Source: an uncultured Crocinitomix sp. (GTDB taxonomy: Bacteria > Bacteroidota > Bacteroidia > Flavobacteriales_D > Crocinitomicaceae). From it: 64,000 nucleotides of DNA. The notes beneath the pieces are model-generated. The model had not been told where the DNA came from and searched no databases. It was given only the letters and a program-made list of their open reading frames with translations. Each line of letters opens with the position of its first letter. Position 1 is the first letter of the stretch. The DNA is taken from NCBI GenBank assembly GCA_905478225.1, contig CAJQHR010000024.1, forward strand, positions 1-64,000, read 5' to 3'. The translations under genes were made by a program, and so were the position numbers. Shown here piece by piece: positions 1-64,000 of this stretch.

Positions 1-72
1 TTTGTACTCGCTTCTTTTAGTATGCTGATTTTTTCAGCTTTTACTAAAGGTTCTTCTCTTTTTCATTGTCAT
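1..72 (-). pseudogene. IS3-type transposase OrfA N-terminus, frameshifted, partial
   Basis: Two start codons (ATG at 72 and 66) open a frame reading MTMKKRRTFSKS and then TGA. If one base is dropped from the A4 run (T4 at 39-42 on the plus strand) the frame continues as AEKISILKEASTK to the edge. The composite KRRTFSK-EKI-ILKEAS matches the helix-turn-helix start of IS3-family OrfA (DNA-binding subunit of the transposase). Either the copy is dead, or a homopolymer sequencing error is present. Only about 24 codons are visible. Confidence 0.6.
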
Positions 73-127
73 AAAGATTACACTTTTTTTTCTATAATCT
101 TGTCCGACTAATTAAGGGGCTGAAACA
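1..127 (-). mobile_element. End of an IS3-family insertion sequence, cut by the window edge
   Basis: The last 27 bases (101-127), read on the minus strand, begin TGTTTCAGCCCC and finish AGTCGGACA. This has the layout of IS3/IS150-group terminal inverted repeats (TG at the tip, a C-run near base 10, GGACA at the inner end). About 30 bases further in, a transposase OrfA start reads leftward off the window. The other end, the second ORF and any target duplication lie outside. Family assignment rests on remembered family consensus, not on a search. Confidence 0.62.
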
Positions 128-444
128 ACTATATCTAAAACTTTTGAAAAAAGCCACCGCTAACAAATAAATTAAAAATCTTTAATTATAAATTTTTTTT
201 TATATTTTGTGCTCGATTTAAACCAAGATGCTTCCACATCTAGTTTAACTGGTTTTGATGCTAAAACTAAATATTATTAGTGCTTAAGTAGTAGTTTAAG
301 TTCAAAAGCATTCAAACGTGTTTATTATTCAATGCTAAAAATTTGTGCAGACCAGCCCGCACCTAAAAAAACGGCCCATTCCATGGGTTAAATGGAAGGA
401 GGTTTTCTGAAAATCCTAAGAGTAAGAAAATTAAATAATTAAAT
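128..444. other. AT-rich intergenic region, no gene seen
   Basis: No convincing coding frame is present. The stretch holds long A/T runs and a GGAGG-like run near 395-400, which is about 45 bases ahead of the next ATG and therefore too far to serve it as a ribosome binding site. It probably contains the promoter for the lipoprotein gene that follows. Confidence 0.4.
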
Positions 445-942
445 ATGAAAAAACAAATTTTTTTAACAATTGCAAGTGTTGCATTACTTTCAGTATATAG
501 TTGTGGAGGAGGTGACACCGCGTCTAGCGCTGATCAAACGGAATCTACCGTCAATGTGGATGAAACGCTTTCAGTTGACGACGCTTCAACTGAGTTAGAA
601 TACACTTCAGCAGATGAAGCGGTTAACGCTTATGCTGAAATGATGGAAGAGTACGAAAGACTTCTAGGCGAGGGTGATCAAGACGCAGCGGACCTCTATC
701 TTGATGAAATTTCAAACTTAGAAAACTACATCAACTCATCTTTTGCTGATGAAACAGAATTATTGGAAAACATGATGGACATGACTCAAGGGATCATGGA
801 TCTCCAAGAATTATATTTAAATGATGTTATGGAAGGAATGGAAAACATTCCAGGAATGGAAGAGGCACAAGAAGAAATGAATAAAGCAATGGAAGATGCT
901 CAAAAACAGATGGACGACGCTATGAAAGGCATTAACTATTAA
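445..942 (+). CDS. Acidic, Met-rich lipoprotein of unknown function
   Basis: 165 residues. The N-terminus is a lipoprotein signal (MKKQIF, hydrophobic stretch, then LLSVYSC) with the lipidated Cys near residue 20, followed by GGG. The mature part is strongly acidic and helical, with a C-terminal half rich in Met, Glu and Asp (MMEEYE, MMDMTQGIMD, MEGMENIPGMEEAQEEMNKA) that would form amphipathic helices or a coiled coil. Two small neighbours (1372 and, on the opposite strand, 22038) have a similar short-lipoprotein design but no obvious sequence relation. I do not recognise a family. It presumably sits in the outer or inner membrane facing the periplasm. Confidence 0.8.
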   Translation: MKKQIFLTIASVALLSVYSCGGGDTASSADQTESTVNVDETLSVDDASTELEYTSADEAVNAYAEMMEEYERLLGEGDQDAADLYLDEISNLENYINSSFADETELLENMMDMTQGIMDLQELYLNDVMEGMENIPGMEEAQEEMNKAMEDAQKQMDDAMKGINY

Positions 943-1069
943 GTTGCGTATTCAAGTTTTGGCGTATCCCGAAAAGCCATTATTAATGAGAGTAGGGAAT
1001 AAATATAATTTTTATTAACACAAATAATATCTTTTTTAACTTATCGCTGTTTTTAGTGACTTTGGACGA

Positions 1070-1192
1070 ATGATACCTGGTGGTCCAATTGCAATAATTG
1101 CTGGTCCAATAGTTGATTTTTTGGTTATAGCGTTTTTCTATTTTATAGCTAAAAGATTGTCTGCTTTATCAGAGATAGCTGCAAACACTTAA
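1070..1192 (+). CDS. Candidate 40-residue membrane peptide
   Basis: ATG at 1070 opens 40 codons: MIPGGPIAIIAGPIVD, a hydrophobic run to YFIAK, then a polar tail ending AANT. It would make one membrane-spanning helix. The stop codon overlaps the left arm of a perfect 14-base inverted repeat, a position expected for a real transcript end. The frame is open for only ten codons upstream of the ATG, so this could instead be the tail of a decayed longer gene. No family recognised. Confidence 0.4.
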   Translation: MIPGGPIAIIAGPIVDFLVIAFFYFIAKRLSALSEIAANT

Positions 1193-1220
1193 AAAAGCAA
1201 GATTAGGCTTTTTTAAGTGT
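1185..1220. terminator. Strong stem-loop, likely bidirectional terminator
   Basis: Perfect 14-base inverted repeat (1185-1198 and 1207-1220) with an 8-base loop. The arms contain A6 and T6 runs, so either strand would give a stem with a U-rich 3' side. It lies over the stop of the small ORF at 1070-1192 and would end its transcript. Confidence 0.7.
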
Positions 1221-1371
1221 GTATTATTGATTGTTTTAAGAAAAAGACCACTGTCTTTCATTAAAAAAGTGTTTGTTTAAACATCTGCCAATCAAAACAT
1301 GGAGGACACGAAAATCCAATAAATAGAGTAGTACATTTAATACAAATCAATTCTTATTTAAAACAAAAATT

Positions 1372-1560
1372 ATGAAAAAATCAATTATTTTTATCGCTGC
1401 TGTAGTCTTTATTTTCTCACTGAACAGTTGCGGTCCATCTGCATGCGACTGTATGGATGCAATTGGCGGATCTATGACAGGTAATGAAAGCGACATAGCA
1501 ACATTGGAAGATTGTCAAGGAAAAAACTTTTCTCCTGCGGAAATGGCAGATTGCAAATAA
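1372..1560 (+). CDS. Small Cys-rich lipoprotein
   Basis: 62 residues. A lipoprotein signal peptide (MKKSIIFIAAVVFIFSLNSC) is followed by a 43-residue mature part starting CGPSACDCMDA, with five Cys in all after processing (C20, C25, C27 and two further on). The CxC-D pattern and the DCQGK and MADCK segments suggest disulfides or metal binding, but no family is recognised. A rho-independent terminator follows 16 bases after the stop, so this is a monocistronic unit. The predicted site is a membrane-anchored periplasmic peptide. Confidence 0.7.
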   Translation: MKKSIIFIAAVVFIFSLNSCGPSACDCMDAIGGSMTGNESDIATLEDCQGKNFSPAEMADCK

Positions 1561-1576
1561 TATTTCTTTCGAATAA

Positions 1577-1605
1577 AAAGAGGTTCTGTAGAACCTCTTT
1601 TTTTT
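1577..1605 (+). terminator. Rho-independent terminator of the small lipoprotein gene
   Basis: An 8-9 base stem (AGAGGTTC / GAACCTCT) with a TGTA loop is followed directly by a run of T residues ending near 1605. It starts about 16 bases past the stop at 1560. Confidence 0.88.
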
Positions 1606-1667
1606 GCATTGAGTAGTAAGAATAATACAAAACAATCTTCTTACTTTTTTATTAAAAAAACAGCCTT

Positions 1668-1916
1668 TTGTACAACGAACAAATAGAAAACCTCATTCAA
1701 CTTGCTCTCGCTGATGGAGAACTTACTGAAAAGGAAAAACAAATTCTCTTCAAAAAGGCGGAAGCAGTGGGAATAGACCTTGACGAATTTGAAATGGTGC
1801 TGGATGCAAAGCTCTTTGAAAAACAACAATCTATCAAAGCTGCGACGCCATCTGCTGCTGTACAAGAATCAAAGTTAGACTCTTTAATACATGTTTATAG
1901 TCAGGAAGCTTTATGA
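1668..1916 (+). pseudogene. Truncated TerB-like / zinc-ribbon protein fragment
   Basis: From a TTG at 1668, 82 codons read MYNEQIENLIQLALADGE, LTEKEKQILFKKAE, GIDLDEFEMVLDAKL. This is the short helical TerB-type module that opens many Bacteroidota proteins, which usually continue into a zinc ribbon or a TM region. Here the frame stops right after the module, with the tail SLIHVYSQEAL and no zinc-ribbon cysteines, so the gene looks cut short. There is no ribosome binding site and no ATG. It could also be a genuine small protein. Confidence 0.5.
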
Positions 1917-2201
1917 TTATGCCTTTTTTGGTCAGCGTTGGCCCTCTTTTACAGTTTGTTTTTTATCTCAGACAGGTGTATTAAACGAAGCGACCTAAAG
2001 TGAAGCAATACGCGCCTTCTTTTACCCACGTGCTTTGCACTTTTCAATGTCAGAATATGCGGCAGAAAACCAATTAAATGTGCTTACTAAAATTGGGGTA
2101 GCATGTCGCACCTGGGAGGGAAATTAGGCAGTGTTGAGTTTGGGGTTTAGTTTTGAGGTTGGCGTTTGAGACTTAACGGGGGACAATATAATCGTGAAAA
2201 A

Positions 2202-2741
2202 TCAGAAATTAACTCTTGCTCCCCAAAGTACGGCTAATTCATGTTCACCGCTCAAATTCATTTGACCCAAATTAAGATACCGAGCTTCAAATAAACCGCT
2301 AATTCGTGGGCTAAATTTTACGGTTGTTCCTCCCCCGGCGTGATAGGATATTCCATAAACGTCTGATGAAAATGCCTTGAATTCGAAAAATCCGCCACCA
2401 ACAAATAAATAGGGGTTAAAAAGTTCACTTTGGGGTATAGGATGATAAGCAAATTGTCCATTCACATTATGTGTCATTCCCAAGGTGTTTTGGTCGTCTT
2501 GTTGCTGCCCTACAACATATTCAATGGAAAAACCGAAGTGCCTTTTAATATTAAACCCTAGGCGGCATCCGTTCATAAATACGGCATCATATGGAATGTG
2601 GTCTATAAATAAATAGGGTCCCATGACATAATCCAAATAAAATTTATGCTCCTTGGCAACGCCGGCAAAATCTTCTTGGCTATAGGTAACTGATCCGCCT
2701 GAAAATCCTAAAAAGAAAAGTGAAACTACGATTGATTTCAT
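2202..2741 (-). CDS. Small outer-membrane beta-barrel protein
   Basis: 179 residues with a Sec signal peptide (MKSIVVSLFFLGFSGGSVTYSQ, cleavage after about residue 22). The mature protein has alternating hydrophobic and polar strands (GFNIKRHFGFSIEYVVG, LFVGGGFFEFKAF, SGLFEARYLNLG) and ends in an aromatic residue (WGARVNF), the usual signal for outer-membrane insertion. Size fits an eight-stranded barrel. Function unknown. It lies just downstream of the LytTR/LytS pair in the same direction, with a 65-base gap, so it could be a member or target of that unit. Confidence 0.75.
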   Translation of the reverse strand: MKSIVVSLFFLGFSGGSVTYSQEDFAGVAKEHKFYLDYVMGPYLFIDHIPYDAVFMNGCRLGFNIKRHFGFSIEYVVGQQQDDQNTLGMTHNVNGQFAYHPIPQSELFNPYLFVGGGFFEFKAFSSDVYGISYHAGGGTTVKFSPRISGLFEARYLNLGQMNLSGEHELAVLWGARVNF

Positions 2742-2806
2742 ACAGTTTGAATATTAGTTTTTAAGAAACAAGATAGAAAAAATAATGTTTCAAAACGAAC
2801 TATCAA

Positions 2807-3559
2807 TTACTTAAATTGCTCCAAAAAATCTTTTTTACGTTGAATAGAAATGTCGAGCCAAGTTCCATTTGAAAGTTTCACTTGGGCAGTTTTTCCTTTT
2901 TTATATTCTGTAATGCCACTCATATTTACCAAATGCGATTTATGAATTCGCATAAAACCTAGATCTTTAAGCATTTCATCAAAAAACTTTAACGTTTTTG
3001 AAACCACATGTTTTTTACCGTCCATTAAATGAATAATGCTATAATTATCATCCGCCTGGGCATATAATATTGTGTTCACTTGCACCACAATAAAACCGCT
3101 CAATTGGGGCAATACAATGCGCTGCATTTGTCCGTTTGCTACTTTCAAATTATCCAATAAAATCTTTGATTGTATTGAAGTTTCGTTATTCTCTGTTCGG
3201 TTTTCTCTAATCTTATCAACGGCGCTTACAAGCTCATCAATATCTACCGGTTTAAGAATGTAATAGGTGGCACTCAAGTTTAATGCACGAATGGCATAAT
3301 TACTAAACGCGGTTATAAAAACGACATCAAAATTGATGGTTTCCACTTGATCGAGTAAATCAAAACCGTCACCATACGGCATTTCAATATCAAGAAAAAC
3401 AATATCAGGTTGATGTTCCTTAATTGCAGCTAAACCTTCCTCCACATTTTCGCATAAGGCTTTGACCTCAACTTGCTCGCAGTATTTTACCACATAATTT
3501 TGAAGTGTCTCTCGGCTGATGGCCTCATCATCAACTATAATGCAGGTTAATTTATTCAT
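2807..3559 (-). CDS. LytTR-family response regulator
   Basis: 250 residues. Receiver domain at about 4-120: acidic pair DD at 10-11, phospho-acceptor Asp57 in VFLDIEMP, Thr83 in FITAF and Lys103 in ILKP. A LytTR DNA-binding domain follows at about 145-248 (IHKSHLVNMSGI, VKLSNGTWLDIS). It is a transcription factor activated by phosphorylation. Its start overlaps the end of the kinase gene by 8 bases, so the two are translationally linked and form a cognate pair. Targets are unknown; the adjoining barrel gene at 2202 is one candidate. Confidence 0.93.
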   Translation of the reverse strand: MNKLTCIIVDDEAISRETLQNYVVKYCEQVEVKALCENVEEGLAAIKEHQPDIVFLDIEMPYGDGFDLLDQVETINFDVVFITAFSNYAIRALNLSATYYILKPVDIDELVSAVDKIRENRTENNETSIQSKILLDNLKVANGQMQRIVLPQLSGFIVVQVNTILYAQADDNYSIIHLMDGKKHVVSKTLKFFDEMLKDLGFMRIHKSHLVNMSGITEYKKGKTAQVKLSNGTWLDISIQRKKDFLEQFK

Positions 3560-5504
3560 TTCGGTAGAGCTTTATATTTACTTGTGTACCCGTATTGTCG
3601 GGTAAGTCAATGATTTCATAGTCGATTTTGGCTTTAAAAACCGCTTGAATCATTTCGGTTCTATTTTCGACATTTCGCATGCCTGAAGAATTGTGTTTTT
3701 TTTGATTGATCGTTTTTAATTCTTGAGATCTGGTTCTGCCAATTCCATTATCCTTAACAGTAATCGAGATAAAATTGTCTTTATCTGTAAATCGAACATC
3801 CAAAACTCCGGCAGACTCTTTATAACGAAGCCCATGCCAAATGGCATTTTCTATAAATGGTTGAACCAGCATGGGCGGGATCGTGTAGCCTTCCATATTA
3901 ATCGAATCGTCAACAGAAAATCGGAAATCAAATTTATCTTTAAAACGCTCATGTTCCAATTCAACATACAACCTCAAGACATCAATCTCTTCTTTAAGAG
4001 AAATAAATTCAACTTGAGAATACTCCAATACTTGACGCATTAATTTTGAAAATTTGGAAAGGTATTTATTGGCAGCGCGTTCGTTATTAGTAGAGATATA
4101 ATTGTTCACCGAATTCAATGAATTAAAAATAAAGTGCGGATTCATTTGTGCGCGCAGCGATTTTAAATAGAGTAATTGATGCGCTCTTTTTTTCGCTTTT
4201 GTATTCCGATAGACAAGAATAGAAACCCCGACAAAAACCAATAAAATGAAACCAAAAACGTAAAGTAAAACTTGTTGTTGCTGAATAGATGCACTGTTTA
4301 AGTCTTTCTCCTTTTCTAGAAGTAATATGGTTTGCTGATCCAATTCTCGTTCCCGTTCTAAATTGTCAATTTGCTTTTCAACCGTTTTCATTGCCAGTTG
4401 ATTATTGTCTAATGTAAGTTGTTCGATATTTTTTACCGATCGAGACGAATCTAAAAGGCGCTTGTAATTGTCAAAAGCAATGATGGATCCTTGTTTATCC
4501 TGATTTTGTGCGTAAACATCATACAACTTTTTAGAACTATTGACTTGGGCATCCAAATCACCATAATTTTCAGAGAGCGTTAAAGAGTAATTAAGTTCTT
4601 CAGTTGCATCTTCAAAATTACCTTGTGAAAGGTGCCAGTCTGCCCGTTGAAAACTGTTTTCTAAAAGCGATACGGTATCCTTCGTTTCAATAAAGAAATC
4701 TTGTGCTTTGCTCAAGTTGCTATAGGTATAGGCATCATTTTCTACGTTTGTGGGATTAGAACGCACAATTCCGCTGTTACTTTGATTAATGACATCCACA
4801 TTATTCGAAGTATAAGCATTCGTTTGAGCGACCTCATAAAAATCTACTGCTTGCACATAGTCTCCCCTATTTTCATTCAACTCACCGAGTTTAAAATCCA
4901 CCACAGCCAATAAATCAATCAGCTGTTCTTGCTTCGCTTCAGGCTGAATTTCGATTAAGATAGCCTCCGCTTCGTCATAGCTACTCTGCAACATTTTCAC
5001 CTTGGCGAATTCAAATTTTGACTCCAAATAGTTTTTATTATCTCCCCCCTTTTTAGCGAGTAGAGTTGCGCTTTCATAGCTTGTTAGGGCTTTAGGGTAA
5101 GCCTGCAATTTCACATGACTCTCCGCAACAAGATGATGACATTTATAGACCTTATCCCATGATTCGAGCATCTTAAAAAGTTCTAAAGCCTTATTGCCAT
5201 GTATTACAGCACTGCCGTGTTCGTCCATGCTTTGATTGAAACCGCCAAGTGTCAAATAGGCATCAGCCAGTTCAATTTTATAGCCCAATTTTACCGCAGT
5301 TGTAATGGCGGACTCAACTTGTTCTAAGGCCAAAATAGGATCTGTATTAAATGTCGTTTTTGCGCTGTCAATTTTTGCGCGAACAGTTGGACGCTGACTT
5401 GGGACTTGGTCGCGTTTGTTGAAGGCTGACTTTTGGCCATAGGCAAATCCATTGACAAAAGTCAAGGTTAGCAATAGAATTCCGTATGTCAATATTCTTT
5501 TCAA
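3552..5504 (-). CDS. LytS/YehU-type sensor histidine kinase with TPR sensor region
   Basis: I place the start at a TTG (5504), since the residues after it form a Sec signal peptide (KRILTYGILLLTLTFVNG). An upstream frame is open to 5597 but would bury this signal. The 650-residue protein has tetratricopeptide repeats over about 50-330, a coiled coil, one membrane helix near 411-431, and a His_kinase domain: MNPHFIFNSLNS with the phospho-acceptor His near 457, N-box IENAIWHGL, G-box VKDNGIG. The TPR part would be periplasmic. It phosphorylates the regulator encoded by the overlapping downstream gene. Confidence 0.9.
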   Translation of the reverse strand: MKRILTYGILLLTLTFVNGFAYGQKSAFNKRDQVPSQRPTVRAKIDSAKTTFNTDPILALEQVESAITTAVKLGYKIELADAYLTLGGFNQSMDEHGSAVIHGNKALELFKMLESWDKVYKCHHLVAESHVKLQAYPKALTSYESATLLAKKGGDNKNYLESKFEFAKVKMLQSSYDEAEAILIEIQPEAKQEQLIDLLAVVDFKLGELNENRGDYVQAVDFYEVAQTNAYTSNNVDVINQSNSGIVRSNPTNVENDAYTYSNLSKAQDFFIETKDTVSLLENSFQRADWHLSQGNFEDATEELNYSLTLSENYGDLDAQVNSSKKLYDVYAQNQDKQGSIIAFDNYKRLLDSSRSVKNIEQLTLDNNQLAMKTVEKQIDNLERERELDQQTILLLEKEKDLNSASIQQQQVLLYVFGFILLVFVGVSILVYRNTKAKKRAHQLLYLKSLRAQMNPHFIFNSLNSVNNYISTNNERAANKYLSKFSKLMRQVLEYSQVEFISLKEEIDVLRLYVELEHERFKDKFDFRFSVDDSINMEGYTIPPMLVQPFIENAIWHGLRYKESAGVLDVRFTDKDNFISITVKDNGIGRTRSQELKTINQKKHNSSGMRNVENRTEMIQAVFKAKIDYEIIDLPDNTGTQVNIKLYRNE

Positions 5505-5686
5505 ATCAACTATAAATCTAAAGATAATGACAAAAAACGAAGCATGTTGCAGAATACAAGATCGGAATTTGAAGATTCTAAACGATAACTCATCCAAAAC
5601 CAGTTTTCACTCACTCAAAATCGGCTAGAACTCATTCTGCCTTTTTATCACTTCAATCTTCCCCTACATTGCAAAAAACTAAGCAC

Positions 5687-6907
5687 ATGAAAAATAGAAG
5701 AAATTCAAAAAAGTTTATGACGTTGTTGCTCATTAGCTCCATGTTATTTTCTTGCACCACCAATCGAAGTGCCAATGATAATGCAGCACTTGATGTGACA
5801 AAAACTGTAGTGTTTGAGGAAGAACCTATAACTGCAGTTCCGGCGGTTCCAACTGCCGGTTCAAACACCATTCGCGTAGCCTTGCTTTTAGACACAAGTA
5901 GCAGTATGGATGGTTTGATAGAGCAGGCAAAATCTCAATTATGGAAAATAGTCAATCAATTAGCAATGGCTAAAAAAGGGGAGGATTATGCTAACATTTT
6001 AATTGCACTTTATGAGTACGGAAATGATGGTTTAAATTCTGAAACAGGATATGTGCGCCAAGTTGTGGAATTGACGGATGATTTGGATAAGTTATCAGAA
6101 GAATTATTTGCGCTAAGAACCAACGGAGGATCCGAACATTGTGGACAAGTTATCGCAAAGAGCATTGACGAATTGGCTTGGGAAAAGGAAACCGCAGGTT
6201 TGCAGGTAATGTTTATTGCAGGAAACGAACCATTTACACAAGGAAGTGTGAATTACGAAAAATCGTGCAGTGATGCAACTGGCTCTGGCATAATTGTGAA
6301 CACGATTTATTGTGGCGATAATGAAACCGGTATTCGTGAAATGTGGAAGCATGGCGCCGATTTAACGGAAGGTTTTTATGGATCGATTGAAATGAATGTA
6401 ATGACGGTTTACGTTGAGACGCCGTTTGATGCAAAAATTGAAGCATTAAATGCCGAATTGAATGACACCTACTTGGCGTTTGGCACGCAAAAGGATTACT
6501 ATAAAACGAATCAAAGCACACAAGACAATAACTCTTATGATTATGGTCGAAGTAATGCCGTTGAACGCACAATTACGAAGAGTAGTCACGTATACAAAAA
6601 TGCGACATGGGATTTGGTAGACGCGATTGACGAGGACGACTTTGATATTACAAAAGTTGATAAAGAAGATTTACCAGATGAGATGAAGGACATGACAGAA
6701 TTAGAAAAAATTGCGTATATCCAGCTAAAAGCAAAAGAACGTGAAAAGATTCAAAAAGAAATCAAAGCACTAGGTGTAAAACGCGCTGATTATATCGCTA
6801 AAAAACAAGAGGATTCTGGGGAAGAGGTAAATGGATTAGACCATGCTATGATGAAAGCGATAATGGCTCAAGCAGAGGCGAAGAATTTTGTTTTTGAAAA
6901 AATGTAA
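5687..6907 (+). CDS. von Willebrand factor A-domain lipoprotein
   Basis: 406 residues from the ATG at 5687 (a TTG at 5669 adds six residues but is less likely). Lipoprotein signal with lipobox LFSC near residue 29. The vWA domain spans about 65-260, with the metal-ion (MIDAS) motif DTSSSMDG, a second Thr/Gly loop (RTNGGSEHCG) and VMFIAGNEPFTQG. The C-terminal 150 residues are charged and helical (KAKEREKIQKEIKALG), possibly coiled coil. Such proteins bind partners through Mg2+ at the periplasmic or cell surface. The substrate is unknown. Next gene at 7020 is a secreted rhodanese. Confidence 0.85.
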   Translation: MKNRRNSKKFMTLLLISSMLFSCTTNRSANDNAALDVTKTVVFEEEPITAVPAVPTAGSNTIRVALLLDTSSSMDGLIEQAKSQLWKIVNQLAMAKKGEDYANILIALYEYGNDGLNSETGYVRQVVELTDDLDKLSEELFALRTNGGSEHCGQVIAKSIDELAWEKETAGLQVMFIAGNEPFTQGSVNYEKSCSDATGSGIIVNTIYCGDNETGIREMWKHGADLTEGFYGSIEMNVMTVYVETPFDAKIEALNAELNDTYLAFGTQKDYYKTNQSTQDNNSYDYGRSNAVERTITKSSHVYKNATWDLVDAIDEDDFDITKVDKEDLPDEMKDMTELEKIAYIQLKAKEREKIQKEIKALGVKRADYIAKKQEDSGEEVNGLDHAMMKAIMAQAEAKNFVFEKM

Positions 6908-7019
6908 ATCAATGGGCAATTGGTAATGTACAATGATCAATTGGCAATATTCAATATGCTTTTTTGAGCCTATTTATACATTCAATAATCAATTAAAATA
7001 TTTTATAAAATCTAACAGA

Positions 7020-7517
7020 ATGAAAGCACTTTTTATAGGGGTCTTAATAGGAGCAACACAAATAACAATGGCACAATCAAAACAACCTGCTAACCCCAAT
7101 GTGGATTATGACAGTTTTGAAACGTTAACGACGGAAGTATCGGAATATCGCGAAGGACGGTTGATTCAAATAGATACTTTTAATCTTTATAGTCAAGATA
7201 ATGAGACTATGATCTTGGATACACGATCCAAAGCGGCTTATGATGAAATTCATATTGCAGGAGCGGTACATTTGAATTTTTCGGACTTTACGGTTGCTAA
7301 ATTGGCAAAAGTAATTCCATCAAAAAACACACGCATTTTAATCTATTGTAATAACAATATTGAAAGCGATTTTAGTTCATTGATGGACAAAATGGCGCCC
7401 TTGGCATTGAACATTCCAACATTCATTAATTTGTATGGATATGGTTATACAAATGTGTATGAATTACAAGATTATTTAATGGAATCTGATCCAAGGATTA
7501 AGTTTGTTAAAGGATAA
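7020..7517 (+). CDS. Periplasmic rhodanese-like protein
   Basis: 165 residues from ATG 7020, chosen because it starts a clean signal peptide (MKALFIGVLIGATQITMAQ). A single rhodanese fold covers about 45-155: MILDTRSKAAYDEIHIAGAV, then catalytic-loop Cys110 in LIYCNNNI. The active Cys is kept, so sulfur transfer from thiosulfate or a persulfide is possible, though the loop is longer and Asn-rich compared with typical CxxGxR/S loops. It follows the vWA gene by about 110 bases and could be co-transcribed. Substrate unknown. Confidence 0.82.
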   Translation: MKALFIGVLIGATQITMAQSKQPANPNVDYDSFETLTTEVSEYREGRLIQIDTFNLYSQDNETMILDTRSKAAYDEIHIAGAVHLNFSDFTVAKLAKVIPSKNTRILIYCNNNIESDFSSLMDKMAPLALNIPTFINLYGYGYTNVYELQDYLMESDPRIKFVKG

Positions 7518-7677
7518 AGGTCAATTCTCCAGGAAAAATGTGTCATGAGGAATTTGACAGGGATAGGCAATTATCAATATTCATCCTACTTTATGCAATA
7601 AGGATGATATACTCAATACTATTTACTAAATACGCTTTTTCAATCAAAAGTCTTACTTTTACAAAAAAGAGGTAAGC

Positions 7678-7938
7678 ATGACGAACAACGATATTTTTAA
7701 AAAATTACGCGTAGCATTGAAGTTAACCAATACGGACATTGTTGCCATCTGTAAATTAGTAGATTTTAAAGTGTCAGAAAGTGAGTTGGGCGCCTTCTTT
7801 AGAAGAGAAGATCATCCAAAATATAGAAATTGTGGTGATCAAATTTTACGCAATTTTTTAAATGGTTTGGTCATTCATTTGCGCGGCCCAATGCCGGATA
7901 AACGCAAGGATAAACCTGCGCCAAGAAAACACGATTAG
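7678..7938 (+). CDS. DUF1456 (YehS-like) protein, single-repeat form
   Basis: 86 residues: MTNNDIFKKLRVALKL, a helical core, then LGAFFRREDHPKYR and ILRNFLNGLVIHLRG, which are the signature segments of DUF1456. E. coli YehS carries two such repeats in about 156 residues; this copy has one, plus a basic tail (RKDKPAPRKHD). Function is unknown in the family. Its stop codon overlaps the 3' end of a decayed minus-strand frame by four bases. Confidence 0.85.
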   Translation: MTNNDIFKKLRVALKLTNTDIVAICKLVDFKVSESELGAFFRREDHPKYRNCGDQILRNFLNGLVIHLRGPMPDKRKDKPAPRKHD

Positions 7939-8174
7939 TTGAACATTAAGTCCGCGTAGAGAACTAATAACTTTTTGAATGTCCCGCTACTTTCTTGAAT
8001 CCATTTCACAGTAAACCTTTCAATTTCACTTAATTCTGTTCGAATTTCAGGTTGATTTTCTTCAGGAATTTCGCAAAATTCTGTGGCAAGTAACTCAGAT
8101 TTCAGTTGAATGCGTTTATCACAAATGCCAATCTTTATTTTTACGCTAGTTTCTGAGGGTAACTTATGGATAAT
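7935..8174 (-). pseudogene. 5'-truncated gene remnant, unknown family
   Basis: An open frame of 79 codons ends at TAA (7937-7935). It reads with normal coding character (KIGICDKRIQLKSELLATEF, ERFTVKWIQESSGTF, KKLLVLYADLMFN) but contains no ATG, GTG or TTG start and is closed upstream by TGA at 8177-8175. It is therefore either a C-terminal fragment of a lost gene or starts at a rare codon such as ATT. It converges with the DUF1456 gene, overlapping it by four bases, and overlaps head-on a second remnant on the plus strand. Confidence 0.55.
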
Positions 8175-8610
8175 TCAATCAGCAATAGCTGGCAAAATCA
8201 AAGCCTTAGTCGCATTCATGTTCTTTCTTGCAACAGCTTTGCTTGTTATGAAATACTGAGAGTGCATAATACACCCATTTGGACCATGTTATTTTTTTGG
8301 GAATGAGACTCCTTTTTACATTTACACTAAAAATGGTGACGTATGAAAAACATGTCATTACAGTGCGCTATTGAATCACCCTAAAATAGAAAACACTGGA
8401 CACAAATAACATCTTTACTCTTCAGTTAAAATTCCATATTACAACACAGAAGAGGGTATCGGTTTGTCAAAACGGACAAAGATAATTGTGATTAAAGATG
8501 GGCATGATAAAGTCATGCCCATAGTTGATGAAGCCACTCAAGAATATTTTGAGAACATCCACCAAATGCTAACGGATGGTTTTAAGGATAAATGCTGGAA
8601 GATGATTTGA
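8150..8610 (+). pseudogene. Multiply broken gene remnant
   Basis: Pieces of one apparent gene can be read in order across shifted frames. First is a hydrophobic segment (AGKIKALVAFMFFLATALLV) ending in TGA, then HPFGPCYFFGNETPFYIYTK ending in a shift. Next comes YEKHVITVR, then after another shift LLNHPKIENTGHK and TAA. A final 66-codon frame from 8410 (YSSVKIPYYNTEEG, KRTKIIVIKDGHDKVMPI, EATQEYFENIHQM) runs to TGA at 8608-8610. That is at least two stops and two frameshifts. The ancestor would be a small protein with one membrane segment. Family unknown. Confidence 0.55.
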
Positions 8611-8631
8611 CCTGAGAGTTGAACATGAGCC

Positions 8632-9657
8632 TTAGGCTGGTTTCCAGTCTTCCGGATAATCCATTTTGAGAATTGTATCAGTGATGAGGATTGTTTGATC
8701 TTTCGGATATTGCTGAGCTGGATCAAGGCCCAGTGCACGGTCATAATATGTCTTTGCTTCTAAGTAGTTTTTAGCCTTGAAGAGTTCGTCCGCTCTATCA
8801 ATTACATTTTGATATGCCCGAAGTAATTCATATTCCGAGGCACTGGCATCATCAGCAATACTTTCGCATTTCGCAAGTTGATCAATCGCATATTCATAAG
8901 AAGGGTTCAGTTCAACCCCCTTTTCATACCAAAACATAGCCGCACCATATTTTAGTTGACTAAATGCTTCATTTCCTTTTGTAATATATATATTGAAATC
9001 GCTGTCCATTTTAGCATAATGTGCTTTTTCTTTTGCGGACTTTTCTCTTACTTTAAATTGCGAAGATCTCCAGATGGCTAACATTTCATCTTTAACAAGA
9101 TCATTCGTATAAGTTAAGGCTGCACTTATATCATAACCATTATTCATGCTTGAAAAAAATGTCTGATGAATTGGGTTTTCATTTTCCGCTTTGAATATTT
9201 TAATGGAATAGGTCATAAATTCTAGTCCGTCTATTTCTTCCGTTTCTATTGATGAAATTTCTGTGGTAAAACCTTGATCTTCATAAGTAGCGATTAGAAT
9301 TTCCTGAATGTAAACATTCGTGGCCTCCCATTCGCCTATATATTCTTCAAAGAAAGGCTCCGCTGTAATGGCCAACACATTGGTTTCGTTCTTTTTTATA
9401 TCTAATAATTGAATCAATGCCGTAGCGTCTATTTCAAGATCTAAAGATTCCTCGATAGCTTTGTATCCGCGTTGGTTTGACACTTCCGTTTCTACTTCTG
9501 ATAACATTTCCCAGCCTGCCGGAACTTCAATTTCCCAGCCCACTTCTTTGTTTTCTACAGTGAGCGGTTCCGCTAATGCGTCTGGATTTACAGGGGCTTC
9601 AAAATTGCATCCAACAAAAATGGCACTCGCAAGAAATAATAGGATTCCAAATTTCAT
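8632..9657 (-). CDS. Lipoprotein with C-terminal TPR repeats
   Basis: 341 residues. Lipoprotein signal with lipobox FVGC (lipid-modified Cys at about residue 16). Residues about 35-205 form a compact domain beginning VGWEIEVPAGWEML, of PsbP/MOG1-like character by its opening and its strand pattern, although I cannot confirm that. Residues about 215-325 carry tetratricopeptide-like helices (FSQLKYGAAMFWYEKGVELN, KNYLEAKTYYDRALGLDP). It is a membrane-anchored periplasmic protein and probably a scaffold. It lies 24 bases downstream of rhlE in the same direction and may share its transcript. Confidence 0.78.
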   Translation of the reverse strand: MKFGILLFLASAIFVGCNFEAPVNPDALAEPLTVENKEVGWEIEVPAGWEMLSEVETEVSNQRGYKAIEESLDLEIDATALIQLLDIKKNETNVLAITAEPFFEEYIGEWEATNVYIQEILIATYEDQGFTTEISSIETEEIDGLEFMTYSIKIFKAENENPIHQTFFSSMNNGYDISAALTYTNDLVKDEMLAIWRSSQFKVREKSAKEKAHYAKMDSDFNIYITKGNEAFSQLKYGAAMFWYEKGVELNPSYEYAIDQLAKCESIADDASASEYELLRAYQNVIDRADELFKAKNYLEAKTYYDRALGLDPAQQYPKDQTILITDTILKMDYPEDWKPA

Positions 9658-9681
9658 TATTCAATTATTTTATTGACTGGA

Positions 9682-10932
9682 TTAATTCCGCTTTCCTTTG
9701 CCAGAACCTTTGCGTTTTTTCTTTTTATCCGCTTCGTCTTTTTGCATGAGCGCCTTCCAATTATTGGATCCATCATCTGAAAACAAAATAGTTTCTGCAA
9801 TGTCTTTTTTATTGGTTTCTAAAACCTCAATCGGAACCGTGATATAATCCTCAATTCCTTTCAAGAGTTCTTGCTCACCTTTGCTGCAAAATGAAAGTGC
9901 TTGTCCTTTATTTTTTCCACGGCCCGTTCTTCCCACGCGGTGAACATAATTTTCCGCAACGTCTGGCATATCATAGTTGATCACATAATCCACATTAGGA
10001 ATATCGATTCCACGTGCGCTAACATCAGTGGCAATTAATATTCGGGTGGTTCCAGCTTTAAAGTCGTTTAACACTTTTTGCCGATCCTTTTGCTCTTTAT
10101 CTCCATGAATGGCTTCAGTTGCAATCCCAACTCTTTCCATGGCAGCTTTAACGCGTTCGGCACGTACTTTCGTGCGTACAAAAACCATAAATTTCAATGC
10201 TTCTTGTTCCTTTAAAATGCGTTCAAGAAAAAAGCGTTTATCATCCATTTCGACAAACGTAATGGCATGCGTTACATTTTTTGAAACCGGATTCTTGGGT
10301 GATATTTGAATTCGAATAGCTTTACTATTCACTAAAGAATAGGCCAATTTCTTGATTTTTTGATCAATTGTGGCAGAAAAAAACAACGTTTGGCGTCTTT
10401 TTGGCAAAAAACGGATCAAATCTTCAATATCTTTATAAAAACCTAAATTCAACATTTGGTCGGCTTCATCCAAGATCAAAGTTTCGATTCTGTCAAGTTT
10501 AATAAAACCTTGACTCACCAGATCAAACATTCGACCCGGTGTTGTCACTAAAACATCTACACCAGCAGTAAGTCGCTCAATTTGCGAATCTTGTTCTACA
10601 CCTCCATAAACGGCCATGGTTTTTACTTTTGTTTTGCGCGCAATCAAGTTAAAAACATCCGCAATTTGCGTGCACAATTCTCGCGTAGGCACCATCACAA
10701 TACATTTAATACCATCCTTACCAGGTGTTTTTCTATTGAACTGAATTTTATCAATAATTGGAATTGCAAAAGCGGCGGTTTTACCTGTTCCTGTTTGGGC
10801 AATCGCCAATAAGTCTTCTCCCTTTTGGATATTAGGAATGCACTTAAATTGGATGTCAGTTGGGCGTTTAAAACCCATTTCCTCCAAATTACTTTTCAAT
10901 TCTCGTGAAATTCTATACTCGCTAAATCGCAT
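9682..10932 (-). CDS. rhlE: DEAD-box RNA helicase, RhlE type
   Basis: 416 residues from the ATG at 10932; a longer frame to 11016 is rejected since a TAnnTTTG promoter box lies just ahead of 10932. Motifs in order: Q-motif region (GFKRPTDIQ), Walker A AQTGTGKT, PTREL, TPGR, DEAD, SAT, then the second RecA domain with ARGID and HRVGRTGR. The tail is basic (KKKKRKGSGKGKRN) and would contact RNA. It unwinds RNA duplexes in ribosome assembly, RNA decay or cold adaptation. It is divergent from the DUF2480 gene with 103 bases between starts. Confidence 0.93.
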   Translation of the reverse strand: MRFSEYRISRELKSNLEEMGFKRPTDIQFKCIPNIQKGEDLLAIAQTGTGKTAAFAIPIIDKIQFNRKTPGKDGIKCIVMVPTRELCTQIADVFNLIARKTKVKTMAVYGGVEQDSQIERLTAGVDVLVTTPGRMFDLVSQGFIKLDRIETLILDEADQMLNLGFYKDIEDLIRFLPKRRQTLFFSATIDQKIKKLAYSLVNSKAIRIQISPKNPVSKNVTHAITFVEMDDKRFFLERILKEQEALKFMVFVRTKVRAERVKAAMERVGIATEAIHGDKEQKDRQKVLNDFKAGTTRILIATDVSARGIDIPNVDYVINYDMPDVAENYVHRVGRTGRGKNKGQALSFCSKGEQELLKGIEDYITVPIEVLETNKKDIAETILFSDDGSNNWKALMQKDEADKKKKRKGSGKGKRN

Positions 10933-10936
10933 GGCA

Positions 10937-10944
10937 CAAAGATA
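10937..10944 (-). promoter_or_regulatory. TAnnTTTG -7 box of rhlE
   Basis: The minus strand reads TATCTTTG and then only four bases before the ATG at 10932. Bacteroidota promoters place transcription starts a few bases after this box, so the message would be leaderless or nearly so. I could not find a good TTG -33 element at the usual distance. Confidence 0.5.
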
Positions 10945-11023
10945 CAAGCAATTTGTATGACATGACATGAGGGCAAAAAAAATTGATTTTAAATTGCCAC
11001 GTCGAATGAATCTCATTTCGCCT

Positions 11024-11031
11024 TAACTTTG
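11024..11031 (+). promoter_or_regulatory. TAnnTTTG -7 box of the DUF2480 gene
   Basis: TAACTTTG lies four bases before the ATG at 11036, the same geometry as the divergent rhlE promoter. This again implies a leaderless message. No clear -33 element is visible. Confidence 0.48.
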
Positions 11032-11035
11032 CACT

Positions 11036-11542
11036 ATGGAAGGTGAAATTGTAAATAAAGTTGCCAATGCAGGAATTGAGCAAATTGATTTGATTGATTT
11101 TGTGAATAAAGGTGAGCTAGCAGGAATCGATTTAAAAGATTTGTTGTGGAACGAATTGGTGTTGCGCGAAAAGGAGTTTAGAGCATGGGTAAAAGAACAC
11201 GATTGGACAATTTATGCTGAAAAACACGTGTATGTTTTTTGCTCTAACGACGCCATAGTGCCAGCATGGGCTTATATGCTTTTAGTCGTCAATTTACAAA
11301 ACGCCGAGTCAATTATTTACGGTAATCTATCCCAAGCTAAAGAGGATTTATTCTTTAAAAATCTGATGAACTGGGAAATTAACAACTTATCAGATAAACG
11401 CGTAATGGTGAAAGGTTGTTCTGATATCCCGAACCCAAACAAGGCCTATGTGGTTTTAACAAGTCGCTTAGTGCCAATTGTAAAGAACCTGATGTTTGGC
11501 GAGCCGTGCTCTGCTGTGCCAGTTTATAAAAAGAAAAAGTAA
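11036..11542 (+). CDS. DUF2480 family protein
   Basis: 168 residues, with no signal peptide or membrane segment, so cytoplasmic. The sequence (IEQIDLIDFVNKGELAGIDL, FRAWVKEHDWTIYAEKHVYV, IVPAWAYMLL, MVKGCSDIPNPNKAYV) matches the Bacteroidota-specific DUF2480 family, which has a conserved DW pair and a Cys (KGCS) of unknown role. Length is typical. It is divergent from rhlE. No function has been established for the family as far as I know. Confidence 0.85.
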   Translation: MEGEIVNKVANAGIEQIDLIDFVNKGELAGIDLKDLLWNELVLREKEFRAWVKEHDWTIYAEKHVYVFCSNDAIVPAWAYMLLVVNLQNAESIIYGNLSQAKEDLFFKNLMNWEINNLSDKRVMVKGCSDIPNPNKAYVVLTSRLVPIVKNLMFGEPCSAVPVYKKKK

Positions 11543-11619
11543 AACTTTTAAAGACCAAACGGCATTATGGCGAATTGCATGATTAAACACGAATAAAATT
11601 CCAGTATACCATCCATTAT

Positions 11620-12633
11620 TTAGTAACGTATCGATTTAAAATAATCAACCGCATGCTTTACCGATTCATCAATAGGAATAAACTCATGCCCAATTGCCGC
11701 CTTAATTTTTTCGTTTGAATACTTAGTTGTCATCATGGAACTTTTCGCAGTATCCTTTGTGATATTTTGCTTTTTACCAAATAAAAACACCAATACGCCC
11801 TCAATTCTCCAAGCAATTCCTGTCATCCATTTTTTAACTTGGATACTCGGTGGTTTTACTTCAAAGGCCGCGGCTATTTTTTCAAATAAAAGCTTGAACG
11901 GAAGATTTTCTGAAATCACTAAAAAGCGTTCGTTTTCAATTTTACGTTCAGATAATTCGCAAAAAACATAAGCTACATCACGTGCATCAACAAAGGCATT
12001 GGTCCCTGGCGTGTAAAATTTCAGTCCCTTTTTAATGATCTTAAAGAGACTCAACGAACTTTCATTCCAATCTCCAACGCCAAGAATAACACATGGATTT
12101 ATAATGACTACGTTCAATCCTTCTTCTTTCCCACGCCAAACTTCATTCTCAGCACTAAATTTACTAATGGCGTAATTTGAATTGTCGCCAGAATTCACCC
12201 ATTTGTCGCTTTCGTCATAAATTGCTTTAGAAACCGAACGACCAATAGCCGCAGTTGAACTCACATGGCAAAACTGGGTAACATTATGATTTAAGCTCAC
12301 ATTTACTACGTTCGCGGTGCCTTCTTTATTGATTTTCATCAAATTTTTAAAGTCCCTTTTCTTAAAAGATACCAATGCCGCACAATGATATACAATTGAA
12401 CAACCTGCAATTCCATCTTCGAGTGATTGGATGTCAAGGATATCACCTTCTACCCATTCAATTTTGTTAAACTCAACATCAGCCTGCTCTCCGAAATAAT
12501 GTGCAAATACAGACTTTAGGGGATTTAAGTTGCTCGTTTTCCGCTTAAATGCACGGATCGTTTTCCCCCGTTTTAGTAATTCTACTAAAACGTGGCTTCC
12601 TAGTAATCCTGTTGCGCCGGTGACAAATATCAT
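11620..12633 (-). CDS. NAD(P)-dependent epimerase/dehydratase (extended SDR)
   Basis: 337 residues from the ATG at 12633, which places the Rossmann motif at the N-terminus (MIFVTGATGLLGSH, GxxGxxG at 6-12). An upstream frame to 12693 is discarded. The SDR catalytic YxxxK is present in SNYAISKFSAE, preceded by VSSTAAIG. The C-terminal half, with KWMTGIAWRIEGVLVFLFGK, resembles 3-beta-HSD or dihydroflavonol-reductase-like SDRs rather than sugar epimerases. It reduces or oxidises a hydroxyl or keto group on an unknown substrate. No partner gene is linked. Confidence 0.85.
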   Translation of the reverse strand: MIFVTGATGLLGSHVLVELLKRGKTIRAFKRKTSNLNPLKSVFAHYFGEQADVEFNKIEWVEGDILDIQSLEDGIAGCSIVYHCAALVSFKKRDFKNLMKINKEGTANVVNVSLNHNVTQFCHVSSTAAIGRSVSKAIYDESDKWVNSGDNSNYAISKFSAENEVWRGKEEGLNVVIINPCVILGVGDWNESSLSLFKIIKKGLKFYTPGTNAFVDARDVAYVFCELSERKIENERFLVISENLPFKLLFEKIAAAFEVKPPSIQVKKWMTGIAWRIEGVLVFLFGKKQNITKDTAKSSMMTTKYSNEKIKAAIGHEFIPIDESVKHAVDYFKSIRY

Positions 12634-12879
12634 GATTTGCGAATTTACGCTATTTCTCGCTTTTAATTGCAACTTTAAAGCATACGCTCGCAAATATTAA
12701 TTCATTTTAAGAGATAAATAGGGTCTCTTAAATCTATAAACTGATGTTTAGATGGATATAAATCTAACCACGTCACAAAAAAAGGAACGCATTTTGATTA
12801 TATTTGCCTGAATTCAAAAAAAGGGGGTTGATAATTGATGATCTCAAAAATCTCTCAATCACCACAAATTACTTAGAGA

Positions 12880-13893
12880 ATGAAAATATTAAGTTTAGCA
12901 ATCGCATTTGTAATGTCCCTTGTTTTACATGGCCAAGAGGGCCTTTCAGATGGGATGTATGCAAAAATTACAGTTGAAAAAGGTGAAATACTTTGTCAGT
13001 TAGAATTTAAAAAAGCGCCTTTAACTGTGGCGAATTTTGTTGGTTTGGCAGAAGGAGATTTTGAAGTCGATACGACTACATTTGACAAACCATTTTTTGA
13101 TGGTCTCACTTTTCACAGAGCGGTCCGTAATTTTATAACTCAGGGTGGCGACCCATTGGGCAATGGCACGGGCGACCCTGGATATTTATTTAGAGATGAA
13201 TTTGATACGACTTTACTCCATCAAGGACCCGGAATACTGTCCATGGCGAATAGTGGAAAGAATACAAATGGCTGTCAGTTTTTTATAACGCATAAATCAA
13301 CCGATTGGTTAGATGGAAAGCATTCCGTTTTTGGACATGTAATCAAAGGAATGGATGTTGTTACAGCTATTGAGGCAAATGATGTCATTAAAAAAATTGA
13401 AATTATTCGTGTTGGGAAGGCAGCAGAAAAATTTAATGCAAGCAAGGTATTTGCAAAGCTTCGATTTGTAAAAGATAGCGTCAAAAAGAAAAGAATAAAG
13501 AAGCGCAACAAAGCCTTTAAGAAATTAATGGAAAAGGATTATAAAAAAACCAAACAAACTGCCAGCGGATTAATTTACAAGATTATTGAAAAAGGAAATG
13601 GGGTTAAACCTGAGTTGGGCGAGGCAGTTCAAGTGCATTATACGGGCTATTTAACAAATGGTGAGAAGTTCGATTCATCTGTTGATCGCGGAAAACCTTA
13701 TTTGTTTCCTCTGGGTCAAAGACAAGTTATACTTGGTTGGGATGAAGGAATTCCATTGTGTGATATTGGAGGTAAAATTAAATTAATCGTACCTCACTGG
13801 TTGGCTTATGGTAAATCTGGGCGGCAAACAATTCCGCCGTTTTCTACACTCATATTTGATATTGAAGTGATTAGTAGCACACAAGATAGATAA
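12880..13893 (+). CDS. Secreted cyclophilin-FKBP fusion peptidyl-prolyl isomerase
   Basis: 337 residues. Signal peptide MKILSLAIAFVMSLVLHGQ. A cyclophilin domain (about 28-175) shows FDGLTFHRAVRNFITQGGDP, GILSMANSGKNTNGCQFFIT and WLDGKHSVFGHVIKGMDVV, including the catalytic Arg. A highly basic helical linker (about 190-225) follows, then an FKBP domain (about 228-335) with VQVHYTGYLTNGEKFDSS, VILGWDEGI and IPPFSTLIFDIEV. Both active centres look complete. It would speed proline isomerisation in exported proteins in the periplasm. Two unrelated isomerase folds in one chain is a known but uncommon arrangement. Confidence 0.93.
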   Translation: MKILSLAIAFVMSLVLHGQEGLSDGMYAKITVEKGEILCQLEFKKAPLTVANFVGLAEGDFEVDTTTFDKPFFDGLTFHRAVRNFITQGGDPLGNGTGDPGYLFRDEFDTTLLHQGPGILSMANSGKNTNGCQFFITHKSTDWLDGKHSVFGHVIKGMDVVTAIEANDVIKKIEIIRVGKAAEKFNASKVFAKLRFVKDSVKKKRIKKRNKAFKKLMEKDYKKTKQTASGLIYKIIEKGNGVKPELGEAVQVHYTGYLTNGEKFDSSVDRGKPYLFPLGQRQVILGWDEGIPLCDIGGKIKLIVPHWLAYGKSGRQTIPPFSTLIFDIEVISSTQDR

Positions 13894-14174
13894 TTTAAGA
13901 GCTTTAAATTAATTGATCTTGATCATTATCGTCCTGACTTTTTTTATAATTCATAGTGAAAGTTGAAAGCAATTGTCAAATCAAAACCCAATCACCGTTG
14001 AAATACAAGCCGGAATATGGAATCTGTATCGCTTAATGACGTTCGAATGCAATTATGAACAAAGACATAACTATTCTTTTATCAACTGATTTAAGAATGC
14101 ATTAAGAAAGTAATGGCAGTTCACCTGTCAGGTCGAGTGATTTTGGGAATGTAATGAGAAAGTTGTATCGAGAC

Positions 14175-14552
14175 CTAAAGGACTTTGGCTAATTTATCAA
14201 GGTATTCTGAAAATCGTTGACTCGCCACCATTTTATCTTCACCTACAATTAGCACACTTTTGGGGTTATTATTCTCTAACCAGAAACGTAAAGAGGCCAC
14301 AGAGGCGCTCATAGTTGCGTTAACATCAATTTGATGCGTTGGCTTATGAATTCTTTCAATGGCTTCTCTTAAATCCTTTATTTCACGTGACACGTTATGG
14401 TCTTCTTGTAAAATCACTAATGAATCCACTACCTCAAAAAGGCTCGCTTTCCCGTCAAACGTTTCCACATCAATTTTTTGCTCACCAGCCCAGTTAAGAA
14501 TGGCTGTAGCAAACTGATCATCATTACGTAAAACTATCTTTTTCAACAACAT
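14175..14552 (-). CDS. Hypothetical cytoplasmic protein
   Basis: 125 residues from the ATG at 14552. The frame extends to a TTG at 14579, but that codon lies inside a TACTTTTG box (TAnnTTTG), so the shorter start is preferred. It reads MLLKKIVLRNDDQF, a mixed alpha/beta segment, and SVASLRFWLENNNPKSVLIV near the end. No signal peptide. The N-terminal strand and the VLIVGEDKMVAS stretch suggest a small Rossmann-like or STAS-like fold, but I do not recognise a family. It is downstream of the heme A synthase gene transcribed in reverse order, hence the same strand. Confidence 0.65.
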   Translation of the reverse strand: MLLKKIVLRNDDQFATAILNWAGEQKIDVETFDGKASLFEVVDSLVILQEDHNVSREIKDLREAIERIHKPTHQIDVNATMSASVASLRFWLENNNPKSVLIVGEDKMVASQRFSEYLDKLAKVL

Positions 14553-14682
14553 ATTTCCTTCATAATAAAGAGGGAACAAAAGTAGTCGTTTTTATAACTC
14601 GCATAGCTAAAAGGTGATTTTTTTTTTAATGACGTTTATTTTTCGCTATCGGCTGTTACTTATCCGTAATAAATTGCTGTAA

Positions 14683-15702
14683 TTAGCGAATCATTGACTC
14701 TCTTTTGTACTTAAAATAATCAAGACTATAAAACTGAATCCCCAATATAATTGATGCCGCTAATAGGTGTACGGGTTGGAGTAGTGCAGGCATTCCCGCA
14801 TAAGAGAATAATACGCCAGTGATAAACAATAAGATCAGGAGTGCTACAACTAGTTTTAAGCCAGGAATTCCATAAGCCACTTTACGATTCATCCAGAGTA
14901 AAACCACATTTGTAGCCAATAATAACCATGAAAAGGAGCGGTGAAATAGGAAATCACCTGCCATTCCATCAATCCATTGTGCACGATCTACTCCTTCAAT
15001 CACCAAAAAGTCTACTTGCTGACGAACTTGTGCACCTAAAATAATTTGAATAAATGTTAAGGCTAAAGAAAAATAGAAGAGGGACTTAAAAGCAGGCTTT
15101 ATTTTAAGTTGGAATGACCTATCCTTGGCAATTCGAATAATTTTAATGTGAACACCAACTATAATGAGCGCAAAAAACATGTGCAGGGTAATTGTCCACG
15201 GAACTAGGTTGGTAGCCACTACGATAGATCCAAGCCAACCTTCAAAGCCCATTAAAACTAAATTTAAGAAGGTTAATAAAAGCAGTTTTCTCCTTTTCCG
15301 GTAGCGAATAAAAGTCCAAATAAATAAAATAAGCACGGCGTTTCCAGCTAAAAAGCCTACGAGACGATTTCCGTATTCGGTCCAAGTGCGGGCTGCATTA
15401 AAATCTTCTTCCAACAATAAAGAAGGATCAGATCTGAGAAGATTAGCTTCAGAAGTAAACCCAATAGATTCAATTAAGTTTGCAAACTTGTCAATTTTTT
15501 TCTTACGGTATTCGCTGTAGGCGGCTTTGTAGTTTTCAGGCAATTGATCTTCGGAAGTTGGGGGGATGATCTGATCAAAACATTTAGGCCAATCTGGACA
15601 TCCCATTCCAGATCCAGTTGTGCGAACTATGCTCCCTGCCGCAATCACTAGAAAAATTAGTACCAATGTAATCCACGAAAAACGAATATAACCCGGACTC
15701 AT
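14683..15702 (-). CDS. ctaA: Heme A synthase (COX15/CtaA)
   Basis: 339 residues with about eight membrane helices. It opens with the family signature RFSWITLVLIFLVIAAGSIV and VRTTGSGMGCPDWPKCF, and has conserved His residues at helix ends (TLHMFFALIIVGVH, FLFHRSFSWLLLAT, LLQPVHLLAA) that bind heme b and substrate heme. It oxidises the methyl group of heme O to the formyl of heme A for cytochrome aa3-type oxidase. A long loop (about 45-110) between helices 1 and 2 matches the COX15-type form of alpha-proteobacteria and Bacteroidota. It links to the hem genes further along. Confidence 0.93.
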   Translation of the reverse strand: MSPGYIRFSWITLVLIFLVIAAGSIVRTTGSGMGCPDWPKCFDQIIPPTSEDQLPENYKAAYSEYRKKKIDKFANLIESIGFTSEANLLRSDPSLLLEEDFNAARTWTEYGNRLVGFLAGNAVLILFIWTFIRYRKRRKLLLLTFLNLVLMGFEGWLGSIVVATNLVPWTITLHMFFALIIVGVHIKIIRIAKDRSFQLKIKPAFKSLFYFSLALTFIQIILGAQVRQQVDFLVIEGVDRAQWIDGMAGDFLFHRSFSWLLLATNVVLLWMNRKVAYGIPGLKLVVALLILLFITGVLFSYAGMPALLQPVHLLAASIILGIQFYSLDYFKYKRESMIR

Positions 15703-16002
15703 AGTTGTTCTGATTTATGACTACAAAAATAGTTTGATTTCTGTAATTTTTATCTTTTCAGATTGATTTGTTTTATTTCGAATTTCATTTTTTTTAGATG
15801 CGATAAACAGTTTGAATTCACTTTAAATACACAGCGTACCGTTCATCATTGAATTGGACTCACCGCTTATACTTTCACAACATTATTCAGCCTCACATCA
15901 TATCATCCAAAAATGAACCAACATACCCCTTAATTTCGCTTCACCAAGTATAGACCTGGATAAAATATTTAATCATAAGTGTATTATCAGTTTTTTCGTG
16001 GG
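15703..16002. other. Intergenic region upstream of heme A synthase
   Basis: 300 bases without a coding frame. On the minus strand it holds a TATTTTTG box about 20 bases ahead of the heme A synthase ATG, the probable promoter. I see nothing else that I can support. Confidence 0.4.
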
Positions 16003-16102
16003 GAATCAGAGGCTCTGTTACGTTGAGTAAGCCGAGTAACTAATCGCCTCTGATTCTTTTTATGGGAATTGAAGTCCCAATGATTATCGGGATGTAATTC
16101 CC
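16003..16102. repeat. Two adjacent stem-loops (structured repeat) below gpx
   Basis: First stem: perfect 11-base arms at 16003-16013 and 16046-16056 (GAATCAGAGGC / GCCTCTGATTC), enclosing a second 5-base stem (GTTAC at 16017-16021, GTAAC at 16036-16040), followed by T5. Second stem: GGGAATT (16064-16070) with AATTCCC (16096-16102) and an inner GTCCC/GGGAT pairing. It lies 3' of the leftward gpx gene, but the T-run is on the rightward side, so it is not a simple gpx terminator. It may be a mobile palindromic repeat or a structured RNA. Confidence 0.6.
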
Positions 16103-16119
16103 CATACGAGTGTTGAATA

Positions 16120-16608
16120 TTATTTATTGAGTAAAGCCAAAATATCAGCTTCAATTTTCTCAGGTTTCGTTGTGGGGGCATAACGCTTAATGGTTTCCCC
16201 ATCAGGTGCAATTAAAAATTTTGTAAAGTTCCATTTTATTCTCGATCCAAAGAAACTACCGGATTTACTTTTTAACCAATTAAAAACAGGATGGGCATTT
16301 TTACCATTTACCTCAATTTTTTCAAGTAATTGAAACGTAACACCATGATTAATTTCACAAGTTTCAATCATACGCTCATTGGTTTCTGGTTCTTGCCCAC
16401 CAAACTGATTGCAAGGGAAGCCGAGTACTACTAAACCGTCTGGTTCGTGTTTTGCATGCAGTAATTCTAAACCACTAAATTGCGGTGTAAGGCCACATTT
16501 TGTTGCTGTATTAACTACTAATATTGTTTTACCCCTTAAGTCTGCAACTGGATATGGTGTCCCATTTGGTAAGTTAAAAGAGTGTCCGAAAAAATTTAAA
16601 GCTTGCAT
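16120..16608 (-). CDS. Glutathione peroxidase-family thiol peroxidase
   Basis: 162 residues. The catalytic Cys38 lies in VVNTATKCGLTPQF, followed by VVLGFPCNQFGGQEPETN with the resolving-type Cys and the active-site Gln, and IKWNFTKFLI with the conserved Trp and Asn. Bacterial members mostly use thioredoxin rather than glutathione to reduce H2O2 and lipid peroxides. There is no signal peptide, so it is cytoplasmic. It is a Cys, not Sec, enzyme. It is transcribed alone, and a pair of stem-loops lies just after the stop. Confidence 0.93.
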   Translation of the reverse strand: MQALNFFGHSFNLPNGTPYPVADLRGKTILVVNTATKCGLTPQFSGLELLHAKHEPDGLVVLGFPCNQFGGQEPETNERMIETCEINHGVTFQLLEKIEVNGKNAHPVFNWLKSKSGSFFGSRIKWNFTKFLIAPDGETIKRYAPTTKPEKIEADILALLNK

Positions 16609-16906
16609 ACGTTTTTTTAGAATGTGTAAATATATAACTCACAAGTCAAGAAATAGTTTAAAAAAAGACATTATTCCATTCGTCTCTAAACTTTTAAACC
16701 GCAATTTGCGTCAGCACTTCAGGGTGGATTGAAAGTTCCTTATAAAATAAGGTGAAACGATCTGTTTTGAGGTAATGTCAGGAAGAAGTAGATTTTCTAA
16801 TACGTAATTCGAGTTTAAACAATATCTTTATTCCACCAACGTTTTTATTATTGTGTCCGTTAGTGAATGTGACACTAGGTTTACCCATTTTAAGACAGCG
16901 TCCATT

Positions 16907-17548
16907 ATGCGAATATTTCCACTGTTTATCTTGTTTTTTGGTCTAATCCATAACGGAATGAGTCAAGAATTAAATCCTTATTTAGAAAAAGGGGATCTCT
17001 CATTAGGGTTGAGATCGACAACGAGTCTTTTCGGTCATGATAATGTTCCAGGATTAGGCACGGGAGGGCAATTTAGACTGCAACTATTCGATTTTTTAAG
17101 TACAGAATGGTTCGCAGATTGGATTACAATGGATTTGCAAGGTGCCGGTACTAGAAATAACGCCCATATTGGATGGTCCGTATTATTTTACCCTAAAAAA
17201 ACGGAAAAATTTATGACTTATTTAATTGCGGGTCATTGTTTTGATTATGCTGAAGTAACGCCACTAAGCACAGCTTTTCTCGACCGGACTGATGAAAGAA
17301 TTAGCCGTTGGAGTTCAGCCGTTCAGGGAGGAGTGGGGGCACATTATTTTTTGTCTGATCGCTTTAACCTCACGTTTTCTACCCAATATATGTTGCACTT
17401 AGGCCAACATTTGGATTATGAATTAATTCAATTGGCGGACGATAGTTATTATCTAGAAACGGATCATTCTAGCGCAGCAGAAGAAGCCATTGAAACACAT
17501 GTTTTATTGACGTTAAGTTTAAACTATAGAATTGCAGATTTATGGTAA
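16907..17548 (+). CDS. Outer-membrane beta-barrel protein
   Basis: 213 residues from ATG 16907, the start of a signal peptide (MRIFPLFILFFGLIHNGMSQ); the frame upstream adds 18 residues without signal character. The mature part shows alternating strands with aromatic girdles (WFADWITMDLQ, AHIGWSVLFYP, TYLIAGHCFDYAEV, VGAHYFLSDRFNLTFSTQYM) and ends NYRIADLW, an aromatic C-terminus typical for barrel insertion. Function unknown. Its last 7 bases overlap the next gene, so the two are co-translated and probably partner barrels. Confidence 0.78.
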   Translation: MRIFPLFILFFGLIHNGMSQELNPYLEKGDLSLGLRSTTSLFGHDNVPGLGTGGQFRLQLFDFLSTEWFADWITMDLQGAGTRNNAHIGWSVLFYPKKTEKFMTYLIAGHCFDYAEVTPLSTAFLDRTDERISRWSSAVQGGVGAHYFLSDRFNLTFSTQYMLHLGQHLDYELIQLADDSYYLETDHSSAAEEAIETHVLLTLSLNYRIADLW

Positions 17549-18126
17549 AGTTGAGCACAAAAGGAATGGTTTTGGCCTTAATTCTTGGCGTGTTTGCAGG
17601 AAATGTAAACGCTCAGGAAAATGAAACTGCACCAGATAAAATTAAAATTAAGACCGCTTTGTCTTTTTCGGCAGGACTGTTAACAGAGAATACGCAAACC
17701 ATTCAGCTGCATGGCTATATTGGTGTGCGTCCGAAACAAGGGCGTATTGAGTTGCGCGGTGATGGGTTTTATTTTGTAAACTCCGTTGGAGATCGTCCAC
17801 GATTTACGATTAATCATCAATTATATGCCGGAGCATTTTATCGTTTTTCAGATGCGCAAATTCAGCCTTATGTTGGTTTTCAACCCGGTATTGCCTATGC
17901 GCAATCGTCTGAATACGGTCGTTTTAATGAAGTCAGCAACGCTGTGCAGTATAAAAAAACAATTAACCCTGTGGGTTCAGTAACAGGAGGGCTCGATTTC
18001 TTCGCTGAGAAATTATTTTTCATGTTTATAGAGACCCGCTATATTTTTGGCAAACATAAAGCTGACTCTTACCCCGTTTTTCTGGATGAATGGCGTTTTT
18101 CCTTTGGTTTAGGGTTCCATTTTTAG
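17542..18126 (+). CDS. Outer-membrane beta-barrel protein, partner of the preceding gene
   Basis: 194 residues. A signal peptide (KGMVLALILGVFAGNVNAQ) is followed by antiparallel strand patterns (LHGYIGVRPKQGRIELRGDG, QLYAGAFYRFSDAQIQPYVG, LFFMFIETRYIFG) and a C-terminal aromatic (FSFGLGFHF). Size fits an eight- to ten-stranded barrel of the OmpW or opacity type. It overlaps the previous barrel gene by 7 bases. No function can be assigned. Confidence 0.76.
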   Translation: MVKLSTKGMVLALILGVFAGNVNAQENETAPDKIKIKTALSFSAGLLTENTQTIQLHGYIGVRPKQGRIELRGDGFYFVNSVGDRPRFTINHQLYAGAFYRFSDAQIQPYVGFQPGIAYAQSSEYGRFNEVSNAVQYKKTINPVGSVTGGLDFFAEKLFFMFIETRYIFGKHKADSYPVFLDEWRFSFGLGFHF

Positions 18127-18294
18127 AGTTTCGTCTCCCTTTCAGGGAACTTTTCCATGTCTTGTGCGTTTTAGAATAGGGTTTCCTTCTTGTTGGTTCG
18201 ATAATTGAGTGTCAACGACGTAATCAATGACTACTACAGGTTAGAGGATTTTAATTGATTTATGTTATTTTTTTTCGTTAAATTGGAGGTTCGC

Positions 18295-20472
18295 TTGAAA
18301 CGTTTTTTATCACTCATATCAGCCCTTGTACTTAGTACGCAACTTTATGCTTCTCATATTGTTGGGGGAGATATGTATTATGATTGTTTAGGCGGAAACA
18401 CGTATCAAATTACACTGAAAATATACCGCGATTGCCTTTCTGATGGAGCTGACTTCGACCCTATATTACCAGTGACAGTTTTTAACGGTTTAAATGTGCA
18501 AATTGATCAATTTACAATTCCTTACCCAGGAAGCGTAACATTGGATGTTCTTTTTGATAATCCTTGTATTACATTGCCTTCAGATATTTGTGTAGAAGAA
18601 GCTATTTATCAAAAAACAGTGACTTTACCCGATTCTCCTACCGGCTATACGTTATCATATCAACGTTGTTGTAGAGGTCCGGCAGTAACAAACTTAAACG
18701 ATCCTGATGATGAAGGATTAACCTTGCAAATTGATATTCCGCCAACTTCATTTGCTGTATGTAATAGCAGTGCGCGCTTTACAAATTATCCACCATTGGT
18801 TTTGTGCTCCGGACAGGAGATTGAGTTTGATCATTCAGCTATTGATCCAGACGGGGATCTTTTAGTTTATGAATTATGTTCACCGTTTGGTGGTGGATCA
18901 AGTGTTTTACCAGCGCCAGACCCAGCTTCTCCGCCTCCATATGATCCAGTAGTTTGGGGTCCTGGTTTTTCGGCTACTGATCCTTTCGGAGATGGTGATT
19001 TAACAATTGATCCTGTTACGGGAATGGTAACCGCGTTGCCTGAAGCTCCCGGACTGTATGCGGTTGGTGTATGTGTAAACGAATATCGAGATGGAAATTT
19101 AATTAGCACCTCTCGACGAGACTTTTTGTTTAAAGTACTTAATTGTGATATTGAATTGGAGGCTGAGGTTGTGCCGCAAGAAGAGTTAACCACTTTTGTT
19201 TCATTCTGCCAAGGATTGGAAATTTTCTTTGAAAACAACAGTTACGGTGGTGAATTTTATAAATGGGACTTTGGTGTGTCGGGTATTGGTACAGATATAA
19301 GTTCAGAGTTTGAACCTTCTTACACATTTCCTGGTCCAGGCACTTATGAGGTAATGCTGGTTGTTAATCCAGGTTGGCCTTGTACAGATACCTCTTTCGC
19401 AACGTTCATTGTTGCTAATGAGATTACGGCTTTTTTCACCTCACCTGATGCGCAATGTATTGTGGATAATAGTTTTGATTTTATGGGGGAAGGTGTTTAT
19501 CCTGCTGAAGGGGACGGAACCACTTTTGAATGGAACTTTGGGGGATCCTCTATTCCACTGTTTTCGACGGTTGAAGATCCAACAGGTGTTGTGTTTACCG
19601 AGGGAGGTCCGCATAATGTCACCTTTACTGTTAACTATGATGTTTGTACGGTTTCGCATACGGAAGAAGTTTTTGTATATGTGGAGCCTACAATTAATTT
19701 TACGGTACCTGACGAATTAAAGTGTGCGCCTTATACCGCCTACTTTACCGACCTTTCTTTTGCCCACACTGAGATTTTTTATTCATGGGATTTTGGAGAT
19801 GGCATTGGTACTTCTGATGAACAACATCCCGTATACGTTTATAATGAGGTGGGGGTTTATGATGTCACACTAACGATATGGACTATTGATGGATGTATTG
19901 ATACGTTGACCTTGATGCGCGAGAATTTAATTGAAATATTCCCGAGTCCTACTTCAAACTTTACGGTAACACCTGATATTCAAGACGAGTATCACGCTGA
20001 CTTCTTTTTTACCGATCATTCTGTCGATGGAGTAGAGCAATGGTTCTATTTTGCAGATGGGGATTTTTCTTCAGAAACCGAAGTGTGGCATAACTATACT
20101 GAGCCTGGTGTTTATTATCCGTGGCAAATTGTAATCAATGAATATGGTTGTAAGGATAGAACCTATCAACAGGTGACCGTTATTCCGGTAATTCCCGTGT
20201 TGGTTCCAAGCACATTCACACCAGATGGTAACGAATTGAATAATATTTTTAAACCGGTTTTCTATGATGATGAGAATCAAATTTACCACATGCTTATTTA
20301 CAATCGTTGGGGTGAATTAATCTACGATTTCAACGGGGCTGGGGGTTCTTGGGATGGCTCTTATAATGGTGTTGTTGCTCCAGATGGGGTTTATATTTGG
20401 AAAATCATTTACAATGAATATGATACGGGGTTACCTACGGAAATTGGTGGTCATGTGACTCTTTTAAGGTAA
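18295..20472 (+). CDS. PKD-domain surface protein with T9SS type B sorting domain
   Basis: 725 residues. I use the TTG at 18295: it has GGAGG at 18285-18289 and starts a signal peptide (KRFLSLISALVLSTQLYA). An ATG at 18262 is open but lacks these. The N-terminal domain SHIVGGDMYYDCLGGN with many Cys is shared by large Bacteroidota surface proteins. PKD domains follow (YKWDFGVSGIGT, FEWNFGGSS, FYSWDFGDGIGTSDEQHP). The last 85 residues are the gliding-motility C-terminal domain (VPSTFTPDGNELNNIFKP, IYNRWGELIYDF, GHVTLLR). It is exported by T9SS to the cell surface. Confidence 0.92.
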   Translation: MKRFLSLISALVLSTQLYASHIVGGDMYYDCLGGNTYQITLKIYRDCLSDGADFDPILPVTVFNGLNVQIDQFTIPYPGSVTLDVLFDNPCITLPSDICVEEAIYQKTVTLPDSPTGYTLSYQRCCRGPAVTNLNDPDDEGLTLQIDIPPTSFAVCNSSARFTNYPPLVLCSGQEIEFDHSAIDPDGDLLVYELCSPFGGGSSVLPAPDPASPPPYDPVVWGPGFSATDPFGDGDLTIDPVTGMVTALPEAPGLYAVGVCVNEYRDGNLISTSRRDFLFKVLNCDIELEAEVVPQEELTTFVSFCQGLEIFFENNSYGGEFYKWDFGVSGIGTDISSEFEPSYTFPGPGTYEVMLVVNPGWPCTDTSFATFIVANEITAFFTSPDAQCIVDNSFDFMGEGVYPAEGDGTTFEWNFGGSSIPLFSTVEDPTGVVFTEGGPHNVTFTVNYDVCTVSHTEEVFVYVEPTINFTVPDELKCAPYTAYFTDLSFAHTEIFYSWDFGDGIGTSDEQHPVYVYNEVGVYDVTLTIWTIDGCIDTLTLMRENLIEIFPSPTSNFTVTPDIQDEYHADFFFTDHSVDGVEQWFYFADGDFSSETEVWHNYTEPGVYYPWQIVINEYGCKDRTYQQVTVIPVIPVLVPSTFTPDGNELNNIFKPVFYDDENQIYHMLIYNRWGELIYDFNGAGGSWDGSYNGVVAPDGVYIWKIIYNEYDTGLPTEIGGHVTLLR

Positions 20473-20784
20473 TTCATGCTACACCTAAGACAGACGCTAC
20501 AAAACGTAAATTTCTTTCATTTTTTTCTTGAGTTGAGTTTAAAAAATACGTATGTTTGTGAGCGGCTTATTTCAATAATCTTCTATAGATATTGTATCCC
20601 TTATAATAGGTCAAAATATACTCCCCCCACCAGTAATTCTTGGTAGAATTAAATAAAAAGCAGAACGTAAATAGATTACGGACTTATGCTATTATTTTGT
20701 ATCGATCTGACCGCCTCAGGCTGTCAGATAGGTTTGTTGTTGGTAGAAGTTATACGTGTTAAACTATAACTTAAAGAATAATTA
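20473..20784 (+). other. Intergenic region upstream of dinB
   Basis: 312 bases with no coding frame. It contains a 25-base near-perfect palindrome at 20705-20729 (listed separately) and AT-rich sequence. It should carry the dinB promoter. Confidence 0.45.
20705..20729. promoter_or_regulatory. 25-base palindrome upstream of dinB
   Basis: Arms ATCTGAC and GTCAGAT flank GCC-TCA-GGC. Eleven of twelve pairs are complementary around a single central base. It lies 55 bases before the dinB ATG. It could be an operator for a dimeric regulator of the SOS response or a stem-loop in the leader. No T-run follows, so it is not a terminator. Role inferred from position only. Confidence 0.42.
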
Positions 20785-21993
20785 ATGCAACGTTCAATAG
20801 TACACATGGACTTAGACACCTTCTTTGTATCGTGTGAACGCTTAATTGATAGTCAATTAAACGGAAAACCAGTTTTAATTGGAGGCACTTCGGATAGAGG
20901 TGTTGTGGCTTCGTGTTCATACGAGGCGCGCAAATTTGGAGTACATTCGGCCATGCCTATGCGCATGGCACGGCAACTTTGTCCTGAGGCAATAATTTTG
21001 CGTGGTAATAGTGGGGTTTATACGAAATACTCTCAATTGGTAACAGAAATCATTAAAGACAGTGTTCCCTTATATGAGAAATCATCCATAGATGAGTTTT
21101 ACATTGATTTAACGGGGATGGATCAATTTTTTGGATGTCAGCAACTGGCGTCAGAATTACGGGCCAAAATTATTCGCGAGTCAGGTTTACCCATTTCATT
21201 TGGTCTGTCGCCAAATAAAACGGTGTCAAAAATTGCAACGGGTGAGGCAAAGCCGAACAATGAAATTTTCATTTTAAGTGGAGAAGAAAAACCGTTTATG
21301 GCGCCACTATCAGTCCGTAAAATCCCTTCAGTTGGAGAAAAAACCTATCGGTCCTTATGCGATCTGGGGGTGAAAAAGATTCAATCCATTCAAGAAATGC
21401 CCATTGACATTATGCAAAAGGTATTTGGAAAAAATGGGGCAAACATTTGGAAAAAAGCAAACGGGATTGATTTGTCGCCTGTTGTACCTTATCGTGAGCA
21501 GAAATCCATTTCTACCGAGCGCACTTTTGATAAAGATACAATTGACGTAAAAAAATTGGAAGGCTTAATGGTTGCCATGGCAGAAAATCTGGTGTTTCAA
21601 TTACGCCGTGGAAATAAGCTAACGGCTTGCATCACAGTAAAAATTCGGTATTCCGATTTTCAAACCTATACGCTGCAAAAGAAAATTCCTTACAGCGCAT
21701 CAGACCATATGATTTTACCAATTGTTTTAGAGTTATTTCGACGGTTGTACAACCGCCGAATTTTAGTACGACTAATTGGTGTACGATACAGTCATTTAGT
21801 GGAGGGCGGCCACCAAATTGGCCTGTTTGAAGATCCTACAACCATTAAATTATACCAAGCTATGGATCTTATTCGCGAACGCTATGGAGACCGTTCCATT
21901 ATGCGCGCATCTGGCTTTGAAGCAAAAAGTATTAGCCGCTGGAATCCGTTTAACGGAGAACCGCCACCGCTTTTAGCGAATAGGAGGCGGTGA
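20785..21993 (+). CDS. dinB: DNA polymerase IV (Y family, DinB)
   Basis: 402 residues. Palm motifs: Asp9 in HMDLDTFF with the steric-gate aromatic at 13/14, and Asp103-Glu104 in SSIDEFYIDLTG. Finger motif SYEARKFGVHSAMPM is present, then the helix-hairpin-helix thumb (VGEKTYRSLCDLGVKKI) and the little finger (about 240-340). A clamp-binding motif QIGLF lies at 344-348, followed by a 54-residue tail. It copies past damaged bases and is error-prone. It is transcribed alone, with a palindrome upstream. A second possible damage polymerase (DnaE type) is at 53296. Confidence 0.94.
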   Translation: MQRSIVHMDLDTFFVSCERLIDSQLNGKPVLIGGTSDRGVVASCSYEARKFGVHSAMPMRMARQLCPEAIILRGNSGVYTKYSQLVTEIIKDSVPLYEKSSIDEFYIDLTGMDQFFGCQQLASELRAKIIRESGLPISFGLSPNKTVSKIATGEAKPNNEIFILSGEEKPFMAPLSVRKIPSVGEKTYRSLCDLGVKKIQSIQEMPIDIMQKVFGKNGANIWKKANGIDLSPVVPYREQKSISTERTFDKDTIDVKKLEGLMVAMAENLVFQLRRGNKLTACITVKIRYSDFQTYTLQKKIPYSASDHMILPIVLELFRRLYNRRILVRLIGVRYSHLVEGGHQIGLFEDPTTIKLYQAMDLIRERYGDRSIMRASGFEAKSISRWNPFNGEPPPLLANRRR

Positions 21994-22030
21994 AAAAAAA
22001 GCTGCGTTTGAGATGGAACACAAACGCAGC
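21993..22030 (-). terminator. Terminator of the 22038 lipoprotein gene, abutting dinB
   Basis: A 10-base perfect stem (22001-22010 and 22021-22030, GCTGCGTTTG / CAAACGCAGC) has a T8 run on the minus strand at 22000-21993. It therefore terminates leftward transcription from 22370. The tract touches the last base of the dinB stop codon, so the two convergent genes share no spare DNA. Confidence 0.88.
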
Positions 22031-22037
22031 AATAAGT

Positions 22038-22370
22038 TTACATATAAGGCTCTAAATCTTCACTTTTCTTACGCATGGCATCCCATTTCTCACAGGCTTC
22101 TGCATCAGTACGCTCAAAGTTAGTTCTAGCAACTTCATCTACTTCTTGAATTTTATCAACTAATTTACCAAACTCTTCTTCCTCGTCAGATCCAACCTCA
22201 CCATCTGCTACCATAGCATTCATTTCGGTGGCAATAAGATCGAGTGCATCCACCACATCACATGCAGTTTCAAGTTCAGATACATTAATGTCTAATGCTT
22301 TTTTTCCACCACAACTTGTAATAGTAAAGCACAGCATTAAAGCGCTTCCAATTATAAAAGAATTTTTCAT
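22038..22370 (-). CDS. Small acidic lipoprotein
   Basis: 110 residues: signal MKNSFIIGSALMLCFTITSC with the lipidated Cys at 20, then GGKKALDINVSELETACDVVDALDLI. The mature part is acidic and mostly helical and has two more Cys (TACDVV and AEACEKW) that could pair. No family recognised. It is the second gene behind the lipoprotein at 22395-22931 (24-base gap) and is followed by a strong terminator, so the two form one transcript. Confidence 0.75.
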   Translation of the reverse strand: MKNSFIIGSALMLCFTITSCGGKKALDINVSELETACDVVDALDLIATEMNAMVADGEVGSDEEEEFGKLVDKIQEVDEVARTNFERTDAEACEKWDAMRKKSEDLEPYM

Positions 22371-22394
22371 AGGATTAAATATACTAAAAATAGT

Positions 22395-22931
22395 CTAATA
22401 TTGACTACCACAAATATAAATATGACCTGATTTTAAATCTCTGAAGATTTCAAAGTCGTCAAAATCATCCTCGGCATAATAGCCCTCGTAATTTTCAACG
22501 TATTTGGGTAAAAACCAGTCAGGTTCTTCACTAATTATAGCATGCTTGTCATGATATTTAATCATTCCATTGTGGGCAATTAGTTCATCAAAAAAAGCAC
22601 TATCAGCTTCCAATTCAAAACTGAACGCATGCTCCAACCAAACGGGGTGGTCTGAACTCCAATAATCGCAATGAATAATTGTTAAGCGATCAGGCTTAGG
22701 TAAATTCATTGCCGATATAAAATGGGCATCACAGTTGATATCTCGATTAACCTGAACAGCAGCTGAATCAATGGTTTCAACAAAATCAATTTCCTCTGGA
22801 TCCGACATGGTGACGACACTATCCATCAAAGAATCTACTGAATTATCATTCAGGTCCGTGTCATTAGAACCAGCACAACTTACAAGAGCAATAGTAAGGG
22901 ATGTAAACAATCCTTTTCGGTGAATAATCAT
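22395..22931 (-). CDS. Lipoprotein of unknown function
   Basis: 178 residues. The N-terminus MIIHRKGLFTSLTIALVSC has lipobox LVSC with Cys at 19, then an Asp/Ser-rich linker (SNDTDLNDNSVDSLMDSV). The remaining part is a globular domain (LPKPDRLTIIHCDYWSSDHP, WLEHAFSFELEADSAFF) ending in GHIYICGSQY. No family recognised. It is the first gene of a two-gene unit with the small lipoprotein at 22038, on the opposite strand to dinB. Confidence 0.72.
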   Translation of the reverse strand: MIIHRKGLFTSLTIALVSCAGSNDTDLNDNSVDSLMDSVVTMSDPEEIDFVETIDSAAVQVNRDINCDAHFISAMNLPKPDRLTIIHCDYWSSDHPVWLEHAFSFELEADSAFFDELIAHNGMIKYHDKHAIISEEPDWFLPKYVENYEGYYAEDDFDDFEIFRDLKSGHIYICGSQY

Positions 22932-23075
22932 AAGTCTACAAGACCAAATGTAGGGATTTAATCTGAATTTTTTCTCAATCGTTTGAAATTAGGGGTTTTA
23001 TCCCATTTCACTTTAATAATACCGAGGTTGGTCGGATGCCCGGAAATAGATTTTAACCCTAAATAGTTACCTTTA

Positions 23076-23657
23076 ATGAAAACTGACATAAAGTATCAGC
23101 TGAAAGATTTAGAAATCATATCGCAAATTAGAAAAGGACGGACAAACAAGGCTATTAAGGTCTTGTATAAAGAGTTTCCGAAAGTGAAAGCTAACATCAT
23201 GTCTAGTGGGGGTGACTCAGAAATAGCGCAGGAAATATTTCATGATAGTTTAATTTTATTAATCGAAAAAGTTTCCGATCCAAAATTTGAATTAACCTCA
23301 AAATTGACAACTTATTTGTACGGAATTGCGCGTTTCATGTGGAAAAATGAAGCACGTAAACGACAAAAAAATCCAGAATTAGAATGGAAAGACACCTTAA
23401 TTCTAACCGCCGACGATTTAGATTATAATTCGGAAAAGGAAGTAGAGTTAAAAATGTTAGAATCGGTTCTATCACAAATTACTGAGCGCTGCAAAAAAGT
23501 GTTTGAGCTCTTTTATTTTAAAAAAGAAAGTATGAAAACAATCGCTGAAAAACTCAAATTTTCGAGTGTAAATTCAGCAAAAACTCAAAAATATAAGTGC
23601 ATGGAAAAAGCCATGTCACTTGCCAAAGATATTAAAACCGCTACCTCAATCAATTAA
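23076..23657 (+). CDS. RNA polymerase sigma-70 family (ECF) factor
   Basis: 193 residues. Region 2 covers about 30-110 (FHDSLILLIEKVSDPKFELT, LTTYLYGIARFMWKNEARKR). Region 4 (about 125-180) contains a helix-turn-helix, ITERCKKVFELFYFKKESM then MKTIAEKLKFSSVNSAKTQK. There is no region 1 or 3, so it is of the ECF type. It directs core polymerase to a small regulon. The gene that follows after 3 bases encodes a membrane protein with an anti-sigma-like N-terminus, its likely antagonist. Confidence 0.9.
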   Translation: MKTDIKYQLKDLEIISQIRKGRTNKAIKVLYKEFPKVKANIMSSGGDSEIAQEIFHDSLILLIEKVSDPKFELTSKLTTYLYGIARFMWKNEARKRQKNPELEWKDTLILTADDLDYNSEKEVELKMLESVLSQITERCKKVFELFYFKKESMKTIAEKLKFSSVNSAKTQKYKCMEKAMSLAKDIKTATSIN

Positions 23658-23660
23658 ATA

Positions 23661-24710
23661 ATGAGATCAGAATTGACCACCTTAGAACAAATTGACATGT
23701 ATTTGTCTGGCAATTTATCGCCAGCCGATCATGCTACTTTTGAAGCTAAAATTAGCGCCGATCCTAGCTTAGAAAGTGCAGTAAATCAGCAACAAGAACT
23801 TATAAAAGCCGTGAACCGAAAGGCCTTACGCGCCCAAATAAATGCAACCGCTGCTGCAGGAGGTGGAGCAAGCGGAATGAGCAATTTATGGATTGGAATA
23901 ACAAGTGTGGTTGGAGTGGGATTATTAACTGCTGGGTTGGTTTATTTTAATATGGATACTGAAACAGTAATGGATGATACGAACTTGGCGATAGAGGATT
24001 CTGAGATTACTGTAATTGATTCAACTATAATTGACTTTGTCCCTGAAGAAGAAACGTTGATTCATGAAGAACCCGAAACGATATTTTCTTCTGTTAACTC
24101 CTACGAAAAACTGGATGAAAATCAAATGAATAATGCTGTAATTCCTTTGCCTCAATGGGAAAATGTAGTTGAAGAAAATGCAACGAATGATGGTGACGCT
24201 TCCAATGAAATTGAGAATAGCGAAAATATAGTTGATAGAAGCGATAGTGATATTATAATTGGTAAGGATCGAACTCGCCGTGCAAGCTATCCAGGCGGTC
24301 ATTACGCAATGGATAAATTTATAGACAAAAATTTACATTATCCTAAATCTGCTCGCAACAAAGGGATAGAAGGTGTGGTGCGCTGTGAATTTTTTGTTAC
24401 GGGGGATGGTTTAATTACTGAAATTGATGCAAAATGTACTAAAATGAGCGAACGTGATGGACCGGCATTTAATGATGTAAAAATGTTGTTGAATAAAAAA
24501 ATCATGAATGCTTTCATTAATAATGCGACACATATTTTGAGAACAATGCCAAATTGGGAACCTGCAAAGAATTCGCAAGGAAATGCCATATTATCTCCCC
24601 AGCGCATGTACTTCAATTATGATTTAGATAAAGGCTGTTTGGTTTATCAATTGGATGATGTACCTTTTGTCCAAAAGGATGGGTTGGACCACGAAAAGGA
24701 AAGGAAGTAA
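23661..24710 (+). CDS. Anti-sigma-like membrane protein with TonB C-terminal domain
   Basis: 349 residues. 1-60: cytoplasmic helical segment (LTTLEQIDMYLSGNLSPADH, FEAKISADPSLESAVNQQQE), with the layout of sigma-binding domains. 75-97: one membrane helix (LWIGITSVVGVGLLTAGLVY). 100-205: acidic, disordered periplasmic linker. 210-322: TonB C-terminal domain (YPGGHYAMDKFIDKNLHYPK, GIEGVVRCEFFVTGDGLI, MPNWEPAKNSQGNA) with a roughly 25-residue insertion near 265-290. It is translationally adjacent to the sigma gene. Likely role: hold the sigma factor and release it on an envelope signal. The TonB fold in place of a FecR-type sensor is unusual. Confidence 0.82.
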   Translation: MRSELTTLEQIDMYLSGNLSPADHATFEAKISADPSLESAVNQQQELIKAVNRKALRAQINATAAAGGGASGMSNLWIGITSVVGVGLLTAGLVYFNMDTETVMDDTNLAIEDSEITVIDSTIIDFVPEEETLIHEEPETIFSSVNSYEKLDENQMNNAVIPLPQWENVVEENATNDGDASNEIENSENIVDRSDSDIIIGKDRTRRASYPGGHYAMDKFIDKNLHYPKSARNKGIEGVVRCEFFVTGDGLITEIDAKCTKMSERDGPAFNDVKMLLNKKIMNAFINNATHILRTMPNWEPAKNSQGNAILSPQRMYFNYDLDKGCLVYQLDDVPFVQKDGLDHEKERK

Positions 24711-24735
24711 TGACGCGGACAATTGCTATCATGCC

Positions 24736-25944
24736 TTATTTATATAGCCAATAGGTTGGGTTAATATTACTAATCTGTCCGTCGGTTGTGATTTTACGAA
24801 TTTCAAAATGCACTTCTGAATTTCCAGATGAATTAATAAGTAAGGCGCCCATCTCCTGTTTAACGCGAACTTGGTCACCTGTTTTAACATAGGTTTCTTG
24901 TAGGTTAGAATAAATGGTGCGGTAATTTCCATGTGCTATAATTACAGCCTTTCCAGCGCCCGGAATCACAATAACGCTTGTTACTTCGCCCGCATAAACG
25001 GCACGAACGGTCGATCCTTTTACTGTGGTAATGTCAACGCCATTGTTATATGTAAATACATTGACATGCGCAGGATGTGGTTGCTTCCCAAATCCTTTAG
25101 TAATCTCTCCACTTGCAACAGGCCAAGGGAGGCGTCCTTTATTGTCTTCAAAGCCTTTATTGCTTAATTCAATCTCACTGCGTTCGGCAACCGATATGTT
25201 TTTCTTTTTTTCGGCTAAAATTTCTTTGTTAATTGCAGCATTAATTGCGTTTTGAATTTCGCGTGATTTTTTTCGTTGATTCGCTAATTCTTGCTTGAGT
25301 TGGGTCTCTTGACCCTGCATTTCTTTAATGGTTTGCTTCTGGTTTTCACGGTCGCGGACATATCTTTTTTGTTCTTGAGAACTGCGAACTGTAATATCAT
25401 CCTTTTCTCGTTTTTTTGTTTCAAGAATAAGCTGTTGTTGCTTTAATTTTTCAATCAAGGTTTGAATTTTGCTAATTTGGTCAGAGCGGTACTTTGAAAG
25501 CTGCTCCAAATACTCCATACGCTTATTGGCTTGGTTGAAAGATTCAGACGACAGCACAAATAGTAACGAGGCGGTTGAATTTCGCATTTTATAAGCCTTA
25601 ACAATCATCTGCTTGTATTGCTCTTTTTGTTGCCCCACTTCTAATTCTAACTTGGCAATTTCCAAATTAAGTTGAGAAATGTCTGAATCCAGTTTTGACA
25701 TTTGCAATTGTAAATTGTCAAGTAATGCTTGTCGATATTGGATTTTGCGGTCAATTAAGTTGATATTATCTGAGAGGTTTTCGCGACTTTCAGCCGTACT
25801 CTCTAATAACTGTTGAGTCAACCCAATTTTTTTTTCAAGCTCTTGTTGTTGCTTTTTTAAGCGGTCGCTCTCTTTCTCTTGACCAATTGCTGTAAAGGCC
25901 AAAAAACAGAATAATATTGCGATATATTTACTTATTGCACTCAA
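24736..25944 (-). CDS. EnvC-like murein hydrolase activator (degenerate M23)
   Basis: 402 residues from a TTG at 25944. Signal peptide (KYIAILFCFLAFTAIGQ), long coiled coil (about 25-235, heptads in LKKQQQELEKKIGLTQQLLE), then a LytM/M23 domain (about 275-400). Two zinc ligands are lost: NNGVDI has Asn where active enzymes have His, and YSNL has Asn in place of His, while HFEIR keeps one His. This is the pattern of EnvC, which activates amidases and does not cut peptidoglycan itself. It acts in septal wall splitting. Its start overlaps the DUF4292 gene by 17 bases. Confidence 0.9.
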   Translation of the reverse strand: MSAISKYIAILFCFLAFTAIGQEKESDRLKKQQQELEKKIGLTQQLLESTAESRENLSDNINLIDRKIQYRQALLDNLQLQMSKLDSDISQLNLEIAKLELEVGQQKEQYKQMIVKAYKMRNSTASLLFVLSSESFNQANKRMEYLEQLSKYRSDQISKIQTLIEKLKQQQLILETKKREKDDITVRSSQEQKRYVRDRENQKQTIKEMQGQETQLKQELANQRKKSREIQNAINAAINKEILAEKKKNISVAERSEIELSNKGFEDNKGRLPWPVASGEITKGFGKQPHPAHVNVFTYNNGVDITTVKGSTVRAVYAGEVTSVIVIPGAGKAVIIAHGNYRTIYSNLQETYVKTGDQVRVKQEMGALLINSSGNSEVHFEIRKITTDGQISNINPTYWLYK

Positions 25945-26767
25945 CGTATGAATCTGGTATTTTAATTTTTATTTCGGATGGCTTGTTAATTTTTACTGAA
26001 GCGTAATTCAATTCAATTTCAAGTGTATCTTTCGGATTAGTGATATTAATAATTGTGGATTCCGGAACTTTGAAGCTTTCTTCTATTTTTGTTTCTAAAT
26101 AAGCAATTTGAATGGATGTTGTGTCCGAAGGCACTTCAATATTCGTTTGAAAAACGGCTAAGGTTTTTGCATCCATGTGATATTGAATCAACATCACATT
26201 ATCTTCCAAATTTAATCGGTCATTCTCTAATCTTTTATACAAACGTTCTTTATGTGAAGAGAGAATGTAATGATCAGGGTCTTTTATTTCTTGATATTTC
26301 GTGTTTTCATCTAAACCTATTGGCAATCCCAAAATCAAATCTTGGAAAAAATCAAATTCAATTTCAGTTCCAAATAATGTTGAAATATATGCTAAACTCT
26401 CTTTGAAATAGCATTTCTCCATCTTATTTGCGAAAAATATGGAATCTGTGGTGACCATATATGTGGCAAAAACAGCAGGACCAACTTTAATGGATCCGCC
26501 AAATGCGGTATCTATATTCAGTTTAACATAGCATGAAAACGAGGCGTTTTGCTTCGTGCGTTTTAAATCAACGCCAATTCTCACGGCCAAAAAGTCGTAT
26601 GGAATGGTGTCTTGTGCCAACAAGGCTCTCTCTAGTTCTTTCGTGCTTTTATTGGGAAGTTTTTCGTCTTTATCTTCATGCTTTCTGTTCCCACAAGAAA
26701 CAATAAACACAACTAAAAAGAGTGTGAAAAATCCAATTAAAATATTTTTTTTACTGTACTTATTCAT
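25928..26767 (-). CDS. DUF4292 lipoprotein
   Basis: 279 residues. Lipoprotein signal with lipobox FIVSC (Cys near 25), then beta-strand repeats (YDFLAVRIGVDLKRTKQNAS, SFSCYVKLNIDTAFGGSIKV, FDFFQDLILGLPIG) typical for DUF4292, a LolA/LolB-like half-barrel family of Bacteroidota. The likely role is in outer-membrane lipoprotein or lipid handling, inferred from fold resemblance. It sits between a TPR lipoprotein and the EnvC-like gene, an order I recall from other Flavobacteriales. Confidence 0.85.
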   Translation of the reverse strand: MNKYSKKNILIGFFTLFLVVFIVSCGNRKHEDKDEKLPNKSTKELERALLAQDTIPYDFLAVRIGVDLKRTKQNASFSCYVKLNIDTAFGGSIKVGPAVFATYMVTTDSIFFANKMEKCYFKESLAYISTLFGTEIEFDFFQDLILGLPIGLDENTKYQEIKDPDHYILSSHKERLYKRLENDRLNLEDNVMLIQYHMDAKTLAVFQTNIEVPSDTTSIQIAYLETKIEESFKVPESTIINITNPKDTLEIELNYASVKINKPSEIKIKIPDSYVECNK

Positions 26768-26806
26768 GGGTTAATTGCGTGTCATATTAATGAATCGTTG
26801 CGCGAC

Positions 26807-28561
26807 TTACTCTGGTTTATAGTAGGTTTTGTCTTCGGCTTTTCGTTTAAGTAATTCCGAATCATTTCCGTATTTAATGGCTTCTCCCCAAAGTTCAACT
26901 GCTTTCTCTTTTTCGCCATCCAAATACAAGGCATCTGCATAGTGTTCCAGAATTACTCCGTCTGTATTATTTTCAAATAGCGCCTGTAAAAAGGCTTCAC
27001 TCGCACTTTTATATTCTTTTTTACGGAAAAGAATTTGCCCATAAACATCCAGAATTTTTGAACTTTTTGGTGCTATATTTATTCCTTTTTTGATTTCAAT
27101 TTCGGCTTGATTTAATTCGTTTTTATTCATTAACCTTAAGGCATTGTCAGCATATACATTAATGTTTCCAGGGAATGTTTGGATCGCTTGGTCAAAGTAA
27201 AATTTACCTTCATCCAAATTCAATTGGCGATAATTCATATCACCTAATTGATAGAGAAATTCGGATTGTAATTGAGGATCTTGCACTACCAAATCTTTGC
27301 CAAGAAAGAACCACTCCTCAGCTTTTTCGTAATTTTTTGTTTCCATTGCCCCAATTCCAGTAAACAAATAAATAATCGGTTGAGCTGGAAAAAGTTCTGC
27401 GGCCTTTTGTCCATTTGAATAAAGCCCGTCATAATTGGTTAAGTTCGATTGCGCATCCAATAGGCGTAACCATAAATTAAATGATGCGGGATCAATTTCT
27501 ACCGCCATTTCATATTGTTCCTCGGCCTTCGCATAATCCTCTTGAAAAGACCAAAAATCACCATAATAATTATGCATTTTGCCATTCCCTAAATTCGAGT
27601 CATAAATAATTTCAAAAAGAGCTGACACGCCTTCTCGCATTTCTTTAAAATCGCGTTCATTCTTGGCGGTGTAGGGCAGTAAACCGTGGAGAATATCTAG
27701 TTTTCGATCCAGTTCAACATCTTCACTTAAGAATCCTTTCGTTAAATTGTCAAAAGCGCCTTGAACATTGTCCTGGCGTAGCTCTAAGTCAGCCAGCATA
27801 ACATGTGCTTGCCCATAATTAGGGTTGTCAATTAAGATGGATTGGACCATTTTTTTTGATTCTTCGAATTCATTTTGTTGCATATAAAATTCAGCTACGA
27901 TTATTTTATAGTCGGCATCTTCCGGATTTTCGTCAATGAGTCGTTTTAATTCTTCCTCGGCTTTTTCTTTTTCGCCTAATTGTGTATATAAATCATGTTT
28001 TGTAAAAGTAAGCTCTGGTATTACACCAGTTTCAACTTCAATTTCATTGAGCATAGCAATGGCTTCTGTATTTCTTTCGGCGCGAATTAGCGCATCAACA
28101 TACTTAAACTTAATGTCTACGTTTTTTTCATCTGCAATAATTGCTGCATATAAGTCTGCAGTTTTTATAAAATCGCTTCGTTCAAAGTAAAGGTCTGCTA
28201 ACCGCAGGGCGTACCATTTATTCGCTTTATTATTTTCGTAAGCTTGCACAGCATGATGTAAGGTTTTATCCTTGTCCCCTTGTGTTTGATAGAGGTCTGA
28301 CAAAGCAATATGTACGGCATGATTATTTGGCTCAAGTTCTAAGCAACGCTGAAAAAGTGCAATTGCTTTTTCATGATGACCAATCATTTTTTCAGAATTT
28401 GCTTGATGAAATTCAGTTTTAAAAGTTTTACGCTGCGTATAAATATTCGACTCTTGCGTTTCCTTAGCATTATTACAGCCAATTACTAAAAACAGCATAA
28501 ACGCATAGTAAATGGTGCGCTTTAACGTTGAAAAGGCGATATTTTGAGGCGATTTTATCAT
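26807..28561 (-). CDS. TPR-repeat lipoprotein
   Basis: 584 residues. Lipobox VIGC near residue 29. The rest is tetratricopeptide repeats, about twelve to fourteen, such as EKAIALFQRCLELEPNNHAV and AKAEEQYEMAVEIDPASFNL. It is a periplasmic scaffold tethered by lipid. Start ATG overlaps the stop of the nucleotidyltransferase gene by four bases (28558-28561), so they are translationally coupled. Its place in this envelope gene run suggests a role in envelope assembly, not yet defined. Confidence 0.88.
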   Translation of the reverse strand: MIKSPQNIAFSTLKRTIYYAFMLFLVIGCNNAKETQESNIYTQRKTFKTEFHQANSEKMIGHHEKAIALFQRCLELEPNNHAVHIALSDLYQTQGDKDKTLHHAVQAYENNKANKWYALRLADLYFERSDFIKTADLYAAIIADEKNVDIKFKYVDALIRAERNTEAIAMLNEIEVETGVIPELTFTKHDLYTQLGEKEKAEEELKRLIDENPEDADYKIIVAEFYMQQNEFEESKKMVQSILIDNPNYGQAHVMLADLELRQDNVQGAFDNLTKGFLSEDVELDRKLDILHGLLPYTAKNERDFKEMREGVSALFEIIYDSNLGNGKMHNYYGDFWSFQEDYAKAEEQYEMAVEIDPASFNLWLRLLDAQSNLTNYDGLYSNGQKAAELFPAQPIIYLFTGIGAMETKNYEKAEEWFFLGKDLVVQDPQLQSEFLYQLGDMNYRQLNLDEGKFYFDQAIQTFPGNINVYADNALRLMNKNELNQAEIEIKKGINIAPKSSKILDVYGQILFRKKEYKSASEAFLQALFENNTDGVILEHYADALYLDGEKEKAVELWGEAIKYGNDSELLKRKAEDKTYYKPE

Positions 28562-29559
28562 TCAATAGTTGTGTAATCACCAATACTGATGACTTTACCA
28601 TGACTTAAGATTTTGGCGTTGTTACCAATCATTGAATCTTGTAAAATAGAATTTGTGATCATGGCATTTTTTTGCACAATTGAATTCGTTACTACTGAAT
28701 TTTTAACTGTGGTTCCGCGTCCTAAAGACACGTGTGGTCCAACAACCGCATTTTCAATAACAACATGCTCACCAATGAAACACGGCGGAACAACAACTGA
28801 ATTTTTCATTACCAAATCAGCAGAAATCAAATCTTTGTCCTTATCAAATTCAAGTACACGTTGATTGGTGTGAACAGTTACTTTTTTATTTCCACAGTCT
28901 AGCCATTCAGTTACTTTTCCAGGTTTGAACTTTGCTCCTTTTTTAGTAAGGTTTTTAAGGGCATCCGGTAATTGATATTCGCCTCCTTTAATAATCCCGT
29001 TATCAATAAGGTATTGTAATTCGTATTTTAATTTCCCGCCATCTTTGAAATAATATATTCCAATCATTGCCAAGTCAGACACGAAAGTTTCTGGTTTTTC
29101 TACAAAGTCGGTAATTATACCTTCGTCATTCAATTTTACCACGCCAAACGCAGAAGGATCGTCAATTTGACTTACCCAAAGAATCCCATCAGCATCAGCA
29201 TCTAATGTAAAGTCTGCTTTAAAAAGTGTGTCAGCAAAAGCCACCACGACAGGTCCGCTTAACGAATCTGCAGCACAAAGCACAGCATGAGCAGTACCGA
29301 GTGCTTTATCTTGGTAGTAAATACTTCCTTTCGCACCCAATTGCTCGGCAACCTTAATTAATTCGGTTTCTACCTCTTTCCCGAAATCACCAATTACAAA
29401 GGCGATTTCTTCAATTTTTTCAGTACTAGTTTTGGCAATGTCTTGTACCAATCTATGTACAATCGGTTTTCCCCCAACAGGAACTAAAGGTTTGGGAACC
29501 GTAAGCGTATGCGGTCTTAATCTACTTCCTCTTCCCGCCATTGGTACAATTATCTTCAT
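28558..29559 (-). CDS. Sugar-phosphate nucleotidyltransferase with beta-helix tail
   Basis: 333 residues. The N-terminal Rossmann-like domain carries the signature MAGRGSRLRPHT and PKPLVPVGGKP (nucleotide and sugar-phosphate binding) and FADTLFKADF with the metal Asp. A left-handed beta-helix (about 255-325) is built of hexapeptide turns (VVIENAVVGPHVSLGRGTTV). The family makes NDP-sugars from sugar 1-phosphates (RmlA-like, GlmU-like). Substrate cannot be read from sequence alone. It feeds glycan synthesis, in line with the flippase gene nearby. Confidence 0.9.
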   Translation of the reverse strand: MKIIVPMAGRGSRLRPHTLTVPKPLVPVGGKPIVHRLVQDIAKTSTEKIEEIAFVIGDFGKEVETELIKVAEQLGAKGSIYYQDKALGTAHAVLCAADSLSGPVVVAFADTLFKADFTLDADADGILWVSQIDDPSAFGVVKLNDEGIITDFVEKPETFVSDLAMIGIYYFKDGGKLKYELQYLIDNGIIKGGEYQLPDALKNLTKKGAKFKPGKVTEWLDCGNKKVTVHTNQRVLEFDKDKDLISADLVMKNSVVVPPCFIGEHVVIENAVVGPHVSLGRGTTVKNSVVTNSIVQKNAMITNSILQDSMIGNNAKILSHGKVISIGDYTTIE

Positions 29560-29691
29560 GTTTGTTTTTTTGTACTTAGTAGTTAGTCTTGAGTAACTAG
29601 TACTTCGTGTTTAATAATTTTCTTTAGTCAATAGTTTTTAGTATTACTTCTAGCCCTGACCTATAATCACATTCAATATTTCTAGGCGGAA

Positions 29692-29716
29692 GGTCACTGA
29701 GGTTCTCGAAGTGCCG
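29692..29716 (-). repeat. Extragenic repeat copy 1, just after dut
   Basis: On the minus strand it reads GGCACTTCGAGAACCTCAG then TGACC, beginning three bases past the dut stop codon. It resembles the widespread extragenic element of the form CACTTCGACA-GCTCAGTGACC known to me from many Bacteroidota genomes. A related copy is at 53291-53325. Confidence 0.5.
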
Positions 29717-29718
29717 AC

Positions 29719-30153
29719 TTACTTAACCCCTGTACTTCCAAATCCCCCCGCACCTCGCTCTGTCTCATCCAATACCTCAACTTCAATAAAATCGGCTTGC
29801 TCACATTTAGCTACAACCATCTGAGCAATTCGTTCGCCATCAGCCACAATAAATTCCTCATTGGATAGGTTTACCAAAATCACGCCAATTTCTCCTCTAT
29901 AATCCGCATCAATTGTTCCGGGTGAGTTTAAAACACTAATTCCTTTCTTATAAGCAAGTCCACTTCTTGGACGAACTTGTGCTTCGTATCCTTCTGGCAA
30001 AGCAATAAACAAGCCTGTTTTTATTAATGCACGCTCTAGTGGTTTCAGGGTTACAGGTGCTTCCAAATTTGCGCGTAAATCTACTCCAGCGGAAAGCGGC
30101 GTTTCATATTGTGGAATTGGATGTTTGGACTTATTTATAATTTCAATTGTCAT
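29719..30153 (-). CDS. dut: dUTP diphosphatase
   Basis: 144 residues with all five trimeric dUTPase motifs in order: [48 protein letters not shown] and [10 protein letters not shown]. The catalytic Asp and the uracil-binding Tyr lie in IDADYRG. It converts dUTP to dUMP and PPi, keeping uracil out of DNA. Length is typical. It lies 30 bases after the flippase gene. Confidence 0.96.
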
Positions 30154-30183
30154 GATATGCGGTAAAAACCAAAAGTAATAAAA

Positions 30184-31641
30184 TTATCCCTTTTTAAGGC
30201 TTCGTATAGGCCTTTCTATGAATAGAATAATTCCAATAAATACAAGTAAAAAAATGCCGTTCATAATAAAGAGCGACCACGTAAAAATAGTTTGATCTCT
30301 AACAATAAGTTTACTGATTCCGGAAAGTACAATTGCCGAGATGATATAAAGCCCAATTTTTCTAAGATTATATTTGATAGGATAATGCTTTTGTCCATAG
30401 TAGTACGAGGCCACCATCATACTAAAGTAAACCGCAAAAGTTGCAATTGCCGATCCCATATAACCAATAACTGGAATTAATGAGATGTTTAAAGTTAGAG
30501 TGAGGCAAGCTCCACCTAAGGCGATATAGGCTCCGTATTTTGTTTTGTCTGCCAATTTATACCAAATTGATTGGTTGTAATAAATACCTAAAAACACGTT
30601 TGCTAAGAGTAGGATAGGGACAACTTTCAGTCCTTCCCAATAATCTGGATTTGGTATAAACCACTTAAATAGATAGATGTTAAGGGAAATGACGAGGAAA
30701 ATAAGTGTCACTACAATTACAAAATAAGTCATCACTTTAGAGTATATTTTGTTTTTGTCTTTATTTTTTTCTTGTGCAAAAAAGAAGGGTTCTGCCGCGT
30801 ATCGAAAGGCAGTGATGAACAATGTAATTAGGATGGATAATTTATAATTGGCAGAGTAAATCCCAACTTGACTTTCTGCATATTCGAGGCTGTTTGACCC
30901 CGCTAACATTTTACTCAGTAAAACACGATCAATGACTTCATTTACAATTCCTGCAAATCCGGCTAAGACTAACGGAAGTGCGAATATTGTCATAGTTCTT
31001 ACCACAACCTTGTCCCAGGTAAAGCGGAACTTTAGAATGTCTTTATAAAGTAAAATGGGTTTTAAAAAACTCGCTATCAAGTTCGCTAAAAAGACGTATC
31101 CAACTCTAAAATCGGACCCGTCTTCCAGAAAACAGAAGATAAAGATCAAGTTTAGAATAATGTTTGTACCAATATTACTAAGCTGAATAAAAGCAAAGCG
31201 TTTCGGTTGATTTAGATACCGCAACCGCGCCATTAACAAGGAGGACGTAGCATCAAATACAAGGATAAATGCAAACCAAATAACGTAGGTCCTAAACTCT
31301 GGATGATCCAACCAATTGGCAATGGATTGAGAGAAGCCTACGAGTAGCACAAGAACTATGGCGTTGACCACTAAAACAATTGAGAAGGCTTGATTAAATG
31401 TTTTTTCTTTGTCTTCCGACTTGTTTACGAATCGAAAGAATGTGGTTTCCATGCCGAATAGCAAGAAAATCATGAAAAATGCCACGTAGCTGTATAAAAT
31501 CGAGATGGATCCGTATTCAGCTGTGGAAAACGCAAACTCAGCAGTATAAAGCGGTACTAGCAAATAATTGAGCAACCGACCAATTATGGTTGATCCGCCA
31601 TAGATGGCTGTTTGACCTGCTAATTTTTTTAAGGTGCTCAC
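30184..31641 (-). CDS. Polysaccharide flippase (MATE/Wzx superfamily)
   Basis: 485 residues with 12-14 membrane helices. The N-terminus (KLAGQTAIYGGSTIIGRLLN, YLLVPLYTAEF) has the pattern of Wzx/RfbX-type exporters, which move lipid-linked oligosaccharides across the inner membrane. Charged cytoplasmic loops (KSEDKEKTFNQ, AQEKNKDKNKIYSK) are typical. Located upstream of dut and the sugar nucleotidyltransferase in one run, it may serve O-antigen, capsule or glycoprotein glycan synthesis. Confidence 0.9.
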   Translation of the reverse strand: MSTLKKLAGQTAIYGGSTIIGRLLNYLLVPLYTAEFAFSTAEYGSISILYSYVAFFMIFLLFGMETTFFRFVNKSEDKEKTFNQAFSIVLVVNAIVLVLLVGFSQSIANWLDHPEFRTYVIWFAFILVFDATSSLLMARLRYLNQPKRFAFIQLSNIGTNIILNLIFIFCFLEDGSDFRVGYVFLANLIASFLKPILLYKDILKFRFTWDKVVVRTMTIFALPLVLAGFAGIVNEVIDRVLLSKMLAGSNSLEYAESQVGIYSANYKLSILITLFITAFRYAAEPFFFAQEKNKDKNKIYSKVMTYFVIVVTLIFLVISLNIYLFKWFIPNPDYWEGLKVVPILLLANVFLGIYYNQSIWYKLADKTKYGAYIALGGACLTLTLNISLIPVIGYMGSAIATFAVYFSMMVASYYYGQKHYPIKYNLRKIGLYIISAIVLSGISKLIVRDQTIFTWSLFIMNGIFLLVFIGIILFIERPIRSLKKG

Positions 31642-31659
31642 AAATTATTTAACCCTGAA

Positions 31660-32439
31660 TTATTTTCTAAAATCCGCTTTTCTTTTTTCGATAAATGCTG
31701 TTGTTCCTTCAATAAATTCTGGCGTTCCAAAACATTTCCCAAATTCTTCAATCTCCACTTCAAATCCATCAACGCCTTCTACGTTATTGGCATTAATAGC
31801 GCGGATTGCAGCATGAATTGCATTTGGAGAGTTTTTGATGATTTTTCCCGCAATTTTTTCTGCCAATGGCATTAATTCTTCACGTGAAACAACATGATTC
31901 ACAAGACCCCATTTATGAGCGTCATCTGCTGATATCATTCCTGCAGTGGTAATCATTTCAAAAGCTTTTCCGTTCCCAACCAATTGTGTTAATCGTTGTG
32001 TGCCGCCGTAACCAGGAATTACCCCCAGCGAAACCTCTGGTAAACCTAAACGCGCATTGTCAGATGCAATTCTGATATGAGCCGCCATGGCCAATTCTAA
32101 TCCGCCACCAAGTGCAAAACCGTTTACCGCAGCAATGACGGGTTTTGACATAAATTCCATAAAGTCGAACAAAATTTCTTGTCCTTTCGCAGCCAGTTCT
32201 TGTCCCTTTTCTATTGAAAAATCGGCAAATTCTTTAATGTCTGCTCCAGCAACAAAGGCTTTTTCGCCTGAACCGGTTACAATAACAACTCCAACATCTT
32301 GATCCTTGTTCGCCGTGTCTAACGCATGATTGAGTTCTTGAATAGTTTCTTTATTCAAGGCGTTCAATTGTTTTGGACGGTTGATCGTAATTTTTAAGAT
32401 TAGCCCCTCACGTTCGGTTAAAAGGTTATTATAACTCAT
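31660..32439 (-). CDS. Enoyl-CoA hydratase/isomerase
   Basis: 259 residues of crotonase type. It has an oxyanion-hole segment AFVAGADIKEF, second oxyanion segment AVNGFALGGGLELAMA, and the catalytic Glu region LPEVSLGVIPGYGGTQRLTQ. The C-terminus is FIEKRKADFRK. It hydrates trans-2-enoyl-CoA in fatty-acid oxidation or butyryl-CoA pathways. First gene of a leftward run, with 18 bases to the flippase gene. Confidence 0.94.
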   Translation of the reverse strand: MSYNNLLTEREGLILKITINRPKQLNALNKETIQELNHALDTANKDQDVGVVIVTGSGEKAFVAGADIKEFADFSIEKGQELAAKGQEILFDFMEFMSKPVIAAVNGFALGGGLELAMAAHIRIASDNARLGLPEVSLGVIPGYGGTQRLTQLVGNGKAFEMITTAGMISADDAHKWGLVNHVVSREELMPLAEKIAGKIIKNSPNAIHAAIRAINANNVEGVDGFEVEIEEFGKCFGTPEFIEGTTAFIEKRKADFRK

Positions 32440-32666
32440 TTTTAATGGATTTTAATGTAAACTATAAAGCTAGGAATTATTGCAGGAAACTAGATCGGAT
32501 ATCTGGATACTTTTAAACAGTTTTTTGTGTGAGGCGTTTCTGAGGAAATGCGCCTGCAATCCTATATTTTTCGTTTAGCTTCTCATAAAAAGGCATTTGT
32601 AACTAATTTTGGTCACTTAGTCCAAAAGTGCGCTTTGTATTGGGCTCCGTCCATGTGATAGTAGTT
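32440..32666. other. Intergenic region between enoyl-CoA hydratase and a T9SS remnant
   Basis: No coding frame that I can support. It must carry the leftward promoter of the envelope gene run. A GGAATTATT-rich AT stretch is present, but no clear TAnnTTTG box for the hydratase gene was found. Confidence 0.35.
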
Positions 32667-32891
32667 ATGAAAGTGAAAACACTAATTCCAGGGTTTTTAA
32701 TGTTGGCAAATGTTTACACATTTGGTCAGCATAGTGATTCAAATTCCACGAAGACTAAAGAATGAGAATGGGACGGATATTATGGTGGGCAACTGGCGAC
32801 TGTCGGGGTTTATGGTTGGCTTATTGAAACGAGAGATACTGAAACCGATACAACTTATCAGTTCAAAGTACACAACACATCACTGCGCTAG
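32667..32891 (+). pseudogene. Remnant of a T9SS type B cargo gene
   Basis: ATG at 32667 opens a signal peptide (KVKTLIPGFLMLANVYTFGQ) and 32 codons, then TGA (32763-32765). In the same frame the next part is EWDGYYGG, VYGWLIETRDTETDTTYQ and HNTSLR ending at TAG. This is the final third of the gliding-motility C-terminal domain (WDG..., GVY..., GHVTLLR). So the ends of one gene survive while the middle, several hundred codons, is gone. The 3' end overlaps hemJ by four bases. Confidence 0.7.
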
Positions 32892-33424
32892 TTCGATTTA
32901 TTTCTTAATGATTTATAAACTTTGATAGCAATCATCAAAACCATTCCGAACGCAATAAATCCAAGCGTCCCATAGATCCAATTAACCTGACTCTTCATCA
33001 CAATTAAAAAGACAATTGCCACTAAAAACAGCGTAGCCACTTCATTCCAAATTCTAAAGAAATTTCCCGATTTGGTTGTTTTACCGCCTTGCAATTTCAG
33101 AAAAAAGGAATGGCAGGTAAAGTGGTAAATAAAAAGTCCAAAAACAAAGGCCAATTTAATGTGCATATAGGGTAATTCTAATAAACCAGGGCGCAAATAC
33201 AATAGGGTTGGACCAAGAATAGCTGTAAGCACAAATGACGGCCAAGTGATCCCATACCATAATCTCTTTGACATAAGTTGATATTGGGGAATAAGCACCT
33301 TTTGCTCATCTTCTGACTTTAGCACTGCCTCTTGCTGGTAAACAAATAACCTTACAATATAAAATAGTCCTGCAAACCATGTCACTATGAAAATTATATG
33401 AAGTGAAAGCACTGCTTGATACAT
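32888..33424 (-). CDS. hemJ: Protoporphyrinogen IX oxidase HemJ (CopD-like membrane protein)
   Basis: 178 residues with four to five membrane helices. The N-terminal helix LSLHIIFIVTWFAGLFYIVR holds the conserved His9 heme ligand, and MHIKLAFVFG holds His88 and Lys90. These fit the UPF0093/HemJ family that oxidises protoporphyrinogen IX to protoporphyrin IX. There is a basic C-terminus. Start overlaps the nadD stop by one base. It is the last gene of the yicC-gmk-nadD-hemJ unit. hemA, hemC and hemD are elsewhere in the window. Confidence 0.9.
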   Translation of the reverse strand: MYQAVLSLHIIFIVTWFAGLFYIVRLFVYQQEAVLKSEDEQKVLIPQYQLMSKRLWYGITWPSFVLTAILGPTLLYLRPGLLELPYMHIKLAFVFGLFIYHFTCHSFFLKLQGGKTTKSGNFFRIWNEVATLFLVAIVFLIVMKSQVNWIYGTLGFIAFGMVLMIAIKVYKSLRNKSN

Positions 33425-34086
33425 TATTTGTAGAAATTCATTTCATCTAAATAGTTAAAAACGGACTCAGATAGTAAATAGCTAACGTCCTTTCCGTCTT
33501 TAATCATTTTACGAATAAAACTGGATGATATTTTCATAACAGGGGCATCTGTCAAGCTCACATTTGGCAAATCAAGAATGCCGTTTGGAATTTCCTTTTC
33601 AAGTTTGGCCTGTTCCTGAATGGTGTATGCACGAGGATAGACAATAATCGAATAATTGGCGATCAGGTGCTCGTAATTTTTCCATTTATGTAACGTTCTC
33701 AGATTATCCTCACCCATTATTAATGTAAACTGATTGTTAGGGTATTTTTCTTTTAATGCTTGAAGGGTAAAGGTGGTATAAGAAGGTTTAGGCAATTGAA
33801 ATTCTATGTCATTTGCCTTTAACTTTGTATTCTGCTCCACGGCAATTCTAACCATTGCTAAGCGGTGAAAATCATCCAATAGGTTCTTCTTTTTTTTGTG
33901 CGGATTTTCAGGAGTGACAATGAACCAAACTTCATCAATACCATCTGTTTGTGCCATATAATTGGCTATGATTAAGTGACCAATATGAATCGGGTTGAAA
34001 GAACCAAAATACAACCCTACACGTTTATTAAACTGTGGTTCTTTACCTGCAAAACCGTCTATAATTTCTGTGACAACATTATCCAT
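33424..34086 (-). CDS. nadD: Nicotinate-nucleotide adenylyltransferase
   Basis: 220 residues. The nucleotidyltransferase motif GSFNPIHIGH is at 28-37 and SSSFIRKMI near the end, both ATP-binding. It makes deamido-NAD from nicotinate mononucleotide. The N-terminus is about 20 residues longer than usual, but the ATG sits directly against the gmk stop codon, which supports this start. Genes overlap or abut on both sides, so gmk, nadD and hemJ share a message. Confidence 0.94.
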   Translation of the reverse strand: MDNVVTEIIDGFAGKEPQFNKRVGLYFGSFNPIHIGHLIIANYMAQTDGIDEVWFIVTPENPHKKKKNLLDDFHRLAMVRIAVEQNTKLKANDIEFQLPKPSYTTFTLQALKEKYPNNQFTLIMGEDNLRTLHKWKNYEHLIANYSIIVYPRAYTIQEQAKLEKEIPNGILDLPNVSLTDAPVMKISSSFIRKMIKDGKDVSYLLSESVFNYLDEMNFYK

Positions 34087-34686
34087 TTATAGAATGAATT
34101 TTTCAACAACTGCTTTAATTTCGTAACAAGCTTTTTCTAGATTGTCATTCATTAATACATAATCAAATTTGTGGGTATGGCTGAGCTCTTCATTTGCTTT
34201 GTCCAATCGCATTTTAATCTGTTCTGGCGTCTCTGTCCGTCTATTTTTTAAACGTTGTTCTAGAACAAATAGTGAAGGGGGCTGAATAAAAATGGCTAAA
34301 GCCTTGTCGCCAAAAATTCGCTTTAAATTTAATCCGCCAATCGCGTCTACATCAAATAAAACCGTTTTTCCTTCTTCCCAATATCTTAGCACTTCAGATT
34401 TTAATGTGCCATAAAAGTTGTCCGTATAAACTTCTTCCCACTCTACAAATTCATCTCGCTCAATTTTTTGCTTAAAATCGTCAACTGTTAAAAAATGGTA
34501 GTCAATTCCATCTGTTTCTCGTCCTCGTGGCTCTCTGCTCGCGGCAGATATTGAAAACGCTAATTTTTCAACATTTCTTAATAAATATCTGACAATGGTC
34601 GTTTTTCCTGCGCCTGATGGTGCTGAAAAAATAATACATTTTCCATTTTCAAATTGATCAAACTTTAAATTGTCAGTTAAGTTCAT
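34087..34686 (-). CDS. gmk: Guanylate kinase
   Basis: 199 residues. P-loop APSGAGKT at 22-29, then the GMP-binding segment ISAASREPRGRETDGIDYHF with Arg and Tyr, and EWEEVYTDNFYGT. It phosphorylates GMP to GDP. A short N-terminal extension (MNLTDNLKFDQFENG) precedes the P-loop. Stop codon abuts nadD. It follows yicC by 22 bases. Confidence 0.96.
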   Translation of the reverse strand: MNLTDNLKFDQFENGKCIIFSAPSGAGKTTIVRYLLRNVEKLAFSISAASREPRGRETDGIDYHFLTVDDFKQKIERDEFVEWEEVYTDNFYGTLKSEVLRYWEEGKTVLFDVDAIGGLNLKRIFGDKALAIFIQPPSLFVLEQRLKNRRTETPEQIKMRLDKANEELSHTHKFDYVLMNDNLEKACYEIKAVVEKFIL

Positions 34687-34708
34687 TTTCTTAAATCTGT
34701 TTACGCCA

Positions 34709-35581
34709 TTATAGCGTGTTCAAAATTTGCTCTTTTATTTTTTCTAATTCATCTTTCATTCCAACAACCAATTTTTGCATTTCTGCATGGTATGATTTGG
34801 ATCCTAAGGTATTGATTTCTCGACCAATTTCTTGACTGATAAAGCCGAGTTTTTTTCCCTGCGAAACAGGTTTGTTCAAGGTCTCAATAAAATAAGTCAA
34901 ATGGTTTTCAAGTCTATGTTTTTCCTCGGAGATATCGAATTTTTCTAAATAGTAAATCAGTTCTTGCTCAAACCTATTTTTATCTATTTTTGAAATCCCT
35001 ACAAATTCCTCTAAATTGTTTTCGATTCTCGCTTTAATGCTATCCACACGACTCTTTTCGTATTTTGGCACTTCGTCAAAAGCACTTTTAATATTACCAA
35101 TTCTGATAGCAAACTCTTCCGCTAACAAATTGCCTTCTGCAGTTCTAAATGCAATATGTTCAGTTATCGCTTGGTCTAATATCGATACAATAAAATTCCA
35201 CTCTTCAGCATCTAGTTCTTCAGATTCTGTCGCAAAAACATCAGGCATTTTCACAAGCGTTGCAAGCAAATTCTCTTTTGGTAAATTCAATTCATCTGAA
35301 ATCGCTACTAATTGTTGGTAGTAACTTCCGATCAATTTTTCATTCAATTTTTGAGAGGTAGTGTCCCCAATTAATTCTACATTAATGTTACACTCTACTT
35401 TACCTCTGTCCAGTCGTTTACCTAGAAGTTTACGCAGTTCAATTTCGTTTTGTCGGTAAATTGTGGGCATGCGCACAAACAAATCAAGATTCTTACTATT
35501 TAATGATTTAATTTCTACGGTAATTTTCTTGTTAGAAAATGTGCCTGATGCTTTTCCAAAGCCCGTCATTGACTGCAACAT
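34709..35581 (-). CDS. yicC: YicC family endoribonuclease-type protein
   Basis: 290 residues. The N-terminal signature MLQSMTGFGKA and the C-terminal DUF1732 segment (QEIGREINTLGSKSYHAEMQ, KLVVGMKDELEKIKEQI) define the YicC family. E. coli YicC is reported to act on small RNA turnover. Cytoplasmic. A TAGCTTTG box lies about 19 bases before the start and is the probable promoter of the yicC-gmk-nadD-hemJ operon. Gene order is the common one in Flavobacteriales. Confidence 0.93.
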   Translation of the reverse strand: MLQSMTGFGKASGTFSNKKITVEIKSLNSKNLDLFVRMPTIYRQNEIELRKLLGKRLDRGKVECNINVELIGDTTSQKLNEKLIGSYYQQLVAISDELNLPKENLLATLVKMPDVFATESEELDAEEWNFIVSILDQAITEHIAFRTAEGNLLAEEFAIRIGNIKSAFDEVPKYEKSRVDSIKARIENNLEEFVGISKIDKNRFEQELIYYLEKFDISEEKHRLENHLTYFIETLNKPVSQGKKLGFISQEIGREINTLGSKSYHAEMQKLVVGMKDELEKIKEQILNTL

Positions 35582-36082
35582 AGTTCCTGTTATTTTTTTG
35601 CAAAGCTACGAATAATTGAGCAGAATGAGACTCGTAAATGCTTTGGGTCAAATGGATATTTATTTAGAGGTAATGTTTATAGGTATTAATACTTAAATCA
35701 CATTTAATATTTTAGAGAATAAATAATTCCCTGTTGTGCTGTGATCCACCTTATTCGGAGAATTGTACAACAGGGTTTTTTATTCAACTTATTTTAATGC
35801 TTTGTGCTTCAATCTGCTCAAAGTTGGGGGTTAGTTTATTTTCCGTCCAAGGAATTTTAAAACAACGTAAAAAATTGATTATTAGAGTCTAATAGCGGTG
35901 AATTTTGAGGGAGCATTTTCAATCTTGAATAACACACCAATTTAGTAGAGTTTAAGGCAGCCTATTCTTGTCAAAGCACGTCTAGTAAAAGCAAATCGAG
36001 AATTGTCAACACAATCTTTCGATTTTACCACATTCTATTGAAACCAAAAGTGCGGAGCTGTATCATAATGGAAACCAGAAAG
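35582..36082. other. Intergenic region before the tandem surface-protein genes
   Basis: About 500 bases without an intact gene. It contains the stem-loop at 35729-35782. A decayed plus-strand frame runs to TAA at 36096-36098 (LPHSIETKSAELYHNGNQ then KVGILD), without a start codon. I regard the latter as a possible remnant only. Confidence 0.4.
35729..35782 (+). terminator. Orphan terminator-like stem-loop
   Basis: Nine-base perfect arms (CCCTGTTGT at 35729-35737, ACAACAGGG at 35767-35775) with a 29-base loop, followed by T6. It is oriented for rightward transcription, yet no rightward gene lies upstream. It may end a small RNA or belong to a removed gene. Confidence 0.5.
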
Positions 36083-36113
36083 TTGGAATCTTGGATTAAA
36101 TAGAATATATTTG
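36083..36113 (+). promoter_or_regulatory. Bacteroidota promoter of surface protein A
   Basis: TTG at 36083-36085, 20-base spacer, TATATTTG at 36106-36113 (TAnnTTTG). The 31-base block is nearly identical to 38797-38827 ahead of the paralogous gene, including the spacer. Transcription would start near 36119. Confidence 0.75.
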
Positions 36114-36268
36114 TTTACTAGACCGCCCCTATGAATCCCCAAAATCGTACATCACTGCGTTGATGTTTCGTGTACTGATTGATAAGGAAATTGTTGAAAA
36201 ATGGAATTATGAAATTAGAATATACAACGCCCGGAAACGAAAGACCGACTTCGAAATTTACAAACATA

Positions 36269-38716
36269 ATGAATGTTTCATTAGCGAAAGCTTTTAGATT
36301 TAAAGGAATTTTGGCATTAATAGTTATACTTTTTGCTGGGTTAAATAGCTCATACTCACAAGCAATTCTTCCAACAAATTCTTCACCTGAAGGTGCCAAT
36401 GCCGCCCCTGTTGGTTGGACAATTCTTGTGGGATCTACTGATATCTCAAATAAAGATTTTTGGGCTGGATGGGGGGCATATGCTTGGTGGGATGCCCCAG
36501 TTGTCGACCCTCCGAATACACATACTGTATGGGTAACGGGTTTTTATACCGAGACTGTCGGTACTACAATTACCGGTTTAACAATTGGTGTTGAGTATAA
36601 TATGAATTTCTACATGTGTGAAACACGCTCAAATGCAGGAGGTGCACCTACTATTTTTGACGGAACCTTACAAGCTACCATTGGTGGAGTGGATCACTTA
36701 TTTCCTTTTACAGGGGGCGTAGATAATTCTTGGTCACTACAAACACTTACATTCACAGCAATAGCAACCAGTCAATTAATTAGTTTCAAATACCAGGGAG
36801 CTGCACCAATTAATGGAAATTTCTGGAACATCTCTTTTGGAGGTGATGTGGTTGAGATAGGTTGCGACGAATTAGAAACAATGGTTTCTGATACCGTGCT
36901 TTGTGCGGGTGAAGAATTAACCTTACAAGCCACATCAATTAACGGAGGAACAGTGACATGGGATTTGGGTGTGATTGACGGTGATCCATTTGTGCCACCA
37001 GTGGGAGTCACAACTTACACAGCAACGAGTGATAATGATTTAGACTGCATATTTGAAATAGAGATTACAGTGAATGATTTACCTCCAGTAGACGCTGGCG
37101 AAGATGTAGAAATATGCTTTGGTGAAGATGTAATATTAGAAGCTATCGGCCCTGGAATTGTTGATTACGTTTGGGATTTGGGTGTTGTTGATGGAGTTGC
37201 TTTTACTCCTGATGCAACGGAAACTTATACCGTAACGGGAACTGGTCCGAGTGGATGTGAAAATACAGATGAGGTTATTGTCACGGTTCATGATTTACCT
37301 GATGTGATAGCAACGGCCAGTGATACTGAAATTTGTATTGGCGAAGAACTAACGCTTACTGGGTCAGGTGCTGACAGTTATGAATGGGATCTTGGCGTAA
37401 CTGAAGGTGTGACATTTACACCTGTTGATTTAGGTACGACAACTTACACGGTTATTGGAACAGATAGTGAAGGATGTGAAAATGCTGCTTCAATTGATGT
37501 AAATGTATTAGACCTTCCAGCAGTAACAGCAAGTGTTGATGAAACTGATATTTGTATTGGGGAATCAATTACCTTAACTGGAGGAGGAGCTGATGCCTAC
37601 GTCTGGGATATGGGCGCAACTGATGGTGTGGTTTTAACTCCTGGTGCTCCTGGAACTATCGATTATTCCGTAATAGGTACAGATGCATCTGGATGCGAAA
37701 ATACAGCCACTGTTTCTGTAAATGTACATGATTTACCAACCGTTAGCGCTATCGCTACTCCTGAGGAGGTTTGTTTGGGTGAGTCAGTTTCACTTAATGG
37801 TGCTGGCGCCGATACCTATACTTGGGATTTAGGAATTACAAATGGAGTTCCTTTTACTCCTGGTGCTTTAGGTTCCACTACTTACACAGTTACTGGTACT
37901 TCTGAATTTGGATGTGTGAATACTGCGACCATTACAGTCACAGTTGTTGATTGTGAACCTGTAATTCCAGAATTCTTATTTGAAAATGTTTGTATTGGAG
38001 GATGTATTAAATTAACAGATCAAAGTAGCGGAGGTACAGCAGTTGCATGGGAATGGGATTTTGGTGGCGCTGCTGATCCAAACACTTCAACTGAACAACA
38101 TCCTGAAATTTGTTTAAATACAGAAGGTTCGTTTAACATTTCACTTACAGTTACTAGCGCTGGTGGTGCAATTACATCAATTGTCCATACAATTGAAGTT
38201 TATCCAAATCCAATTATAAATGCGACGTTAGATACGATAATTGATGCGGGTGGTTCTGCTTTGTTAATTGCGAATACGGCTTCTTCTGGAATCTTTTCAT
38301 GGGAGCCTGAAAACTCTTTAGATTGTGCTGATTGTCAAATCACAAATGCAGATCCTTTAGATAGTACAATGTACACAGTAACGTTAATTGATGAGCATGG
38401 ATGTTCAGCGTCTGACAATGTAATGGTTCTTGTGAACTTCGTGAAAGGAGTAGGTGTTCCAACAGCCTTTACACCAAACGGAGATGGAAATAATGATGTG
38501 CTTTATGTGAAAGGATACGGTTTAGCTGGAATTCAGTTTGTGGTTTATAACCGATACGGGGAGCAAGTGTTTAGAAGCACAGAGCAAAGTATTGGATGGG
38601 ATGGAACATTCAAAAATCGAGATGAAAATCCGGGCGTATTTACTTGGGTATTGCATTATGACTTCATTGACGGTAGTTCTGGATTCATGAAAGGCAATAC
38701 AACTTTGATTAGATAG
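36269..38716 (+). CDS. T9SS type B surface protein A with five Ig-like repeats
   Basis: 815 residues from ATG 36269, the start of the signal peptide (FRFKGILALIVILFAGLNSS); the upstream frame gives no signal. A roughly 180-residue N-terminal beta domain (GWTILVGSTDISNKDFWAGW, SFKYQGAAPINGNFW) is followed by five Ig-like repeats of about 73 residues. The repeat pattern is CxGEx-TLTGsGAdsYxWD and GvxFTP...TTYTVxGTD..GCeN. Next is a PKD domain (WEWDFGGAADPNTSTEQHPE), then the C-terminal sorting domain (PTAFTPNGDGNNDVLYVKGY, VYNRYGEQVF, GNTTLIR). It is probably an adhesin exported by T9SS. Confidence 0.92.
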   Translation: MNVSLAKAFRFKGILALIVILFAGLNSSYSQAILPTNSSPEGANAAPVGWTILVGSTDISNKDFWAGWGAYAWWDAPVVDPPNTHTVWVTGFYTETVGTTITGLTIGVEYNMNFYMCETRSNAGGAPTIFDGTLQATIGGVDHLFPFTGGVDNSWSLQTLTFTAIATSQLISFKYQGAAPINGNFWNISFGGDVVEIGCDELETMVSDTVLCAGEELTLQATSINGGTVTWDLGVIDGDPFVPPVGVTTYTATSDNDLDCIFEIEITVNDLPPVDAGEDVEICFGEDVILEAIGPGIVDYVWDLGVVDGVAFTPDATETYTVTGTGPSGCENTDEVIVTVHDLPDVIATASDTEICIGEELTLTGSGADSYEWDLGVTEGVTFTPVDLGTTTYTVIGTDSEGCENAASIDVNVLDLPAVTASVDETDICIGESITLTGGGADAYVWDMGATDGVVLTPGAPGTIDYSVIGTDASGCENTATVSVNVHDLPTVSAIATPEEVCLGESVSLNGAGADTYTWDLGITNGVPFTPGALGSTTYTVTGTSEFGCVNTATITVTVVDCEPVIPEFLFENVCIGGCIKLTDQSSGGTAVAWEWDFGGAADPNTSTEQHPEICLNTEGSFNISLTVTSAGGAITSIVHTIEVYPNPIINATLDTIIDAGGSALLIANTASSGIFSWEPENSLDCADCQITNADPLDSTMYTVTLIDEHGCSASDNVMVLVNFVKGVGVPTAFTPNGDGNNDVLYVKGYGLAGIQFVVYNRYGEQVFRSTEQSIGWDGTFKNRDENPGVFTWVLHYDFIDGSSGFMKGNTTLIR

Positions 38717-38796
38717 TTTTATCGGTTATACCGAGCTTTCTAACAATTGATTTAAACTTAACATTTAGTACAATTACTGTTCAGAATTCCAGAGAG

Positions 38797-38827
38797 TTGG
38801 AATCTTGGATGGAATAGAATATATTTG
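38797..38827 (+). promoter_or_regulatory. Bacteroidota promoter of surface protein B
   Basis: TTG at 38797-38799, 20-base spacer, TATATTTG at 38820-38827. It overlaps an upstream open start at 38805, so a message starting near 38833 must use the ATG at 38847. Confidence 0.78.
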
Positions 38828-38846
38828 TAGAATATCCTTATTTGCT

Positions 38847-41800
38847 ATGACGATCAAAAATAAGCTAAACTTAACGCTTGCATTTCTGTTTACGCTTTTT
38901 ATAACAAACGTTGGCGCTCAGGTCACTACCTATGGTTATACGGGTGCTATGCAAACGTATACTGTTCCGGTTGGGGTAACCTCGGTTCAGGTTGAAGTTT
39001 GTGGAGCACAAGGTCAAGCGATTACACTTGAACAATATGATGAATCTACAGGAGGTAATGGCGGTTATGCCATTGGTACACTCGCGGTAACTCCAGGAGA
39101 AGTATTAAATGTTTATGTAGGCGGAACAGGCACAGAAGCTGTTGCTGGATGGAATGGAGGCGCTTTAGGCGGCTGGGGAACACCTAGTGACGGAGATGCC
39201 GGTCCTGGTGGAAGCGGCGGTGGAGCTTCAGATGTTCGACAAGGAGGTACGGCTTATGGTGATCGTGTTATTGTTGGCGGCGGCGGCGGCGGCGGCGGTC
39301 GTGACTATGTAAACGGATGGTGTCAGCCTTGCGGTACTGGTGGAAATGGTGGAATTGGTGGTAGCTTAGTCGGTGGAGATGGAGATGACCCATTTTTTGA
39401 TCTCGGTGGATTTGGATTAAATCCTGGTTCAGGAGGTAACGGAGGAACTCAAGTAGCAGGCGGTCTTGGTGGAAATGGTCCTGAAGGACCTGACGGTAAT
39501 AATGGCGTAATTGGAGTTGGTGCAGTTGGTGTACCTGGAAATTTTAGTGTTGGTAGTGGCGGCGGAGGCGGCGGATACTACGGAGGTGGTTCTGGTGCTG
39601 GTGCAAACTGGGGTAGTGGTGTTGCAGCTGGCGGTGGTGCTGGCGGATCTTCTTATATTGGAGGTGTTACAGATGCGTCTATGACCGCCGGAATATGTGC
39701 TGTTAATGGTGAGGTAATCATAACAATTTTATGTACAGGTTTAACTTATACTGCAACAGCAGAAGAGATTTGTGAAGGCGAAGAAATTACTTTAGACGCG
39801 ACCTCATTAGGTGGTGGAGTGATAACATGGGATATGGGTGTAACGGACGGAGTGGCTTTTACTCCTGTTGGAGTGGGCGTCATAACATATACAGCAACTA
39901 GTTCTGACCCTGAGGATTGCGAATTGGCAGTAGATATTCTTGTTAACCTAAATCCAGAGGTGACAATTACAGTTGATGATGATGAAATTTGTGAAGGTGA
40001 AGAGGTAACATTTACGCAAGGCGGAGATGCAGACACGTATGTTTGGGATCCTGTTGATGTAGTTGATGGTGTACCTTATACACCTGCCGCTTTCGGGCCA
40101 ATTACTTATACATTAACCGGAACGTTTGAAGCAACAGGTTGCGAAACTGTAGCAACAATTGATGTAACAATGCATGAATTTCCAGCAGTTACTGCGGATG
40201 TTGATTTTAGCGAAATTTGTCTTGGCGAAGAGGTCGTATTTACAGGAGGTGGAGCAACAACTTATGTTTGGGACCTTGGTGTAACTGACGGTGTTGCTTT
40301 TACTCCTGGAGGCTTAGGAACTGTGACTTATACAGTGACAGGAACAGATGACGCAACGGGTTGTATAAACACAGCTACCGTAGATGTTGCTGTTAATGAT
40401 GTACCTGTTGTAACAGCTTCTGCAGATGCCGTTGAGGTATGTGATGGAGAACTTGTTACATTAACAGGTGGCGGTGCAGTAGATTATACATGGGATTTAG
40501 GTGTTACTGATGGCGTGGCTTTTGCACCTCCAATTGGCACTACAACTTATACCGTGGTAGGCGCAACATTTTCAGGTTGTGAGGCTACGGCAACAATAGA
40601 TATTACAGTGAACCCTCTTCCAATTGTTACTGCTGCTGCAACAGATACTGTTATTTGCGAAGGTGAAGAAGTGACATTGACTGGTTCGGGATCTGACACG
40701 TATACTTGGGATTTAGGAGTTACGGATGGTGTTCCGTTTGCACCAGTTGGTTTAGGAATAATTACGTATACAGTTATTGGATCAGATGACGTTACCGGGT
40801 GTGAAAGTGCAGCAACAATCGATATCGAAGTTGAAGCCGTGCCTATTGTTACCGCATCTGCAAGTGAAACTGATATTTGTGAAGGTGAATCGGTTACTTT
40901 AACGGGTGGCGGAACCGATACATACGTTTGGGATATGGGAGCAACTGATGGCGTTCCATTTACACCTGGTACAGTTGGAACGATTGATTTTACAGTGACT
41001 GGAACTGACGGGACTTCGGGTTGTGAGAATACAGCCGTTGTTTCTGTAACCGTTCACGAAACCCCGTCGGTTGAGGCAAATGCAACAACTACTGAAGTTT
41101 GTATTGGTGAATCGGTGACTTTAACAGGTTCCGGAGCAGCATCTTATACATGGACTGGCGGTGTTGTTGATGGTGTTTCATTTACACCTGGCGCTATTGG
41201 TTCTACAACTTATACAGTTACTGGTACAGCGGCATTTGGTTGCACGGCTACTGCAACTATTGAAATTTCTGTGATTGATTGCGAACCCGTTTCACCTGAT
41301 TTTATTATGCCAAACCCACTGTGTGTAGGAGATTGTATTACAATAATGGATGCAAGTACCGGTGGAACCGTTGTTTCTTGGGATTGGGACTTTGGTGGAG
41401 CAGTTGATCCGACAACATCTACAGATCAAAATCCAGAAATTTGTTTGACAACGGCAGGATCATATACGGTTCAATTAACTACAACAAGTGCAACGGGTGC
41501 TAATGAAACGGTCTCAGAAGTATTGGTTGTAAACGTCAATCCTACAATGAGCGCAGCGAATGATACTATTATTGATTTAGCCGGACAGGCAGTTCTCGTA
41601 GCTAGTACTATTTCATCTGGTTCTTTCGTTTGGACTCCTTCTGATGATGTAGATTGTCCAACTTGCCAATTCACAACGGCAAGTCCGCAAGAAAGTACAA
41701 CGTACGCGGTTAATTTTATTGATGATAATGGGTGTAAAGCCTCAGACACGGTTATGGTATTAGTGAACTTTGTTGAAGGAGTGGGCGTGCCAACGGGTTT

Positions 41801-42047
41801 CTCTCCAAATGGAGATGGTAATAATGACGTGCTTTTCGTAAAGGGCTACGCTCTTGATGCTATGCACTTTGTTGTTTATAACAGATATGGTGAGGTAGTT
41901 TTTGAAACAACTGAGCAAAGCATTGGATGGGACGGAACCTACAGGAACCGAGATGAGAATCCGGGCCTGTTTACTTGGGTGTTGCATTACGAATTCTTAA
42001 ACGGAAAGTCGGGAGTTCAAAAAGGAAATACAACACTAGTGCGTTAA
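38847..42047 (+). CDS. T9SS type B surface protein B, glycine-rich with seven Ig-like repeats
   Basis: 1066 residues from ATG 38847, fixed by the promoter just upstream. Signal peptide (KLNLTLAFLFTLFITNVGAQ). A roughly 270-residue glycine-rich domain (GYAIGTLAVTPGEVLNVYVG, GGASDVRQGGTAYGDRVIVG) resembles ALK/LTK-type Gly-rich domains. Seven Ig-like repeats follow (CEGEEVTLTGSG, TYTWDLGVTDGVPF), then a PKD domain and a sorting domain (PTGFSPNGDGNNDVLFVKGY, GNTTLVR). Its PKD and sorting domains closely match those of protein A, which it follows by 130 bases. Exported to the surface; an adhesin or sheath protein by inference. Confidence 0.92.
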   Translation: MTIKNKLNLTLAFLFTLFITNVGAQVTTYGYTGAMQTYTVPVGVTSVQVEVCGAQGQAITLEQYDESTGGNGGYAIGTLAVTPGEVLNVYVGGTGTEAVAGWNGGALGGWGTPSDGDAGPGGSGGGASDVRQGGTAYGDRVIVGGGGGGGGRDYVNGWCQPCGTGGNGGIGGSLVGGDGDDPFFDLGGFGLNPGSGGNGGTQVAGGLGGNGPEGPDGNNGVIGVGAVGVPGNFSVGSGGGGGGYYGGGSGAGANWGSGVAAGGGAGGSSYIGGVTDASMTAGICAVNGEVIITILCTGLTYTATAEEICEGEEITLDATSLGGGVITWDMGVTDGVAFTPVGVGVITYTATSSDPEDCELAVDILVNLNPEVTITVDDDEICEGEEVTFTQGGDADTYVWDPVDVVDGVPYTPAAFGPITYTLTGTFEATGCETVATIDVTMHEFPAVTADVDFSEICLGEEVVFTGGGATTYVWDLGVTDGVAFTPGGLGTVTYTVTGTDDATGCINTATVDVAVNDVPVVTASADAVEVCDGELVTLTGGGAVDYTWDLGVTDGVAFAPPIGTTTYTVVGATFSGCEATATIDITVNPLPIVTAAATDTVICEGEEVTLTGSGSDTYTWDLGVTDGVPFAPVGLGIITYTVIGSDDVTGCESAATIDIEVEAVPIVTASASETDICEGESVTLTGGGTDTYVWDMGATDGVPFTPGTVGTIDFTVTGTDGTSGCENTAVVSVTVHETPSVEANATTTEVCIGESVTLTGSGAASYTWTGGVVDGVSFTPGAIGSTTYTVTGTAAFGCTATATIEISVIDCEPVSPDFIMPNPLCVGDCITIMDASTGGTVVSWDWDFGGAVDPTTSTDQNPEICLTTAGSYTVQLTTTSATGANETVSEVLVVNVNPTMSAANDTIIDLAGQAVLVASTISSGSFVWTPSDDVDCPTCQFTTASPQESTTYAVNFIDDNGCKASDTVMVLVNFVEGVGVPTGFSPNGDGNNDVLFVKGYALDAMHFVVYNRYGEVVFETTEQSIGWDGTYRNRDENPGLFTWVLHYEFLNGKSGVQKGNTTLVR
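39276..39299 (+). repeat. In-frame GGC trinucleotide repeat
   Basis: Seven GGC codons followed by GGT encode eight consecutive Gly in surface protein B. Such runs change length by slippage, here without breaking the frame. The run is far richer in GC than its surroundings. Confidence 0.85.
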
Positions 42048-42140
42048 TCTTTCAATTATTTAGGGTATAATTTACGCCGTTCTTATTGTCGTAACCAAAA
42101 GCCTTGCATCTGCTTATACGTAGCATAAAACCTGTGAATT

Positions 42141-43308
42141 ATGAAGAGACTTTTCCTCATGCTTACGATAATCGCGGCATCTACTAATAGTTTTGCTCAA
42201 TACCCGAATCCATATGCTCAATACGCTAACGTAGAAAATGTTCCTTGGCGCTTTTGGCGAGATTTCAATATCTATCCTAAAACAAGTATGCCAACAGATG
42301 GACAAGAATTGATTAAAGCCAATCATGTAAAAAAGAGGGGAAAAACGGCTTATTATAAAGGCATTCCCTCCACTACTGTTAAGCATTTTGATACCAACGG
42401 AAAGATCATTCGAATAGAGTATTCAAAAAAAGAATACAAAAGCACTTCAATGCTAAAATATACGGATTTTGGAAAGATTAAAGAAGTAGAAAAAAAGAAT
42501 AGTAAGGGTCAGATTTCAAAAACAACTTATGAATATGATTCTAAAAATAGATTAATTAAATCGGAGTCTGCTGATTTTAAAAAAGATTACTCTAAATCTG
42601 AAGTGGCATACAACGAATTTGATAAACTAAGTTATCGAAAACACTTTGATAAAAACACGGATACGCCTGACAAAGAATTGCGCTATTCTTATCATGAAAA
42701 TGGAGATAAAAAAGAGACAAATTATTACGTAAAAGGAAAACTAAAAGACACTTGGCTGTTTGAATGTAAACCAGAGGGTGAGTTAATCAATGTGAAGGAA
42801 AAAGACGCCACAAAAATTATGTAAGCTTGAGGATGTGGATGAAAATGGGAACTATGTTGTATGGAATAGAAAATTTGATGAAAAGGGCAGGTTGGCGAAA
42901 GAGAAAACCGTTTTTAATTCTGACCCGCTGCTTATTTTAAGACAGCGTTTTAGGGGTGCAGATAAGTTGGTCTATGAACAAGTAAATTCTTATGATGCTG
43001 AAACCCATTTTACAGGTAACATAGTCAAGACATTTGATAAAGATAATGGTCTTCGCCTTTCCTCAGAAACCACTTATTCAAAAGAAAAAGGGACTAAAAC
43101 CCTCCATTATAACAAGAAAGGGAAGGTTAACTATGCCAACCTCTATCACGTTGGCGAACATGGTAAACCTTTAAAAACTCAAATCACGGGAAATAGATGC
43201 GGGAGTACATCCATCTACACTTATAATGAAAATGACTTGATCGTTTCAAAAATTAGAATGTTCGGCAAAAGAACATATATTGATGAATACAATTATGAAT
43301 ACTATTGA
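42141..43308 (+). pseudogene. Secreted YD/MORN-like repeat protein, split by a frameshift
   Basis: Signal peptide (KRLFLMLTIIAASTNSFAQ), then repeats of the YD/toxin-like or antitoxin-wapI-like type (STTVKHFDTNGKIIRIEYSK, TTYEYDSKNRLIKSESADF, LRYSYHENGDKKETNYYVKG). The frame stops at 42824 after KEKDATKIM. Removing one A from the A5 run near 42812-42816 restores LCKLEDVDENGNYVVWNRK and the same repeat style to TGA at 43308, giving about 389 residues. Either a true frameshift, a phase-variable tract, or a sequencing error. Function unknown; cell-surface location inferred. Confidence 0.8.
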
Positions 43309-43377
43309 TTTATAGAAACTGTCCACTAATAGTGGGCAATTTAACATCTAATTTTTGTACGCGTAGCGAATTATTCT

Positions 43378-45165
43378 CTATTTAAAATGCTCAAAAACAA
43401 TCTTGCCTTTCGCAAATCCAATTGCCTTTATCAATTCGGCCATTGAGGCTTCTTTAACGCATTTCACAGATTTAAAATGTTTAATTAAATCGGTAGACGT
43501 TTTTTCCCCTATGCCAGTTATTGTGGTCAATTCTGTTCCTAAGGCATTTTTACTCCTTTTATTTCGGTGATGCGTAATTCCAAAACGGTGCGCCTCGTTT
43601 CTTAAGTGTTGAATTATTTTTAATGATTCTGATCGCTTGTCAATATAAACGGGAATCGAATCGCCTGGGAAATAAATCTCCTCTAATTTTTTAGCAATAC
43701 CAATCACCGTAATTTTACCACGCAAGCCAAGTTTGTCAATACTGTTCATGGCGGAGCTTAATTGACCCTTCCCACCATCAATAATTGCAACTTGGGGCAA
43801 AGACTCACCCTCTTCTAAAAGGCGCTTATATCTACGGTAAACCACTTCTTCCATTGAGGCAAAATCGTCTGCGCCAACAACGGTTTTAATGTTGAAATTG
43901 CGATAGTCCTTTTTACTTGGTTTTCCATTCTTAAAAACGACACAAGCCGCAACAGCATTTGTCCCGTGAAAATTCGAGTTATCAAAGCATTCGATATGAA
44001 CTGGCCATTCTTTTAACCGCAAATCCTTCTTCATTGTTTCCATGATTCGCTCCACATGCCGTTCAGGATTTACTAACTTCTCTTGCTTATGCTTTTCAAT
44101 CATAAAGAACGTCGCATTTCGCAATGACAAATCGAGCAACGCCTTTTTTTCACCACGCTGTGCATATGTGAATTTTAAATCTGGGAATGATTTTCCAAAT
44201 TTTATGTCTGTAATTATTTCTTTCGATTCATCTCCATAACGTTCGCGCATATCAATAAGCACAAAGGGCATTATTTGTTCGGGGTTTTCTTCTAATTTCT
44301 TTTTAACCTCAATGGTATGTCCATGTATGATTGCCCCATTGCTAATTTTAAGAAAATTCACATAGGCCGACTTGTCATCCTCCTTTAAAGTAATCACATC
44401 AACATTATGAATTGTTGGGCTCACCACCGCAGATTTAGAATAATAATTCTGCAAATTATGAATCTTATTTTTTACTTCTAATGCAGCTTCATAATTCAAA
44501 TCCGCCGAAAATTTCTCCATCAAAATTTTCATTTCCCTAATCACAGAATGCACATTCCCTTTCAAAATATTTGTGATTTCATCAATGTACTTTTGATACT
44601 CGGCTTCGCTTTGTTTGTCCTCACATGGTCCTTTGCAATTGCCAATGTGATATTCCAAACAAACCGTATAATTCCCTTTTTTAATCGCTTTTTCTTCCAA
44701 ATTTAAGCGGCACGTGCGCAATGGATAAACGTCTTTAATTAAATCCAAAAGCGTATACATCATTTTTACAGAAGCATAGGGGCCATAATATTTAGATCCA
44801 TTTTTAATGACCCGCCGAGTTGAAAATATTCGGGGATAGGCTTCATTCGTTACACAAATCCAGGGGTATGTTTTATCGTCTTTGAGCTGAATATTGTACT
44901 TGGGCATGTACTTCTTGATCAGATTATTTTCCAAAAGAAGGGCGTCCATTTCCGTGTCAACCACCAAGTATTTTATCTCGACAATTTTGCGAACAAGAAT
45001 ATAGGTCTTCCCGTTTTGCTGAGATTTATTGAAGTAAGAGGAAACCCTTTTTTTAAGATTTTTCGCCTTTCCAATATAAATGATCACATCATTTTTATCA
45101 TAGTATTGATAAATTCCCGGGCTGTTCGGAATATGTTTTATCTTATCGCGGAGGTGCTCAAACAT
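43378..45165 (-). CDS. uvrC: Excinuclease ABC subunit C
   Basis: 595 residues. The N-terminal GIY-YIG nuclease (SPGIYQYYDKNDVIIYIGKA) makes the 3' incision. A UVR motif (about 205-240, ILMEKFSADLNYEAALEVKN) binds UvrB. The RNase H-like 5' nuclease domain shows IECFDNSNFHGTNAVAAC and VVGADDFASMEEVVYRRYKR. The helix-hairpin-helix tail (TTITGIGEKTSTDLIKHF) binds DNA. It cuts damaged DNA in nucleotide excision repair together with UvrAB, which are not in this window. A TAAATTTG box lies five bases before the ATG. Confidence 0.96.
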   Translation of the reverse strand: MFEHLRDKIKHIPNSPGIYQYYDKNDVIIYIGKAKNLKKRVSSYFNKSQQNGKTYILVRKIVEIKYLVVDTEMDALLLENNLIKKYMPKYNIQLKDDKTYPWICVTNEAYPRIFSTRRVIKNGSKYYGPYASVKMMYTLLDLIKDVYPLRTCRLNLEEKAIKKGNYTVCLEYHIGNCKGPCEDKQSEAEYQKYIDEITNILKGNVHSVIREMKILMEKFSADLNYEAALEVKNKIHNLQNYYSKSAVVSPTIHNVDVITLKEDDKSAYVNFLKISNGAIIHGHTIEVKKKLEENPEQIMPFVLIDMRERYGDESKEIITDIKFGKSFPDLKFTYAQRGEKKALLDLSLRNATFFMIEKHKQEKLVNPERHVERIMETMKKDLRLKEWPVHIECFDNSNFHGTNAVAACVVFKNGKPSKKDYRNFNIKTVVGADDFASMEEVVYRRYKRLLEEGESLPQVAIIDGGKGQLSSAMNSIDKLGLRGKITVIGIAKKLEEIYFPGDSIPVYIDKRSESLKIIQHLRNEAHRFGITHHRNKRSKNALGTELTTITGIGEKTSTDLIKHFKSVKCVKEASMAELIKAIGFAKGKIVFEHFK

Positions 45166-45170
45166 CAGTA

Positions 45171-45178
45171 CAAATTTA
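45171..45178 (-). promoter_or_regulatory. TAnnTTTG -7 box of uvrC
   Basis: The minus strand reads TAAATTTG, five bases before the uvrC ATG at 45165, as at rhlE and the DUF2480 gene. It implies a leaderless or near-leaderless message. The -33 element is unclear. Confidence 0.48.
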
Positions 45179-45255
45179 ACCCTAAATTTTCAAATTTTCT
45201 GGAAACAGAGGCATAGATAATAGTTGCCGTTTAATGAGGGGTAATTTCCTAATGA

Positions 45256-45286
45256 TTGGTTATGTCTGCACAGTTGAGTATATTTG
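45256..45286 (+). promoter_or_regulatory. Bacteroidota promoter of the M43 protease gene
   Basis: TTG at 45256-45258, a 20-base spacer and TATATTTG at 45279-45286, the same shape as the two surface-protein promoters. It overlaps an open GTG-type start at 45256 and fixes the true ATG at 45307. Confidence 0.75.
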
Positions 45287-45306
45287 TTCGGAATAAATTT
45301 AAAATT

Positions 45307-46602
45307 ATGAAAAATGCAATTGCAGTTTTAGTTAGCTTATTATCATTTGCTGCTTTTGGGCAAGATTTTCACCGTTGCTATACGCATGAAGCCATGCTAG
45401 AGCAGGAGGAGAGAACGTCTGGTTATATTGGTCGAGTAGATGATATTTTTGAGCGTGCAAAGCATTTTGAGAGTCAAGATCGTGAGGATGTTTATACGAT
45501 TCCAGTGGTGGTGCACATTGTGTATAATACAGAGGAAGAAAACTTGGCGGATAGTGTAATTTTTAATCAAATTGAAAGTTTAAATGCAGACTATAGAAGG
45601 TTGAATGAGGATGCCGAAAACGTGCGAGATACCTTTAACACCATTGTAGGAGATACCTTTATTGGGTTTCAATTGGCTTCTTTTGATCCTTCTGGAAATC
45701 CAACGAATGGAATTACCAGAACGAATACAGATGTAGAATCATTTTTCAGTCTTGCTATGTCACCTGCGGAGGGTGTTAAGTTAACGTCAGAAGGCGGAAT
45801 TGATCCATGGGATCAAAGCAGATATTTGAATATTTGGGTATGTGACATGTCTGTTTTTGGAACAGTATTTTTATTGGGCTATGCTACGCCTCCAGACGGG
45901 TTACCGCATTGGCCAGAAGGCGCTACGGATGGATTGGCAGATGGTGTTGTTGTCCAATATGAAGCATTTGGAAGCAATAATCCAAACCCATTAATTGCTG
46001 GTGGAGCGGAAATTGATGTGCGTGGAAGAACAACTACGCACGAAGTGGGTCATTACTTAGGATTGAGACATATTTGGGGAGATGGTGATTGCTTAGAGCA
46101 GGATGGTGTGGATGATACGCCCAACGCCGAGGATCAATCTGGAAGTTGTGATCTTGAAAAAAATACGTGTTTGGATGATATTGCTGATTTAGGAGACTTG
46201 CCTGATATGGTTGAAAATTATATGGATTATTCTCCTGAAACCTGTCAAAACTCCTTTACACTCGGCCAAGTTGGAATCATGCGTGGTGTACTCGAAATAG
46301 AACGATTTGATCTTGTAAACGATAATCCTGCCTTAGGGATTAATTCGGATCAATTGAAGCTGGCAAACTTTAAGCTTTATCCAAATCCTTCAACAGGAAC
46401 CGTACAATTTTCTGTAACAAATTCAGATGAAAACGGAATTTCAAGGATTGAGGTATTAAGTGAAACGGGACAATTTGTCCAATCAATGCAATTGTCTGCT
46501 GGAACTTCATCTACAGAAATAGAAGGATTACCCAGAGGGATTTACTTTGTAAGATTGACGAACGAAACTGGAATTCGCACAGAGAAATTGGTGATTTTAT
46601 AG
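45307..46602 (+). CDS. M43 (pappalysin-like) metalloprotease with T9SS type A tail
   Basis: 431 residues from ATG 45307. Signal peptide (NAIAVLVSLLSFAAFGQ) is followed by a propeptide-like region. The catalytic domain has zinc motif HEVGHYLGLRH with His245, Glu246, His249 and His255, and a downstream NYMDYS Met-turn typical of M43. The last 75 residues form a type A sorting domain (LYPNPSTGTVQFSV, GQFVQSMQLSAG, GIYFVRLTNETGIRTEKLVI). It is exported by T9SS and cuts extracellular proteins. It is divergent from uvrC. Confidence 0.94.
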   Translation: MKNAIAVLVSLLSFAAFGQDFHRCYTHEAMLEQEERTSGYIGRVDDIFERAKHFESQDREDVYTIPVVVHIVYNTEEENLADSVIFNQIESLNADYRRLNEDAENVRDTFNTIVGDTFIGFQLASFDPSGNPTNGITRTNTDVESFFSLAMSPAEGVKLTSEGGIDPWDQSRYLNIWVCDMSVFGTVFLLGYATPPDGLPHWPEGATDGLADGVVVQYEAFGSNNPNPLIAGGAEIDVRGRTTTHEVGHYLGLRHIWGDGDCLEQDGVDDTPNAEDQSGSCDLEKNTCLDDIADLGDLPDMVENYMDYSPETCQNSFTLGQVGIMRGVLEIERFDLVNDNPALGINSDQLKLANFKLYPNPSTGTVQFSVTNSDENGISRIEVLSETGQFVQSMQLSAGTSSTEIEGLPRGIYFVRLTNETGIRTEKLVIL

Positions 46603-46608
46603 GATCAA

Positions 46609-47244
46609 TTACATGCGCACAACAAAGTCATCTGCTGAGCGACGCACTTTTTTATTCTTTGCATTGGCATCATCATTTGATCGGTAACCGATTGGAATGG
46701 CGAGTACTGCACTTAGATTTAATTCATCTAAGCCCAACTCTTTGTTATAGTCTTTGGCTTGAAATCCTTCCATTGGACAAGAATCAACCTTCATGAAAGC
46801 TAGCGTATTCAATAAGTTTCCAAGCGCAATATAAACTTGTTTATCCATCCATATACCAAGTGCTTCATCAGTCATGTCAGCTATTGATCCTAACATCATT
46901 TTTTTAAATCCATCTAAATTTTCTGCTGGAATATTTCTGGTATTGGAAATGTTTAAGATATAATCCTCTATATGCCCTGGATCAACGGTTATTTCTCGGC
47001 ATAAAATCAGCAGATGTGAGGCGTCAACTACCTGTTTTTGCCCATAAGAATATGGTAAAAGAGCATTTCTTTTTTCAGGATCATCAATTACAATTATTTT
47101 CATTAATTGTAATCCGTATGAAGTAGGCGTTAACCTTACTGCATCCAAGATCGTTGATAATTGATCTTCTGTTAGTTTTTTTGATACATCAAATTGTTTG
47201 GTTGCGTATCTTGAATAAAGTGCATCAATAATCTTCTTTTCCAT
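46609..47244 (-). CDS. Nitroreductase-family FMN oxidoreductase
   Basis: 211 residues from ATG 47244 (MEKKIIDALYSRYATKQF); the longer frame to 47265 adds seven basic residues. FMN-binding pattern: SRYATKQFD at the start, RLTPTSYGLQLMKIIVI, ASHLLILCREI, and the Gly-rich end SAVLAIPIGYRSNDD. It belongs with NfsB/dihydropteridine reductase-like enzymes, which use NAD(P)H to reduce quinones or nitro compounds. Convergent with the M43 protease gene. Confidence 0.88.
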   Translation of the reverse strand: MEKKIIDALYSRYATKQFDVSKKLTEDQLSTILDAVRLTPTSYGLQLMKIIVIDDPEKRNALLPYSYGQKQVVDASHLLILCREITVDPGHIEDYILNISNTRNIPAENLDGFKKMMLGSIADMTDEALGIWMDKQVYIALGNLLNTLAFMKVDSCPMEGFQAKDYNKELGLDELNLSAVLAIPIGYRSNDDANAKNKKVRRSADDFVVRM

Positions 47245-47427
47245 TCCTTTTCTTTTTCGAACCAATTAAATAATAGTGCAAATATATGTTGTATAACACT
47301 CATTTCAGCAATTTGTTAAACATGTCTTGATAAAAAACAATGAAATTTAGAATATTTACGGCAAACGTAGCGTTCACCTATTGAGATTTAACTTATATTT
47401 GTTCGTTATCAAAATTAAAAAATTAGA

Positions 47428-47805
47428 ATGACAGATTTGGTAAGATATTCTGACAAAGACCTTGAAGAATTCAAAGAATTGATTGAAGCGAAATTGGTTG
47501 AGGCGCAAATGGACTTGGATTTATTACGTGGTCAATTAGATCATAGTGACGACCATGGAACTGATGATACTGGAAGATCATTTAACATGATGGAAGATGG
47601 TTCTGAAACCATGTCACGTGAAGAAATGGCGCAATTAGCCGTTCGACAAGAAAAATTTATCCAGAATCTAAAAAACGCATTGATTCGAATTAAGAACAAG
47701 ACTTACGGTATTTGCCGTGTTTCTGGTAAATTAATTCAGAAACAACGTCTAAGGCTAGTACCGCATGCGACACTGAGTATCGAAGCGAAACGAGCGCAAG
47801 GCTAA
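47428..47805 (+). CDS. TraR/DksA-family regulator lacking zinc-finger cysteines
   Basis: 125 residues: N-terminal coiled coil (about 1-70; LEEFKELIEAKLVEAQMDLD), central acidic DDTGRSFNMMEDGS region, then the C-terminal box KTYGICRVSGKLIQKQRLRL and VPHATLSIEAKRA. It matches the Bacteroidota DksA-like family. Canonical members have four zinc Cys; only one remains here (GICR). It would enter the RNA polymerase secondary channel and tune rRNA and stress promoters. It precedes lspA by nine bases, as is common in Flavobacteriales. Confidence 0.9.
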   Translation: MTDLVRYSDKDLEEFKELIEAKLVEAQMDLDLLRGQLDHSDDHGTDDTGRSFNMMEDGSETMSREEMAQLAVRQEKFIQNLKNALIRIKNKTYGICRVSGKLIQKQRLRLVPHATLSIEAKRAQG

Positions 47806-47814
47806 GGAAACGGT

Positions 47815-48513
47815 TTGGGTAAAAAAATCATCATCTTAATTGGAGTTATCTTGCTCCTTGATCAAATCATTAAAATTTGGGTTAAAAACTCAATGGAACC
47901 TAACGGCACAATTGGTGTTATAGATGGGTTTTTCCAATTGCATTATGTAGAAAATAGAGGCATGGCTTTTGGCGCAACTTTAGGTGCTGGAGCTGGGCCA
48001 AAATATGCGCTATCATTATTTCGTTTAGCCGCAATTGTTGGAATTGGGTGGTATATTCTTAAACTTATCCGAGAAAACACCTCCCCTAAAGGATTAATTA
48101 TTGCCGTAGGTTTAGTTTTTGCCGGGGCTACTGGAAATTTAATCGACGGAATTTGTTACGATCTTTTTTGGGAAGTTGATGAACTTCGCCCTAATGGGTT
48201 TTTATTAGGCAGTGTGGTTGATATGTTTCAGTTTACCTCTGTTTGGCCTACATGGATGCCAATTGTTAATCTCAATCTACCAGATTTTTTAGGCGGAGCA
48301 AACCTAATAGATATAAAACCAGGCGATTTAATTTTTGGTGCGATTTGGAACTTGGCGGATCTTTCAATTTCAATTGGAGTTGGTCTAATCATTTTCCGTT
48401 ATCGTAGGCTTTTCAGAAAACCGACGACAAAAAAGAAGTCGGATGAAACCGAACCGCCTCCTCCACCAGTGCAAGAGGAAGAAGCTGTGACTGCAGTTCC
48501 AACTGCCGAGTAA
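47815..48513 (+). CDS. lspA: Lipoprotein signal peptidase (signal peptidase II)
   Basis: 232 residues, from TTG at 47815 with AAGGA just before it. Four membrane helices with aspartyl catalytic sites: GNLIDGI and NLADLSISIGVG, plus VENRGMAFG. It removes signal peptides from prolipoproteins. An insertion between the third helix and the last (LPDFLGGANLIDIKPGDLIF) and the Pro- and Glu-rich tail (ETEPPPPPVQEEEA) make it longer than the E. coli enzyme. It serves the many lipoproteins in this window. Confidence 0.94.
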   Translation: MGKKIIILIGVILLLDQIIKIWVKNSMEPNGTIGVIDGFFQLHYVENRGMAFGATLGAGAGPKYALSLFRLAAIVGIGWYILKLIRENTSPKGLIIAVGLVFAGATGNLIDGICYDLFWEVDELRPNGFLLGSVVDMFQFTSVWPTWMPIVNLNLPDFLGGANLIDIKPGDLIFGAIWNLADLSISIGVGLIIFRYRRLFRKPTTKKKSDETEPPPPPVQEEEAVTAVPTAE

Positions 48514-48514
48514 A

Positions 48515-49189
48515 CTACAATAAATTTTCTAACAATGAAATAAGCGCCGCCTCGTTAGGTGAGGTTAATGTATGCAGTTTAAATGCGGTATTGTAATCTT
48601 GAATGGCCTTTTCCGTTGTTTTCCCCATGGCAATAATTTGGGTGTCATTCGCAATTTTGTTCGTTTGAATAAAGCTATTAAAGTTTGAAGGGCTTGTGAA
48701 TAAGATCACATCAAATTTTTCACGGAGATTGTGCAGTTGGTCTAAAGTTTTGTAGGTAATGAGTTCTTTCAGCTTTTCTGGATTGATTTCATTCACTATG
48801 CTGCGCTTTGAAAGATTTCCAAGGGGGAAAAACACGAAGGAATTATCTGGTAATAATCCATTAAATTTTTGACGAATTCGTTCAGGTTCATCAGTCGATT
48901 CTCCTATAAATTCAAGGTTTAATCCCGCCTCTTTTAAAACTAAAGCCGTGCCAGTTCCCAAGGCGGCAATCTTGTTTGCATGAATTGAATAGTGCCTCAA
49001 ATAACTACTTGCTCCTTTAGGTGAACTAAAGAATATCCAATCCGTTGGTGGAATTTTTAGCCCAACTATCGCCTCAACTTCAATAAAAGGCACTTGTTTT
49101 AGTTGAATATCACGATCGGCACACCACCGCTCAACTGCCTTATAGGAGCCTGCTTCTCGCGTAAGGAGTATGGACTTAATCGTTGACAT
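48515..49189 (-). CDS. hemD: Uroporphyrinogen-III synthase
   Basis: 224 residues, two-domain alpha/beta fold typical of HemD: SILLTREAGSYKAVERWCAD, WIFFSSPKGASSYLRHYSIH, IAALGTGTALVLKEAGLNLE, FDVILFTSPSNFNSFIQTNK and IIAMGKTTEKAIQ. It closes and inverts ring D of hydroxymethylbilane. The sequence is divergent, as usual for the family. It overlaps hemC by 14 bases and ends one base from lspA, which converges. Confidence 0.9.
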   Translation of the reverse strand: MSTIKSILLTREAGSYKAVERWCADRDIQLKQVPFIEVEAIVGLKIPPTDWIFFSSPKGASSYLRHYSIHANKIAALGTGTALVLKEAGLNLEFIGESTDEPERIRQKFNGLLPDNSFVFFPLGNLSKRSIVNEINPEKLKELITYKTLDQLHNLREKFDVILFTSPSNFNSFIQTNKIANDTQIIAMGKTTEKAIQDYNTAFKLHTLTSPNEAALISLLENLL

Positions 49190-50072
49190 GTTTTAAATCT
49201 TCAACAATTTTTTCAGCCATGCCCTCTAGCTCATAAGTGTCATACTTAGTTATGTTTGCAGATGAAGATTGGTCTGGCGCGTAACTGACATGAATGTTCC
49301 AATTCTTCTGGTTTTCTTCCGCATATACACCCAAAGGTAATTGACATCCACCTGCTAATAACTGAAGTACTTTGCGCTCAACGCCAATTGCAGCAGCAAC
49401 ATCTTTATGGTTCAATTTGGTTATTACGGCGTTTAATTCAGTGTCGTTTGATCTTATTTGTAAACCTAAAACTCCTTGCGCTGGTGCCGGTACAAATTCG
49501 TGTGGGTCTAACTCAACACAATGCAAATCCGATAAATCGAGTTCAAGCCTTTTAATTCCTGCAGTGGCTAATATGATGGCATCATAATCACCTGATCGCA
49601 GTTTATTAATTCGTGTAGGCACATTTCCCCGCAAATCTTTCAATTGTGCATCTGGTCGAATGCGCATCATTTGCGATTTTCTTCTTGCAGACGAAGTTCC
49701 AACTATTGGATTTTCTTTCAGCTCCAGCAACGCTTCAGGATTAACTGAAGATTTTAATACGAGAAGCTGATCGGTTGGATTTTCACGATAAGAAACGGCG
49801 CCTATCCTTAAGCCATCAGGTTGACTTGTTTCAAGATCTTTATGGGAATGCACGGCTAAATCAATTTCTTTGTTCAGCAAGGCATCTTCAATTTCTTTTG
49901 TGAAAAATCCTTTCCCCTCTATTTTATCAAAGCTTAAGTCTTGAATTTTATCCCCTTTTGTGACAATGATTTTTAGCGAGACGGCATGACCTAATTTTTC
50001 AAGCGCATCCTTTACAAAATTTGCTTGCCAAAGTGCTAAGTCACTCCCTCTTGAACCAATTGTTATCTTCAT
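49176..50072 (-). CDS. hemC: Porphobilinogen deaminase
   Basis: 298 residues. Signature ITIGSRGSDLALWQANFVKD at the N-terminus, LAVHSHKDLETSQPDGLRIG in the middle, and LRGNVPTRINKLRSGDYDAI, then the cofactor-bearing Cys243 in AGGCQLPLGVYA. It joins four porphobilinogen units to hydroxymethylbilane. Start overlaps the hemA stop by four bases. Confidence 0.96.
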   Translation of the reverse strand: MKITIGSRGSDLALWQANFVKDALEKLGHAVSLKIIVTKGDKIQDLSFDKIEGKGFFTKEIEDALLNKEIDLAVHSHKDLETSQPDGLRIGAVSYRENPTDQLLVLKSSVNPEALLELKENPIVGTSSARRKSQMMRIRPDAQLKDLRGNVPTRINKLRSGDYDAIILATAGIKRLELDLSDLHCVELDPHEFVPAPAQGVLGLQIRSNDTELNAVITKLNHKDVAAAIGVERKVLQLLAGGCQLPLGVYAEENQKNWNIHVSYAPDQSSSANITKYDTYELEGMAEKIVEDLKHVND

Positions 50073-51298
50073 TGCGTTTGTTTTTTCGTCAACATGTTTT
50101 TTGCCATAATCATAGGAACGCTTACGTATTTTTTTTCCATATAATTTAAAATTTTATTGAGTACGGCTTTTGATTTGTCATCCAATTCATCCATGTCTCT
50201 AGCAAAAACCTTGTCAACGGCAGTTTTTCGTATCTTCTTCACGTGATTTGGAATGTCACGCATTTTAAGCTCAATTTGCCGCATTTCAAAGGTGAACTTA
50301 AATTCCTCTAGGGCCTCAAATATAATTTGGCGCACCTTTAACAATTCTTTACGGCGTTCTAGCAAGTTTTTTTCTGAAGTTTTTTTCAGTGTTTCAACAG
50401 AAATATAATTCACTGAAAAAGCCTTGTAAACACTTTTTTCCACATCATTCGGAATGGCTAAATCAATAATGTGTTTCTGTTTAGTGTCAGGTAAAATAGC
50501 GGTGTAAATATCTTTTGTTAGCACTGTTCCTGCAGCTCCTGTGCATGAAACAATTACATCAAAGCCATTTTTATGGGCTGACAAATCTTTCAGTGCATAT
50601 CCCTCAGCGCCATATTTATTCGCCAGTTTTTTGGCATTTTCTACAGTGCGATTAAACACTACAAGGTTGCGATAACCATCTTCCTCAAAAAATTTGCACA
50701 TGTTCTGATTTGTAATTCCAGAACCAATTATTAGGATGCGTGCATTTAATGGAATTGACCTTTTCATCAATTCGCGGTAAGCCAATGATACTACCGAAAC
50801 GGATTTTTCGGCAATTGATGTATCAGTATAAACCTTCTTGGCAGTTTCAATCGTATGTCTAATAATTACGCGCAACGTATCTCCGGATAAACCAGTTGCT
50901 TTGGCAAAATTATAAGCGTTTCTAACCTGCGAAATAATTTCACGTTCGCCCAGCACCATAGAGTCTAAAGAGGAAGCTACTTCGATTAAGTGATTCACGG
51001 CGTTTATTCCATTCCACGTTCTGGCTTTCTTTCGAATGGATTCGGCATAGGTTTCATCCCAGTCTGAATTGAAATTACGCACAAATTCACTGATAAAGTT
51101 TTCGGGTAACGCATCAGTGGTCACAAAAATGAACTCCACACGATTGCAAGTAGACAAGTACATGATTTCGGTTAGATGCAAGGCTTCTTTCAAAGCACCC
51201 ATCTTGGCTGGAATTTCATCTTTTTCAAGGTGAAATTGCCCTAGTTTTTTTAATCCGATCCCGGCGTGCGTAAATGCTATTATATTGAATCTTTCCAA
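50069..51298 (-). CDS. hemA: Glutamyl-tRNA reductase
   Basis: 409 residues. Catalytic Cys51 in YLSTCNRVEFI, substrate loop MVLGEREIISQVRNAYNFAK, NADPH-binding ARILIIGSGITNQNMCKFF, and the dimerisation coiled coil at the C-terminus. It reduces glutamyl-tRNA to glutamate-1-semialdehyde, the first step of the C5 heme pathway. It is the first gene of hemA-hemC-hemD, and divergent from the helical-repeat gene at 51568. Confidence 0.96.
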   Translation of the reverse strand: MERFNIIAFTHAGIGLKKLGQFHLEKDEIPAKMGALKEALHLTEIMYLSTCNRVEFIFVTTDALPENFISEFVRNFNSDWDETYAESIRKKARTWNGINAVNHLIEVASSLDSMVLGEREIISQVRNAYNFAKATGLSGDTLRVIIRHTIETAKKVYTDTSIAEKSVSVVSLAYRELMKRSIPLNARILIIGSGITNQNMCKFFEEDGYRNLVVFNRTVENAKKLANKYGAEGYALKDLSAHKNGFDVIVSCTGAAGTVLTKDIYTAILPDTKQKHIIDLAIPNDVEKSVYKAFSVNYISVETLKKTSEKNLLERRKELLKVRQIIFEALEEFKFTFEMRQIELKMRDIPNHVKKIRKTAVDKVFARDMDELDDKSKAVLNKILNYMEKKYVSVPMIMAKNMLTKKQTQ

Positions 51299-51567
51299 TT
51301 TGTTTTATTAAGGTGACAAAAGTCTACATTTCGAAGCCCTACTTTGTCATAAAAATGTCATAGAACTCGTGAACTGACAATTGTCATTGATTTAATTCAA
51401 TTATGATACCCGCATTCTTTTCATTTCTAAGATCTAAAAATCCGTTTAATAAATAAACATGTTTATTGAGTACACAAAACGACCATTAAACCAGTTTATT
51501 ACCGTTTATCCTTCTTATTTAGCTTAGATTGATAAAAAATTAAGTAGTTAAAACCCCAATTTTATAT

Positions 51568-53118
51568 ATGTCTAACAAAGTATCAAGTCACTTATTTGAA
51601 CTTATAAAAAGTTTAAACAAGTCGGAAAAACGTTATTTTAAGTTGTTTTCTTCTCGGCACACAATTGGAGAAGAAAATGGATATTTGAAGCTTTTTGATT
51701 TTATTGACCGAATGGATACCTATCAGGAAGATCTGATTTTTATGCATTTTAAAGGACAGGCTTTATTGAACAAATTTTCCATTACCAAAGCGCGTCTATA
51801 TAGTAATATCCTTAGAAGTTTGGATTCTTTTAATGCCAACACCTCCCATGATGCGCAGTTGTATCGTTCCATTCACTGTTCTGATATCTTGTACGATAAA
51901 GGCCTTTATAAGCAATGTGAAAAACTACTAAAAAGTGCCGAAAAACAGGCGAAGAAATATGAGCGTTTCAATCTTCTTTTAGAAATCAAACAAAAGCAAA
52001 AAAAGTTAATAGAAAACGAGCTGTACACCGAGATTAAGGCGGTGCAAATAACAAAGATGTTTGAAGAGGAAAAAACCTTGATTGATGAAATAAAAACGGA
52101 TCATCAATTGTGGAATGTAAAGAGTTTGCTTTTTCAGGAAATTAACATCAAAGGAAATGTACGTAATGAGCAAGACACTCTAAAATTGAAGGAATTGGTA
52201 GATCGGATTTCTAATATTAATGTAAAAAACTATTCAACTAAAATTAATTACCTCTATAATCACATCTACGGCGCGTATTATTTTTCGGTGAATGATTTAG
52301 AGTGTTCTTATCACCATTTGCAGGCAAACGTTAATTTGTTGGAGGATCATTCCACTACTTTTAAGAACCGCCCAAATTTATATTTTTCCGTACTAACGAA
52401 TATTATTTATATCTCAACTCGTCTCAAAAAATATGATGAGGCTGAAGAATATTTGTTTAAATTGAAGCGGTTATCTTCAGATCGAAAGAGCCAAAAGACA
52501 TTGGATTTAGACATCAAGTATTTCTCTAGTTCATCTAGTTTAGAACTCTTTTTATTGATTGAAAAAGGAGATTATCATAAAGCCGAGGAACTCGTTCCAC
52601 AAATTGAAGAGGCTTATCGATTATATGGTGACCACATTAATAGTTTGCGCAAAGCTTATATTGATTTTAAAGTCGGCATCATTTATTTGTCCATTGGTGA
52701 ATATTCGAAAGCCTTAAATTGGATTAATAAGGTATTGAATGAAAGCAAGATTGATCAAAAGCAGGATATTTATTGCTTTGCACAATTGATTAATTTGATT
52801 TTGCATTTTGATTTGGACAACAGTCGCTTTTTGCCTTACGCCATTAATTCAACTAAGCGTTATTTAAAAAACAAAAAACGCATTTATGCTTTTGAAGAGT
52901 TGTTTTTGAAATTGATTACTCGAATGGCAAAGTCGGATGGATTCTTTGATTTAGAAGAAAAATTAATACCTATTGAAAAGGAATTAATTGAGTTAAAGGC
53001 TGACCCTAAAGAACAAGTTGTTTTTGAATATTTCGATTTTCTAACATGGGTGCAAAGCAAGTTAAAGCGCAAAACCTTTATGGAGCTTAAAAAAGAAGCA
53101 TTCAACTTGGCGAGCTAA
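51568..53118 (+). CDS. Large cytoplasmic helical-repeat (TPR-like) protein
   Basis: 516 residues, all helical with no signal peptide. Opening segment SSHLFELIKSLNKSEKRYFK is a conserved start I recall from Bacteroidota hypothetical proteins. TPR-like helix pairs follow (YDKGLYKQCEKLLKSAEKQA, KKYDEAEEYLFKLKRL, LSIGEYSKALNWINKVLNES). There is no enzymatic motif. Likely a protein-protein scaffold; no function is known to me. It is divergent from hemA, 269 bases apart. Confidence 0.75.
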   Translation: MSNKVSSHLFELIKSLNKSEKRYFKLFSSRHTIGEENGYLKLFDFIDRMDTYQEDLIFMHFKGQALLNKFSITKARLYSNILRSLDSFNANTSHDAQLYRSIHCSDILYDKGLYKQCEKLLKSAEKQAKKYERFNLLLEIKQKQKKLIENELYTEIKAVQITKMFEEEKTLIDEIKTDHQLWNVKSLLFQEINIKGNVRNEQDTLKLKELVDRISNINVKNYSTKINYLYNHIYGAYYFSVNDLECSYHHLQANVNLLEDHSTTFKNRPNLYFSVLTNIIYISTRLKKYDEAEEYLFKLKRLSSDRKSQKTLDLDIKYFSSSSSLELFLLIEKGDYHKAEELVPQIEEAYRLYGDHINSLRKAYIDFKVGIIYLSIGEYSKALNWINKVLNESKIDQKQDIYCFAQLINLILHFDLDNSRFLPYAINSTKRYLKNKKRIYAFEELFLKLITRMAKSDGFFDLEEKLIPIEKELIELKADPKEQVVFEYFDFLTWVQSKLKRKTFMELKKEAFNLAS

Positions 53119-53290
53119 TCATTGAATAGAATACGAGGCTTTTTCTAACCCTTTCTCATATACAGTCGAATCCAAAAGGGTAATTATTTTTTGGGTCAAC
53201 AATGCGATCGCCCTTGGGCAACCCAAGTGTTTCATGATTAACAAAGTTCTCCTTTGATGGCACAATCCCTTCACCGTTTGAGGATACTAA

Positions 53291-53325
53291 GGTCGTTAGT
53301 GAGTCTGTCGAGCTATCGAAGTGCC
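53291..53325 (-). repeat. Extragenic repeat copy 2, overlapping the dnaE end
   Basis: On the minus strand it reads GGGCACTTCGATAGC then TCGACAGACTCACTAACGACC. It resembles the copy at 29692-29716 and the widespread CACTTCGACA-GCTCAGTGACC element. The gene's last nine codons (GTSIARQTH and stop) are read from it. Confidence 0.52.
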
Positions 53326-56304
53326 CGAGTTGCCAAAAACTCCTTCACCCGCTCTTAAATTAGAATACCTTGGATCCTGAATAACGCCCAGTTTTTCCAT
53401 ATACTCCGCTTCAATAGTTACGCAATCAAAATCAGAAATAACTTTGCCTTTAACCTTGTAAATTCCTTTTCCTCTAAACGGATATTTCTTCGCAATATCT
53501 GGAAAATGAACCGTGTCTAACCATTCTCCCTCAGCATCCAAAAAAGTACCAAAAAACATTTTGTCTTGCTTGCTTGTTGTGGTGTTTTTAGAGTGAATTA
53601 GATAACCTTTTACCCAAACGGTGGCATTCTGATGTTGAAGCAAGTCCTTTGCTAAAATGACTTCGGTTTCGTCGGCTGTTGAAATACTGAAAGGACTGTA
53701 AAGAGGAAAACCAAGAATTTCCATTTGATCAAAAGCATCCTCTTCCCAAGTGCTGCTTAAAGGGGGGATTATGAATTCCACTTTTTCCACCCTAAAAAAA
53801 TCGGGCGTAAATTTCACCTTGGCGGTCTCTTTTGAAATTTTGAGGTGAGCTTCCCACATGAGTGTGCGTTTATTTTTAAGCGTAAAACGAAACGCGTCAA
53901 TTCGAATCAAAATGGCAATTTGTTCTAATGAAATAGGAACCCGATCAATAAATTCATCAAAATCTAAAAACGGGCCATTTTCCATTCTTTCGATTAAAAT
54001 TTTCCTTGCCGTTTCTGATCCAAAGGCATGTAATAAATGAAAACCGATATAAATATCTTTTCCGTAAATCCAGGTGTTTTGTAGGCTTTTATTGACACAG
54101 GGAGGATGAATTTCCGCGCCATATTTTCGGGCCTCATAAACATAGAGTTCCGTTCGGTAAAAACCGCCGTAATTATTGATGGTAGCCACCATATATTCTA
54201 AAGGATAATAGGCTTTTAAAAAAAGACTTTGGTAACTTTCCACCGCATAGGATGCCGAGTGTCCTTTAGCGAAAGCATAACCCGCAAAGCTTTCGGTTTG
54301 TCGCCAAACCTCGGCGGTAAGTTCATACGAATGTCCTTTTTCCGCACAATTCGCGAAAAATTTGGACTTCACCTGCTGGAATTCTTCTCTTGAACGATAT
54401 TTCCCAGACATGCCACGACGCATTTTATCGGCTTCACCTAATGTTAAGCCAGCAAAATAATGCGCCACTTTAATGACGTCTTCTTGATAAACCATTACAC
54501 CATAAGTTTCGGGCATAAGTTCCAATAAAACGGGATGCGCCTCTTTCCGTTTTTCAGGATGCCGATACCGTTGAATATAGGTTTGCATCATTCCTGATTT
54601 TGCGACGCCAGGACGAATAACAGAGCTAGCCGCAACTAAGCCTAAATAATTATCAACCTGGAGTTTTCGCAATAACATGCGCATGGCCGGTGATTCAACA
54701 TAAAAACAACCCACGGCTTCTGCATTTCGTAAAATATGTTTGATTTTTTCATCCGTTTTAAAGCGGTTAATGTCATCAATATCAATGGTGGCGTCTGTAG
54801 GATGGTTGTGTTGTACAATTTGCAAGGCCTCTTTTATTTTTCCTAACCCACGTTGACTTAAAATGTCAAATTTGTATAAACCTACATCCTCACAAACGTG
54901 CATATCAAACTGGATGGTGGGAAAACCTTTTGGCGGCATAAATGTAGCTGTGAAATGGCTGATGGGCTTTTCAGAAATTATAATTCCGCAGGAATGGATG
55001 CTTAAATGACTTGGAAAACCGTGAATGTATTTGCCATATCTTAAAACTAAATGAGCCAAATGTCCACTGTCAAATGAAGTGGTGTAGCCCCTGATTAACT
55101 GGTCCATTTCAGATTTGGGCAGACCAAAAACTTTACCCAATTCTCGAATTACAGCACGGTATTGAAATGTATTATAAGTAGCTACGAGTGCCACATTATT
55201 GAACCGCTTAAAAATATAGTCTGTAACGTCATCACGATCGGTCCATGAAAAATCAATGTCAAAATCGGGTGGATTGGTTCGGTAGAGGTTAATGAAGCGC
55301 TCAAAATAGAGATCTAATTCTATGGGGTCAACATTTGTAATGCGCAGCAAATAGGCAATTACACTGTTTGCGCCACTTCCTCTTCCAACATAAAAATAAC
55401 CTTTTCCACGGGCGTAGGTAACAATGTCCCAATTCATTAAAAAGTAAGAAACAAAGCCCATTTTTTGAATGGTATCCAGTTCATTTTTAATGCGTGAAAT
55501 AATTTCATCTGTTGATTTGGGGTAGCGATATTCAAGTCCCTCTGCGCATAGTTCTTTTAACAGGGCTAAGTCTCCCTCGGCGGTTCCGGTATATGTTTTT
55601 TGGTTTTGTGGTTCGGCGTTTTCTGAAAAATCAAAATCAATTTCGCTGGAATCAATAATATATTGCGTGTTTTTTATAACTGCTGGAAAATCTTCAAAGG
55701 CAGCAATCAATTCAGCTAGAACAATGATTTTATCGTGATCGCGGGCTTGCTCTGAGGGCGGTAATTTGCTTAATAATGTGTTATTGTCAATTGCGCGGAG
55801 TAAACGGTGGGCATTAAAGTCGCGCTTATTGCGAAAAGTAACGGTTTGTAGCATCACATATTTGGAGGTATCCATCTTTTTCAATCGAATATAATCTAGA
55901 TCACGCGGAGAAATTCCCACGTATTCGTTCGCTTTTAATTCCCACACTTTGTTTTTTTCAAAGGGGTAAACGATAAAGGCATTTTCGAAGTGGGGCGCCG
56001 TGCATTCTAGTTCAGTATCTCCATGCAAAACAGCTGTTAAATGAGCGTTTAAATTTTTAAATCCTTCATTATTTTTTGCAATGGCAACATAATATTGTTG
56101 TACACCTTTTCTAAAATCAATTCCTACAATTGGACGGATGTTAAATTTGGGAGCGATTCGAATAAATTCGAGACAGGCTGAGGTGGTATTAATATCAGTT
56201 AAAACTAGAGCTGAAGCGCCGTTTGAACTGGCTAATTCTAGCAAATTTTCGGGGCTAAAGGTACCGTATCGCAAACTGAAGTAGGTGTGCGTATTCAAAT
56301 ACAT
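53296..56304 (-). CDS. DNA polymerase III alpha subunit, short DnaE type
   Basis: 1002 residues, shorter than replicative DnaE (about 1160). The PHP domain is degenerate (NTHTYFSLRYGT has Asn in place of the first His). GRGSGANS at 307-314 and the catalytic PDFDIDF at 346-352 (Asp349 and Asp351) are intact. A thumb and helix-hairpin-helix region, and an OB-fold near 890-985 (TVWVKGYLIHSKNTTTSKQD), follow. Such short DnaE proteins often work in damage-induced mutagenesis with Y-family partners. The last nine residues are read from an extragenic repeat. Confidence 0.9.
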   Translation of the reverse strand: MYLNTHTYFSLRYGTFSPENLLELASSNGASALVLTDINTTSACLEFIRIAPKFNIRPIVGIDFRKGVQQYYVAIAKNNEGFKNLNAHLTAVLHGDTELECTAPHFENAFIVYPFEKNKVWELKANEYVGISPRDLDYIRLKKMDTSKYVMLQTVTFRNKRDFNAHRLLRAIDNNTLLSKLPPSEQARDHDKIIVLAELIAAFEDFPAVIKNTQYIIDSSEIDFDFSENAEPQNQKTYTGTAEGDLALLKELCAEGLEYRYPKSTDEIISRIKNELDTIQKMGFVSYFLMNWDIVTYARGKGYFYVGRGSGANSVIAYLLRITNVDPIELDLYFERFINLYRTNPPDFDIDFSWTDRDDVTDYIFKRFNNVALVATYNTFQYRAVIRELGKVFGLPKSEMDQLIRGYTTSFDSGHLAHLVLRYGKYIHGFPSHLSIHSCGIIISEKPISHFTATFMPPKGFPTIQFDMHVCEDVGLYKFDILSQRGLGKIKEALQIVQHNHPTDATIDIDDINRFKTDEKIKHILRNAEAVGCFYVESPAMRMLLRKLQVDNYLGLVAASSVIRPGVAKSGMMQTYIQRYRHPEKRKEAHPVLLELMPETYGVMVYQEDVIKVAHYFAGLTLGEADKMRRGMSGKYRSREEFQQVKSKFFANCAEKGHSYELTAEVWRQTESFAGYAFAKGHSASYAVESYQSLFLKAYYPLEYMVATINNYGGFYRTELYVYEARKYGAEIHPPCVNKSLQNTWIYGKDIYIGFHLLHAFGSETARKILIERMENGPFLDFDEFIDRVPISLEQIAILIRIDAFRFTLKNKRTLMWEAHLKISKETAKVKFTPDFFRVEKVEFIIPPLSSTWEEDAFDQMEILGFPLYSPFSISTADETEVILAKDLLQHQNATVWVKGYLIHSKNTTTSKQDKMFFGTFLDAEGEWLDTVHFPDIAKKYPFRGKGIYKVKGKVISDFDCVTIEAEYMEKLGVIQDPRYSNLRAGEGVFGNSGTSIARQTH

Positions 56305-56436
56305 ATGAATTAAAATGATTAGATTTTAATCATAAATGTATTAAAAATTAATCTATTTAACACGGCATTTTTTCCGAATAATCTCCTTTGGATTTCAAAA
56401 AAAGCTAAGTTGTTGGGATGGGTCTAATGTTTCGAG

Positions 56437-57711
56437 CTAACCTAAATCTTTTAACACCATGCGTGCCGTGTGACGTGATTTTTGCTCCAGCATGACATCT
56501 TTACCTACCGTAAGACGATCAATTGTTGGTTCGTCATAATGCCGAATGGTCACCAGTTCAAGGTTGGAATTGTATTTCACCAAATAGTCTTCTTGGAAAA
56601 AATCGACTAATTTTTTCAAGTTGATTTTTGAATGATCCACTACAAATGAAAAACTCACCGCCGAGTTCTGCATTAAGCTGACACGAATTTTTTCGGTGTT
56701 TAAATATCCAAAAATTCGCGCTAAATTTTCTTCAACAATGAACGAAAAATCACGCGGTGTTAATGAGATTAAAGTTTGGTTCATTTTGAATATGAATGAC
56801 GGAATATTGTCATCAAATGCAAGCGATTCTTGTATGATTGAACCAGGTTCATTCGGATTGATAAACGATTTAATGTGCAACGGAATTGTTTTTCGCTTGA
56901 GTGGCTGAATGGTTTTTGGGTGAATAACGGACGCGCCAAAATAAGCCAATTCAATTGCTTCTTTAAAGGATATTTTTTCCAATAAAACCGTATTGTCAAA
57001 ATATTTCGGATCGGCATTGAGCATACCCGGAACATCTTTCCAAATAGTAACATCTTCCGCGTTTAAACAATAGGCAAAAATCGCAGCCGTAAAATCTGAC
57101 CCTTCTCGGCCAAGTGTTGTAGTTTTTCCTCCTATTTCATGTCCTATAAATCCTTGTGTTACAGCAATGCGATTTCCGTTCTCGAAAACAGAATTAATTT
57201 CTGCTTGAATCAAATTTTCAGAGATTTCCCAATCCACTCTTCCTTCTCTCCAACGGTCATTTGTTCGAATCAATTTTCGTGCATCTACCCAAGTAGATTT
57301 GAAATTCTCGCTTTGTAAATATTCATTTATAATTTTGGTAGAAAGAACCTCTCCAAAAGAAATGATTTGGTCATATTCAAAATCATAATCGCCAAAAGGT
57401 TGACAACATTTATCTGATAACTGATTAAATATAGCAGAAATCTCAGTTAAAAATGATGTGTTTTGATTTAGTCCTAATCCTTGGATAATCTCTAAATGAA
57501 AGTCTTTTAATGCAGAGATAAGGGTTTCAATTTCGTCTTTATTTCCTTTTGAAAAGGCTTCAACAATTCCTTCTAAAGCATTGGTAGTTTTCCCCATGGC
57601 AGAAACCACAACAACCAACTGATCATCTTCATGCAAGCGTAATATTTTACCCACATTAATAACCGAATTAAAGTCTTTTACCGAAGCACCGCCAAATTTA
57701 AAAATTCGCAT
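56437..57711 (-). CDS. Aspartate kinase
   Basis: 424 residues from ATG 57711 (MRIFKFGGASVKDF); the longer frame to 57771 overlaps a TATTTTTG promoter box and is rejected. KFGGASV is the nucleotide-binding signature. TTTLGREGSDFTAAIFAYC and WKDVPGMLNADPKYF complete the active site. A C-terminal ACT-type part (about 290-400) gives feedback control. It phosphorylates aspartate on the way to lysine, threonine and methionine. It is monofunctional. It lies upstream of dnaE on the same strand, 132 bases away. Confidence 0.93.
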   Translation of the reverse strand: MRIFKFGGASVKDFNSVINVGKILRLHEDDQLVVVVSAMGKTTNALEGIVEAFSKGNKDEIETLISALKDFHLEIIQGLGLNQNTSFLTEISAIFNQLSDKCCQPFGDYDFEYDQIISFGEVLSTKIINEYLQSENFKSTWVDARKLIRTNDRWREGRVDWEISENLIQAEINSVFENGNRIAVTQGFIGHEIGGKTTTLGREGSDFTAAIFAYCLNAEDVTIWKDVPGMLNADPKYFDNTVLLEKISFKEAIELAYFGASVIHPKTIQPLKRKTIPLHIKSFINPNEPGSIIQESLAFDDNIPSFIFKMNQTLISLTPRDFSFIVEENLARIFGYLNTEKIRVSLMQNSAVSFSFVVDHSKINLKKLVDFFQEDYLVKYNSNLELVTIRHYDEPTIDRLTVGKDVMLEQKSRHTARMVLKDLG

Positions 57712-57950
57712 TTCTAATTTTTTTACAAAAATAGCAGGTTTGAAAATACTTTTTACAATAAAATGGAGCATTTATATTATTTATCACATATAAGCTATTA
57801 TTTGTTCATTATTCAGGCGCAGACCCATGCTTAATGCAAGATAATTCAAATAAGATTTTTATATTTATGCGTTGAAAAAGAGTGAATTGGGTATATTTAA
57901 TTACCCAAGGTTTTGACGAGTAATTAAAAGAATGCAGAATTTTAACAATT

Positions 57951-57990
57951 CTTGTCACCTTTTAACGATTCTTTTCGTTTAAAGGACAAG
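57951..57990 (+). promoter_or_regulatory. Stem-loop in the leader of the SprB-repeat gene
   Basis: CCTTTTAACGA and TCGTTTAAAGG pair with one mismatch around a short loop, extended by CTTGTC/ACAAG. Two copies of TTTTAACRATTCTT flank it. It is 24 bases before the ATG at 58015 and could control translation or bind a regulator. No T-run follows. Confidence 0.4.
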
Positions 57991-58014
57991 TGTATAACTT
58001 AATAAACCCCAACA

Positions 58015-61000
58015 ATGATAAAAACTATGAATTTAGGAAAGGTATTTACCTTAGTAGTTGGATTGTTTTTTTCGTCCGGAATTTTATTTTCGCAAGAAAT
58101 TTGTGACAATGGGATAGATGATGACGGAGATGGATTGGTCGATTGTCTCGACCCTGATTGTATTGATGATGAAGACGCCTGTCCAGCATTCGGTTTCCCG
58201 GGAAGTTGTTTGCCAATTGGATATATTCCAGATATTACAGGAACAGACGGAGGATTTAAAGAAGGGGGGACTACTGATGATGTAACCATTCCAATTCCTG
58301 CTTCAACAAATCGTGCTTCATTAATCATTCAAGGGGTTTACCAACAAGCACCTGTAGATGCCTTAACTGGTGTTGATGATTTGAATCATGCACAGGAAAG
58401 AATCGTTTGGGGACGTGTTGAACTGGATTTAGATAATGGCGAATCTTCAGGTTGGGTAGAATATTCGGTTAACAATCATGAATCAAAAAGATTTTCATGG
58501 GTAGATCAACCCATGGGACCAGATTATACAGATACGTATACTAGAGTTGGGCACGACTTTGCGGAACTGCCAGATTTTGAATTTGTTTTTGATTATACTG
58601 CTGATGATATTATTATAGGTTGTTCAGAGGCAGATGTTGACATTTCGTATTACTCTATTTTTTATGGAAATTTTGACAGCCAAAGTTTGACAAGTACTCC
58701 TGGCGCGGATCCAACTCAGTATCCGGTTTATTACGACGCAGGGATTGATCCTGTAAATTTAATTGCTGAAGTTGACCTTTTAACAGGAGATGATGCACCT
58801 GATTATTTACAGATTAGAGCAATCGGAATTAACCAAAATAGATACGGTAACAGTGGTGTTTTGGTTCAGGATACGCGTGAAGAAGCTATGTCTATCAAAT
58901 ACATTATTATTGATATGGCAACCATGACGGCTTCTGGAAATTTAACAGTTAATAATGGTAATATCCCAGATATGAATACCTCATTCACATTCTCTGATTA
59001 TGATGTAACTAGTGGTGATCCAATTACTGCAGACGCTACGTTATTGGGGGATAGTGAAGGTAATATATCACCGCCAAATCAAATTGCCATCTGTGACATG
59101 ACACTTGAAATTGTCGGTGATCAATTGATCATGACGCGAAGTGATGTCCATGGCGCCGATTTTAATGAAATTTATTATGTAGAATTTTTACGTTATTCAG
59201 ATCAGCCATATACATCAAGTTTCTATTTAACTCAAAATGCGTATCAAGGACCAGATGAACTTGGTTTTGATCCAGGAGGTTCTGATGATGGTGTAAGTGT
59301 AGATGGTTTTGTGGATTTTATAATTCCTCCTGGAAGTAAAAGAGGCTATTTAGAGATTAGAGCAAATGGATTGTGGAGCCCATGGGATCTTTCAGCTTAT
59401 GAAGGTCCAGCGCCAACAAATACAAATCGGACCAACGGAAACCAAATGTATGCATTTACAGAGGTTAATTTTGATTTAGAAGAAACTACAGGATATTTTG
59501 TGACCATTACAACTTCAACACAGCAGCAATTGTATGCTTGGCAAGAAATTCCAATTGATCCAGATATTGATATTACCGACTTGGATATTTATGGACAACT
59601 TCCAAATTCTGATGAACGCCTTAACTTCGAAATTATCGAACCAAATATTTTCCGTGTTCATCTTGAAAATGATAAAATTGCATACGAACGAGTGTTAAAC
59701 ATGACTTTCTTAGGTTCAAAAGTGAATTTGGTTTACAGTACATTTACGCATAATGATGAATTAACTACAGGTTGTGACAGTGTTCACTATACCATGGAAA
59801 TTTGTAATTCAGGTGGAGCCGACTTAACTGTTCCAGTCCCGGTTTCGTTTTACACGGCCGATCCAACCGTTGATCCAACTGCAATTTATTTGCACACAAC
59901 GGTTTATGATTTAGATATTGATCAAGGTCAATGTCAAACGTTTGATTTTGCAATTGATATTAGTGCACTTGGCGGTGCATTAGTTGGGGACATTACTATT
60001 GTATTAAATGATGATGGTAGTTTTGCTGGTGCTCCTGGTACAGTCATTCCTGGCATTTTTGATGCTAACGATTTGGCAGATCAAGATAGTGATGTGTTAG
60101 AATGTGAGTATGTCTATAATATCATTAGCTCGCCATACGAATTAACATTGCCACCTGAGCCAACAATTACATTTAATGATGATTTATTCATTATTTGCCC
60201 GTCAGAAGAAGCCTATATTGTCGCTGAAGATATTGATGGAACATTTGGGGACCTGATTTATGAATGGGCACCGGAGTTTGGTGATACAGATGAAATAACG
60301 GTTTCGCCAGATGTAACTACTTGGTACTATTTAACAGTTACAGATGAGTGTCACACAGTAACCGATTCAGTGAAAGTTGAAATTGGTAGTGTTGATGTTG
60401 ATGATATAGTTATGCTTGAGGCTGAGGTTTGCCCTGGCGTTCCTGGTTTATTGGGCGGAATTACCATTCTTCCGGATGATCCAGGTTGGACATATACGCT
60501 TTCAGGAGGTGGAGATGTTTGGGGCCCAACGGGCGACAACGTTTTTCCTGATCTAGCCGGAGGTATTTTTTACTTATTAAATATTGTGGATGAAGATGGT
60601 TGTTTCTTAGATACATCAATTTATGTTGGGTTAGGAGACAATGTGGTAACAGCAGATTTTGTTTTGGACAGTTTACGAGATGTCTCCTGTTTTGGTGCAA
60701 ATGATGGTGGTGCTTATGTTGAAAATATTGATGGCGGAATTTCACCGCCTTTCACTGTAATTTGGTCGACTATTGCGGGTCCATTTGACGCCACACCTGC
60801 TATTCCAATTGGTGGAAATGATGATATTGACAATTTGTTTGGAGATACTTGGACAGTCACTATTTTAGATGAAGAGGGATGTGCTTGGTCACAAGTGTTT
60901 GATATTTTTGAGCCGGATTTATTAACAATAGATATTATTTTTAATAATCCAACCTGTTTCGAATTTTCTGATGGTTCCGTAACGGTGAATGCACTTGGCG

Positions 61001-62271
61001 GAAATGACGGAAAGATTTATGAGATTAGAGACGAAGCCGGAACTTTACTGAATGTTGACAATTCGAACACGGCAAATACTTTAGGTGATGGAACTTATAC
61101 GGTAACCGTTACAGATGAAAACGGATGTACGGCTACTGGTTCAGTTACACTCGTTCATCCAGATCAAATTACAATTGATCTTGTTTTGATAGATCCACTT
61201 TGTTATGGGTTTGCAACAGGACAAGCTGAAGTTACGGCTGTATACAACAATACGGGTGATGACGCATTAGTAAGTTATTACTGGGCACCAAATCCTCCTG
61301 GTACAGATGGTATAGGAGCAAATACATTGGTTGATTTACCTGCGGGTGATTATGTGTTAACCATCAATGATGAAAACGGTTGTTCAAATACATTTGATTT
61401 TACCATCAATCAACCCGACTCACTTTATTTTGTAGAGTTAGACACTAAAGATGCTTATTGTAGATTGTTTGGATATCAGTCAGGTAATGGGGTTGTTTTT
61501 GGAGCGGCTGCCGGCGGTACTCCTGATTATACTTATCAATGGTTAAATCTTGATGAAGAGACGTTTACTGACGCATCTACTTGGGGTGGTTTAAATCCTG
61601 GCGAATATCGCTTAACAGTTTTTGATGACAATGGATGTATCTTAACTGAAACTGTAACGCTTGACTCTGTGAATCCAATAGCATCATTTACGGTTGATTC
61701 TCCTCAATTAAATGAAGATTGTAAAGGAACTGCTGATGTAGAGGTTGCGTTTACAAATACTTCTGAAAATTATGCAAATCCTGAAAATCCTTTTGCTGAT
61801 CCAAGATTCCATTGGAATTTAGATAGCCCGCAAGGAGATTGGTACATAACGGATGATGTCAATGAAGTGATGGACACAACCTATGAGGCGCGTGGTGAGA
61901 GTTATGAAGTTGAGGTCTGCCTAGTCGCTCAGAATAAAAACGGATGTAAAGATACAGCATGTAAAATCATAACTATTTTTGAACCTATTGCTTTAGACGA
62001 GGTGAATATTTTCAGTCCTGATGGAGACGGTATTAATGATGAATTTACCTTTGAGTTTAAATCGAAGTCAATTTCTGAATTTGAATGTGTCATCTTGAAC
62101 AGATGGGGAATTAAAGTAGGCGAGTTAAATGCGATAACTGAAGGTTGGGATGGATCTGATATGAACGGAGATCCTTGTAACGACGGCGTTTATTTCTATA
62201 AGTTCATTGCAACTGCTGATAATGGAGAAACAATCAAACGACAAGGGACAATTACAATTGTTGGAAAATAA
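58015..62271 (+). CDS. Large SprB-repeat surface protein with T9SS type B domain
   Basis: 1418 residues. Signal peptide (NLGKVFTLVVGLFFSSGIL, cleavage near LFSQ), then a calcium-binding ICDNGIDDDGDGLVDC segment of the MopE type. Large beta-rich domains follow (about 50-700), then SprB repeats from about residue 880 (VSCFGANDGGAYVE, PTCFEFSDGSVTVN, PLCYGFATGQAEVT). The C-terminal sorting domain reads EVNIFSPDGDGINDEFTF, LNRWGIKV and GTITIVGK. SprB-type proteins are mobile adhesins in gliding. Surface location by T9SS. Free-standing, followed by a small overlapping gene. Confidence 0.92.
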   Translation: MIKTMNLGKVFTLVVGLFFSSGILFSQEICDNGIDDDGDGLVDCLDPDCIDDEDACPAFGFPGSCLPIGYIPDITGTDGGFKEGGTTDDVTIPIPASTNRASLIIQGVYQQAPVDALTGVDDLNHAQERIVWGRVELDLDNGESSGWVEYSVNNHESKRFSWVDQPMGPDYTDTYTRVGHDFAELPDFEFVFDYTADDIIIGCSEADVDISYYSIFYGNFDSQSLTSTPGADPTQYPVYYDAGIDPVNLIAEVDLLTGDDAPDYLQIRAIGINQNRYGNSGVLVQDTREEAMSIKYIIIDMATMTASGNLTVNNGNIPDMNTSFTFSDYDVTSGDPITADATLLGDSEGNISPPNQIAICDMTLEIVGDQLIMTRSDVHGADFNEIYYVEFLRYSDQPYTSSFYLTQNAYQGPDELGFDPGGSDDGVSVDGFVDFIIPPGSKRGYLEIRANGLWSPWDLSAYEGPAPTNTNRTNGNQMYAFTEVNFDLEETTGYFVTITTSTQQQLYAWQEIPIDPDIDITDLDIYGQLPNSDERLNFEIIEPNIFRVHLENDKIAYERVLNMTFLGSKVNLVYSTFTHNDELTTGCDSVHYTMEICNSGGADLTVPVPVSFYTADPTVDPTAIYLHTTVYDLDIDQGQCQTFDFAIDISALGGALVGDITIVLNDDGSFAGAPGTVIPGIFDANDLADQDSDVLECEYVYNIISSPYELTLPPEPTITFNDDLFIICPSEEAYIVAEDIDGTFGDLIYEWAPEFGDTDEITVSPDVTTWYYLTVTDECHTVTDSVKVEIGSVDVDDIVMLEAEVCPGVPGLLGGITILPDDPGWTYTLSGGGDVWGPTGDNVFPDLAGGIFYLLNIVDEDGCFLDTSIYVGLGDNVVTADFVLDSLRDVSCFGANDGGAYVENIDGGISPPFTVIWSTIAGPFDATPAIPIGGNDDIDNLFGDTWTVTILDEEGCAWSQVFDIFEPDLLTIDIIFNNPTCFEFSDGSVTVNALGGNDGKIYEIRDEAGTLLNVDNSNTANTLGDGTYTVTVTDENGCTATGSVTLVHPDQITIDLVLIDPLCYGFATGQAEVTAVYNNTGDDALVSYYWAPNPPGTDGIGANTLVDLPAGDYVLTINDENGCSNTFDFTINQPDSLYFVELDTKDAYCRLFGYQSGNGVVFGAAAGGTPDYTYQWLNLDEETFTDASTWGGLNPGEYRLTVFDDNGCILTETVTLDSVNPIASFTVDSPQLNEDCKGTADVEVAFTNTSENYANPENPFADPRFHWNLDSPQGDWYITDDVNEVMDTTYEARGESYEVEVCLVAQNKNGCKDTACKIITIFEPIALDEVNIFSPDGDGINDEFTFEFKSKSISEFECVILNRWGIKVGELNAITEGWDGSDMNGDPCNDGVYFYKFIATADNGETIKRQGTITIVGK

Positions 62272-62593
62272 CTCTACTGAGTTTGCTAACAATACGTGTG
62301 CCCAAATCAATAAAGATCTCCAGGGGGTTTCTTTAGCCATGGTTGCTTTGAATAATATTGAGGCGCCCACTATTCTTGAACATTTAATACATCAACTAAA
62401 TCCTATTCTGGAAAACTTAGCCGAACAAGGTAAATTGTCCCAATTCATTTATTTGGTCGATCTTAATGAACGTGAATTCAAAAATTCATTTGCTCAACAA
62501 GATTTTAGTGAATTAAGTTATTTGGTTATTAAAAGAGAAGCCCAAAAGGTGTATTTAAAAAACAAATTCAGGCATTACGGTGCCCTCGAATAA
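62261..62593 (+). CDS. Small hypothetical protein overlapping the SprB-repeat gene
   Basis: 110 residues from a TTG at 62261, inside the last codons of the upstream gene; an ATG at 62222 is an alternative. The sequence ENNSTEFANNTCAQINKDLQ, PTILEHLIHQLNPILENLAE, FSELSYLVIKREAQKVYLKN is mostly helical, with no signal or membrane segment. No family recognised, though its position just ahead of sucA could be conserved in relatives. The 11-base overlap suggests translational coupling to the surface-protein gene. Confidence 0.6.
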   Translation: MENNSTEFANNTCAQINKDLQGVSLAMVALNNIEAPTILEHLIHQLNPILENLAEQGKLSQFIYLVDLNEREFKNSFAQQDFSELSYLVIKREAQKVYLKNKFRHYGALE

Positions 62594-62738
62594 TGGTGCT
62601 TAATCGTCTGATTTTAAGTTCTTTAAGAGTCGGATCCGGCGGATTCACATATAATGCGTAATTTTCAATAATTGTAGGTCTCACATATTCTGAGATAATT
62701 ATTATAACCTAAAAAATTACTGGTGTATAGATAATTTT

Positions 62739-62746
62739 TACATTTG
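62739..62746 (+). promoter_or_regulatory. TAnnTTTG box upstream of sucA
   Basis: TACATTTG lies 28 bases before the sucA ATG. The -33 region is weak (TTAC-TGG). Probable promoter of sucA. Confidence 0.42.
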
Positions 62747-62774
62747 TAATAATAGTGGTAATTGAAGAAAAATA

Positions 62775-64000
62775 ATGGACAAATTTACATTTGTAGGAAA
62801 TGGTGATGTCAACGCCATTGACGATCTTTACGAAAGGTATAAAGCGAATCCCGAATCTGTTGATATTGAATGGGCGCGTTTCTTTGAAGGGGTTGATTTT
62901 GCTAAAACAGATTTTGAATCTGAAGAAGCAGGGGGAATCATTCCAGAAATTTTCCAAAAAGAGCTAAAAGTATTGAGTTTAATTGAAGACTACAGGTATC
63001 GTGGTCATCTATTTACGCACACCAATCCTGTGCGTGAGCGGAGACAATATAAGCCCACATTGGCGATAGAAAACTTTGGTTTAGAGCAATCTGATCTAAA
63101 AGTGGTTTTTCAAGCGGGAATTGAAATTGGGTCTGGTGCTGCAACATTAGAAGCAATTATTCAACATTTAGAAGATACGTATTGCCAATCAATTGGTCTT
63201 GAATACGCTTACATCCGTGTTTCTGAACGCTTGAAATGGTTGAGAGAAAAAATCGAATTACAAAACAGACCAACCTATAGCGCTGTTAACAAAAAAGAAA
63301 TTTTCGCAAAATTGAATAATGCGGCTGTTTTTGAGCGTTTTCTTCATAAGAAATATGTGGGTCAAAAACGATTTTCATTAGAAGGAGGCGAATCTTTAAT
63401 TCCTTGTTTAGACGCACTAATCCAAATGGGCGCCGAGAAAGGGGCAAGGGAGTTTGTTATTGGTATGGCTCACCGCGGTAGGTTAAATACCCTCGTAAAC
63501 ATCATGGGTAAAGACTATGAGTCGATTTTCAACGAATTTGATGGAAAAGAATTTGATTCTGACGATAGTTTTGATGGTGATGTGAAATATCACCTAGGAT
63601 ATTCTAATAATATTGTCACAACAGCTGGGCATGAGGTGCGACTAACTATGGCACCAAACCCGTCGCATTTAGAAGCGGTTGCTCCGGTTGTTTTAGGAAT
63701 TGTCCGTTCTCGAATTGATAATGTCTTTAAAGAGGAAGACGCCGTTATACCAATTATTATTCACGGTGATGCAGCAATTGCTGGTCAAGGACTCGCCTAT
63801 GAGGTGACTCAAATGGCGCAGTTGGATGGTTATAGAGCCGGCGGTTCAATTCACATTGTGGTGAATAATCAAGTTGGCTTTACTACAAATTATTTGGATG
63901 GTAGATCTTCTACCTACTGCACAGATGTGGCAAAAGTGACTCTTTCTCCAGTTTTCCATGTCAATGGAGACGATATTGAGGCCGTGATTCAAACCATACA
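62775..64000 (+). CDS. sucA: 2-oxoglutarate dehydrogenase E1 component, partial at the right edge
   Basis: ATG 62775, 408 codons visible of about 900, with the frame open to the edge. Features: N-terminal DDLYERYKANPESVDIEWAR segment used to bind E2, IEDYRYRGHLFTHTNPVRER, then GMAHRGRLNTLVNI and the thiamine-diphosphate/Mg site HGDAAIAGQG with NNQVGFTT. It decarboxylates 2-oxoglutarate and passes the succinyl group to lipoyl-E2 in the TCA cycle. sucB probably lies beyond the window. Confidence 0.95.
   Translation, partial: MDKFTFVGNGDVNAIDDLYERYKANPESVDIEWARFFEGVDFAKTDFESEEAGGIIPEIFQKELKVLSLIEDYRYRGHLFTHTNPVRERRQYKPTLAIENFGLEQSDLKVVFQAGIEIGSGAATLEAIIQHLEDTYCQSIGLEYAYIRVSERLKWLREKIELQNRPTYSAVNKKEIFAKLNNAAVFERFLHKKYVGQKRFSLEGGESLIPCLDALIQMGAEKGAREFVIGMAHRGRLNTLVNIMGKDYESIFNEFDGKEFDSDDSFDGDVKYHLGYSNNIVTTAGHEVRLTMAPNPSHLEAVAPVVLGIVRSRIDNVFKEEDAVIPIIIHGDAAIAGQGLAYEVTQMAQLDGYRAGGSIHIVVNNQVGFTTNYLDGRSSTYCTDVAKVTLSPVFHVNGDDIEAVIQTI

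Follow-up and report, generated by a model that had tools for sequence, protein, structure and literature searches.

A sigma-E-like candidate circuit for envelope and type IX secretion control, with a TonB-ended anti-sigma-like partner, in Crocinitomix

In a 64,000-nucleotide stretch of DNA from an uncultured Crocinitomix sp. (hereafter the window; its assembly is 3.52 Mb and its genus lies within the Crocinitomicaceae, Bacteroidota), a gene for an ECF sigma factor is followed by a gene for a membrane protein that starts like an anti-sigma factor and ends like TonB. What does such a pair sense, and which genes does it control? A sequence-only reading of the locus had proposed that one protein joins the sensing of outer-membrane receptors to sigma release, skipping a separate TonB. 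Its description of the parts holds: three bases separate the sigma ORF (23076-23657) from the partner ORF (23661-24710), and the 349-aa partner has an anti-sigma-like start, one membrane helix, an acidic linker (which we parsed as 113 aa) and a TonB_C domain with a 20-residue insertion. The features of the locus are as follows.

23065..23092, + strand: promoter-like block AGTTACCTTT-N10-GACATAAA, the predicted -35 and -10 boxes of the sigma gene's own promoter (14/14 loci)
23076-23657, + strand: ECF sigma ORF as first read, ATG start, 193 aa
23100..23657, + strand: ECF sigma factor, revised (TIGR02937; start position in orthologues 52-92% identical)
23661..24710, + strand: membrane anti-sigma-like protein with a TonB-type C-terminal domain, 349 aa (Pfam TonB_C, orthologues)
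23661..23840, + strand: predicted cytoplasmic anti-sigma domain, residues 1-60 (orthologue identity, weak NCBIfam matches, low-confidence model)
23886..23954, + strand: membrane helix, residues 76-98 (hydropathy)
23955..24272, + strand: acidic, poorly conserved linker, residues 99-204 (composition, identity 22%)
24273..24653, + strand: TonB-type C-terminal domain, residues 205-331 (TonB_C above cut-off, PDB profile matches, identity 56%)
24429..24488, + strand: insertion, residues 257-276 (alignment with the genome's other TonB_C domains)

The first protein is an ECF sigma factor, scoring 55.8 bits against the NCBIfam sigma70-ECF profile TIGR02937 (cut-off 42.9); the Pfam profiles for region 2 (19.4, cut-off 24) and region 4 (19.4, cut-off 25.7) both remain below cut-off. 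The sequence-only reading had placed the start at ATG 23076. This ATG sits between both boxes of the conserved promoter-like block at 23065-23092, and in the alignment the genus orthologues have TTG, GTG or ATG at the place of the window's CTG 23100-23102. For these two reasons the protein is probably 185 aa long with a CTG start at 23100, instead of 193 aa. As this probable start, where the relatives carry TTG, GTG or ATG, lies close behind the -10 box at 23083, the sigma message may be nearly leaderless.

The partner was identified as TonB-type by several comparisons. It matches Pfam TonB_C at 27.3 bits (cut-off 24.6), over profile positions 2-34 of 79 only; alignment with the TonB_C proteins of the same genome shows the domain to be complete, and 13/13 orthologues match TonB_C at E<=1. 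A PDB search with a profile of the 13 orthologues returned 14 sequences at E<=1, the best at 5.3e-5, and every one of them is a TonB or TonB2 by name, including a TonB-ferredoxin entry. The insertion, judged against the other TonB_C domains of the genome, measures 20 residues in the window protein and 20-23 in the three compared, and it was found by alignment in all 13 orthologues. Hydropathy gives a single hydrophobic segment (best 19-residue mean 2.01, from residue 76; next best 0.99), followed by a linker with 30 D/E and 6 K/R across the 113-aa stretch, whose length ranges from 103 to 153 aa in twelve orthologues (L017 left out). Mean identity to the orthologues is 60% in residues 1-60, 56% in the TonB-type domain and 22% in the linker. 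A structure model from an alignment of three rows reached a mean pLDDT of 45.5 and a pTM of 0.34; Foldseek with this low-confidence query gave no match at E<=0.001, and its six best matches, from E 0.014, are TonB-type C-terminal domains. Model and matches are too weak to serve as proof.

The partner does not appear to take the place of a TonB. The genome's three other TonB_C proteins share an anchor motif (LE..., GL..., AFE) that is absent from the window protein, which speaks against the proposal that a separate TonB is skipped. TonB_C is the partner's sole Pfam match at E<=1 and the FecR domain PF04773 has none; the single PF04773 match in the genome lies at another locus, in a FecR-type pair. 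Because the genome holds three TonB-like proteins with the anchor motif and a separate FecR pair, we do not regard the window protein as a substitute for either TonB or FecR. Tail to tail with the pair, at 24736-25944, lies a gene that by eye is EnvC-like, of peptidoglycan-hydrolase type, as it also does at many, though not all, orthologous loci.

The case that residues 1-60 form an anti-sigma domain is built on the adjoining sigma gene, a low-confidence three-helix model (helices 7-16, 21-33 and 35-65) and profile matches below cut-off. When 25 homologous N-termini were compared with NCBIfam, the most frequent matches were two anti-sigma families, hit by 10 and 7 of them below the cut-offs (best E 6.9e-4 and 2.6e-4); Pfam gave nothing consistent on the same N-termini. 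A PDB search with the N-terminus returned best matches that are unrelated by name, such as the membrane protein 3hug_B at E 0.25. The zinc-type anti-sigma motif Hx3Cx2C is absent, there being no cysteine within residues 1-70 of the window protein.

The two genes are also conserved as neighbours. Among 99 relatives, 13 genomes have a full-length partner orthologue, and in every one the sigma gene lies immediately ahead of it. In a fourteenth, G005, the pair is split over two contigs (sigma gene and N-terminus in L094, C-terminus in L018), and the genes adjoin in 14/14 genomes, from five genera, where both ends are visible. The pair is present in 8/9 genomes of the window's genus and in four other genera of the family; the ninth genus genome, G008, in which no pair was found, is 67% complete. 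Sigma orthologues are 52-92% identical to the window's, and partner orthologues about 30-66%.

In a class-wide search the N-terminal domain was found in at least 96/247 genomes. Among strong loci beyond the family, 17/20 have a sigma gene that shares the C-terminal signature, and in 18/20 the N-domain protein was recognised by its pattern; the N-domain therefore accompanies sigma genes, and the remainder of the protein varies. Within the order, 18/20 hand-picked loci (two of them picked for their TonB matches) have the N-domain. The domain order that had been singled out for a census recurs, with Pfam TonB_C at the C-terminus in 9/10 scanned order loci; the tenth ends in CHU_C, a T9SS signal domain, and of five further order loci scanned with Pfam two have cytochrome c and three have no Pfam domain. 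Beyond the family, TonB_C forms the end of L312 and L316 with scores above cut-off, and of L310 with a score slightly below. These scans therefore make TonB-type ends one recurrent choice among several.

Some of these variants deserve mention in their own right. Cytochrome c, above the Pfam cut-off, precedes the C-terminal part at L055, L056, L042, L046 and L060 in the order and at L310 in the class, and could serve redox or electron-transport sensing by anti-sigma-like proteins. In the window's own genome two other sigma genes, at L062 (C12) and L067 (C6), each precede a gene for a membrane protein that ends in PKD and CHU_C, a T9SS secretion signal; these proteins are possibly anti-sigma factors that read secretion itself. 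At L064 (C31), also in the own genome, a sigma gene is followed by an anti-sigma-like start joined to a PorP/SprF barrel (Pfam 54.3 bits), a fusion like those of the Dma family (see below) with a T9SS barrel. At L050 (G002) a related anti-sigma gene is apparently split, with a 541-aa ORF followed by a TonB-like end in another frame.

To which promoters might the sigma factor bind? Upstream of the sigma genes a single block aligns, RGTTACYTTT-N10-RACATWWA, with constant spacing at 13/13 loci and also present in G005. We scanned genomes for this motif with at most one mismatch, using the reversed pattern as control, and subtracted the self-sites because the motif was derived from sigma promoters and their inclusion would be circular. 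The nine genus genomes have 50 sites vs 13 controls (58 with self-sites) and the six other pair-bearing genomes 34 vs 11 (40 with self-sites); thirteen family genomes with no orthologue have 15 vs 23. Exact sites number 30 in the genus, 15 in the six other pair genomes and 3 in the thirteen genomes with no orthologue, where all three fall in G017. The excess is uneven, with 12 sites in G033 and hardly more sites than controls in G012 (4 vs 3) and G016 (5 vs 4). Across these counts the motif excess tracks the presence of the pair.

We inspected 51/58 sites in the genus and 32/40 in the six other genomes by eye, mostly over the first three ORFs. Of the six sites in the window's genome, five lie before the sigma gene, an OmpA-type gene (OmpA at 88 bits in Pfam, next to a carboxypeptidase-regulatory domain), two genes for secreted proteins of ~210 aa that match no Pfam domain, a row of porP/sprF genes and an unannotated RNA; the sixth is probably a chance match. 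The row reads porP/sprF-porP/sprF-gldK-gldL-gldM-gldN, each gene above its NCBIfam cut-off, and its site has one mismatch. The motif precedes an OmpA-type gene in 6/9 genus genomes (Pfam in the five scanned), porP/sprF in G000, G001, G004, G005 and G006 of the genus and in G030 and G033 (in G016 the porP/sprF site has two mismatches), and the unannotated RNA in 9/9 genus genomes as well as G012, G016, G033 and G048. These predicted targets suggest a role in the envelope and type IX secretion. Against an envelope-only reading of the targets counts G030, in which the second gene after a one-mismatch site, at a distance of 1.1 kb, encodes a TonB-dependent receptor (Pfam Plug, TonB_dep_Rec). In G001, G007 and G003 (L117, L189, L192) motif sites are followed by a long leucine-rich-repeat-like protein and then a second secreted protein. 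Two sites 200 bases apart in G027 (C19:77057 and 77258, L160) have no long ORF behind them, and possibly belong to a different sigma-dependent RNA in a genome where the core RNA is missing.

The RNA locus behind the motif in the window's genome, at G000 C6:88711, has no long ORF. By prediction it has the makings of a small RNA, with its own promoter, a terminator and an unpaired conserved core, and a length of 108-233 nt where a rule-based terminator was found (10/12 copies). None of 9 RNA loci reached the gathering score of any Rfam family, with sub-gathering chance matches only. A model of the first 60 positions is strong in 9/59 genomes, the nine used to build it (one of them G008, the 67% complete genome in which no pair was found), and matches weakly at three places in the 59 genomes (E 0.007-0.024). 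All 13 copies share the core TACCATTT[AT][AT]CG, which in 12 copies is predicted to be unpaired at 0.64-0.89, compared with 0.37-0.44 for the whole RNA. We make no claim on the fold, since consensus pairing in the first 62 columns amounts to no more than 4 pairs, of which one shows a change on both sides.

The complement of the core lies ahead of porP/sprF genes in the T9SS row, some 16-30 bases from the start codon. This short complement is not enriched genome-wide, as GTTAAATGGTA followed by ATG within 30 bases occurs 28 times in the genus genomes vs 35 in controls; 9 of the 28 matches are porP/sprF leaders, with the ATG equally distant in all. Both pairing sides have changed together in two lineages, and one of these changes was predicted beforehand. 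In the g5 genomes the RNA core has ACCATTTATCG in place of ACCATTTAACG; we predicted in advance that their leaders would read ACGATAAATGGTAT, which was confirmed in 3/3. In G005 RNA and leader are both changed at the neighbouring base.

The 12 own RNA-leader duplexes have a mean of -27.3 kcal/mol, which 1 of 20,000 leader reassignments reaches, the relatives not being independent; G008, which has the RNA and in which the second porP/sprF was not found, is excluded from this 12 x 12 test. The leaders of G027 and G030, where the pair is present and the core RNA was not found, average -10.5 and -10.2 against the 12 cores. Among 167 mechanical leaders of the window's genome, that of the first porP/sprF gene pairs best (-19.4; reached by 0 of 500 shuffles), and that of the second pairs poorly, in seventh place (-15.1; reached by 17 of 500). 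Across an ungapped 24-base site in 11 distinct rows, 208/264 cells are paired, which 49 of 5000 shuffles reach, and both-side changes at 7 positions are not significant (993 of 5000 shuffles). The two key columns are paired in 11/11 rows; one compensatory column is T-A in 8 and A-T in 3 of the 11, the other T-A in 10 and A-T in 1. Thus the target leaders show conserved complementarity with co-variation, weak in the second leader of G000, and column-wise co-variation across the whole 24-base site is weak among genomes that are related and not independent. Before the RNA site, a stretch of about TTATTTTAGC..CTTGTTGGAGT is present in the second porP/sprF leaders of all 11 genomes, including those with no RNA (e.g. 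L111, L233, L238).

We consider it likely that the pair runs a sigma-E-like control circuit for the envelope and the T9SS, through an anti-sigma factor that resembles the Dma proteins and has a TonB-type outer end. At rest, residues 1-60 of the partner would keep the ECF sigma factor bound at the inner membrane, and the acidic linker would carry the TonB-type domain across the periplasm to a partner in the outer membrane, the T9SS or the cell wall. An altered contact of this domain, perhaps together with proteolysis, would free the sigma factor to transcribe from the predicted GGTTACYTTT-N10-RACATA promoters. Its regulon would comprise its own gene, the OmpA-type protein, porP/sprF (with gldKLMN in the genus) and the small RNA, which may pair through its exposed core with the porP/sprF leaders of the T9SS operon. 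Because the pairing site lies ~16-30 bases before the start codon, the likeliest effect would be lower translation of porP/sprF, so that the circuit as a whole would raise secretion and wall-linking parts and limit the load of new outer-membrane proteins. Judging from the predicted targets, the signal may lie in the condition of the outer membrane, of its links to the wall or of the T9SS. More tentatively, at a little under an even chance, we propose that this is an undescribed envelope-to-secretion circuit in which a periplasm-spanning anti-sigma factor reads the outer membrane or T9SS via its TonB-type domain, and sigma factor and RNA form an incoherent feed-forward loop on T9SS core genes.

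Other readings of the pair start from the same observations. The TonB-type domain, so classified both by profile and by alignment, might touch TonB-dependent receptors and signal their state to the sigma factor, which would make the partner FecR and TonB in one protein. This was the expectation of the sequence-only reading and the receptor in G030 (Plug and barrel) fits it; however, that receptor is a second gene behind a one-mismatch site, none of the six sites in the window's genome has a receptor as first gene, that genome also encodes TonB-like proteins and a FecR pair apart from the window protein, and Pfam finds no FecR in the partner, so we regard receptor sensing as unlikely. It is less probable still that the 349-aa protein is just another member of the TonB family in the envelope and lies behind a sigma gene by chance, its residues 1-60 not binding sigma. 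The anti-sigma profile matches below curated cut-offs and the empty Pfam result would agree with such an accident; sigma-then-N-domain order in 14 orthologous genomes, and in 17/20 class-wide loci with unrelated C-termini, would not, and it is the N-domain, not the TonB part, that stays constant.

Some other ECF factor, or more than one, might instead use the motif and drive the RNA, with this pair as only one among the readers of a common promoter class. In the genome 18 ECF-type matches were found; seven-odd other ECF factors may share similar promoters, and we count this against our main explanation. An ECF promoter class in F. psychrophilum was considered, in the available part of that report, to be common to several factors (PMC9723704), and G017, which has no orthologue, carries three exact sites, one ~600 bases before a paralogous anti-sigma match. 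Since the motif excess nevertheless tracks the presence of the pair, and the window sigma alone of the 18 has such a partner behind it at the loci seen, we think a shared class quite improbable. A stronger minority case can be made for the same circuit with another sign or use, in which the porP/sprF messages are opened or stabilised by the pairing or themselves soak up the RNA: complementarity is what the comparisons show, and a sigma factor that would activate the same operon fits co-activation as well as a brake. The site's position immediately ahead of the start codon, however, is one at which pairing as a rule blocks ribosomes, and we continue to favour a translational brake within the sigma-E-like circuit.

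It is largely an open question how Bacteroidota monitor the condition of their outer membrane and how they adjust their T9SS level. The pair offers an unusually built candidate sensor, a promoter motif, a checkable list of targets and a small RNA with a testable site, so that envelope sensing and protein export can be tested as one circuit. The sensing principle may moreover be modular, because one sigma/N-domain module is found combined with TonB-type, T9SS-signal and cytochrome c parts, among others.

Several known systems resemble this one in part. Like FecI/FecR, the pair consists of a sigma factor and a membrane anti-sigma-like protein facing the periplasm, but the window partner has no FecR domain, and by eye no receptor gene was seen among the ORFs at 18-30 kb of the window. 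With TonB energy transducers it shares the C-terminal domain, whereas its N-terminus, anchor motif and linker differ and the domain has the 20-residue insertion. In E. coli, sigma-E is an autoregulated envelope sigma factor held by the membrane anti-sigma RseA, and the sigma-dependent small RNAs RybB and MicA pair near the start codons of messages for outer-membrane proteins. The proposed circuit would work in a similar way, although the periplasmic domains are unrelated, the predicted targets are porP/sprF of the T9SS and the phylum is another.

The closest system in build is the Dma family of anti-sigma factors of Bacteroides, which, in the available part of its description, have an N-terminal anti-sigma part, one helix, a long disordered tether and a C-terminal outer-membrane beta-barrel, and are encoded beside an ECF sigma factor of group ECF21 (PMC13088901). 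The window protein likewise has a predicted anti-sigma part, one helix, a long tether and an ECF sigma neighbour; unlike the Dma proteins described there, it ends in TonB_C with no beta-barrel, and the predicted targets of its pair include T9SS genes and a small RNA. In target genes the nearest is PorX/PorY-SigP of P. gingivalis, where an ECF sigma factor acts on T9SS genes including porP, as the window sigma is predicted to do on T9SS genes including porP/sprF (PMC4800418). SigP is fed by a two-component system, the portion of text available to us names no anti-sigma partner for it, and its promoter motif as given there differs from that of the window pair (PMC4800418). In F. psychrophilum, the available part of the report places ECF-type SM6 promoters before the T9SS genes gldN and porU, an ECF/anti-sigma pair and the putative regulatory RNA Rfp11, from which ECF control of T9SS was inferred (PMC9723704). 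The -10 box of SM6 is CGT vs RACATA in the window motif, and that part of the report describes no pairing of Rfp11 with T9SS messages, unlike what we predict for the RNA core of the window's genus (PMC9723704). In the open-licence literature that we searched we found no description of an anti-sigma/TonB_C fusion or of a small RNA that pairs with T9SS messages. ECF control of T9SS is thus known, and what would be new relative to the systems compared here is the TonB-type end of the anti-sigma-like protein and the predicted pairing of an RNA with T9SS messages.
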